A stretch of 25,905 bases of DNA, taken from the IMG/VR virus record IMGVR_UViG_3300030107_004755, positions 1 through 25,905 of that record. One strand, given 5' to 3'. The stretch is from a virus. A program made the position numbers and the translations under genes. The notes beneath the pieces were generated by a model, which was not told the DNA's origin, did not search any database, and saw only the letters and a list, made by a program, of their open reading frames with translations. This document shows, piece by piece, positions 1 to 25,905 of the stretch. How positions within the stretch are numbered: position 1 is the first letter of the stretch; each line of letters starts with the position of its first letter.

Positions 1-199
1 CTGGGAGCGTCTGTGTGTTTAGCCCCCCGCTAGTCACAGACAATTCACGGGGTTGGTTAGTGGGGATCTTGGACTGCATCCCCTTGACAGCGATTAGCTT
101 TTTAACCAACAATTTTGTTTGTTGGAGGAGCTAGGGGCTTCTGGTTATCCAGTATCGCTTTGCGGTTTCGCCCCCGCCAATCAGACCTTTTCCAGAAAG
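1..199. other. Structured intergenic segment, no convincing gene
   Basis: This stretch lies beyond the 3' end of the small gene at 200-421 and is cut by the window edge. It contains several nested inverted repeats: GTCTGTG (9-15) with CACAGAC (35-41); GTTGGTTA (52-59) with TAACCAAC (103-110), enclosing GGGGAT (62-67) with ATCCCC (78-83); CTGG/CCAG (141-152); and GCGG/CCGC (162-177). A folded RNA on either strand, or a protein-binding region, is possible. It does not match a tRNA, tmRNA or riboswitch that I recognise. A - strand reading frame from ATG at 79 stays open to the left edge (about 26 codons) but has no supporting start signal. Confidence 0.35.
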
Positions 200-421
200 C
201 TAGGAATTCTGTAACTCACTAAGAGAAAACTTGTCATTAAGAGACTTTGCGTGTTTGCGTGTCCACTTAATGTTATCCATGAAGGTGTCGAGCTTGTCAT
301 CTTCGACCTCCTCAAGACGGCTTGAAAGGTGTTGATGGGTGATTCCAAGTGCATAGTTAAGCAATGCAGCTTGTTCCTGTGTTTTTACTTCAATGCGAAG
401 TGATTCAGATGATTTAGACAT
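200..421 (-). CDS. Small phage protein of unknown function (73 aa)
   Basis: The 73-residue product starts MSKSSESLRIEVKTQEQ and is charged and helical in character, with no recognised domain, membrane segment or cysteine motif. The start is supported by a weak copy of the local promoter pattern: TTTACA, 17 bp, TAAATT, then exactly six bases (agcatc) before the ATG. This is the spacing seen in front of the other left-arm genes. No Shine-Dalgarno sequence is present. It is the last gene of the leftward array visible here and lies downstream of a terminator-like hairpin, so it is probably its own transcription unit. Function unknown. Confidence 0.7.
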   Translation of the reverse strand: MSKSSESLRIEVKTQEQAALLNYALGITHQHLSSRLEEVEDDKLDTFMDNIKWTRKHAKSLNDKFSLSELQNS

Positions 422-426
422 GATGC

Positions 427-455
427 TAATTTAATGTATGGTTTGTTATTTGTAA
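427..455 (-). promoter_or_regulatory. Weak sigma70-like promoter for 200-421
   Basis: Read on the - strand, TTTACA (-35) is separated by 17 bp from TAAATT (-10), and six bases later comes the ATG at 421. The hexamers are poorer than in the other left-arm promoters, but the spacing from the -10 box to the ATG is the same. Confidence 0.45.
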
Positions 456-517
456 AGGAAAAAGTTGGGGAACGGGGGTGGTAGCACTCCGTTGGGGCTT
501 TCCTCCCCCCGCTCCCC
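454..517 (-). terminator. Probable intrinsic terminator after the 532-822 gene
   Basis: On the - strand a long GC-rich stem pairs the arm at 506-517 with the arm at 467-478 (11 of 12 pairs, GGGG..CGGGGG against CCCCCG..CCCC). It is followed by AACTTTTTCCTTT. It lies just beyond the stop codon at 532 and before the promoter of 200-421. The loop is long (about 27 nt) and may hold a second hairpin, which lowers confidence. Confidence 0.45.
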
Positions 518-531
518 TGTTGTGGGGTAAC

Positions 532-822
532 CTACACGATCACCTCAATCCCGTCAAGGATAAGATTTCTGTATTTCTCAGTCCCTCCGTCATCAACGTC
601 TTGGACTTTTGCGGTTACATACCTGCTACCGCTTGCCTCGGACTTGCACACATCCTCGATTGACTTGATCTTGAAGGTGCGAACCTTGGGATCAGCAACG
701 GAGGACTTGTTGTGGAAGTTCTCATACCGAACAGTTTTACCTGTAAGGGTAGATGCGAGGTGGACGGGATTTTGAGGGAAGAGCCGAAGCTCTCTGTCTT
801 GTGTTGGGCGTTGTATTTGCAT
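532..822 (-). CDS. Small phage protein of unknown function (96 aa; possible 122-aa long form from 900)
   Basis: The frame is open from ATG 900 to the stop at 532. I place the main start at ATG 822 (MQIQRPTQDREL) because a local-consensus promoter (TTGCAA, 16 bp, TATAGT) ends seven bases before it, as for the neighbouring genes. A second promoter with a perfect TATAAT (938-965) lies upstream and would make a transcript with a leader of about 30 nt. That transcript could give a longer form with a basic N-terminal extension (MLNFLRKKKKTINSLAIPVN). The C-terminal half (FKIKSIEDV, RYVTAKVQDVDDGG) looks like a small beta-rich domain, but I do not recognise a family. Which form is made is an inference. 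Confidence 0.7.
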   Translation of the reverse strand: MQIQRPTQDRELRLFPQNPVHLASTLTGKTVRYENFHNKSSVADPKVRTFKIKSIEDVCKSEASGSRYVTAKVQDVDDGGTEKYRNLILDGIEVIV

Positions 823-829
823 AGGCTTA

Positions 830-857
830 ACTATAATCGAATTCACAGGGATTGCAA
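830..857 (-). promoter_or_regulatory. Sigma70-type promoter, near-leaderless, for 532-822
   Basis: The - strand shows TTGCAA, 16 bp, TATAGT, then seven bases to the ATG at 822. It lies inside the longer reading frame that begins at 900. Confidence 0.65.
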
Positions 858-937
858 GTGAATTTATTGTCTTTTTTTTCTTTCTAAGGAAGTTGAGCAT
901 GGTTGGTGTGTAGGTTGGTTATCTTGTTACGAGCCAC

Positions 938-965
938 ATTATACAGCATTTTGACAAATATGCAA
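938..965 (-). promoter_or_regulatory. Sigma70-type promoter upstream of ATG 900
   Basis: The - strand shows TTGCAT (960-965), 16 bp, and a perfect TATAAT (938-943). Unlike the other left-arm promoters it is 37 bp from the next ATG (900), so the predicted mRNA has a leader of about 30 nt with no Shine-Dalgarno sequence. Confidence 0.6.
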
Positions 966-1006
966 GCACTTTCTGCATTAAAATTCATTTTTTTTCACTT
1001 CAGTCA

Positions 1007-1081
1007 TAACTCGTTGAGCATCAACGAGTTACGGGGGCGCGGCCCCCGCGCTTGCGTAAGTCCTTGAGACTTAGCAAGTTA
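1007..1081. repeat. 75-bp composite palindromic element 1
   Basis: Unit A (1007-1031) is a perfect inverted repeat, TAACTCGTTGA and TCAACGAGTTA around a 3-nt loop. A 25-bp GC-rich spacer (1032-1056) follows and contains its own palindrome (GGGGGC/GCCCCC). Unit B (1057-1081) is a degenerate copy. The two units start exactly 50 bp apart. The element lies immediately 3' of the - strand gene that ends at 1088. Confidence 0.85.
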
Positions 1082-1087
1082 TGCGGG

Positions 1088-1303
1088 TTACCCGAAAACC
1101 GAGTCCTGACAAGTCTGGCACATGCCAGAGATGTGGAACTCCTTCAGGCTCAACTCGTCCTTGAACGAGTCGAGGGTGACGGCAGACCCGCAGCAAGGGC
1201 AGGTCTTGGAGGTGATCGCCTCGCGACGATCCACGCCAGTGATGGCGCTGATGGCAGACTCCAACTCGGGAGCCTTGACGGTGGGTGTAGGTTTCCATTC
1301 CAT
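1088..1303 (-). CDS. Small zinc-ribbon phage protein (71 aa)
   Basis: The 71-residue product begins MEWKPTPTVKAPELESAI. Its C-terminal half carries two cysteine pairs, CPCC near residue 35 and CQTC near residue 63, ending in QDSVFG. This layout suggests a four-cysteine zinc ribbon. Short proteins ending in a C-x-x-C-Q-D-x-x-F-G type tail are common among phage hypotheticals, as far as I recall. The start codon lies five bases after the stop of the upstream gene (1309-1461), so the two are almost certainly co-transcribed from the promoter at 1468-1495. The stop is six bases from composite element 1. DNA or protein binding is plausible, but the function is unknown. Confidence 0.8.
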   Translation of the reverse strand: MEWKPTPTVKAPELESAISAITGVDRREAITSKTCPCCGSAVTLDSFKDELSLKEFHISGMCQTCQDSVFG

Positions 1304-1308
1304 AATTT

Positions 1309-1461
1309 TTAGTCAGTAGGGAGTTGATCTTCGTCGGTGGAGAAACGCGGATCGCGGTCGCCCAGTTCCGCGTGGACTTCCGCGAGGAGTTCTTGAATTT
1401 CGCGAGGGTCGTGGTCGAACATCTCGCGTGGGTCTTGCTTTGCTAGCTCGTCGATTGTCAT
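1309..1461 (-). CDS. Small acidic protein, leaderless gene (50 aa)
   Basis: The frame gives a 50-residue, strongly acidic, mostly helical product beginning MTIDELAKQDPREMFDHD and containing two DPRE repeats. The start is set by the promoter TTGCGT, 16 bp, TATAGT, with exactly six bases (tccact) before the ATG. The next gene (1088-1303) begins five bases after its stop. No domain is recognised. Its low pI and small size would fit an early inhibitor or DNA-mimic-like protein, but that is speculation. Confidence 0.75.
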   Translation of the reverse strand: MTIDELAKQDPREMFDHDPREIQELLAEVHAELGDRDPRFSTDEDQLPTD

Positions 1462-1467
1462 AGTGGA

Positions 1468-1495
1468 ACTATACCACAGGTTGGAGGAAACGCAA
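1468..1495 (-). promoter_or_regulatory. Sigma70-type leaderless promoter for 1309-1461 and 1088-1303
   Basis: The - strand shows TTGCGT (1490-1495), 16 bp, TATAGT (1468-1473), six bases, ATG at 1461. An A-rich tract just upstream of the -35 box resembles an UP element. Confidence 0.8.
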
Positions 1496-1526
1496 GGTCT
1501 TTTTTGTATTTTTTTACGATTGTTCG

Positions 1527-1601
1527 TAAGTCGTTGAGTATCAACGAGTTACGGGCGCGGGGCGGGCGCTCCCGCGTAAGTCGTTAAGTATCAATCACTT
1601 A
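1527..1601. repeat. 75-bp composite palindromic element 2
   Basis: Unit A is at 1527-1551, the GC-rich spacer at 1552-1576 and unit B at 1577-1601, again exactly 25+25+25 bp. Unit B overlaps the stop codon of the - strand gene 1595-1759. Confidence 0.85.
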
Positions 1602-1759
1602 GAGTCTCTTTTTCTGCGAGCCAGTTCTTTGCACCAGTCTAATTTCTCAATCAATTCTTTGCGGATATAAGTCCACCTGAGTTTATCTGGCTGTAGGTAT
1701 CTGATGTCACTTTCTAGATCAGCTAGTGCTTTTTGTAGTTCTGTTATCGGTTCATGCAT
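1595..1759 (-). CDS. Small basic helical protein (54 aa)
   Basis: The frame from ATG 1759 gives 54 residues: MHEPITELQKALADLESD at the N-terminus and a lysine/arginine-rich C-terminus (LARRKRDSK). It looks fully alpha-helical and may form a coiled coil. It has no promoter of its own with the local spacing. Its start lies inside the last codons of the 27-codon hydrophobic peptide gene (1744-1827) in another frame, so translation would depend on termination-reinitiation. It is the last gene of an operon that begins at 2329, and its stop codon lies inside composite element 2. Function unknown. Confidence 0.6.
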   Translation of the reverse strand: MHEPITELQKALADLESDIRYLQPDKLRWTYIRKELIEKLDWCKELARRKRDSK

Positions 1760-1827
1760 AAAAGTATTATCATTAAGATTATAGGGAAAAGAAAAGAAAA
1801 GATTGGTGCGATTATTATTTCAATCAT
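1744..1827 (-). CDS. 27-aa hydrophobic membrane peptide, translationally coupled
   Basis: The frame starts at ATG 1827, which overlaps the TGA stop of 1824-2135 (ATGA arrangement), and ends in TAA at 1744. The product begins MIEIIIAPIFSFLFPIILMI, followed by ILLCMNR. It is essentially one transmembrane segment with a short polar tail. It is too short for normal gene finders. Support is the exact stop/start overlap, the hydrophobicity and a second similar case at 3272-3343. Candidate roles are a holin/antiholin-like, superinfection-exclusion or membrane-stress peptide; none can be chosen from sequence. Confidence 0.55.
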   Translation of the reverse strand: MIEIIIAPIFSFLFPIILMIILLCMNR

Positions 1828-2135
1828 GATTGCCACTTGTTTTTGATTTTGATAGAACTATAGAGCTTGCCCATCTGAAAACCTTTGATTGCCGCAAAAG
1901 CAAGACAGGCAGATTTCACATCAAGATCGCGAGCAACACACTCCCAGAGATTAGCGTGATTACCATTCTTCTCTCTCATCTCATCCTCATTGATCCAAAT
2001 GAAAAGTTTACGATCATCTCCCCAACTTTCAAAGTTACCGATGTAGCCGAAGGTCAATCCATCAACATCTTTACAGCGATCACAGATCCTGCGCTCCAAA
2101 GTAACTTCTTCTCTTTGCTTATGGTTTGTTCTCAT
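1824..2135 (-). CDS. Unknown phage protein with a CxxC motif (103 aa)
   Basis: The product is 103 residues, starting MRTNHKQREEVTLERRICDR. A single CDRC pair (residues about 18-21) and many aromatic residues (ESWGDDRKLFIWINEDEM) point to a compact globular protein. I recognise no family. The start is two bases after the stop of 2138-2329, with AAGAAG just before it as a possible weak ribosome site. It is the second gene of the operon driven from 2336-2363. Its stop overlaps the start of the hydrophobic peptide at 1827. Confidence 0.75.
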   Translation of the reverse strand: MRTNHKQREEVTLERRICDRCKDVDGLTFGYIGNFESWGDDRKLFIWINEDEMREKNGNHANLWECVARDLDVKSACLAFAAIKGFQMGKLYSSIKIKNKWQS

Positions 2136-2137
2136 GT

Positions 2138-2329
2138 TTACTTCTTTGTTAGAGGTTTAACAGCGACATCAGAGATGTCATTACCGACAAAGCGGATATT
2201 AAATTCAAGAGCCTCCTCGGAGAGAAGATCCTTAGCAACAATCTCTCCGTCTTTGACAGAGAGTGAGAAGCCACCATCAACAGCGGCACATTCAAGATTA
2301 GAGAGGATTTGGTCAATTCGATTTATCAT
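2138..2329 (-). CDS. Unknown small protein, leaderless gene (63 aa)
   Basis: The true start is ATG 2329 (MINRIDQILSNLE). A longer frame begins at 2347, but the extra codons are the -10 region of the promoter read as protein. The promoter is TTGCAA, 16 bp, TATACT, six bases, ATG. The product has a helical N-terminus and a beta-rich middle (GGFSLSVKDGEIVAKDLL) and no recognised domain. It is the first gene of a four-gene leftward operon reaching 1595. Confidence 0.75.
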   Translation of the reverse strand: MINRIDQILSNLECAAVDGGFSLSVKDGEIVAKDLLSEEALEFNIRFVGNDISDVAVKPLTKK

Positions 2330-2335
2330 AAGGGT

Positions 2336-2363
2336 AGTATACCACAAATTTAGAAACTTGCAA
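2336..2363 (-). promoter_or_regulatory. Sigma70-type leaderless promoter for the 1595-2329 operon
   Basis: The - strand shows TTGCAA (2358-2363), 16 bp, TATACT (2336-2341), six bases, ATG at 2329. Confidence 0.8.
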
Positions 2364-2442
2364 GCACTTTTTATTCTTTTTTATTCAGGTTGTAGGTCAT
2401 AGGTTAAATAGACAAATAGCAAATAGAACCCATGATTCTTCA

Positions 2443-2467
2443 TAACTCACTAAGTATCAACGACTTA
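2443..2467. repeat. Solitary 25-bp palindromic unit
   Basis: This is an additional copy of the 25-bp unit (TAACTCACTAAG then TATCAACGACTTA). It stands 37 bp, start to start, from the first unit of composite element 3, and an AT-rich 12-bp gap separates them instead of the 25-bp GC spacer. Confidence 0.8.
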
Positions 2468-2479
2468 TAGCTATCTTTG

Positions 2480-2554
2480 TAACTCCTTGGTTATCAACGA
2501 GTTACGCGGATTACCCCGCCCCGCCCGCGTAACTCTCTAAGCCTCAACGACTTA
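2480..2554. repeat. 75-bp composite palindromic element 3
   Basis: Unit A is at 2480-2504, the GC-rich spacer at 2505-2529 and unit B at 2530-2554. Unit B overlaps the stop codon of the - strand gene 2552-2785. The 25+25+25 layout is exact. Confidence 0.85.
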
Positions 2555-2785
2555 CGCGAACTCGACATCCTCCATCAAGAACGCTCGCACAGCGTCCTCG
2601 TTGATCGCGTCACTGAGGTCATCAGCGTCATCGGCGCGGCGATCCTGACCGCCCGACCGCCACGCGCCCACCTGCGTAGGCTCGTCGTAGTCGTGACAGG
2701 CGCGAGCGGGAGGCAACGCCTCCAGCAACTCCTCCATGCTAAGGGTTCCGTAGTATCCGTGATTGTAGGCTTCTCTGTCAGTCAT
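2552..2785 (-). CDS. Acidic unknown protein, leaderless gene (77 aa)
   Basis: The 77-residue product begins MTDREAYNHGYYGTLSMEEL and has an aspartate-rich middle (RRADDADDLSDAINEDAV). Its coding DNA is visibly richer in GC than the neighbours at 1595-2329, which may point to separate acquisition. The start is fixed by TTGCGG, 16 bp, TATAGT, six bases, ATG. It stands alone between composite elements 3 and 4. No known domain is recognised. Confidence 0.75.
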   Translation of the reverse strand: MTDREAYNHGYYGTLSMEELLEALPPARACHDYDEPTQVGAWRSGGQDRRADDADDLSDAINEDAVRAFLMEDVEFA

Positions 2786-2791
2786 AGGTAT

Positions 2792-2819
2792 ACTATAGCA
2801 CAGGCTCGCAGAACCGCAA
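2792..2819 (-). promoter_or_regulatory. Sigma70-type leaderless promoter for 2552-2785
   Basis: The - strand shows TTGCGG (2814-2819), 16 bp, TATAGT (2792-2797), six bases, ATG at 2785. An A-rich tract lies upstream. Confidence 0.8.
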
Positions 2820-2850
2820 GCGTTTTTTTGTGTTTTTATTCGATTCTTTG

Positions 2851-2925
2851 TAACTCACTAAGCGTCAACGAGTTACGCGGCGCGGGCGGCGCGGCCCGCG
2901 TAACTCCCTGAGTATCAACGAGTTA
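2851..2925. repeat. 75-bp composite palindromic element 4
   Basis: Unit A is at 2851-2875, the GC-rich spacer at 2876-2900 (CGCGGCGCGGGC... ending CCCGCG) and unit B at 2901-2925. The element is 26 bp beyond the 3' end of the - strand gene 2952-3269. Confidence 0.85.
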
Positions 2926-2951
2926 CGCTGTCAAGCGTTTTTTTCTTTTTT

Positions 2952-3269
2952 TTACGCCACGGTGAGGTCATCACTCTTGACCATCAAGTCCTCCTTGATG
3001 AGCCTGTGACGGCAGACGGGATGAATGTCTGGGCGGCTGTCCCTACGCAAGCGCAAGACGGTGGCGAGTATCTCCTCGCACACTCTGCGGAAGTCGCGGA
3101 TATCGCGCCGCTCCTCAACTGCGTCCTTGCACATGGTGATGATGACGGCGGCGGTGTAGGTGTCAACCTTGTCCTCAAGAGAACACCCTGCGCCCCTTTC
3201 TTTGGTGCGGCAAGCCTTGAGGGTTTCAACGATCACGGAGTAGATGAATGCTGGTTTTTTGACGGTCAT
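2952..3269 (-). CDS. Unknown basic helical protein (105 aa)
   Basis: The product is 105 residues (MTVKKPAFIYSVIVETLKAC...), with mixed charge, arginine-rich towards the C-terminus (LRLRRDSRPDIHPVCRHRL), and three or four cysteines without a clear metal-site spacing. Its ATG lies two bases after the stop of the 23-codon hydrophobic peptide (3272-3343). It has no promoter at leaderless spacing, so it is probably translated by coupling as the third gene of the unit starting at 3534. Composite element 4 follows its stop. The GC-rich codon use contrasts with the AT-rich genes elsewhere. Function unknown. Confidence 0.7.
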   Translation of the reverse strand: MTVKKPAFIYSVIVETLKACRTKERGAGCSLEDKVDTYTAAVIITMCKDAVEERRDIRDFRRVCEEILATVLRLRRDSRPDIHPVCRHRLIKEDLMVKSDDLTVA

Positions 3270-3271
3270 GA

Positions 3272-3343
3272 TTAAAGGTAGTTTTGAATTTGTGTTAGTA
3301 TGTAGATTAGGAAGCCGACTATTGCGATTATTGGATTATCCAT
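3272..3343 (-). CDS. 23-aa hydrophobic membrane peptide, translationally coupled
   Basis: The ATG at 3343 shares its first base with the TAA stop of 3343-3534 (TAATG), and the frame ends in TAA at 3272. The product begins MDNPIIAIVGFLIYILTQIQ and then NYL: a single predicted membrane span with a short polar N-terminus. The downstream gene (2952-3269) starts two bases after it, so it fills the gap between two genes exactly. It resembles the peptide at 1744-1827 in size, hydrophobicity and coupling, although the sequences are not clearly related. Function unknown. Confidence 0.55.
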   Translation of the reverse strand: MDNPIIAIVGFLIYILTQIQNYL

Positions 3344-3534
3344 TATGGGCGCATCTTGATTTCTGCAACTGCTTCATCAAGTCTGCGCTCGATCTTCTTG
3401 AAACCCTCCTTTTGGAAAGCGTCTTTTGCCCATTCAGCATTTGCAGCAGCAGTGCCAGAGATGCCTTGCACCTTCATGCGGAGCTTGAAGATTTGATCCT
3501 TGAGGTGTTCGATTTGTCTTTCTTGGTCTGTCAT
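3343..3534 (-). CDS. Small helical protein, paralogue of 4854-5060 (63 aa)
   Basis: The 63-residue product begins MTDQERQIEHLKDQIFKLRM and looks like a coiled coil. It aligns along its length with the product of 4854-5060: both start MTD-x-E, share a G-[IV]-S-G turn in the middle, then a W, and end with K-[KV]-[IV]-E-x-RLDEA. The two genes therefore look like a duplication. The promoter is TTGCAC, 17 bp, TATAGT, six bases, ATG. It is the first gene of a three-gene unit with the 23-codon peptide and 2952-3269. An oligomerising or accessory role is likely, but the function is unknown. Confidence 0.75.
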   Translation of the reverse strand: MTDQERQIEHLKDQIFKLRMKVQGISGTAAANAEWAKDAFQKEGFKKIERRLDEAVAEIKMRP

Positions 3535-3540
3535 GATGTA

Positions 3541-3569
3541 ACTATACTCTATGATTTGAATTAGTGCAA
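3541..3569 (-). promoter_or_regulatory. Sigma70-type leaderless promoter for 3343-3534 and followers
   Basis: The - strand shows TTGCAC (3564-3569), 17 bp, TATAGT (3541-3546), six bases, ATG at 3534. Confidence 0.8.
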
Positions 3570-3597
3570 GTGAAAAGATGATTTTTTTTTCAGTTTT

Positions 3598-3852
3598 TTA
3601 TCGGCCTATGCCGAAGCTGACGCGACCGTGCGCGATGTCAAGTTGGTCGCCGTGCGCCTCCCATGCCGCCTCACGGCTAGGGAATTCGACAATGCGACCA
3701 GTTCCCTCCGCGATTTTAGCGTAAGGGTTACGGATGAGACGCTCGCACTTTTCGCGCTTCCAGTTACCGCCGAAGCAGACCTCGCCAGAGATGCCACGGT
3801 GAGTTTTCTTTTTACCGAAGAGAACGAAGAAGGGTGTTTGCTTATCTTTCAT
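3598..3852 (-). CDS. Unknown small protein, leaderless gene (84 aa)
   Basis: The start is ATG 3852 (MKDKQTPFFVLFGKKKTHRG). A longer frame back to 3909 only reads through the promoter. The 84-residue product is basic with aromatic residues and a FPSREAAWEAHGDQLD segment. That segment looks like a short alpha/beta domain that might bind nucleic acid or nucleotide, but I recognise no family. The promoter is TTGCGT, 16 bp, TATACT, six bases, ATG. It is a single-gene unit, and the next promoter starts about 30 bp beyond its stop. Confidence 0.75.
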   Translation of the reverse strand: MKDKQTPFFVLFGKKKTHRGISGEVCFGGNWKREKCERLIRNPYAKIAEGTGRIVEFPSREAAWEAHGDQLDIAHGRVSFGIGR

Positions 3853-3858
3853 ACTGGT

Positions 3859-3886
3859 AGTATACCACACCCCCAGAGAAACGCAA
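3859..3886 (-). promoter_or_regulatory. Sigma70-type leaderless promoter for 3598-3852
   Basis: The - strand shows TTGCGT (3881-3886), 16 bp, TATACT (3859-3864), six bases, ATG at 3852. A long A tract lies upstream of the -35 box. Confidence 0.8.
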
Positions 3887-3958
3887 GTTTTATTTTCGTT
3901 TTTTTTCACTTTTTTTTCTCAACTTTTCGCTTGACATGACTTTTAGTAACAACTTGCG

Positions 3959-4033
3959 TAAGTCACTGAGTATCAACGACTTACGCGGCGCGGGGGGCCG
4001 CGCCCGCGTAACTCCCTAAGTATCAAGGAGTTA
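3959..4033. repeat. 75-bp composite palindromic element 5
   Basis: Unit A is at 3959-3983, the GC-rich spacer at 3984-4008 and unit B at 4009-4033, exactly 25+25+25 bp. It lies 35 bp beyond the 3' end of the small basic gene at 4069-4188. Confidence 0.85.
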
Positions 4034-4068
4034 CGGGGCTTTTTACTGGCACTTGACTGACTGACTTG

Positions 4069-4188
4069 TCAAGAATTTTCTTGCAGTTTTTTTCTGCGCT
4101 TCTCGGCAACCTTCTGCATCCGAATGATTTTATTCTTGCGGTTGCGCTTCAGTTGCTTGCGGTGTTTGGTAGCGGCTCTCTTGTCCAT
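4069..4188 (-). CDS. 39-aa highly basic peptide
   Basis: The frame from ATG 4188 gives 39 residues, MDKRAATKHRKQLKRNRKNK followed by a further helical basic stretch (IIRMQKVAEKRRKKLQ) and ENS. Nearly half the residues are lysine or arginine. It lies 18 bp downstream of the membrane protein gene 4207-4527, on the same strand, and is followed by composite element 5. Nucleic-acid binding is the natural guess from composition. A ribosome-like or host-takeover peptide is possible, but nothing here decides it. Confidence 0.55.
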   Translation of the reverse strand: MDKRAATKHRKQLKRNRKNKIIRMQKVAEKRRKKLQENS

Positions 4189-4206
4189 GATTTTTTTTTG
4201 TGTGTG

Positions 4207-4527
4207 TTAGAGTTTGATGTCTACGAGTTGTTTGCCTGTGATAGTGTTAGGTGTGCGCTTGCGCTTCTTTGGTGCGTTGAGCCAGTCAACGAACGTGAGC
4301 AAAGGAGCGAAGAACATAGCAGGTAAGAAAGTGACAGCGGCAAAGTGTAAGAAGTTATAGGCATGATACCATACCTCGCCGTCAGGGTTGGTGACATAGT
4401 AGCCACCCATATTATCGAGTGCTAAGTCTAAGCCTACGAAGTAAGCCATCAGGCCGAAGATCCCAAGGATTGCGAGAGTTGTAATGCCTACAACAGTGAC
4501 GAAGTGATTGATGAAGATTTGTTTCAT
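4207..4527 (-). CDS. Small membrane protein with two or three spans (106 aa)
   Basis: Hydrophobic segments lie at residues about 8-32 (VTVVGITTLAILGIFGLMAY) and about 58-84 (FLHFAAVTFLPAMFFAPLLT). Between them is a polar stretch with tyrosines (GGYYVTNPDGEVWYHAYN), and a basic tail follows (NAPKKRKRTPNTITGKQL). This suggests two membrane spans with the basic tail in the cytoplasm. It lies 40 bp after the stop of 4568-4801 and lacks a promoter with the local spacing, so it is probably co-transcribed from 4808-4835. A TATAAT three bases before its ATG has no -35 partner. A holin role is possible but not supported by any neighbouring lysis gene. Confidence 0.7.
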   Translation of the reverse strand: MKQIFINHFVTVVGITTLAILGIFGLMAYFVGLDLALDNMGGYYVTNPDGEVWYHAYNFLHFAAVTFLPAMFFAPLLTFVDWLNAPKKRKRTPNTITGKQLVDIKL

Positions 4528-4567
4528 TGGATTATAGTAGTTTATTTTTTTTTGTTTTGTTAGATTA

Positions 4568-4801
4568 TTATCGGCAGTCCTCAGTCCACCAGACTCTTGC
4601 CTCGGTGTCTACCCAACACTCAACGCCTCTGTTGTTGTGGTAGAATCTGCCAGCCTTGCCAAGCTCGCCATTGTTGTTTTTGTCTGCGTGTTCTTGGCGT
4701 TGCTTTCTGTTGCTCTCCCAAGCTGAGTCAGTTGGCCAACAGGTGGCGATCTCCACACAGTCAACGATCTCGCCAGATTTGTTTTTGAATTGCTTTATCA
4801 T
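4568..4801 (-). CDS. Unknown small protein with W/C-rich end (77 aa)
   Basis: The 77-residue product begins MIKQFKNKSGEIVDCVEIAT, with a polar asparagine/lysine middle and a tryptophan- and cysteine-rich end (VECWVDTEARVWWTEDCR). Four cysteines are present but not in a zinc-ribbon spacing. The promoter is TTGCAT, 16 bp, TATACT, six bases, ATG. It heads a unit with the membrane protein (4207-4527) and the basic peptide (4069-4188). No family is recognised. Confidence 0.75.
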   Translation of the reverse strand: MIKQFKNKSGEIVDCVEIATCWPTDSAWESNRKQRQEHADKNNNGELGKAGRFYHNNRGVECWVDTEARVWWTEDCR

Positions 4802-4807
4802 GTCAGT

Positions 4808-4835
4808 AGTATACCAGTTATTGAGTTAAATGCAA
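4808..4835 (-). promoter_or_regulatory. Sigma70-type leaderless promoter for 4568-4801 and followers
   Basis: The - strand shows TTGCAT (4830-4835), 16 bp, TATACT (4808-4813), six bases, ATG at 4801. Confidence 0.8.
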
Positions 4836-4853
4836 GGATTATTTTGTTTTATT

Positions 4854-5060
4854 TTATCCGAAGATGATTTTAGAAACTACCTTGTCGTCTTGCTTGAGAG
4901 CTTCGTCTAGTCTGCCCTCAACCTTCTTGAGCCATACGGATGCCTCGGCATCGTTGCACCACATTGACATACCAGAGACTTGCCCCGATACCCCGCAGAT
5001 CTCCCCGCGTAGTCTTGAATTTGCTTCGATTAGTTTAGTGATCTTTTCGCTGTCAGTCAT
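4854..5060 (-). CDS. Small helical protein, paralogue of 3343-3534 (68 aa)
   Basis: The 68-residue product begins MTDSEKITKLIEANSRLRGE. It shares its whole layout with 3343-3534: MTD start, GVSG turn, central W, and a LKKVEGRLDEAL end. It differs in having two cysteines and an added C-terminal tail (KVVSKIIFG). The promoter is TTGCAT, 17 bp, TATAGT, six bases, ATG; the 17-bp spacer and the sequence around the -10 (TATAGTTACA) also match the paralogue, so promoter and gene may have been duplicated together. Function unknown. Confidence 0.75.
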   Translation of the reverse strand: MTDSEKITKLIEANSRLRGEICGVSGQVSGMSMWCNDAEASVWLKKVEGRLDEALKQDDKVVSKIIFG

Positions 5061-5066
5061 GTTGTA

Positions 5067-5095
5067 ACTATAGTCTAGATTTTGATTTAATGCAA
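5067..5095 (-). promoter_or_regulatory. Sigma70-type leaderless promoter for 4854-5060
   Basis: The - strand shows TTGCAT (5090-5095), 17 bp, TATAGT (5067-5072), six bases, ATG at 5060. Confidence 0.8.
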
Positions 5096-5099
5096 GTAT

Positions 5100-5282
5100 T
5101 TATTTTGTTTTTTTATAGAATTCTTGATTCATGAGAGCTTCGGCAATCTCATCGGCTAGCTCTTTAAAGTTTTTTGAAGTTGGACCGATTGGCAAAATGC
5201 CATTGGACATGAGGCGATCACAAGCCTCTCGATAGCATATGATGTAGTCGGTATCTGTTAAGTGCTTAGGTGCTTTTTTCAT
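5100..5282 (-). CDS. Unknown small protein (60 aa)
   Basis: The 60-residue product begins MKKAPKHLTDTDYIICYREA and is mostly helical and basic at both ends. I recognise no family. Its promoter is TTGCGC, 17 bp, TAAACT, six bases, ATG. The -35 box is embedded in a perfect 10-bp inverted repeat (5298-5321), unlike the other promoters. It is probably a single-gene unit. Confidence 0.7.
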   Translation of the reverse strand: MKKAPKHLTDTDYIICYREACDRLMSNGILPIGPTSKNFKELADEIAEALMNQEFYKKTK

Positions 5283-5288
5283 GTTTTA

Positions 5289-5317
5289 AGTTTACTCGAT
5301 CTTGCGCCGAAGCGCAA
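5289..5317 (-). promoter_or_regulatory. Leaderless promoter for 5100-5282, overlapping a hairpin
   Basis: The - strand shows TTGCGC (5312-5317), 17 bp, TAAACT (5289-5294), six bases, ATG at 5282. The -35 box is part of the right arm of the inverted repeat at 5298-5321. Confidence 0.65.
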
Positions 5318-5327
5318 GATCTTTTTT
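5298..5327 (+). terminator. Perfect 10-bp hairpin with T6 tail (+ strand terminator shape)
   Basis: GATCTTGCGC and GCGCAAGATC pair perfectly around a CGAA loop, and TTTTTT follows on the + strand. On the - strand the same hairpin has a UUCG loop closed by C-G, a very stable tetraloop, but no U tract. As a + strand terminator it has no + gene before it. It may stop antisense read-through or act on the - transcript from 5337-5636. Confidence 0.55.
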
Positions 5328-5336
5328 GTTTTTTTC

Positions 5337-5636
5337 TCACTTTATTATCGTGAGCTTGTCGAGTGCATCAACGCCGAAGTCAATGCCGAAGGGCGAAGGC
5401 TTGGACAGATCGCCCCAGTCTTCGATCTCGTTAAGCAGTGAAGTGGCAAGCGATGCCCAACAGTCGCGAGAGAATCCCGCTGTAGCGTTAGAGCATACAC
5501 GACGAACAACCAAGTCCACCGCATCAGTCGCGGCATCAGGAAACTTAGTTGTAAGGTGATCGAACAAAAGCTCGCCATCTTCATTGGCGAAGCGAGGAGC
5601 GAGACGGACGGCATCGGATATAAGTTGTGCTAACAT
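5337..5636 (-). CDS. Unknown protein, first leftward gene (99 aa)
   Basis: The start is ATG 5636 (MLAQLISDAVRLAPRFANED). The frame extends to 5654, but those codons are promoter. The 99-residue product is mainly helical, with a cysteine-containing centre (VVRRVCSNATAGFSRDCW) and an acidic C-terminal half. No family is recognised. The promoter is TTGCAT, 17 bp, TATACT, six bases, ATG. It is the most promoter-distal gene from the left end and lies back to back with the rightward PhoH operon. Confidence 0.75.
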   Translation of the reverse strand: MLAQLISDAVRLAPRFANEDGELLFDHLTTKFPDAATDAVDLVVRRVCSNATAGFSRDCWASLATSLLNEIEDWGDLSKPSPFGIDFGVDALDKLTIIK

Positions 5637-5642
5637 GCTGTA

Positions 5643-5671
5643 AGTATACCACACTTCTCAGATAAATGCAA
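5643..5671 (-). promoter_or_regulatory. Sigma70-type leaderless promoter for 5337-5636
   Basis: The - strand shows TTGCAT (5666-5671), 17 bp, TATACT (5643-5648), six bases, ATG at 5636. Confidence 0.8.
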
Positions 5672-5794
5672 GCTCTTTTTTGTTTTTTTATCACTTTTTT
5701 TAGGGGGAGGGTTTTTTCAGAATTCTTGACTTTTCGCTTGACAGCCACAGAGCGGGGGGGTGGTGAATTCTATAAACATCAAGCCATCCATTCA

Positions 5795-5815
5795 GTTCTT
5801 CGTGTAAAAAAGAAC
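5795..5815 (+). promoter_or_regulatory. Operator/promoter-like site before the PhoH operon
   Basis: GTTCTT (5795-5800) and AAGAAC (5810-5815) form an inverted repeat with GTGTAA (5802-5807) between them, 12 bases before the ATG at 5820. The divergent region 5672-5819 also holds TTGACA (5738-5743) and TATAAA (5771-5776), but they are 27 bp apart, too far for a standard sigma70 promoter. The 15-mer ACTTTTCGCTTGACA at 5729-5743 also occurs at 3922-3936. Confidence 0.4.
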
Positions 5816-5819
5816 ATAA

Positions 5820-6497
5820 ATGTCATTTAAATATAAAAACTCTTTTTTGTTGGGGCATATAGAACTTACAGAGAAACAAAGTCAATTCCATAAGATAATG
5901 AGAAACCCCGAAACGCGGGTAGTATTTATTAGTGGACCAGCAGGGACGGCAAAGACATTTTTGTCAGTGTATACAGCACTATATAAACACAATAAGGACA
6001 ATCTGCTTAAAATACTCTATTTAAGAAGTTTGGCTGAGAGTGCGGATAAGGGGATGGGTTTTCTGAAAGGAAGTATGGATGATAAATTTAATCCTTATAT
6101 TGGACCCCTTGAAGATAAACTGGATGAACTTTTAAATGCACATGAAAAACACCAATTACAACAGCGGGATGCGGTAGATGCGGCCCCGATTAACTTTATC
6201 CGTGGAGCTACATGGAGAAATAAAGTTGTCATCGTAGATGAGGCACAGAATATGACAGTAAAAGAACTTACAACAGTCATAACCCGAATTAGCGCCAATT
6301 CTACGTTATATATATGCGGAGACACTATGCAGAGCGATATTAACGCCACGGGTTTTCAAAAATTCTGTAAAGTCTTCGATGATGAGGAAAGTAAGAGCTA
6401 TGGCATACATCACTTACATTTTACCAAAGATGATGTCATGAGAGATAAAATTATAAGCTATTTGGTAGATAAAATTGAAAAAAGTGATTTAAATTAA
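5820..6497 (+). CDS. phoH: PhoH-like P-loop ATPase (225 aa)
   Basis: This is a cytoplasmic ATPase of the PhoH family, found in many phages; its role in infection is not settled (RNA metabolism and stress responses are proposed for the family). The sequence shows a Walker A motif GPAGTAKT at residues 39-46, a Walker B VVIVDEAQ at 136-143, and a later YICGDTMQSD segment (164-173) typical of the family's sensor region. The length is close to the single-domain phage form, with no KH or PIN domain attached. No Shine-Dalgarno sequence precedes the ATG. It opens the rightward gene string; the zinc-ribbon gene follows after 11 bp. Confidence 0.9.
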   Translation: MSFKYKNSFLLGHIELTEKQSQFHKIMRNPETRVVFISGPAGTAKTFLSVYTALYKHNKDNLLKILYLRSLAESADKGMGFLKGSMDDKFNPYIGPLEDKLDELLNAHEKHQLQQRDAVDAAPINFIRGATWRNKVVIVDEAQNMTVKELTTVITRISANSTLYICGDTMQSDINATGFQKFCKVFDDEESKSYGIHHLHFTKDDVMRDKIISYLVDKIEKSDLN

Positions 6498-6508
6498 TAA
6501 AATTAGCC

Positions 6509-6871
6509 ATGAATAAGGTTTTCTGTGTATCGTGTGGTTCTAAGATCTTATATGAATTGAAAAAGCCAAAATTTTGCTCTACTTGTGGCGAGCCTCTTGA
6601 TGGGGTGACTACTTCGAAGTCGAAAAATGAAGAAGAAGAAACTTCTGAGCTTGATGTTAATTTAAATAAGTTAAAAAGAGATATTGTAGTCGAAAATAAT
6701 GAACAACAAACTACTGTTGAGCAAATTTGGGGTTCAGTTACCTCTAGTGAAGCAAATAGGGGTAGAGACTCATTTAATAGACCCGCTTCAAAAGACCCGA
6801 GCGGAAAAGAGCTTTTAGATAAAACCATTCAAGATTGTTCTTCCTCAAGGATGAGGGATGTAGATGAATAA
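6509..6871 (+). CDS. Zinc-ribbon protein with disordered tail (120 aa)
   Basis: Residues 6-27 form a four-cysteine zinc ribbon (CVSC at 6-9, CSTCG at 23-27). The rest, from about residue 35, is acidic, rich in lysine, glutamate, serine and asparagine, and probably disordered. It has no other recognisable domain. It is followed with an 8-nt overlap by the sigma-like gene at 6864, and the shared position suggests a partner in transcription, for example binding RNA polymerase or the sigma-like protein. That is inference from context only. Confidence 0.75.
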   Translation: MNKVFCVSCGSKILYELKKPKFCSTCGEPLDGVTTSKSKNEEEETSELDVNLNKLKRDIVVENNEQQTTVEQIWGSVTSSEANRGRDSFNRPASKDPSGKELLDKTIQDCSSSRMRDVDE

Positions 6872-7541
6872 TGATTTTGATAGTCAGCGTGAAGATCTAG
6901 AAGAACTCTTAAAAAAATATAGACCTAAATGGCAATTAAGTGCCATAGCGTGGATGGACTACGATGATGTCTGTCAAATAATACGCTTACATATATATAA
7001 TAAGTGGCACCTTTGGGATCAAGAGCGTCCGTTCAAGCCTTGGGCTTCAATGATTATATCCAATCAGATAAAAAATCTGATTCGTAATAATTATTCTAGC
7101 TTTGCAAAGCCTTGTTTAAGATGTCCCCATAATATGGGCGGCACTTCATGTGAATTTACCAAAAGTAAAGAGCAAGACGAAACTTGTGCTGATTTTGCGA
7201 AATGGAAGAAAAAGAAAGAAAGAGCTTATAATATAAAGCTTCCTCTGGCTTTAGAGGAGGGTGTTGCGACAGGAACTGCGACAATAAGGGATTTTGTCAA
7301 TTACAAGGAATCCTCAGATAAACTTCATGGGTTAGTCATGGATCAATTAAACGAAAAGCATAAAAAAATTTATTATATGCTTTATATCGAGAACATTGAT
7401 GAAAATGATGTTGCTAAAAAATTTGGGTTTAAAGCAGATGTTTCAAAAAGAAAAAAGCCACGATACAAGCAAATGGCTAATTTAAAAAAGAAATTTTACC
7501 AGATAGCTATTAAAATTATAAAAGACAACGATATTTTATGA
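6864..7541 (+). CDS. Sigma-factor-like protein, probable late transcription factor (225 aa)
   Basis: The N-terminal part resembles sigma70 region 2: a DYDDVCQIIRLHIYNKW stretch (32-48), then RPFKPWASMIISNQIKNLIR (55-74). The C-terminal part (about 160-210) has a region-4-like helical pattern: LNEKHKKIYYMLY, then IDENDVAKKFGF and a lysine-rich end. Between them is a likely zinc-binding insert, C84-x2-C87-x8-C96-x11-C108. This fits a phage sigma factor directing host RNA polymerase to late promoters, as gp55 does in T4-like phages, but similarity to gp55 itself is not demonstrable here. It overlaps its neighbours at both ends (8 nt before; ATGA with the next gene). The pairing with a GTGTAA motif upstream of late genes is a hypothesis. 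Confidence 0.65.
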   Translation: MNNDFDSQREDLEELLKKYRPKWQLSAIAWMDYDDVCQIIRLHIYNKWHLWDQERPFKPWASMIISNQIKNLIRNNYSSFAKPCLRCPHNMGGTSCEFTKSKEQDETCADFAKWKKKKERAYNIKLPLALEEGVATGTATIRDFVNYKESSDKLHGLVMDQLNEKHKKIYYMLYIENIDENDVAKKFGFKADVSKRKKPRYKQMANLKKKFYQIAIKIIKDNDIL

Positions 7542-8599
7542 GCAATATAGAATTAACACAAGAACAAAAGAATCAAATACAAGAAGAGTTTGCTCGTAAC
7601 CCTGATTTGAAACATATCACCCAAACCGTCTTTGAAAATGACTCTCTTGATGGACGCTCAAAAGAAGGCAGGGCCGTTAGATCATTTTTAATTAATAATA
7701 ATTTAGAATTTACTACTACTTTAGTTCCAAGGGTGGAGGAGGTTGATCTAACATCAGAACAGAAAGAGTTTTTGATGAGTAATAATGTTGAACGTGGCAT
7801 GAACGCTCTTGAAGTGACTCGTTTGACCTTTAAAGACAGAGAGATACAGCCACTAAGTCAACAACATAGAACGGTGATGGAATTTTTGCGTCAGCATAGG
7901 CCAGAGATAGTTGATGATAATGAAATGTTGACTAACGACAAGTGGTCTCCACCGAAGTCTTTATCAAGAGCTATCAAAAAGGTCAATGATTGGGCTGGGC
8001 AGAATTTTGACGAAATATCTATCCAAACAAAACAAAAGAAAATGTGCGAGAAGCTTTTACTCTACTTGAAGAGTCCAAGGTTCGTGCATTTTATTAATCA
8101 ATACTCAACAATAGCAGATAGAGATTTATTTGAGAGCGAATTTGTGAGGACAGTGTGGGACAAGCCTGACCTGACAAACGATGAGTTAAATTTATATATT
8201 ACCGTTTGCACAAACTACGTCAGACAGAAGCATATCCAGCAAAGAATCGACAGATTGAATAATATGCTCAATGACACTGATAATGAACGAGATATAACAT
8301 TACGTCTTACTGAGCTTATAAAGGCCACTAGCGAGGAGTTGAACCAATGTGAGAAAAGAATCGAATCTTTGACGAAAGACCTTAATGGAAGCCGTCAGGC
8401 GCGTTTAAAGGCAAGAGGGGAGCAGAATGGGAGTATCGCTGCGCTTGTTGAGGCATTTCAAGAGAAAGAAGAACGTGATCGTATGATCATGATGGCAGAG
8501 ATGCAAAACAAGTTAATAGAAGAGGAAGCTGACCGACTTGAAACGATGGACGAGTATAAGGCTCGTATTTTAGGTATATCCAAAAAAGAAATATTGTAA
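7538..8599 (+). CDS. Unknown coiled-coil protein of the packaging module (353 aa)
   Basis: The start overlaps the stop of the sigma-like gene (ATGA) and the stop overlaps the next start (TAATG), so the gene is firmly in the operon. The first 150 residues are polar and helical. Residues about 160-220 look globular (KKMCEKLLLYLKSPRFVHFI), and residues about 230-335 are a long heptad-like coiled coil (RLNNMLNDTDNERD ... EEEADRLETMDEYKARIL). I recognise no family. Its position just before a nuclease and the large terminase would fit a small terminase or packaging adaptor, but it is larger than most small terminases and no helix-turn-helix is obvious. Confidence 0.7.
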   Translation: MSNIELTQEQKNQIQEEFARNPDLKHITQTVFENDSLDGRSKEGRAVRSFLINNNLEFTTTLVPRVEEVDLTSEQKEFLMSNNVERGMNALEVTRLTFKDREIQPLSQQHRTVMEFLRQHRPEIVDDNEMLTNDKWSPPKSLSRAIKKVNDWAGQNFDEISIQTKQKKMCEKLLLYLKSPRFVHFINQYSTIADRDLFESEFVRTVWDKPDLTNDELNLYITVCTNYVRQKHIQQRIDRLNNMLNDTDNERDITLRLTELIKATSEELNQCEKRIESLTKDLNGSRQARLKARGEQNGSIAALVEAFQEKEERDRMIMMAEMQNKLIEEEADRLETMDEYKARILGISKKEIL

Positions 8600-9549
8600 T
8601 GGAATTCACTTGTCTAGAGTGTAATAAAAAGTTTGATAACAAGAGGAGTTTTCACGCGCACCTGAAAGCTCACGCTCTCACTATTGGTGATTACTACGTC
8701 AAATACTACGAAAGAAAAGATTTGTATTCGGGCGAAAAGATCCCTTTCAAATCTTATGATCAATACTTTAGGGATAATTTTATCAGTTATGATAATTTTA
8801 AGTTATGGATGGACTCGGCTCCAGAGGAGGATGTCAAAAATCACCTCAAAGAGAAAGCGAAACAAAAATTTGATTTAAAAGGGGTAAAAAGCTCTCCACC
8901 AAACCTTTTCTATGATTTATCAGAGATGGCTGGTATTTATTATTATAAAAAACTATGGGGGTCTTATAAAAGTTTCTTGGATGAGCTAGGAGTAGATAAT
9001 CATTTTTGTGGGGGACTGCCTAGAGATTTCTGGAAGGTTGATAGAAGTAGTATTCCTTTATTTACTGATACAAGAGAAAAAGCTCCCTTAAAATTCAAAG
9101 ACTCTATAGTTAACAAATTAGATTTCGGGGATTATACAGCTAGAGGTAATTATTATACATCTACATTTGTAGATAGAAAAGCTCAGGATGATTTCAGGCA
9201 GACCTTTGGTAAAGATATAGATAGATTCAGGAGAGAGATGGATAGGTGTGTTCAGTTTAATTCATATATGTTTGTAGTAGCAGAGACAACTATTAGCAAA
9301 CTAGAAGAGCACAATAAAAAATCTAAATTCAAATCTAACTTAGGGTATCTGTGGCACAATGTTCGCAATCTGCTTATAGATTACCCGAAAAACCTACAAA
9401 TCATTTTTGCACACAATAGAGCAGGAGCTAAAAAAATCATTCCACTAATTCTGCACTATGGAGACGGATTGTGGAATACAGACTTACAATATTTTATAGA
9501 TGAACGAGTAAATGTCTTGGACAAAGGGAAAACAAGGATATCGGCTTGA
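8599..9549 (+). CDS. C2H2 zinc finger fused to ERCC4/XPF-type nuclease (316 aa)
   Basis: The N-terminus is a canonical C2H2 finger: C5-x2-C8-x12-H21-x3-H25 (FTCLECNKKF...HLKAH). A middle helical region follows. Residues 155-300 carry the nuclease signature of the XPF/Mus81 (ERCC4) superfamily: DTREK (157-161), GDY (177-179) and DRKAQDD (192-198), matching the family's GDYxxx...(E/D)RKxxxD metal-binding core. The glutamate usual before RK is aspartate here. It should cut DNA in a structure- or sequence-dependent way. Its place immediately before terL suggests resolving branched DNA or nicking during packaging. The start overlaps the previous stop (TAATG). Confidence 0.8.
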   Translation: MEFTCLECNKKFDNKRSFHAHLKAHALTIGDYYVKYYERKDLYSGEKIPFKSYDQYFRDNFISYDNFKLWMDSAPEEDVKNHLKEKAKQKFDLKGVKSSPPNLFYDLSEMAGIYYYKKLWGSYKSFLDELGVDNHFCGGLPRDFWKVDRSSIPLFTDTREKAPLKFKDSIVNKLDFGDYTARGNYYTSTFVDRKAQDDFRQTFGKDIDRFRREMDRCVQFNSYMFVVAETTISKLEEHNKKSKFKSNLGYLWHNVRNLLIDYPKNLQIIFAHNRAGAKKIIPLILHYGDGLWNTDLQYFIDERVNVLDKGKTRISA

Positions 9550-11407
9550 GCATTCCTCTCAGGAACTGAATAAGTTCCTAAAGGAAATGGATGGCAGTAT
9601 CAAAGAAGAAGAAGCGAAGTATTTGCTGTATAAGTTCCTACGGAACAATATAGCATTTACATCTGAACTCTTTTTAGGTGTTAGGTTATTCCCCTTTCAA
9701 GCAATGGCTATTAAGGGGATGATGGTTTCTGACTACTCTATGTTCGTTTTCTCGCGTGGTATGTCAAAGACGTTCTCTACTGCCATTTATGTATTACTTG
9801 AGTGCCTACTTAATCCTAACGCCAATATAGGGGTAATAGCAGGTAGCTTTAGGCAATCAAAACAAATCTTCCAAAAGATGGAGGATATTGTTAGCAAACC
9901 CGAAGCTAGTCTAATTAAAGAATGTGGATTTAAAATAACCAAAGGAACTGACCAATGGACATTAACTTTAGGTAAGGCTAGGGCGATAGCCCTTCCGTTA
10001 GCTAACGGTGAAAGACTCCGTGGATTTCGATTTAACAGGATTGTATTGGATGAGTTCTTAACTATACCTGAAAAGATATTTAATGAAGTTATTATACCAT
10101 TTCTGGGTGTGGTAGAGAATCCTATCGAGAGGGAGGAATTATACAATTTAGAATCCAAATTAATCGACAAGGGCGAGATGAAAGAAGAGGATAGATACAT
10201 TTGGCCTAACAATAAGCTTATCATCCTGTCATCTCCATCCTTCAAATTCGAATACATGTATAAACTTTATAAGAAGTATGAAGATCTAATTCATGGGCAA
10301 GAGCTAAAAAGCGACGATGACGAAGAGGAGAGTTTTAAAGATGATGCTTATAGACTGATTATGCAGTTAAGTTATGACTGTGCTCCATCAAGGTTATACG
10401 ATCAGAATCTGCTTAAACAAGCAAAGGCGACTATGAGTGAGATGCAGTTCAAGAGAGAGTTTGGTGCTCAGTTTATAGATGAAAGTGATGGGTATTTCAG
10501 ATTATCAAAAATGGCGGCTTGCACAGTGCCTGATGGCGAGTTCCCTTCTGTAGAGGTTGTCGGTAATCCTAGTGATGAGTATTTATTGGCTTTTGACCCC
10601 AACTGGGCAGGTAACACAAGTGCTGACCACTTTGCAATGCATGTGTTTAAAATAGACAGAGACGCAAAAAAGATTTGTTTAGTTCATAGCTACGCAATAG
10701 CAGGAGTTTCTCTGAAAGAGCATATGCAATATTTTCTATATCTAATACAATATTTTAACATTGTTGGTATCTGCGGTGACTACAATGGAGGCGTTCAGTT
10801 TATAAATTCTTGTAATGAGAGTGCTTTGTTTAAAGAAAACAATATAAAAATAGGAGTTATTGATGTTGATCTAGAGAAACCAGAAAACTGGAACTCAGAT
10901 ATTTTATCTTTTAAAAATCAATATAATCTTAGAGAGCGGAATTACTGCATATTAAGAAAGCCTACATCAAACTGGATAAGAAATGCTAATGAAATGTTAC
11001 AGGCGGCTATAGACCACAAAAGAATTTTATTTGCTTCTAGGGCTGTGGATAGTCATTTTGATGAGCAAAGAAAAAAGAATATACCAATAGATAAAATAAA
11101 ATGGGATATAAAGACACCTGTAGCTTCTAAGGGAGCGATGATGATTGATTTAATTGACCATCAAAAGTATGTGGTAGAACTTACAAAGTCAGAATGTGCG
11201 AACATTGAGGTGATTGGTAACCCGCAGGGTTCACAGTCTTTTAACCTACCTCAGAACTTAAGGAGGCAGAAAGGGCCGAACAGAGCGAGAAAAGACTCTT
11301 ATTCTGCTTTGGTTTTAGGCAATTGGTTCGCTAAGGTATTTTTTGATGCGGAAAATGCCAGCGTAGAGAAAAAACCACAAGGCACATTTATTCCTTTTGC
11401 AATTTGA
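9512..11407 (+). CDS. terL: Terminase large subunit (631 aa)
   Basis: This is the ATPase/nuclease motor that packages DNA into the prohead. Residues 80-87 give a deviant Walker A (FSRGMSKT, serine in place of the last glycine). Walker B is RIVLDE (176-181), with E181 as the catalytic glutamate, and the coupling motif is ILSSPS (238-243). The C-terminal RNase H-like nuclease has the three acidic positions D362 (AFDPNWAG), D423 (CGDYNGG) and D595 (RKDSYSAL). The first ATG (9512) overlaps the nuclease gene by 38 nt. An alternative start at 9588 (MDGSIKEEE) would remove the overlap and 25 residues, and both are plausible. Length is normal for the family. Confidence 0.93.
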   Translation: MSWTKGKQGYRLEHSSQELNKFLKEMDGSIKEEEAKYLLYKFLRNNIAFTSELFLGVRLFPFQAMAIKGMMVSDYSMFVFSRGMSKTFSTAIYVLLECLLNPNANIGVIAGSFRQSKQIFQKMEDIVSKPEASLIKECGFKITKGTDQWTLTLGKARAIALPLANGERLRGFRFNRIVLDEFLTIPEKIFNEVIIPFLGVVENPIEREELYNLESKLIDKGEMKEEDRYIWPNNKLIILSSPSFKFEYMYKLYKKYEDLIHGQELKSDDDEEESFKDDAYRLIMQLSYDCAPSRLYDQNLLKQAKATMSEMQFKREFGAQFIDESDGYFRLSKMAACTVPDGEFPSVEVVGNPSDEYLLAFDPNWAGNTSADHFAMHVFKIDRDAKKICLVHSYAIAGVSLKEHMQYFLYLIQYFNIVGICGDYNGGVQFINSCNESALFKENNIKIGVIDVDLEKPENWNSDILSFKNQYNLRERNYCILRKPTSNWIRNANEMLQAAIDHKRILFASRAVDSHFDEQRKKNIPIDKIKWDIKTPVASKGAMMIDLIDHQKYVVELTKSECANIEVIGNPQGSQSFNLPQNLRRQKGPNRARKDSYSALVLGNWFAKVFFDAENASVEKKPQGTFIPFAI

Positions 11408-11432
11408 AAAGTTTCAAAGTAACTTTTATAAC
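11404..11432 (+). promoter_or_regulatory. Possible sigma70-like promoter before the portal gene
   Basis: TTGAAA (11404-11409), 17 bp and TATAAC (11427-11432) would start transcription about 12 bp before the portal ATG at 11451. A GTGTAA (11437-11442) lies exactly 8 bp before the same ATG. Either signal could be the real one. Confidence 0.4.
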
Positions 11433-11450
11433 TTTAGTGTAAACTTTGAT

Positions 11451-13415
11451 ATGCCTCGTAAATATACCAAACGATCTGAATACTGGGAAAAATTTAAAAA
11501 GAATGAAGCTTCTATTGAAAGCCTCTTAAATGTTGAAGAGGAGGGTTTCTCTCCAGAGTTAATTGGAGATCCTATTTTTAGCTCTAAAGCATCTAGGTTA
11601 GATTCCCCAACTGCTAGAACTAAAGCCAGAACTAATGCAGTTACGACTTCAGGGCTTAGTAACAGGTTTGATAATATTAAAAATGGCATTTTGCCCTTTA
11701 ACTACGAAAAAGACGCGGCAGATGCGAAAGAGGCTGTAGAGCTTTGTCAGAAAGCTTACTTTAATATTTCTTCCTTTAGGGGAACTATAGACCTTCTTTC
11801 AGAGTTTGCAGATTCAGATATTTATCTTGAAGGAGGGACAGAAAAATCTAAAAAATTTATTGATGCTTGGTTTAAGAGAATCAGGATGCATGACATAAAG
11901 GAGCAATACTTCAGAGAATACTATCGGTCTGGCAATGTGTTTTTCTACAGGGTAGATGGTAAGATTCCTCTAAAGAATTCTCAAAAAATGCTAGAAGCAT
12001 ACGGAGCTAGCTCAAGAAAAGAAATACCAATTAGATATTTGTTAATTAATCCTACAGATATAGCGACCAAAGGTTCTGTGTCTTTTAGTGGTTATGAATA
12101 TTTTAAAGTTTTGTCTCCTTTTGAAATTTCTAGACTACAGAAACCAGAAACAGAGCATGAGGTAGAAGTTTTTAACTCTCTACCTGAAAATGTGCGAGAG
12201 GCACTCAAATCGGGCAAAAGCGCATATGCTATGACTAGGATTCAAATCAAACTTGATCCTCAGTTATTACATGTCGTTTTTGCTAAGAAGCAAGACTATG
12301 AGCCTTTAGCTATTCCTGTTGGCTATTCTGTTCTCGATGATCTTAACAGAAAAATAGAATTAAAAAATATTGATCAGGCAATTAGTCGTTCTATTGAAAA
12401 TGTTGTGCTTCTAGTGACTATGGGCAATGAGCCAGATAAAGGCGGCGTTAATCACAGGAACTTGGCAGCTATGCAACAGATATTCAAAAACCAGAGCGTT
12501 GGTCGTGTTCTTGTTTCTGACTATACCACAAAAGCTGATTTCATTATTCCTGATATCCGAAAAGTTGTCGGTCCAGAAAAATACGAAGTTATAAACAAAG
12601 ATATTGAGCAGGGTTTGCAAAATGTTCTTATCGGAGACTCAAAATATTCTGACACTCAGATTAAAATGAAAGTTTTCTTCCAAAGATTAGAGGAATCAAG
12701 GAGAGCCTTTTTAAATGATTTTATTAACCCAGAGATCAGAAGAATTTGTAAGGCTGCTGGGTTGCGTTCATGGCCAGAGGCGAAGTTCGCCAAAACCGAC
12801 ACTATGGATGATAACAACCTTTCTAAGTTGGCTACAAGGCTAATGGAGCTTGGTGTATTGACTCCAGAGCAAGGAATGCAGGTTGTCCACACTGGGGTCT
12901 TTCCTGATGCTAAGGACATGGAAAGCGCACAAGACAAGTTTAAGGAGCATAGAGAAAAAGGTCACTATATGCCACTTGTTAACACAATTAATTTATATGA
13001 TGAGTCAACTCCGCAAGGAGGAGATCCAGAACCAAAGGACGCTCAAAAACCTGTTTCTCCGTCAGGGGGTAGACCTATTGGAGTTTCTAACTCTTCTTAT
13101 TCAAAGAAAAACATAGTAGAGGCTACTAAAAGAATAAATGAATTTGAGCTTTTAGCCTTCAGGGAATTTGCTTCTAAGTTTGGCTTAAAGAGAATGTCTA
13201 AGCAGAAAAAAGAAATGGTTGCTCAAGTTTGCGAGTCTATTGTTATAGCAAAAGATGTTGCAGATTGGGAGCCAGCTTTATCTGAAATAGTAGAAGATTT
13301 AGACAAACTTACATCTCTTGCGGTTAATAAAAAAGTTCTTGAATTAGGGTGTCAGCATCAACTAGATGACTTAGCTTCTGCAATTTTATATCATTCAACT
13401 CAAATTTCTGTGTAA
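11451..13415 (+). CDS. Portal protein (654 aa)
   Basis: This forms the ring at the capsid vertex through which DNA enters and leaves. The segment FRGTIDLLSEFADSDIYLEG, the following FREYYRSGNVFFYRVDG, and the later ISRSIENVVLLVTMG and NVLIGDSKYSDTQIK stretches have the pattern of T4-gp20/SPP1-type portals. Position directly after terL supports the call. I place the start at ATG 11451 (MPRKYTKRSE), not the in-frame ATG at 11397, because the latter overlaps terL and its extra residues look non-coding. After about residue 550 a proline/glycine linker leads into a helical tail of about 100 residues, long for a portal and of unknown role. Confidence 0.85.
   Translation: MPRKYTKRSEYWEKFKKNEASIESLLNVEEEGFSPELIGDPIFSSKASRLDSPTARTKARTNAVTTSGLSNRFDNIKNGILPFNYEKDAADAKEAVELCQKAYFNISSFRGTIDLLSEFADSDIYLEGGTEKSKKFIDAWFKRIRMHDIKEQYFREYYRSGNVFFYRVDGKIPLKNSQKMLEAYGASSRKEIPIRYLLINPTDIATKGSVSFSGYEYFKVLSPFEISRLQKPETEHEVEVFNSLPENVREALKSGKSAYAMTRIQIKLDPQLLHVVFAKKQDYEPLAIPVGYSVLDDLNRKIELKNIDQAISRSIENVVLLVTMGNEPDKGGVNHRNLAAMQQIFKNQSVGRVLVSDYTTKADFIIPDIRKVVGPEKYEVINKDIEQGLQNVLIGDSKYSDTQIKMKVFFQRLEESRRAFLNDFINPEIRRICKAAGLRSWPEAKFAKTDTMDDNNLSKLATRLMELGVLTPEQGMQVVHTGVFPDAKDMESAQDKFKEHREKGHYMPLVNTINLYDESTPQGGDPEPKDAQKPVSPSGGRPIGVSNSSYSKKNIVEATKRINEFELLAFREFASKFGLKRMSKQKKEMVAQVCESIVIAKDVADWEPALSEIVEDLDKLTSLAVNKKVLELGCQHQLDDLASAILYHSTQISV
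13410..13415 (+). promoter_or_regulatory. GTGTAA motif before the protease/scaffold gene
   Basis: GTGTAA spans the last sense codon and stop of the portal gene and lies exactly 8 bp (GAAAAGAT) before the ATG at 13424, the same distance as at 11437 and 21164. Part of the match is imposed by the stop codon, so the evidence is weaker here. Confidence 0.3.
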
Positions 13416-13423
13416 GAAAAGAT

Positions 13424-14926
13424 ATGTCATTGGATGATTTTAACATTTGTTTGTTTGAAGGTAAAGTAAGAGAGATAAAAGACGAGGAGTTCGAATTATT
13501 TGGCCTTTCACAAGGAGCTATCCAAGAGGCAGCAGAATCTCTGTTGCCTGAAGGTTTCGACCCAGATCAGAATATCGACGTTTTACCTGTTGTCTTTAAC
13601 TTAGCAAAGGTTAATGAATTCAACAAAAATGGCGATGGCATTGATGCAAAAACTGCAATAGCTGCTATAAAACGATTTATCAATAAGCCGATTAACATCG
13701 AACACAAAAAAGATAAAATCGTCGGTCACATGATTAATGCGTCCTTCTCTGAACGAGAGTTTGACTTTAAAAATAACGATATTGAATCTTACGCCGATAA
13801 AAAAGAGCCGTTTTATATGAATGCTGCTGGCTTGATTTACAAGTCTGTTTATCCACAGCTAGCAGAAGCTATTGAAAATGCTTCGGAAGAAGATGATGAA
13901 ACCTATCAAAGTATTTCTACTAGTTGGGAATTAGCATTTAAAGAATTTGAAGTAGCTGTAGGATCAAAGTTTTTACAAGATTCTACTATTGCAACAGGTG
14001 TCGAAAAAGAGGGATTAAAACAATATGTCAAGGGTTTGGGTGGAAAAGGGGAAGACCCAGAAGGCAAGCCTGTTAACAGATTAATTGTTGGCCAAACTTA
14101 CCCATTAGGGGCGGCGTTAACAAGAAACCCTGCCGCTGCTGTAAGGGGTGTTTATACAAACAAAGATGAGTCAGACGATAAAAAAATAGAAAAAATTTCC
14201 CGAAACGCTAATATTAATGTAAAGTCTGACAAATTAAAAAACATTTTTAATATGGATAAAGAACAATTCGACCAACTTATTACTCAGTTGTCCAAGAGCG
14301 TTGCTTCCGCAGTGAAGGAAGGCTCTGAGGCTAAAACTGTTAGCGAGACTATCCGAGATACTCTCGTAGAACACAACGAGTCTTGGACAGCCAAGATGGA
14401 CGTTGAGAAGGAGGCTAAGGCGAAAGCCGAAGCAGAGCTTGCAGAGTTACAAGACTCTTTCAAGCAGACGAAAGAAGAACTAGATGCCCTTAAGAGCGAT
14501 GTGGAAGCGAAAGCTGCGGTTGATCTCTTTAATGATCGCATGAACTTCATTGACAGCGACTATGACCTTAATGAAAAGGAATTAGCCCTAGTCACCGCTG
14601 AAGTTAAGGAGCTTGGTTCTTCTGATGAAGATTTTAATTCCTATAAGGAAAAGCTTGAAGTTATTTTTGCTCATAAGCTGAAAAAGAATATCGAAGCTAA
14701 AGAAGCTGAGATTAAAGCTCGCATTGACGAAGCTGTAGCTAGCCGCGAAGAGGGAGATGATCCTGATGAAGAGGAGACTACAGAAGATGAAGAGCCAGCA
14801 GAAGAGCTTGAGGTTGAGGGAGATGAGGCAGAGGCATCTATTCCTAACAATAACGCAGAAGCAAGCGAAAAGATTTCTTTTGTCGAGAGGCTTAAGAAGA
14901 ACTTCTCTGTAGAAGTATCAAATTAA
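13424..14926 (+). CDS. Prohead protease fused to scaffold (500 aa)
   Basis: Residues 1-245 resemble phage prohead proteases: KPINIEHKKDKIVGHM (88-103) supplies a candidate catalytic histidine (H94) followed by the usual glycine, and YQSISTSWE (161-169) a candidate catalytic serine (S163, S165 or S167). LGAALTRNPAAAVRG (228-242) is a typical end of the protease domain. Residues about 270-500 are acidic and coiled coil (KAKAEAELAELQDSFKQTKE) with a very acidic linker near 443-470, as in scaffolding proteins. ATG 14252 (residue 277, MDKEQFDQL) is a possible internal start for a separate scaffold. The protein would shape the prohead and then cleave it. Active-site assignment is inferred. Confidence 0.75.
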   Translation: MSLDDFNICLFEGKVREIKDEEFELFGLSQGAIQEAAESLLPEGFDPDQNIDVLPVVFNLAKVNEFNKNGDGIDAKTAIAAIKRFINKPINIEHKKDKIVGHMINASFSEREFDFKNNDIESYADKKEPFYMNAAGLIYKSVYPQLAEAIENASEEDDETYQSISTSWELAFKEFEVAVGSKFLQDSTIATGVEKEGLKQYVKGLGGKGEDPEGKPVNRLIVGQTYPLGAALTRNPAAAVRGVYTNKDESDDKKIEKISRNANINVKSDKLKNIFNMDKEQFDQLITQLSKSVASAVKEGSEAKTVSETIRDTLVEHNESWTAKMDVEKEAKAKAEAELAELQDSFKQTKEELDALKSDVEAKAAVDLFNDRMNFIDSDYDLNEKELALVTAEVKELGSSDEDFNSYKEKLEVIFAHKLKKNIEAKEAEIKARIDEAVASREEGDDPDEEETTEDEEPAEELEVEGDEAEASIPNNNAEASEKISFVERLKKNFSVEVSN

Positions 14927-14944
14927 ACAATCAATTAATCAATT

Positions 14945-15577
14945 ATGGCTAACGAAATTACACGTTTACTGCCGTTTCGTCAATACGACGAGAATGATGT
15001 TATCAACTTCTATTCTCTCGATACCGAAACGGGCGAGGCGGGTTCTGTTGTTAAGATTAGTTCCGCTAATCTTACTGATGATCCTGTCAAGTATGTCCAG
15101 CGAGGGGACTCTGATTCCTTCCAGACTACTTTAGGCAAAGGTCTGTCCATGTATCCAGAGGTGCCTTACAAGGTCACCAAATGTAGTGATACTGGTGCGG
15201 GCGTTAAAGCAATCGGGATTCTTTTGCGCGATGTTCGCAATAAAGATGAGAACGGAGAGAACCTTCTTTACTACCCACAGAAAAAAGAGGAACTCCAGTG
15301 TGTTGTTTCTGGTGAGGCTGTTCCCGTAGCTACTCGGGGTCTGTTCACCATTAACACTAGGGGTCTTACAGACGGAGTTGTTCCTTCTGTTAATGACTAT
15401 GCTCTACCATCTAAGAATGGAACTATCACTGGTATCTCCAGTGCTACTCCTGCTAAACATGCAGAGCATCATGCCCATAACATTGGAAGCTTCATCGCTA
15501 CTGGTAATAGGGAATCTCAAGGTGGCACTACGGACGTTTTCGCTGGTGCTTATGCAATTCTTAAACTTCGCTGCTAA
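14945..15577 (+). CDS. Probable capsid decoration/stabilisation protein (210 aa)
   Basis: The 210-residue product starts MANEITRLLPFRQYDENDVI and is rich in beta structure and glycine/threonine, without charged repeats or membrane segments. It sits between the scaffold and the major capsid gene, the standard place for head decoration proteins. Codon use shifts here to the same strongly expressed style as the capsid gene. No Shine-Dalgarno sequence precedes it; the 18-bp gap is AT-rich. The family is not recognised from sequence alone, so the role is inferred from position and composition. Confidence 0.65.
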   Translation: MANEITRLLPFRQYDENDVINFYSLDTETGEAGSVVKISSANLTDDPVKYVQRGDSDSFQTTLGKGLSMYPEVPYKVTKCSDTGAGVKAIGILLRDVRNKDENGENLLYYPQKKEELQCVVSGEAVPVATRGLFTINTRGLTDGVVPSVNDYALPSKNGTITGISSATPAKHAEHHAHNIGSFIATGNRESQGGTTDVFAGAYAILKLRC

Positions 15578-15589
15578 TTATTTACGATC

Positions 15590-16735
15590 ATGAAAATCAC
15601 AATTAAAAGAACTGAAGATCAGTTAGCTCTTATCAGAGCAATGGGATCTAATAATCGTGAAGAGGCTTATGAGGCACAGGCAGCAGTTGCAGAACTGCTC
15701 GGGCCTGTTGTGTCGGAGGTTATCAATAACGCTCCTACCATCGGAAATCTTTATTCTACGATTTCTTATGGTGAAGACGACAACCCTTCCTTGCCTTTGG
15801 ATCTTTTCCACGATATCACTGATGAGGATTACATCGAGGTGTATTCTCAGCAGGTTGCTGGTGGGCTTCCTTACAGTCAAGTCTTTCCTGCTCACAACGA
15901 ACTTAAGTTCACGACTTACACTTTGGACAGTGCTCTTGCGTTTGATCGCAAGTATGTCCGTAAGGCGCGTCTTGACGTTGTAAGCAAGACTTTCACTAGG
16001 ATGGCTCAAGAGGTTTTACTTAAGCAAACGACTACTGCTTTCAATGTGCTTGCGACCGCTTTGGTTAAAGCAACTGGAACTAGCGGTGCTGCTGGAAACA
16101 GCGTTATCGCTTCTAGTGCAGAAAATCGTTTCGTGCTTGCTGACTTCAACAACTTAATCACTAAGAGTAAGCGGATCAACAGTTCCTTCAGTGGAGGAAC
16201 TCCTGTTGGTGGCGTTAAGTCTGGTATTTCGGACCTTCTTGTTTCTCCAGAAATGGTAGAAGAGCTTCGTGCTATGGCTTACAATCCAATCAACACCGCT
16301 GAAGCTCCTTACGGTTCTGCTGTTAAAGATAGTATTCCTGCTCCAGATCAGCTTCGTCAGGAGCTTTTCAGTGCCGCTGGTCTTCCGTCTTTCTACGGGA
16401 TCAACGTCATGGAGATCAACGAGATGGGTGTAGGACAGCGATTCAATAAGCTCTTCGGTGCTATTGTTGCATCTGAGGGTGCTACTGTTGCTGGACACGG
16501 AGGTGGTGGTTCAGATACATGGACGACTGCATCTGATGAGATTCTCATCGGAATCGACCGTTCTAAGGATGCGCTTATCCGTCCTACCGTTATCGGTGAG
16601 GGTTCCCCTGCCGAATTCCAAGTTCTTGTGGACGATCAGTTCTCTGTTCGTCAGAACAAGATCGGTTACTACGGTAAAGTTGAGGAGGGTCGCCTTTGCA
16701 TCGACAATAAGGCTCTTATCGGCTTGGTTGTGTAA
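15590..16735 (+). CDS. Major capsid protein (381 aa)
   Basis: This forms the icosahedral shell. The evidence is its position after protease/scaffold and decoration genes, a length typical of HK97-fold capsid proteins, and an N-terminal helical arm followed by mixed alpha/beta sequence. Segments such as LDSALAFDRKYVRKARLDVV, GISDLLVSPEMVEELRAMAY and EILIGIDRSKDALIRP match the helix-plus-beta style of HK97-type capsids. Codon use is uniform and looks adapted for high expression. A strong intrinsic terminator follows 24 bp after the stop. No cleavage site for a delta domain could be placed. Confidence 0.85.
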   Translation: MKITIKRTEDQLALIRAMGSNNREEAYEAQAAVAELLGPVVSEVINNAPTIGNLYSTISYGEDDNPSLPLDLFHDITDEDYIEVYSQQVAGGLPYSQVFPAHNELKFTTYTLDSALAFDRKYVRKARLDVVSKTFTRMAQEVLLKQTTTAFNVLATALVKATGTSGAAGNSVIASSAENRFVLADFNNLITKSKRINSSFSGGTPVGGVKSGISDLLVSPEMVEELRAMAYNPINTAEAPYGSAVKDSIPAPDQLRQELFSAAGLPSFYGINVMEINEMGVGQRFNKLFGAIVASEGATVAGHGGGGSDTWTTASDEILIGIDRSKDALIRPTVIGEGSPAEFQVLVDDQFSVRQNKIGYYGKVEEGRLCIDNKALIGLVV

Positions 16736-16759
16736 GCAAGCTTATGCTTCTAATAAAAA

Positions 16760-16790
16760 GAGTCGCCTCGAAAGGGGCGGCTCTTTTTTT
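16760..16790 (+). terminator. Intrinsic terminator after the major capsid gene
   Basis: GAGTCGCC (16760-16767) pairs with GGCGGCTC (16776-16783), including one G-T pair, around an 8-nt loop, followed by TTTTTTT (16784-16790). Confidence 0.85.
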
Positions 16791-16791
16791 A

Positions 16792-16820
16792 TTGATTTTT
16801 ATATAAATTTAGACTATCAT
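16792..16820 (+). promoter_or_regulatory. Sigma70-like promoter right after the terminator
   Basis: TTGATT (16792-16797), 17 bp, TATCAT (16815-16820), then five bases to the ATG at 16826. This repeats the leaderless spacing of the left arm on the + strand. A TATAAA at 16802 is an alternative -10. Confidence 0.5.
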
Positions 16821-16825
16821 GTATT

Positions 16826-17263
16826 ATGAGTAAGAAAAAGTCTGCTAAAAAGAAAAGTGCTCCTAAAATGAATGTTTCTAAAGGGGTTGAGAAGAAACAC
16901 CTTGAGGAATTTGATGTTACAGACGGCAAGGATCGGAGTGAAAAAGAAAAAAGAATAGAAGAAGTAAAGGAGCTTGAGGGTCTTCTAGGAATGCCTCAAA
17001 TGAATCCTTATGGAACTCTTCATAGAGATGTCTTTAGGAAGCGTTTAGAGGGTTGCAACGCCTCAGAACTGACGGATTTAGCAGCAAGAGTTGGGATTCC
17101 CAGAGAGAGAAATATGAATCTCTTGAGGAAGTCTCTTTTAAAGTCTTTTGATTTTTATGTGCAAAAACACAACGTAACTGTTCAAGGAACAGCGAAACCA
17201 ATTTTAGATCCAAGTTCCCCAGACTACGAATCTGCTGTAAAGTTATTTAAAGACGGTTTTTAA
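16826..17263 (+). CDS. Basic-tailed head-associated protein, unknown (145 aa)
   Basis: The N-terminus is very lysine-rich (MSKKKSAKKKSAPKMNVSKG). A charged helical middle follows (KDRSEKEKRIEEVKELEGLL), and the C-terminal domain has an arginine/leucine helix pattern (LTDLAARVGIPRERNMNLLR) reminiscent of a small DNA-binding SAP-like or head-tail fold. No firm family can be named. It is the first gene after the capsid terminator and starts the head-tail joining cluster; the next gene begins 3 bp after its stop. DNA contact inside the capsid is possible given the basic tail. Confidence 0.65.
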   Translation: MSKKKSAKKKSAPKMNVSKGVEKKHLEEFDVTDGKDRSEKEKRIEEVKELEGLLGMPQMNPYGTLHRDVFRKRLEGCNASELTDLAARVGIPRERNMNLLRKSLLKSFDFYVQKHNVTVQGTAKPILDPSSPDYESAVKLFKDGF

Positions 17264-17266
17264 TTA

Positions 17267-17755
17267 ATGAATGACTTAGGTGTTATAGCTAGCGGAATCG
17301 TAACATACGATTTCCCTAATGATACTGGCGCATATAATATGGGCTTTGTCTCTGGTTGGTTAGAAACCAATATTGGAGAGTTGAATGGTTTTATACATGA
17401 GGAGTTTGAAGTAAACTCTGATGGTGATATTAAAATGGGAGCAACTGGTCTCGCTGAAGTAGAAAAGAATATTTTCTCTTCTCTTTATGAAATTTGGTAT
17501 TATCAGAAATCAGCTAGAGAATCTTTAAGGTCTTTTACTTATTCTGATTCTGTTGACTGGGTTACCCTTAAAGAAGGGGATACAACTATTCAAAGACAGA
17601 ATAAAAATTCTGTTGCTAAGACATATAGAGATTTAGCAGATGAGTCTCAGAAAAAGCTAAACGATCTAATTTTCCAATATAATTATCAAAAGTCCTCGCC
17701 AATACAAGTTGCTGGGACAGATGGCACTTACAATCTATCGGGGAAATTAGTGTGA
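17267..17755 (+). CDS. Probable head-tail connector protein (162 aa)
   Basis: The 162-residue product begins MNDLGVIASGIVTYDFPNDT and contains a helical central part (EVEKNIFSSLYEIWYYQKSA). It lies between the capsid gene and the tail tube gene, in a run of five genes with gaps of 1-3 bp or overlaps. This is the place of neck and head-completion proteins in siphoviruses and myoviruses. Sequence alone does not identify which component it is. Confidence 0.55.
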   Translation: MNDLGVIASGIVTYDFPNDTGAYNMGFVSGWLETNIGELNGFIHEEFEVNSDGDIKMGATGLAEVEKNIFSSLYEIWYYQKSARESLRSFTYSDSVDWVTLKEGDTTIQRQNKNSVAKTYRDLADESQKKLNDLIFQYNYQKSSPIQVAGTDGTYNLSGKLV

Positions 17756-17756
17756 T

Positions 17757-18203
17757 ATGGCTTCTCTCCTTACAGATGCAGAAAAAACAGCAATTAATTC
17801 TGCGCTTAGTGACGTTCATGACACTTTCGCTAGAAATATTTATGTTTATGTAGAAGAAACATCCTCCGTCCCTGTAGAGCTAAATTATAATCCTTTATAT
17901 GGAAGGAGAAAAGATGCAGCCAAGATATCGTCAGAGCAGACCCTAACTAAGTATACTTATGCTGCTCGCGTTTTTTATAAAAACGAACAAAAAGAAGATA
18001 TTCTAGATGGCAACGGTCAAATGAATTTAATCGGTTCTGAGGGAGAGGTTAGGATAAAGGTTAAATCTGATGCTTATGAGAAAATAAAAATTTGCTCAAA
18101 GATAGAGATTGATGATCAGTTATTTGTTGTAGATGGAGATGCCAAGGTAATCGGTCCATTTGATGCTCAATTTTACTCTATTTTTCTGAAGCGTGAAAAC
18201 TAA
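17757..18203 (+). CDS. Probable head-closure/neck protein (148 aa)
   Basis: The product is 148 residues with a short N-terminal helix (MASLLTDAEKTAINSALSDV) and then a beta-rich body: VYVEETSSVPVELNYNPLYG, GEVRIKVKSDAYEKIKICSK, IEIDDQLFVVDGDAKVIGPF. A small beta-barrel of this size, one gene after the first connector, is typical of head-closure or stopper proteins. The start is one base after the previous stop and the stop overlaps the next start (TAATG). The assignment is by fold impression and order. Confidence 0.55.
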   Translation: MASLLTDAEKTAINSALSDVHDTFARNIYVYVEETSSVPVELNYNPLYGRRKDAAKISSEQTLTKYTYAARVFYKNEQKEDILDGNGQMNLIGSEGEVRIKVKSDAYEKIKICSKIEIDDQLFVVDGDAKVIGPFDAQFYSIFLKREN

Positions 18204-18844
18204 TGGCTGCGGGAAAATTCATGTCGGTATCAAAGCCCGTGGTGACTGTAAACGCCAAGGAGCTTTTAAGAGAGTTAACTGTAGATAGCCCAAATCAAAG
18301 AAGAATGGGAATGGCTCTTAGAGCCGTAATGAAGCCGAAAATAGAAGAGAGACAAAAAGAGCTTCAAAAACAATTTCAAATTCACCCTATTACTGTTGAG
18401 TTAGATGCTGGTCCCAGAGCGTCAAACACTAGTGGAACTTTAGGTGGTTACGGCAACCTTTTTTCTTTTATAGGATTTTCTTCTGGAGATAGGCCAACTG
18501 ATGTAATCTCTCAGATTTTTAACGAAAAAATTAGATTCAAAGTTAAAAGGGTCAATAAAAGCGGTAGATATACTGTTACATTTTTTATACCAGACGCAGA
18601 CGAGATATATGGATTAACTCCTGTTCCTTGGATGTCTGGGAAAAGTTGGGCTAAAAGTATTGAGGATGGCGGGTTAACTAACTTAGGGCAATATTTGTTT
18701 AGTAGTTCAGGGTTTGGGCAGTCTAGTTCAGGCACGGGTATACAAGTCAAAAATAGATCTTCTGGTGTAAGTCTTACTAGAACTCCTTATATTGGTAAGC
18801 TTATTGAGGATTTCAAACAAAGATTATTAAGATTAGATAAATGA
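18203..18844 (+). CDS. Probable tail-completion/joining protein (213 aa)
   Basis: The product starts MAAGKFMSVSKPVVTVNAKE, has a helical N-terminal third (MALRAVMKPKIEERQKELQK), then a beta-rich centre and a serine/glycine-rich loop (QYLFSSSGFGQSSSGTG), ending in a basic helix. Its overlap with both neighbours (TAATG before, ATGA after) and its place third after the capsid gene suggest a minor head-tail or tail-completion protein of HK97-gp10 type, but the match is not demonstrable by eye. Confidence 0.5.
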   Translation: MAAGKFMSVSKPVVTVNAKELLRELTVDSPNQRRMGMALRAVMKPKIEERQKELQKQFQIHPITVELDAGPRASNTSGTLGGYGNLFSFIGFSSGDRPTDVISQIFNEKIRFKVKRVNKSGRYTVTFFIPDADEIYGLTPVPWMSGKSWAKSIEDGGLTNLGQYLFSSSGFGQSSSGTGIQVKNRSSGVSLTRTPYIGKLIEDFKQRLLRLDK

Positions 18845-19725
18845 AAGCTCAGTTTGATCAAAATATTTTATCCAGTTTTTACCTATGGTTTGAGAACCGC
18901 TTATTAGGTGATACTGCGAAAGCGTATCAAACAGACTTGAGTAATGCTTTTACTTCTGGTTCTTTTTCAGATGTTCCTCCGACCCATATTGCATTTCAAG
19001 GAAAATACAGATCTCTAGTTGGAGAACATGGGGTTGACTCTCCTAATTCTGGATTCTTTTTAGGTGATGGTTTTATCACTGGTAACTATGACAAAAACGG
19101 AGGAGTTTTTACTGATTACGAAAATGGTAGACTTATATTTCCACAGGCATCTGGGGCTGAAATAGCAGACACGGCTCTAACCGCGAATTCTACAGTAAAA
19201 GAAGTAAATACCTACATCACTAATGATACAGATGCTCAAATCATAATTCACTCTGATTTTAAAGATAGCGCAACTGAGTTGCCATACCAATATGGGAAAA
19301 CTGATGAATATGACGAAACAACGTATTTTTTACCTGCTTGCTTTATTTCTGTAGCATCTTCAGATAATAAGGAATTTTCCTTTGGGGGAGAGGAGGACAC
19401 TAGAACCAAAATGAGAGTTATGGTGTTATCTTTTGATAATTACACGTTAGATTCTGTTCTTTCTCTATTTAGAGACACTGTAAGGAGAGATATAACTCAT
19501 ATACCGTATGGGGATTTCCCATACGGATTTTCCTTCTCGGTTAAGGATTTTCCCTATAGTTACGACAATTTGGTGTCCTCTCAGTCAGATCCTGTAAAAT
19601 CACATATTGAGAACGTCTCTGTGTCGAAAATAGTTTCAGAAAGAATCAGAGAAAACCTTAATAAAAACATTTCAATTGGCTATATAGACTTTGAATTATG
19701 CACTTATCGTTTCCCTAGACTATAA
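18841..19725 (+). CDS. Probable neck/tail-terminator-position protein (294 aa)
   Basis: The 294-residue product (MKAQFDQNILSSFYLWFENR...) has a helical N-terminus, a polar middle with many D, N and T residues, and a repeated-looking aromatic motif near residues 220-240 (HIPYGDFPYGFSFSVKDFPY). It is the last gene before the tail tube gene, the usual slot of the tail terminator, but it is longer than typical terminators (130-200 residues). It may be a fusion or a different neck component. No known domain was recognised. Confidence 0.5.
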   Translation: MKAQFDQNILSSFYLWFENRLLGDTAKAYQTDLSNAFTSGSFSDVPPTHIAFQGKYRSLVGEHGVDSPNSGFFLGDGFITGNYDKNGGVFTDYENGRLIFPQASGAEIADTALTANSTVKEVNTYITNDTDAQIIIHSDFKDSATELPYQYGKTDEYDETTYFLPACFISVASSDNKEFSFGGEEDTRTKMRVMVLSFDNYTLDSVLSLFRDTVRRDITHIPYGDFPYGFSFSVKDFPYSYDNLVSSQSDPVKSHIENVSVSKIVSERIRENLNKNISIGYIDFELCTYRFPRL

Positions 19726-19729
19726 ATCC

Positions 19730-19745
19730 GTGTAAGAAAGTGTAA
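19730..19745 (+). promoter_or_regulatory. Tandem GTGTAA motifs before the tail tube gene
   Basis: Two GTGTAA copies (19730-19735 and 19740-19745) occur with a 10-bp period, and TATAAA lies at 19721-19726. The ATG is at 19773, so the leader would be longer here than for the other genes. It is the largest gap in the head-tail cluster (47 bp). Confidence 0.4.
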
Positions 19746-19772
19746 ACATTTCACTTTTAAATTTAAAACAAC

Positions 19773-21110
19773 ATGGCTTCTAGAACTAGAATTATCTCAC
19801 AAAGCAAGGCTGTATACGTTTCTCCCACGGGAATGCTTCCAAATGGAACCAGTGAGGCAGATACGGTAAGCCTTAAAGCTTCTAAGCTGTCTGGTGTTCT
19901 TCCCAAACAGCTTCATCGTGTAGACACATTTTCTTTCGATATTGACATTGCTGGAGGAAGGCAAGATGTCAGGGAATTTGGTCAATTAGCGCGAATCGGA
20001 ACAATCACCCTTGGTGATTTAAATCCTTCTTTCTCACTTGGGTATTATCTTGGTAACGGTGAAAACGAGGGGCTTTTAGGTTTTAATGGATTAGGTAAAG
20101 CGGCTGATGGAACATTGCAGGATCAGTTTATTTCAGGCATTTTATCTGAACATCCCTTACACAGAGAGAAAAATCTTTTTGTGTCTACCGTTGCTGAAGG
20201 CAAAGATGCCTTTGCGACAGAGGGGGTTATTGCCACTGCATCTGCTGGTGGTCATGAATCAGCGTTTATAGATGAGCCTACAGGAAGATATACTAAAACA
20301 GAACTTGCAGGAACAGATGTCGTATCTTTGGGTAACTGTAATTTTGAAAGCTACACTGTTAACTTTGCTGTTGGAGAGATTCCAAGAGTAGATATTGATG
20401 GAACTGCGGAAAATATAACATTTGATACAAATGCATCAGGGATTTACAACCCAGCATTAAACAAAGCTGGAGGCAGGGCAGATACTGGCCAACTTATGCT
20501 TGGTGTTCCTAGCACTGGAAACATGGATGTTCTTGTGCTTAGACCAGAAGATGTTACTCTTAGTTTCTCAAATGAATCGTTTACATTTGGAGGGACAGAT
20601 CTTGGGGATATGCATGTTCAGAGTGCTTCTATTGAAGTTCCTCTCTCAAGGACTCCTATTGAGGCTCTTGGTTCTGCTAAAGCAGTAGCCAAGCCGCTAG
20701 ACTTCCCAATTAACGTAACGATGTCCGTCAGTGCGTTGTTGAAAAATATTAGTGCTGGTCAAATTGACAAGATTCTAACTGGAGATGCTGGTAACGAAAC
20801 CACTAATATTCAATTAACTGTCAAAGGGGAAGATGGCAAAACAAAGCACAACTTCACCATGCAAAAAGCAGTCATGGATTCACAAGGTTTCTCTCAGGGA
20901 CTAGATGATAACGAGACTATTGATATGGTTTTCTCCACTCAAATTGGTGGTGTTAATCAGACAGATCAAGGCTTCTTCTACTCTGGAGCTAATGCTGATC
21001 AAAAAGTTGGTTATGACAAAAATAGTTATACCAACAATACTGTAACAGGAGGATTCTACTATCCTAAGTTGAATACGAAGGCTAAATACTCCCAATCTGA
21101 GGACGGTTAA
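19773..21110 (+). CDS. Major tail (tube) protein (445 aa)
   Basis: The first 90 residues contain RVDTFSFDIDIAGGRQDVRE then FGQLARIGTITLGDLNPSFS and LGYYL, a pattern seen in phage tail tube proteins. Near residues 195-215 and 275-385 similar beta-rich segments recur (NCNFESYTVNFAVGEIPRVD; VQSASIEVPLSRTPIEALGS), suggesting two or more tube-like domains in one chain. It is followed by an intrinsic terminator and lies before the chaperone-position genes and tape measure, as expected. A sheath protein of similar length was considered but the sequence pattern favours the tube. Confidence 0.75.
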   Translation: MASRTRIISQSKAVYVSPTGMLPNGTSEADTVSLKASKLSGVLPKQLHRVDTFSFDIDIAGGRQDVREFGQLARIGTITLGDLNPSFSLGYYLGNGENEGLLGFNGLGKAADGTLQDQFISGILSEHPLHREKNLFVSTVAEGKDAFATEGVIATASAGGHESAFIDEPTGRYTKTELAGTDVVSLGNCNFESYTVNFAVGEIPRVDIDGTAENITFDTNASGIYNPALNKAGGRADTGQLMLGVPSTGNMDVLVLRPEDVTLSFSNESFTFGGTDLGDMHVQSASIEVPLSRTPIEALGSAKAVAKPLDFPINVTMSVSALLKNISAGQIDKILTGDAGNETTNIQLTVKGEDGKTKHNFTMQKAVMDSQGFSQGLDDNETIDMVFSTQIGGVNQTDQGFFYSGANADQKVGYDKNSYTNNTVTGGFYYPKLNTKAKYSQSEDG

Positions 21111-21137
21111 TCAGCTTCGAACATAGCTTACGGAAAA

Positions 21138-21163
21138 GCCCCGCAGAAATGCGGGGCTTTTTT
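21138..21163 (+). terminator. Intrinsic terminator after the tail tube gene
   Basis: GCCCCGC (21138-21144) pairs perfectly with GCGGGGC (21151-21157) around AGAAAT, followed by TTTTTT. Confidence 0.9.
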
Positions 21164-21169
21164 GTGTAA
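21164..21169 (+). promoter_or_regulatory. GTGTAA motif between terminator and next start
   Basis: Only 14 bp separate the terminator's T tract from the ATG at 21178. They contain GTGTAA exactly 8 bp before the ATG. If the terminator works, the promoter for the next gene must overlap this short stretch, and there is no sigma70-type -35 box in the hairpin. Confidence 0.5.
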
Positions 21170-21177
21170 CATAAAGT

Positions 21178-22029
21178 ATGGCATTTAGAACTCATTCTAG
21201 TGATATACAGCTTTTCATTAATGATCAGCGGGTGCCAGCCGTTACTGCTTTATCAACATCTTCTACTAAATCACTGAATGATTTGCCAGAGTTGGGGGTT
21301 TCTCATATAAAAGAAAGAATTCTTTCTTCTAATCAGTCCACTGACATAAGTCTATCAGTAAACCTAACGACAGGTGCTACTGGAATAGATCCTATCTATA
21401 GTTTTCAGCAGATGCAATCTGGTTTTTTGTCTACGGGTGAGTTTGATTTTACAATAAAAGATGTAGTTGGCGTTACAACCGTATCAGGGGGAGCTTTAAC
21501 TGAATACTCTATTAATGGTTCTGTCGGAGATATAGTCAAAGGATCAACTACTTACAGAGGAGATGGGGCTATTTTTACTCCTGCTGGAGCACTAACAATG
21601 GAGGATCAAAGTAAGGATTTTTTTGGAGGATTCTTTAGGCCAGAGGATATTGAGATAACGAGCACAACAAATGGAGATGAGGGTATAAATACGGCTAGTT
21701 TAAATATACAAGATTTTCAAATATCAGCTTCTCCCTCTAAAAAAGACATAACAAGACTTGGAACTAGAGTCCCAAGATTTAGATATCCAGAACTCCCAGC
21801 ACAAGGTAGCCTTAATTTTAATGTAATTAAAAATAATGTTACAGGCATAAATATTTCTAGTTTAATTTGTGATAGCGGGGTAATTAAAATAGATTTAAAA
21901 GACATGGATGGTAATTCTGTTATGGATTTTACCACTAGTGGGTGTTGCTTAGAAACAGTTGATGAAAGCACATCTCTTGATGATAATACTACAGTAAGCT
22001 TTTCTTACTATTTCCCTATAATACAATGA
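21178..22029 (+). CDS. Second tail tube-like protein (283 aa)
   Basis: The product is 283 residues and beta-rich throughout. The second half has NIQDFQISASPSKKDITRLG, RVPRFRYPELPAQGSLNFNV and a C-terminal strand pair, resembling the repeated domain of the 19773-21110 product (a strand, then a serine/threonine loop after which a glycine is followed by a proline-rich strand). It may be a minor tail tube subunit, a tail-tip-proximal tube protein or a tube-decorating protein. It is separated from the major tube gene by a terminator, so its level can differ. It ends in an ATGA overlap with the next gene. Confidence 0.55.
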   Translation: MAFRTHSSDIQLFINDQRVPAVTALSTSSTKSLNDLPELGVSHIKERILSSNQSTDISLSVNLTTGATGIDPIYSFQQMQSGFLSTGEFDFTIKDVVGVTTVSGGALTEYSINGSVGDIVKGSTTYRGDGAIFTPAGALTMEDQSKDFFGGFFRPEDIEITSTTNGDEGINTASLNIQDFQISASPSKKDITRLGTRVPRFRYPELPAQGSLNFNVIKNNVTGINISSLICDSGVIKIDLKDMDGNSVMDFTTSGCCLETVDESTSLDDNTTVSFSYYFPIIQ

Positions 22030-22418
22030 TTGTTACTGGAAGCTTATCTAATTTTCAAAATTCCACATATGACATATCCATCTCTGTGGATAGTCCTATT
22101 AGTGGTTTTGAGTTCTCCTTAATGGGAACTGGGGCAGGAGGAGCGGCTAATAATATGGTTACTTTTTCTGGTCAAGAAGGCTATATGTTTGATCAAAGCG
22201 GCAATTTTTTTGGAGGTTATAAAAGTGGAGTTCCTGTTGATTTGTTTGTTTATTATGACCACACAAATAAAAGTTTTTCATACTATAAAAATGATGTATT
22301 AATTTCAAATAATATGGGAGTCACTGGCACTGTTGCTAGTTCTAGTATAAATCATATTAGCTTTACTAAACATGCTAATTCTACAGCTAGTTTTACAGTG
22401 ACGGGAGTAATTGGTTGA
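22026..22418 (+). CDS. Small beta-rich tail-associated protein (130 aa)
   Basis: The start overlaps the previous stop (ATGA). The 130-residue product begins MIVTGSLSNFQNSTYDISIS, contains a glycine-rich turn (SLMGTGAGGAANNMVTFSGQ) and alternates strand-like segments (VPVDLFVYYDHTNKSFSYYK). It looks like a single immunoglobulin-like or jelly-roll-like beta-sandwich with no catalytic motif. Such small domains often decorate tail tubes or capsids. The link to tail structure comes from its position between the tube-like gene and the chaperone-position genes. Confidence 0.5.
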   Translation: MIVTGSLSNFQNSTYDISISVDSPISGFEFSLMGTGAGGAANNMVTFSGQEGYMFDQSGNFFGGYKSGVPVDLFVYYDHTNKSFSYYKNDVLISNNMGVTGTVASSSINHISFTKHANSTASFTVTGVIG

Positions 22419-22442
22419 TTTTATTATTTTAAATCATATAAT
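22415..22442 (+). promoter_or_regulatory. Sigma70-like leaderless promoter for 22449-23270
   Basis: TTGATT (22415-22420), 16 bp, perfect TATAAT (22437-22442), then exactly six bases to the ATG at 22449, the same geometry as the left-arm promoters. Confidence 0.65.
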
Positions 22443-22448
22443 ATGTAG

Positions 22449-23270
22449 ATGAAAGAAATCTATTCATTCGACGTTTCTAGGGAGATCGAAAAAGAGGTTC
22501 CCCATGTTAAAAAAACTAAAAATGGCCCCGTTGAGACTACAAAAAGGGTCAAGAAAAAAATAAAAAATAGATTGGTTTTTTGTAAGCCTAATATTTCTGA
22601 CCTAGAAGACGCAGACTTTTTTTACGGGCAAAAGTATAATGAGTTTATTAACGCTGGTTTTTTGACTAGGGCAATGTTGGCGAAGAAAATGGGTGATATA
22701 GGAGGTATGACATCAAAGAAAACAGAAGATGTGATGGGGGAGCTTATCTCGGAAAACGCAGAATGTGCCAGAACTATAGAGTTTTTTGGAGGTGCAGAAA
22801 ATCTAGATGATGAGCAAAAAGAACAACTAAAGGATGCGAAAGAAAGATATGCAAATACTTCCAGAGCTATCCAGACTATGGAAACAGATTTAAGGTCACA
22901 ATTTAATCAAACAGCAGATGCTAAGGCAGAGCAAAAACTTATTGAGTGGTTTGTTTTGCATTTTGCTTTTTATGAAGATGAGGTTGATGATGGTGAAAAA
23001 AGTCTCTTCTCTCTTTTTGAGGGAGAAAACTATACAGAAAGAAGAAATTCTTTAATGGCTCTTCAAGGGGATATTGAAGAAATAAAAGATTCAGTTCTTT
23101 TAAAACTTAAGAATATTTTTGACGGTTCTTATACCACTTTTATTAGAGTGGCTAGCATTTGGTATAACAAAATTGCAGAAGATCAAGATTCTATAGAGAA
23201 AGCTTTAAAAGATATTTTTGAGATTGAGAAAGCTGAAGAAGATGAAGAAGGACAGTCATCAGATTCATAA
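22449..23270 (+). CDS. Probable tail assembly chaperone, first reading frame (273 aa)
   Basis: The product is 273 residues, charged and helical. Its basic N-terminus (REIEKEVPHVKKTKNGPVET) and SDLEDADFFYGQKYNEFINA stretch lead to a helical body and a very acidic end (EKAEEDEEGQSSDS). Its place directly before the tape measure and its overlap with a second long frame (23218-24111) match tail assembly chaperone pairs, which assist tape measure folding and are often joined by programmed frameshifting. It is longer than the usual first chaperone (120-180 residues). Assignment is by context, not by motif. Confidence 0.55.
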   Translation: MKEIYSFDVSREIEKEVPHVKKTKNGPVETTKRVKKKIKNRLVFCKPNISDLEDADFFYGQKYNEFINAGFLTRAMLAKKMGDIGGMTSKKTEDVMGELISENAECARTIEFFGGAENLDDEQKEQLKDAKERYANTSRAIQTMETDLRSQFNQTADAKAEQKLIEWFVLHFAFYEDEVDDGEKSLFSLFEGENYTERRNSLMALQGDIEEIKDSVLLKLKNIFDGSYTTFIRVASIWYNKIAEDQDSIEKALKDIFEIEKAEEDEEGQSSDS

Positions 23271-24111
23271 TGATTTGCTAGATGTTATCCGTGGTTATAG
23301 TAAATTAATACTTTTCAAAAACACTTACTACTTCAAGCATTTTTCATTGGCAGACTCTTTAGAGGTAGAGTCTTTTATGAAATCTGATATCGACTCTTCG
23401 GTAAGATCTGGAATCAAAAAGAGATCTGAGCTTTTAGAAAAAGCTATAAAGATTGGCGCTTGGAGTGAGAAGGAAGAGGAAAAAACAAAATCACTTGGGT
23501 GGACTATAAAAAGATCTACTGCCGCTTTAAATAAAATTACAGACCTTAAACAAAGGGAGATGTTTAACAGTCAGATTGAAGATCAAAGAAAAGAGTTGAA
23601 ATCTATGTCTGAAAAGAGAAGCGGTTTATTAAAATATAGCGCAGAATCTTTAGCAGAATCAAAAAGAATTAATAGGTTAATAGAATATTCGTTATATAAA
23701 GATTGTGATTTTAAAACACCTATATCGAAAGAGGACAGGCTTTTTGCCGCTCCCGCTCTTTTTAAGCGTTATTCAGAATTGGGTGATAGAGATAATATTT
23801 TAATGTATGCTTTCCACGGTGGTTTTTTAGATATTTTCGCTACACAAAGAAATAATCCTATTGCATTGTTTGGCTGTATTTTAAGCGAATTAACAATATT
23901 CCAAAGAAGTTTACTAATAGTTACTAATTCATTGTTGAATAAACTTAGAAATGTTAAAATTCCAGACGAAATCTCAGATGACCCAATAAAAATATTTAAT
24001 TATGAGGAAAAAGAGGAGAGTGAGGGTAAGGTTTCTCATGGGGTAGATGACTTAAAAATGAAGTCAAAAGCTAGAGGGGGCAAACTTAAAGCAGAAGACT
24101 TTTTAAGCTGA
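23242..24111 (+). CDS. Second chaperone-position gene, overlapping frame (289 aa)
   Basis: This frame lies +1 relative to the previous gene and is open from 23209, just after a stop at 23206. ATG 23242 (MKKDSHQIHNDLLDVIRGYS) is the first ATG; a TTG at 23218 is possible. The product could be made independently, or as the C-terminal part of a fusion by a +1 or -2 shift in the 62-nt overlap (23209-23270). It is helical and basic in its middle (TIKRSTAALNKITDLKQREM), with a hydrophobic region near residues 190-235 and an acidic/basic tail. No classic slippery heptamer is obvious in the overlap, so reinitiation is equally possible. No domain is recognised. Confidence 0.6.
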   Translation: MKKDSHQIHNDLLDVIRGYSKLILFKNTYYFKHFSLADSLEVESFMKSDIDSSVRSGIKKRSELLEKAIKIGAWSEKEEEKTKSLGWTIKRSTAALNKITDLKQREMFNSQIEDQRKELKSMSEKRSGLLKYSAESLAESKRINRLIEYSLYKDCDFKTPISKEDRLFAAPALFKRYSELGDRDNILMYAFHGGFLDIFATQRNNPIALFGCILSELTIFQRSLLIVTNSLLNKLRNVKIPDEISDDPIKIFNYEEKEESEGKVSHGVDDLKMKSKARGGKLKAEDFLS

Positions 24112-24114
24112 TAG

Positions 24115-24127
24115 GTGTAATTTACAC
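24115..24127 (+). promoter_or_regulatory. Palindromic GTGTAA site before the tape measure gene
   Basis: GTGTAA-T-TTACAC is a perfect 13-bp palindrome ending three bases before the ATG at 24131. The GTGTAA half is 10 bp from the ATG. It could be a promoter core or an operator. Confidence 0.4.
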
Positions 24128-24130
24128 TAT

Positions 24131-25905
24131 ATGGCGACAAGTCTAAATGCATCCCTAAATGTTCAGTTAAATCCTCAGAGCTTAAATCAGGCTACTAAGC
24201 AGGTTTCGCAAGCTTTAGGGAGAATTACAGGGCAAGCTTCAGAGTTTCAAAAATCTCTAGATGCTTCTACAGCCCGTGTTTTTGCCTTCGGAGCTACAAC
24301 GGCTGTTTTAAATGGAGTAACTCAATCTTTTAAAAAGCTGGTCGCCACCACTATAGAAGTAGAAAAAAGGCTCATTGAGGTAAACTCAATATTTCAAGCA
24401 ACAGAGCAAAGTTTCAATAAGTTTAGAAATTCTATCTTTAGAGTTGCTAAAGAAACGGGGCAATCTTTCTCCACTGTAGCTGATGGGGCGGCAGAATTAG
24501 CTCGTCAGGGTTTAAGTGCAGAAGAGACAGCGAGTAGATTAAAATCCGCTTTAGTTTTAACTAGGATTTCAGGTTTAGACGCAGAGAAATCTGTAAAAGC
24601 TTTAACTGCTGCTATTAATGGATTCCAATCTGCTGGATTAAAGCACACAGAGATTGTTAATAAAATGGTTGCTGTTGATACGGCTTTTGCTGTATCGGCA
24701 CAAGATTTGGCAGAAGCTTTTAGTCGTGCTGGATCTACAGCAGAGGATGCTGGCGTAAGTTTTGATCAGCTTTTGGCTTTAGTGACAGCCGTTGAGCAAA
24801 AGACTGCAAGGGGTGGTGCTGTTATTGGTAACGCATTTAAATCAATTTTTACTAGGCTATCCAGAGGAACTACTATATCAGAATTGCAAGAGCTAGGAGT
24901 TGCTATAGATGCGACTCAAACAGGAGTGCAAAAATTGCAAGCACTTTCAACTGCAATAGAAGGCATCGCAGATCCTACCGTTGTTTCAAAAATTAAAGAA
25001 CTTGCAGGTGGTGTTTTCCAAATCAACGTAGTTAGTGCTGCTTTAAAAGATTTAAGTAGCGAGACGGGAATATTTAAAAATGCCGCTCAAACAGCGGCTA
25101 ACGCTACTAACGAGGCGTTTCAAAAAAATGCCGCTTTAGGAGAGAGTCTTGCTTCTAACATAAATGCACTAGTGGTAGGTCTTACTAGTTTGGCAGAAAA
25201 AGTAGGAACTATAACATTTGGCCCCTTGCTGGAAAATTTAGTTGGGATAGCAACGACTTTTACAGAGTTTCTAGATAAAGCTTTAGATCCAGAAAAGGGT
25301 AATACTTTTATCAAAGGGTTTTTTAAAGCTATAGGAAGTTTTCTTGGTGGGCCAGCAATTGTTATATTCACTGCTGCTTTTGCTAAAATTACGCAATTAA
25401 TCGGTCGATTCGCTGTTGAGGGTCTGAAATCATTATTTACAATAGGAACTCAAACAGAGAAAATTAGATCGGTTGAATCTAGTATAGTTCAGCTTTTACA
25501 GAGAGACGAAACTCTTCGTAATGCCATATTGAACTCAACAATGAGCCAGTCTCAAAAAGAGCAATTAGTCTTAAATGCTATCAGGCAAGAGAATGCTCTT
25601 TTAGAGAGACAGGCTGTAATTATGAGGAATATTGCTACAACGGCTCATGCGAGGGGTGTCAGAGGAACTCCTGCGGGTGGTTTCAGGGGCAGGTTCAATC
25701 AGGGTTTTAGGGCAGAAGAGGCTGAAGCAAGGATGTTGGGCGCTCCTGCTGGAGTTAAGGGAAGGATGAGCAAGGGAACTATTGGTGGACGAAAGTTCAT
25801 CATGAATAACCATGAAACAGAAATACCAAACTTTGCTGGTAGAGATTCTGCTGTTATTCCTCACTACTCTAGAGGATTTATTCCTAATTACTCAAGGCGA
25901 AATTT
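24131..25905 (+). CDS. Tape measure protein, 3' end beyond the window (591+ aa)
   Basis: This protein sets tail length and is packed inside the tail tube. The frame is open from ATG 24131 to the window edge. Residues about 95-175 carry the pattern of the phage minor tail/tape measure domain (TP901 type): RVAKETGQSFSTVADGAAEL, ARQGLSAEETASRLKSALVL, LDAEKSVKALTAAINGFQSA, GAVIGNAFKSIFTRLSRGTT. A hydrophobic segment lies near residues 405-425 (GGPAIVIFTAAFAKITQLIG), then a helical region (about 450-500) and a glycine/arginine-rich segment. The last 30 residues hold three related short motifs (EIPNFA, VIPHYS, FIPNYS). The rest of the gene is missing. Confidence 0.85.
   Translation, partial: MATSLNASLNVQLNPQSLNQATKQVSQALGRITGQASEFQKSLDASTARVFAFGATTAVLNGVTQSFKKLVATTIEVEKRLIEVNSIFQATEQSFNKFRNSIFRVAKETGQSFSTVADGAAELARQGLSAEETASRLKSALVLTRISGLDAEKSVKALTAAINGFQSAGLKHTEIVNKMVAVDTAFAVSAQDLAEAFSRAGSTAEDAGVSFDQLLALVTAVEQKTARGGAVIGNAFKSIFTRLSRGTTISELQELGVAIDATQTGVQKLQALSTAIEGIADPTVVSKIKELAGGVFQINVVSAALKDLSSETGIFKNAAQTAANATNEAFQKNAALGESLASNINALVVGLTSLAEKVGTITFGPLLENLVGIATTFTEFLDKALDPEKGNTFIKGFFKAIGSFLGGPAIVIFTAAFAKITQLIGRFAVEGLKSLFTIGTQTEKIRSVESSIVQLLQRDETLRNAILNSTMSQSQKEQLVLNAIRQENALLERQAVIMRNIATTAHARGVRGTPAGGFRGRFNQGFRAEEAEARMLGAPAGVKGRMSKGTIGGRKFIMNNHETEIPNFAGRDSAVIPHYSRGFIPNYSRRN

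Follow-up and report, generated by a model that had tools for sequence, protein, structure and literature searches.

The 75-bp elements repeated in the phage fragment analysed here (25,905 nucleotides, positions 1 to 25,905 of IMG/VR record IMGVR_UViG_3300030107_004755; the window) are, on balance, best regarded as cassette boundaries within an array of short phage genes that all run in one direction; exchange of cassettes between related phages appears to take place via crossover within the element. This reading is supported by the geometry of the elements, their position at gene 3' ends, the covariation of their central block, the breaks in gene order and the crossovers inside elements. In each cassette, a promoter would be followed by one or a few short genes and then by the 75-bp element, which abuts or contains the last stop codon; the promoter is often of a leaderless type, in which the end of the -10 box lies 6 nt ahead of the start codon. 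Within the element, two sequence-conserved 25-bp units would form roughly a four-half-site dyad for a putative protein reader, and the GC-rich 25-bp block between them would be maintained as a hairpin with an 11-bp stem and a 3-nt loop.

The sequence-only reading had described eleven 25-bp units, and all of their starts are correct (1007, 1057, 1527, 1577, 2443, 2480, 2530, 2851, 2901, 3959 and 4009), as is the arrangement of ten of them in five pairs with starts exactly 50 bp apart. A search of the window for the unit with up to 3 mismatches returned 22 strand matches, compared to a mean of 0.62 and a maximum of 4 in shuffled sequences. The features of the array and the gene bordering it are as follows, elements and single units being given without strand.

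1007-1081: element 1, units 1007-1031 and 1057-1081, GC spacer 1032-1056; 3' of gene 1088-1303 (minus)
1088-1303, minus: cassette gene, 71 aa, Cys-rich (CxxC pairs); weak match to phrog_19722, function unknown
1309-1461, minus: cassette gene, 50 aa, leaderless-type promoter directly upstream
1468-1473, minus: -10 hexamer TATAGT, its end exactly 6 nt upstream of the start codon (ATG) of 1309-1461
1527-1601: element 2, units 1527-1551 and 1577-1601; overlaps the stop of gene 1595-1759 (minus)
1595-1759, minus: cassette gene, 54 aa, with a relative in G014 at 20776
1824-2135, minus: cassette gene, 103 aa
2138-2329, minus: cassette gene, 63 aa, 84-89% identity in several relatives
2336-2341, minus: -10 hexamer TATACT, 6 nt before the ATG at 2329
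2443-2467: lone 25-bp unit, 37 bp before element 3
2480-2554: element 3, units 2480-2504 and 2530-2554
2552-2785, minus: cassette gene, 77 aa, ending in element 3
2792-2797, minus: -10 hexamer TATAGT, 6 nt before the ATG at 2785
2851-2925: element 4, units 2851-2875 and 2901-2925; 3' of gene 2952-3269 (minus)
2952-3269, minus: cassette gene, 105 aa
3343-3534, minus: cassette gene, 63 aa
3598-3852, minus: cassette gene, 84 aa, up to 80% identity in G017/L070
3859-3864, minus: -10 hexamer TATACT, 6 nt before the ATG at 3852
3959-4033: element 5, units 3959-3983 and 4009-4033; 35 nt past the stop of gene 4069-4188 (minus)
4069-4188, minus: cassette gene, 39 aa, rich in Lys/Arg, identified by eye in the sequence
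5820-6497, plus: PhoH-like gene (phrog_170, 1.8e-59), bordering the array

As had been proposed, all five elements lie 3' of minus-strand genes (1088-1303, 1595-1759, 2552-2785, 2952-3269 and 4069-4188) and two of them overlap a stop codon; in one of these cases, the terminal TAA of element 3 (2552-2554, minus) is itself the stop codon of gene 2552-2785. The spacers had been portrayed as GC-rich, palindromic and ending in CGCG, of which the GC-richness holds throughout and the CGCG end in four of five (TGCG at 1007), but the 2480 spacer is only weakly palindromic. The spacer of element 1 recurs unchanged in relative G014 at 20253, and that of element 4 is also present in G014 at 20674 and in G009 at 36265. 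Relatives also have extra third units, at 37-47 bp.

A search of viral contigs showed the 25/25/25 element in at least 120 viral stretches, the carriers being a phage group known solely from environmental sequence. Among 84,980 genomes of bacteria and archaea, it turned up in only 4 stretches; a search of 50,697 phage records gave no match, and plasmids yielded at most short chance matches. The same phage records contained no match to the putative capsid protein, the putative portal and capsid proteins had no PHROG match, and a search for cultured relatives gave none via the element and only distant similarity via terminase and portal. No match to a known Rfam family was obtained for the window at gathering score, and no relevant paper on the motif sequence was found in the literature. 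The distribution within the carriers was surveyed with the PhoH gene as anchor, a choice which does not select for the element. Pairs of units are present in all 30 PhoH-anchored relatives whose left flank exceeds 4 kb, amounting to 150 pairs in 281 kb on the left side of PhoH, compared to 0 pairs in 590 kb on the right. Each array contains 2-15 elements spaced by about 1.2 kb and is strictly unidirectional (273 vs 2 oriented elements). The unit consensus and a near-constant spacing are common to phages whose terminases are about 50% identical; the geometry previously taken as fixed is conserved in relatives and nearly constant, but unit spacings of 49, 51 and 52 also occur, the latter two as subclade variants.

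The position of the element relative to genes is similarly regular. Among 331 gene 3' ends near elements, the first TAA of the element is the stop codon in 34, and a further 92 end 0-19 nt before it. Of 100 genes that come next after an element, 39 (3.8 expected) have a -10 box 5-7 nt ahead of the start, accompanied by TTG[AC] 28-29 nt upstream; in the window, TTGCGT lies about 16 bp upstream of the TATAGT at 1468-1473. A comparison of convergent and divergent placement was discounted, because the arrays are unidirectional and several opposite-strand calls are spurious.

Exchange at the elements is indicated by gene order as well as by the elements themselves. Co-directional gene adjacency is kept in 436 of 1235 comparisons across an element (35%), but in 2307 of 3124 without one (74%); counted per adjacency, the values are 0.45 with and 0.72 without an element, and 0.66 in element-free gaps of more than 100 nt. 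Part of this reduction may simply reflect operon ends. Alignment ends inside elements were discarded as a measure of breakpoints, as they are fewer than expected (2.0% vs 4.9%) because alignments extend through the repeat. The far edge was used instead: alignments that pass through an element end no more than 25 bp from that edge 3.75 times as often as expected. At broken adjacencies, the left half of the element resembles the element of the upstream gene (excess 0.059, CI 0.038-0.082) and the right half that of the downstream gene (excess 0.045, CI 0.027-0.065), whereas the crosswise excesses are near zero. These matches of half-elements to their respective neighbour genes indicate crossovers inside the element, by which cassettes of related phages are joined there, and explicit chimeric elements were identified at L017:4587, L094:9257 and L257:2281. 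Only a small number of triple chimeras could be observed directly (30 comparisons, 18 elements), with a right-half CI that includes zero. Fine mapping gave a gradual signal rather than a sharp point or a single crossover base. Co-presence of genes is no higher within a cassette (0.199) than for genes separated by an element (0.207), which gives no clear sign that entire cassettes are gained or lost. The earlier suggestion of boundaries for cassette exchange is plausible, backed by the synteny breaks and chimeric elements. For the exchange itself, the phages would rely on RecA-type homologous recombination of their own, acting on the repeated element; one carrier, G004, encodes RecA-like, PD-(D/E)XK nuclease and RuvB-like genes, and the window encodes an ERCC4-type nuclease. 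The everyday selected job of the element would be the separation of neighbouring transcription units by a protein-bound or structured road-block, such that any cassette may adjoin any other; such transcriptional insulation is inferred.

Alternatively, the element may be an RNA 3'-end element, its three hairpins ending transcription without a U tract or shielding the mRNA 3' end from exonucleases, with shuffling as a by-product of the many copies; we consider this possible, if rather doubtful. It would account for the position at gene ends abutting stop codons and for the stable folding of single strands, as the 75-nt strand does fold far better than shuffles (coding strand z -2.9 to -7.1). In addition, covariation supports an 11-3-11 hairpin in the GC-rich spacer (z +9.8, compared to -4.8 to +0.9 in slid controls; z +6.4 when each genome contributes a single element), and unit 1 alone folds better on the coding strand. 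The spacer loop is rich in C on that strand, a hint at an RNA or strand-specific function, although coding and genome strands are inseparable here. However, the unit arms, examined for covariation as support for RNA or cruciform hairpins, show none, also with one element per genome, and are conserved in sequence, which argues for recognition by sequence; the compensating changes suggested as a mark of selection on structure are thus found in the spacer, but not in the arms. The stability of the whole element shows no strand preference (coding strand better in 90 of 192, p 0.57), and within the spacer G-U has no advantage over A-C (131 vs 134), an orientation signal that had looked promising in the window being gone in the larger set. 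A single 75-nt hairpin was rejected, complementarity between units 1 and 2 being avoided (z -7.1; -4.0 with one per genome). A U tract sought in 289 downstream 20-mers was likewise not found, with T5 in 64, A5 in 74 and a composition that is not T-rich. The view that the elements are not ordinary intrinsic terminators thus stands, as the coding strand has no U tract after the element, but its wording for both strands was too strong, since T7CT8 occurs on the plus strand within about 12 nt of 2851-2925.

It is less probable, and in our view unlikely, that the elements are sites of a DNA-organising phage protein (replication, partition, packaging or supercoiling) which are intergenic only because coding sequence is not free. 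The units do behave as a sequence-specific dyad, with outer half-site alleles differing from inner ones in mirror symmetry about the element centre, but the confinement to one side of PhoH and to cassette ends, rather than genome-wide, fits poorly, and reading by such a protein alone does not predict the linkage of half-elements to neighbouring genes.

Integrons contain unidirectional cassette arrays with a foldable attC site at each cassette 3' end and exchange within that site, and array orientation, foldable 3'-end site and in-site exchange are also present here. An integron-like recombination site, at which an unknown recombinase acts on the folded spacer, would further agree with the structured GC core flanked by two recognition units. 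We nevertheless regard it as slightly more doubtful than the preceding alternative, because neither tyrosine recombinases such as IntI (PF00589; control positive in 14/14 genomes), nor serine recombinases (PF00239), nor the RAYT Y1 transposase (PF01797; control positive in 6 genomes) were detected in 26 possibly incomplete carrier records, several of them 80-148 kb long, and the breakpoint signal is gradual instead of lying at one base. Moreover, the cassettes here carry their own promoters, and the flanks are conserved in sequence and the core in structure. A phage system parallel to integrons, in which an unrecognised phage protein cuts or pairs the hairpin core of a symmetric four-half-site element and self-promoted cassettes are exchanged between phages by site-directed core crossover, would be similarly improbable to the DNA-organising sites. 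Finally, passive duplication of a single functionless repeat, which the dialect shared by elements within one phage (e.g., the spacers of G016) might suggest, is very improbable and already contradicted by the conserved geometry where terminases are about 50% identical, the spacer covariation and the pairs in 30/30 relatives.

Among known systems, the cassette boundaries proposed here would act like the shuffling elements of T4-type phages, the promoter early stem-loops (PeSLs; Arbiol et al., 2010; Comeau et al., 2014, cited in PMC4503421), albeit with different anatomy. Both combine a structured intergenic element with a promoter between small genes of a variable region, and modular gene shuffling among related phages occurs in both. 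The PeSL stem-loop also serves as a transcription terminator, a role that the element here might share. The element here differs by its 25/25/25 triple palindrome and missing U tract, and its carriers are not T4-type by the genes checked, encoding a PolIII-alpha-type polymerase and their own terminase, portal and capsid. REP/BIME sequences are palindromes of 20-40 bp in composite pairs, mostly downstream of genes (PMC3733652, PMC2817692), and the paired palindromes downstream of genes recall them. This earlier comparison is nevertheless not borne out, as no RAYT was found in the 26 possibly incomplete carrier records, the GTAG/CGTC tag is absent (the unit consensus is TAASTCNNTNA-N3-TNANNNASTTA, mostly followed by CG) and fewer than 20 copies cluster in one phage region, whereas REP/BIME copies number more than 100 scattered in a chromosome.

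How phages trade small, fast-changing genes is an open question, and a phage clade without close relative among the searched phage records would have a recognisable joint at nearly every exchange point, making the shuffling readable from sequence. Shuffling punctuation resembling that of T4-type phages would thus occur in unrelated anatomy, and the element may serve as a motif for delimiting such cassettes in metagenomes and as a ready target for finding its protein reader.

The 75-bp element that separates the short gene cassettes of the array, consisting of two 25-bp palindromic units around a 25-bp GC-rich spacer (the core), is best described as a form of phage shuffling punctuation with an anatomy of its own. 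All eleven units reported by the sequence-only reading were found in place, the start-to-start distance of exactly 50 bp holds for the five pairs in the window, and 22 unit matches were counted there, compared to 0.6 in a dinucleotide-preserving shuffle. As had also been claimed, a - strand gene 3' end precedes all five elements, including that of the 39-aa gene 4069-4188 (-), which was identified by eye, and two elements overlap a stop codon; the gene at 2552-2785 (-) stops at a TAA belonging to the element itself. Two other claims stand only in part: the CGCG end is present in four of the five spacers and missing from the remaining one, and a U tract is absent on the coding strand, but on the + strand a T tract follows one copy. 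A classic intrinsic terminator, a GC-rich hairpin of 10 perfectly paired bp followed by T6, lies at 5298-5321 (+), opposite in strand to the genes around it.

A pair scan recovered at least 120 stretches from viral contigs and only four, from two metagenome bins, among 84,980 bacterial and archaeal genomes. These four (L132-L135; MAG contigs of Verrucomicrobiales and Flavobacteriaceae, the sole bacterial or archaeal assemblies with a pair) are probably phage contigs inside bacterial bins, because one of them, C38, has a gene related to that of the window tail protein, and they give a weak hint at best of the host. To avoid selecting for the element, the 80 nearest relatives were fetched through the PhoH-like gene bordering the array (5820-6497, +). 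Pairs occurred on the array side in 39 of 40 PhoH loci with flanks of more than 2 kb, in 30/30 with more than 4 kb and in 16/16 with more than 8 kb, amounting to 150 pairs in 281 kb versus none in 590 kb of the opposite side; reversed-pattern controls across whole records gave zero. The spacing was 50 in 131 pairs, 52 in 17 (one subclade) and 49 in 2, and in record G022 the usual value is 51. Some pairs have an additional third or fourth unit beside them at 34-60 bp, as seen in G022 (L196, 3625-15474, where a 26-bp spacer is also used) and in the related records G001, G006, G011, G014 and G015.

The carriers contain 2-15 pairs at a median distance of 1.2 kb, mostly enclosing one to four short genes (median 83 aa), and the arrays are unidirectional (273 versus 2 oriented elements). 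Among 331 gene ends near elements, as called by a home-made hexamer caller with some spurious opposite-strand calls, 34 take the first TAA of the element as stop codon and 92 end 0-19 nt before it. In 39 of 100 cases (3.8 expected), a -10 box lies 5-7 nt ahead of the start of the gene that follows an element, with a sharp peak at 6 nt for the first genes in relatives (67/321). Together with TTG[AC] at 28-29 nt upstream of the start and the near absence of Shine-Dalgarno sequences, this indicates a leaderless promoter. Within the window, promoters of this type are located at 1461-1473, 2329-2341, 2785-2797, 3852-3864, 5060-5072 and 5636-5648 (all -), their TATAGT or TATACT -10 box ending exactly 6 nt before the ATG and TTGC or TTGA lying 16-17 bp further upstream.

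Orthologous gene pairs are still adjacent in 35% of comparisons across an element versus 74% of the others; averaged per adjacency, the values are 0.45 across elements, 0.72 for others and 0.66 for element-free gaps of more than 100 nt. Simple p-values are inflated by related sequences, and genome bootstraps and one-per-genome samples were therefore used. If crossovers occurred within the element, the left half of it should track the gene upstream and the right half the one downstream. The excess identities of 0.059 (CI 0.038-0.082) and 0.045 (CI 0.027-0.065), respectively, fit this prediction, the crosswise values being 0.019 (CI -0.003 to 0.043) and 0.001. Individual chimeric elements are recognizable, such as that at L017:4587, which shares its first 38 bases with one element of the related stretch L126 and its last unit with another. 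Overall, the transition is spread across the spacer and unit 2. Of the DNA alignments crossing an element, 201 stop no more than 25 bp from its far edge versus 54 expected, an excess partly caused by alignments that would otherwise end inside the repeat being carried through. Co-presence of genes of the same cassette is not higher than that of neighbours across an element, which does not fit simple whole-cassette gain.

Compensating arm changes, which the sequence-only reading had named as a sign of selection on structure, were absent from the units (z -2.3 and -0.4) and present in the spacer (z +9.8) among 192 non-redundant oriented elements. The spacer covaries in an 11-3-11 register, sliding by one or two bases giving -4.8 to +0.9, and with one element per genome its z is still +6.4, with the units below zero. 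Thus, the units look like sequence recognized as such, and the core looks like structure. The variable dinucleotide, mirrored about the centre, favours GT or AC in the outer half-sites and GT or CT in the inner ones. A single long hairpin is disfavoured, since complementarity between units 1 and 2 is avoided. RNA stability showed no strand preference; the loop of the core is enriched in C on the coding strand (skew 0.36, CI 0.26-0.45), an effect inseparable from one of the genome strand because the arrays are unidirectional. Over all arrays, this loop (element positions 37-39) reads CCC in 75 and GGG in 27 of the 192 elements.

Functionally, the element is similar to the PeSL elements of T4-type phages, to which PMC4503421 attributes a role in shuffling. 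The resemblance to REP/BIME elements suggested from the sequence does not extend to the defining features that were checked (tag, RAYT and copy number; PMC3733652, PMC2817692), and the integrase typical of integrons was not found in the carriers. A search of 26 carrier records, part of which are incomplete, yielded neither tyrosine nor serine recombinases nor a Y1 transposase, whereas carriers do encode nucleases and a RecA-like protein, so homologous recombination over the repeated element would be the simplest route of cassette exchange. Units and geometry have been strongly conserved across deep divergence, which calls for a further function. To judge by its placement between the end of one gene and the promoter of the next, the element may serve to keep transcription units apart, either through a protein bound to the dyads or through the structured core.

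The window is a 25.9-kb tailed phage fragment with genes for PhoH, an ERCC4-type nuclease, the terminase large subunit and a minor tail protein; the portal and major capsid genes are putatively assigned by gene order. The latter two are conserved in relatives and matched no PHROG family, the putative capsid protein having no match among 50,697 phage records, in which the terminase and putative portal had distant matches only. The nuclease (8599-9549, +, phrog_3490) adjoins the terminase, has an N-terminus resembling a C2H2-like finger by eye, and is a candidate structure-specific nuclease for the hairpin core. The structural block is common to the window and the larger relatives G001, G004 and G005 (113-148 kb), G004 encoding a PolIII-alpha-type polymerase, DnaB, primase, RecA-like and RuvB-like proteins and ribonucleotide reductase. 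This 148-kb record also carries a GP88-like/DUF932 gene pair in two diverged copies (16262-18401 and 140980-142730), the second of which sits among elements.

Follow-up and report, generated by a model that had tools for sequence, protein, structure and literature searches.

A GFIPNF-type motif at the module joints of phage tape measure proteins with an exchangeable internal slot

Introduction

Phage tape measure proteins (TMPs) are generally regarded as rulers and channels. The last gene of the virus record IMGVR_UViG_3300030107_004755 encodes a protein of this kind, and the string GFIPNYS is found close to its visible end. The question raised by this locus is what such a string does in a TMP. 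The original prediction took GFIPNYS together with EIPNFA and VIPHYS as copies of a micro-repeat, possibly serving as processing sites, as lectin-like or membrane-active segments, or in setting tail length, and did not notice a role at the joints between modules. Here we analyze the window, which is the entire IMG/VR record of 25,905 bases (classed as linear), together with the relatives of its TMP.

Results

The Window Gene and Its Relatives

The TMP gene is located at positions 24131–25905 on the plus strand, as are all TMP features given below. Its frame (24131–25903) is open up to the end of the record and gives 591 residues. Residues 106–293 (24446–25009) matched the PhageMin_Tail domain, PF10145, with an E-value of 7.9e-25, which passed the cut-off. 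A PHROG search gave 19 matches, the best of which are named tape measures (PHROG 4211, 1.5e-43). Judged from these matches the gene is that of a phage tail length tape measure protein, in agreement with the original prediction.

Relatives were collected by scanning IMG/VR with the 591 window residues (80 of 89 relatives kept) and with an N-terminal alignment (80 kept of at least 552, several contigs being duplicates of the first scan). Seven more came from genome contigs titled Halobacteriovorax (2), Neomarinimicrobiota, Flavobacteriales/Flavobacteriaceae (3), and Lachnospiraceae (distant). The working set consisted of 125 non-redundant TMPs (272,063 residues), and the first set of 60 non-redundant TMPs. 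The window TMP also matched 200 annotated phage records, all with less than 60% identity and none covering more than 80% of the query. The TMP of contig L002 was 81% identical to that of the window in the best segment and continues beyond the point where the window ends.

The first part of the window (positions 1–5800) contained short ORFs on the minus strand (six of 103–122 residues) among repeated boxes. The repeats were GC-rich dyads of the type GTAACTC...GAGTTACG (an 84-nt unit present five times), six copies of a box around TATACCACA, and T-rich boxes. The G+C content of this region was 0.42–0.49, compared to 0.31–0.45 elsewhere in the window. Searches of the whole window for tRNAs and Rfam families gave no match. 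From these features the region looks like early genes with repeated regulatory units.

The Motif in Tape Measure Proteins

With its flanks, the motif reads [AS]-x-G-[FY]-[IV]-P-N-[FY]-A in the relatives. The pattern x-G-F-[IV]-P-N-[FY], which had been associated with very long phage proteins, was indeed recurrent, with 436 occurrences of G[FYLHIV][IV]P[NS][FYL] in the 125 non-redundant TMPs. At least one strict copy was found in 99 of the 125, at least two in 94 and at least four in 65; an absence of the motif from homologues, which would have spoken against the original prediction, is clearly not the case. In the 60 TMPs of the first set there were 116 copies of the core G[FY][IV]PN[FY] and 156 of a wider form, far more than the means of 0.005 and 0.115, respectively, that were obtained by shuffling the residues 200 times.

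Elsewhere in these loci, 870 six-frame ORFs (244,665 residues) contained no core form, and their eight matches to the wider form were all to one string, SGIVPSL. This string is kept in another family, encoded by a gene downstream of the TMP gene (L008, L010, L015, L021, L024, L028, L031, and L033), and is either a look-alike of the linker motif or a related signal. IMG/VR was also scanned for DNA encoding GFIPNFA without limitation to TMPs, which gave at least 120 stretches. Among the matches listed, 106 of 120 encoding ORFs matched the TMP set, two further ORFs (L182 and L244) were read as TMP parts, two (L254 and L269) looked like TMP parts as judged from their first 60 residues, and the remaining ten were each of 247 residues or less. 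Within this sample the motif hardly occurs outside tape measures and comes close to being a signature of the TMP group studied here. L182, L244 and probably L254 are C-terminal parts of TMPs, with one motif followed by a small domain that by eye resembles domain A described below; small domains may therefore sit near the C-terminus too.

An A or S was found at position −2 in 84% of the 436 copies; the figures for G, P, N/S, and the last residue are limited by the expression used in the search. When all other positions were required to match, an altered G or an altered P was almost unseen (1 and 2 cases, respectively, vs. 292). The DNA spelling differed between copies within one gene, with 12 spellings for the 12 copies in L064 and the same in L066, so selection acts on the protein. 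The motif is not needed by every TMP, since 26 of the 125 had no strict copy and 11 of the 60 in the first set had no loose copy. Some members of the window family carry weaker forms only, e.g., GGYMPKFA. The distances between motifs peaked at 60–100 and 240–320 residues, with a tail beyond 1,600.

Copies within one protein tended to share variants. For the 85 TMPs with at least three copies, shared non-aromatic variants at the second motif place were found in 83 within-protein pairs vs. a mean of 22 (maximum 45). Counted by offset from G, the likeness within a protein slightly exceeded that of shuffles at places 1, 2, and 5, while place 4 showed no such excess (0.905 vs. 0.930 shuffled). The fraction of I in the motif correlated with background composition (0.38), and lineage or composition may contribute to the sharing of variants. 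Such sharing fits one recognizing partner per phage.

Domains Bracketed by the Motif

The common layout in the relatives is an N-terminal core, motif M1 (around residue 538), a small domain A of about 80 residues, M2 (around 620), a module of about 200–320 residues (around 250), M3 (around 890), a small domain B of about 70 residues, M4 (around 965), and the rest of the protein. The window contains the N-terminal core, domain A and M2, and the record stops just after M2. The L002 protein goes on with a module, M3, B, and M4. Further copies, expected downstream by the original prediction, were thus present in relatives, while the window record itself ends.

A Gly/Arg-rich stretch, noted earlier upstream of the three strings, forms the linker between the N-terminal core and domain A in the window (about residues 508–526, 25652–25708). 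At its end the window has NQGFRA (25697–25714) where L026, L027, L163, and L128 have G[FY][IV]PN[FY]A, and we read it as a degenerate M1 site from a side-by-side comparison by eye. Domain A follows, with approximate limits 25715–25873 and a predicted alpha+beta fold, placed by an alignment of relatives and an AlphaFold model of L002 residues 501–990 (61 sequences). EIPNFA (residues 563–568, 25817–25834), VIPHYS (residues 574–579, 25850–25867), and GFIPNYS were all present as described, with spacings of 11 and 9 residues. The L002 model placed the counterparts of EIPNF and of the V-I-P of VIPHY in strands of the folded domain (model residues 63–69 and 73–78, block pLDDT 90 and 86), with VIPHYS at a strand end. 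These two strings were therefore not supported as motif copies, and of the three proposed copies only GFIPNYS stands.

GFIPNYS is M2 (residues 582–588, 25874–25894), the presumed entrance of the cargo slot. A DNA pattern for GFIPNFA with up to two mismatches gave a single match in the window, at 25874; the chance level was a mean of 0.05, with one match in 5 of 100 shuffles. Its equivalent in L002, GFVPNY (model residues 83–88), lay within a stretch of pLDDT below 50 (82–91). The same holds for all three linker-motif copies of the L002 stretch, each placed in a segment of pLDDT below 50 between well-predicted domains, and this one predicted model is the basis for linker disorder. By its M2 the window protein belongs to the TMPs with a G[FY][IV]PN[FY] junction motif, a class defined here, the joint behavior being taken from relatives.

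Profiles of A and B were built from motif-bracketed segments, and their matches in the 125 TMPs were unconstrained. There were 57 matches to A and 96 to B. All 57 A matches had the strict motif on at least one side and 42 had it on both; for the 96 B matches these numbers were 95 and 74. Of random windows, 1.6% were flanked by the motif on both sides. Near forms, e.g., GYISNFA and GMVPNYA, were present in several of the one-sided cases. A comparison of the A and B profiles by hhalign, made with motif-bracketed segments only, found no detectable relation; because the segments were chosen as bracketed, this comparison is silent on bracketing.

Alignments between TMPs also tended to end at the motif. 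BLAST alignment ends fell on the motif in 44.3% vs. 6.9% in an unmasked test, which has a bias, as conserved islands tend to halt alignments. In the fairer test the motif was masked, which by design lowers the share of ends at distance zero (5.5% vs. 6.8%), and 47.0% of the ends were within 10 residues of a motif vs. 17.8% (maximum 23.0%). When redundant ends were collapsed the figures were 28.0% vs. 17.6% (maximum 19.1%).

Exchange of the Module Between M2 and M3

Forty TMPs with the four-motif layout gave 319 pairs that were at least 50% identical in the 250-residue stretch preceding M1. Domains A and B were both at least 50% identical in 86 of the 319, with the M2–M3 module below 25%. The reverse, a module of at least 50% identity with A or B below 25%, was found in none of the 319 pairs. 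The count of 86 was obtained from rounded identities and becomes 94 with unrounded ones, and these 94 pairs are non-independent as they are drawn from 27 proteins. In the pair L137/L120, the N-terminal stretch was 93%, A 87%, the module 24%, and B 90% identical.

The position of the change was determined for the 94 pairs. Identity was 0.62–0.99 at positions −8 to −2 relative to M2 and 0.68–1.00 inside the motif, where G and P are fixed by the search. It fell to 0.44 at +6 and to 0.00–0.10 at +7 to +21. Before M3 it was 0.00–0.41, and it recovered in the motif and beyond. The same drop at the M2–M3 module was seen in DNA identity for three pairs, and three alternative module families were each found in several contigs. 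Chimeric assembly is therefore not a likely cause. At the level of sequence, the M2–M3 module is shown to be exchanged between relatives with breakpoints at the motif; the module might be likened to the exchanged effector domain that polymorphic toxins have on a conserved carrier.

Cargo Modules

The 72 M2–M3 modules compared had an FE...FD...DxK pattern whose F, E, D, and K were at least 90% conserved (E160, D182, and K206). This pattern is reminiscent of PD-(D/E)XK nucleases. The predicted model of the module had a mean pLDDT of 87.2. Foldseek against PDB and BFVD gave no significant match to the module folds, and VIA-align on the module and cargo zone gave no Z of 5 or more. An hmmsearch of the module against PDB gave two lectin chains at an E-value of 0.9, i.e., at chance level. 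The 72 modules gave single weak matches in Pfam (best E-value 0.0052, a domain of unknown function), and seven cargo-zone segments gave nothing significant in PHROGs. Since the fold and profile searches gave nothing significant, the nuclease idea is one of signature only.

Recognizable enzymes were found in other members. L069 carries a CCA/poly(A) polymerase head (PF01743, 3.7e-14; PDB CCA-adding enzyme, 5.2e-15), and L117 carries the same head (4.4e-19) plus tRNA_NucTran2_2 (1.4e-6). L140 carries a GNAT acetyltransferase (9.6e-7) and L168 a cytidyltransferase-related region (1.6e-7). Each of these enzyme stretches is located between two motifs, with one recognized enzyme per TMP. Longer TMPs have extra segments, which are motif-separated too. 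Most of the long TMPs scanned had no Pfam enzyme above the curated cut-off, and the cargo zone of L064 gave no match in 50,697 phage records.

A few readings were made by eye. In L075 (about residues 640–1590) two stretches look kinase-like and lie near the motif variants GHIPNF and GHIPSF; the kinase-like reading was dropped, as there was no PDB sequence match and no Pfam match. A P-loop in L064 and a HAD-like string in L068 are not relied on, and an RsgA match in L064 was below the cut-off.

Discussion

We consider it reasonably probable that the motif forms the junctions of a modular, cargo-bearing TMP, is read by a shared partner and likely serves as a processing site. The cargo would ride in the tail with the TMP and enter the cell at injection. 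The motif would act as a short linear motif that a single partner recognizes at the junctions of a given phage, and this partner would most likely be a protease that frees the cargo from the TMP, either in tail maturation or after entry. The apparent presence of exchangeable passenger domains in a TMP suggests that phage tails may deliver swappable cargo into bacteria. Processing, one of the roles named originally, is ranked first and docking second, because the motifs flank modules and because there are precedents. According to excerpts of PMC1796659, processing of TMPs is common and can even remove an internal segment, the lambda TMP was labeled at an inner-membrane complex during genome injection (PMC13190303, in excerpts), and a TMP-fused polymerase is known (PMC10770324, in excerpts).

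The search for a partner among the genes of the same loci was negative for a protease, and no neighboring gene family clearly tracked the motif-rich class (65 rich and 24 poor loci). The best neighbor, a family of 97 residues, was found in 32% of the 65 rich and 8% of the 24 poor loci, in a test weakened by the frequent lack of downstream flanks and by the weaker motif that poor loci frequently retain. Autocatalysis by cysteine, or inteins of the Cys type, is unlikely since the TMPs are nearly free of cysteine. Only two cysteines were found in the 272,063 residues of the 125 TMPs, cargo zones included, both in L143, whereas cysteine made up 0.62% of the residues in the other ORFs of these loci (1,692). 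Three TMPs from isolates, the first whole and the others partial, had 0, 0, and 1 cysteine and the distant L088 protein had 6; the near-absence of cysteine may be general to TMPs.

The closest rival is docking or packing, where each disordered linker would bind to the lumen of the tail tube, to a tail chaperone or to the bundle of TMPs, and folded cargo would be kept in register or threaded with no cleavage. This would account for nearly all of the same data: a hydrophobic F-I-P-N-F pattern in linkers that are disordered in the L002 model, strict conservation of the motif, variants common to the copies of one protein, and the failure to find a protease. However, motifs that flank modules on both sides are more typical of polyprotein junctions. 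The loss of internal segments in TMPs of other phages (PMC1796659, in excerpts) also speaks for cleavage, and we regard docking as rather unlikely.

That the motif is a structural turn or cap which belongs to domains A and B and has no partner is improbable. It is favored by the motif being present on at least one side of every A match and all but one of the B matches. The motifs lie outside the folded domains in the L002 model, however, at pLDDT below 50, and some of them divide two larger segments (L069 at 1205 and L117 at 1535). Still less probable is that the motif is a recombination joint only, its DNA being a crossover site for module exchange with no role in the protein. The breakpoints do coincide with the motif, but the DNA spelling differs in 12 of 12 copies in both L064 and L066 while the protein is conserved, and the flanking A and B domains offer homology of their own. 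That the motif is a length-setting repeat, as also proposed originally, is the least probable and unsupported because the spacing is irregular and 26 of 125 relatives are without a strict copy, and although the number of motifs rises with TMP length (r = 0.78, many TMPs being incomplete), extra copies arrive with extra modules.

A broader reading can be put forward tentatively, and with less confidence than the junction role itself: the TMP may be a polyprotein cargo carrier in a widespread class of tailed phages, where the conserved A/B tag pair and the cleavage motif define an exchangeable slot that releases diverse enzymes into the host during infection, as a phage counterpart of polymorphic effector delivery. 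TMPs resembling carriers with a standard joint were encoded on well over a hundred environmental contigs. The motif is a simple sequence handle for possible virion-delivered enzymes missed by profile searches, and it predicts where termini should fall, which makes TMP processing testable. If the cargo is released, the M2–M3 slot would be a fast-changing phage weapon or counter-defence.

Several known systems resemble parts of this arrangement. Mycobacteriophage TMPs (TM4 gp17; PMC1796659) likewise have enzymatic domains inside the TMP that aid infection, and their processing is discussed; these domains are peptidoglycan hydrolases or related, and the excerpts of that paper mention no shared junction motif or exchange slot. 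The TMP-fused virion RNA polymerase of P23-45 (PMC10770324) is likewise an enzyme in a TMP that is proposed to be active at genome entry, but it is a single N-terminal polymerase, and no bracketing motif is described in the excerpted text. Polyvalent proteins of phages and conjugative elements (PMC5512222, in excerpts) are also injected multidomain proteins with GNAT, nucleotidyltransferase and other enzymes, for which peptidase processing is proposed. The term "tape measure" is absent from the main text of that paper, whereas the present scaffold is a TMP with one junction motif.

MuF polymorphic toxins of temperate phages (PMC5576092, in excerpts) similarly combine a conserved phage part with an exchangeable effector domain, but these are located on proteins of the DNA packaging module and not in an internal TMP slot. 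Sle1-type effectors of contractile injection systems (PMC13277306, in excerpts) have a TMP-related scaffold and an exchangeable functional part, which differs in being C-terminal and in belonging to contractile systems of Actinobacteria. A systematic study of mosaicism (PMC10684548) also found that TMPs give a mosaic signal by sequence; in its excerpted text genuine recent TMP mosaicism is left unconfirmed, whereas the pairs described here are clear cases at both the protein and the DNA level. Searches of open-licence papers found no description of the motif, nor of a TMP with a joint motif and an exchangeable slot. TMPs with enzyme modules were already known, as were polyvalent proteins and the polymorphic toxins of phages; what would be new is the standard joint motif together with the exchangeable slot in the TMP.
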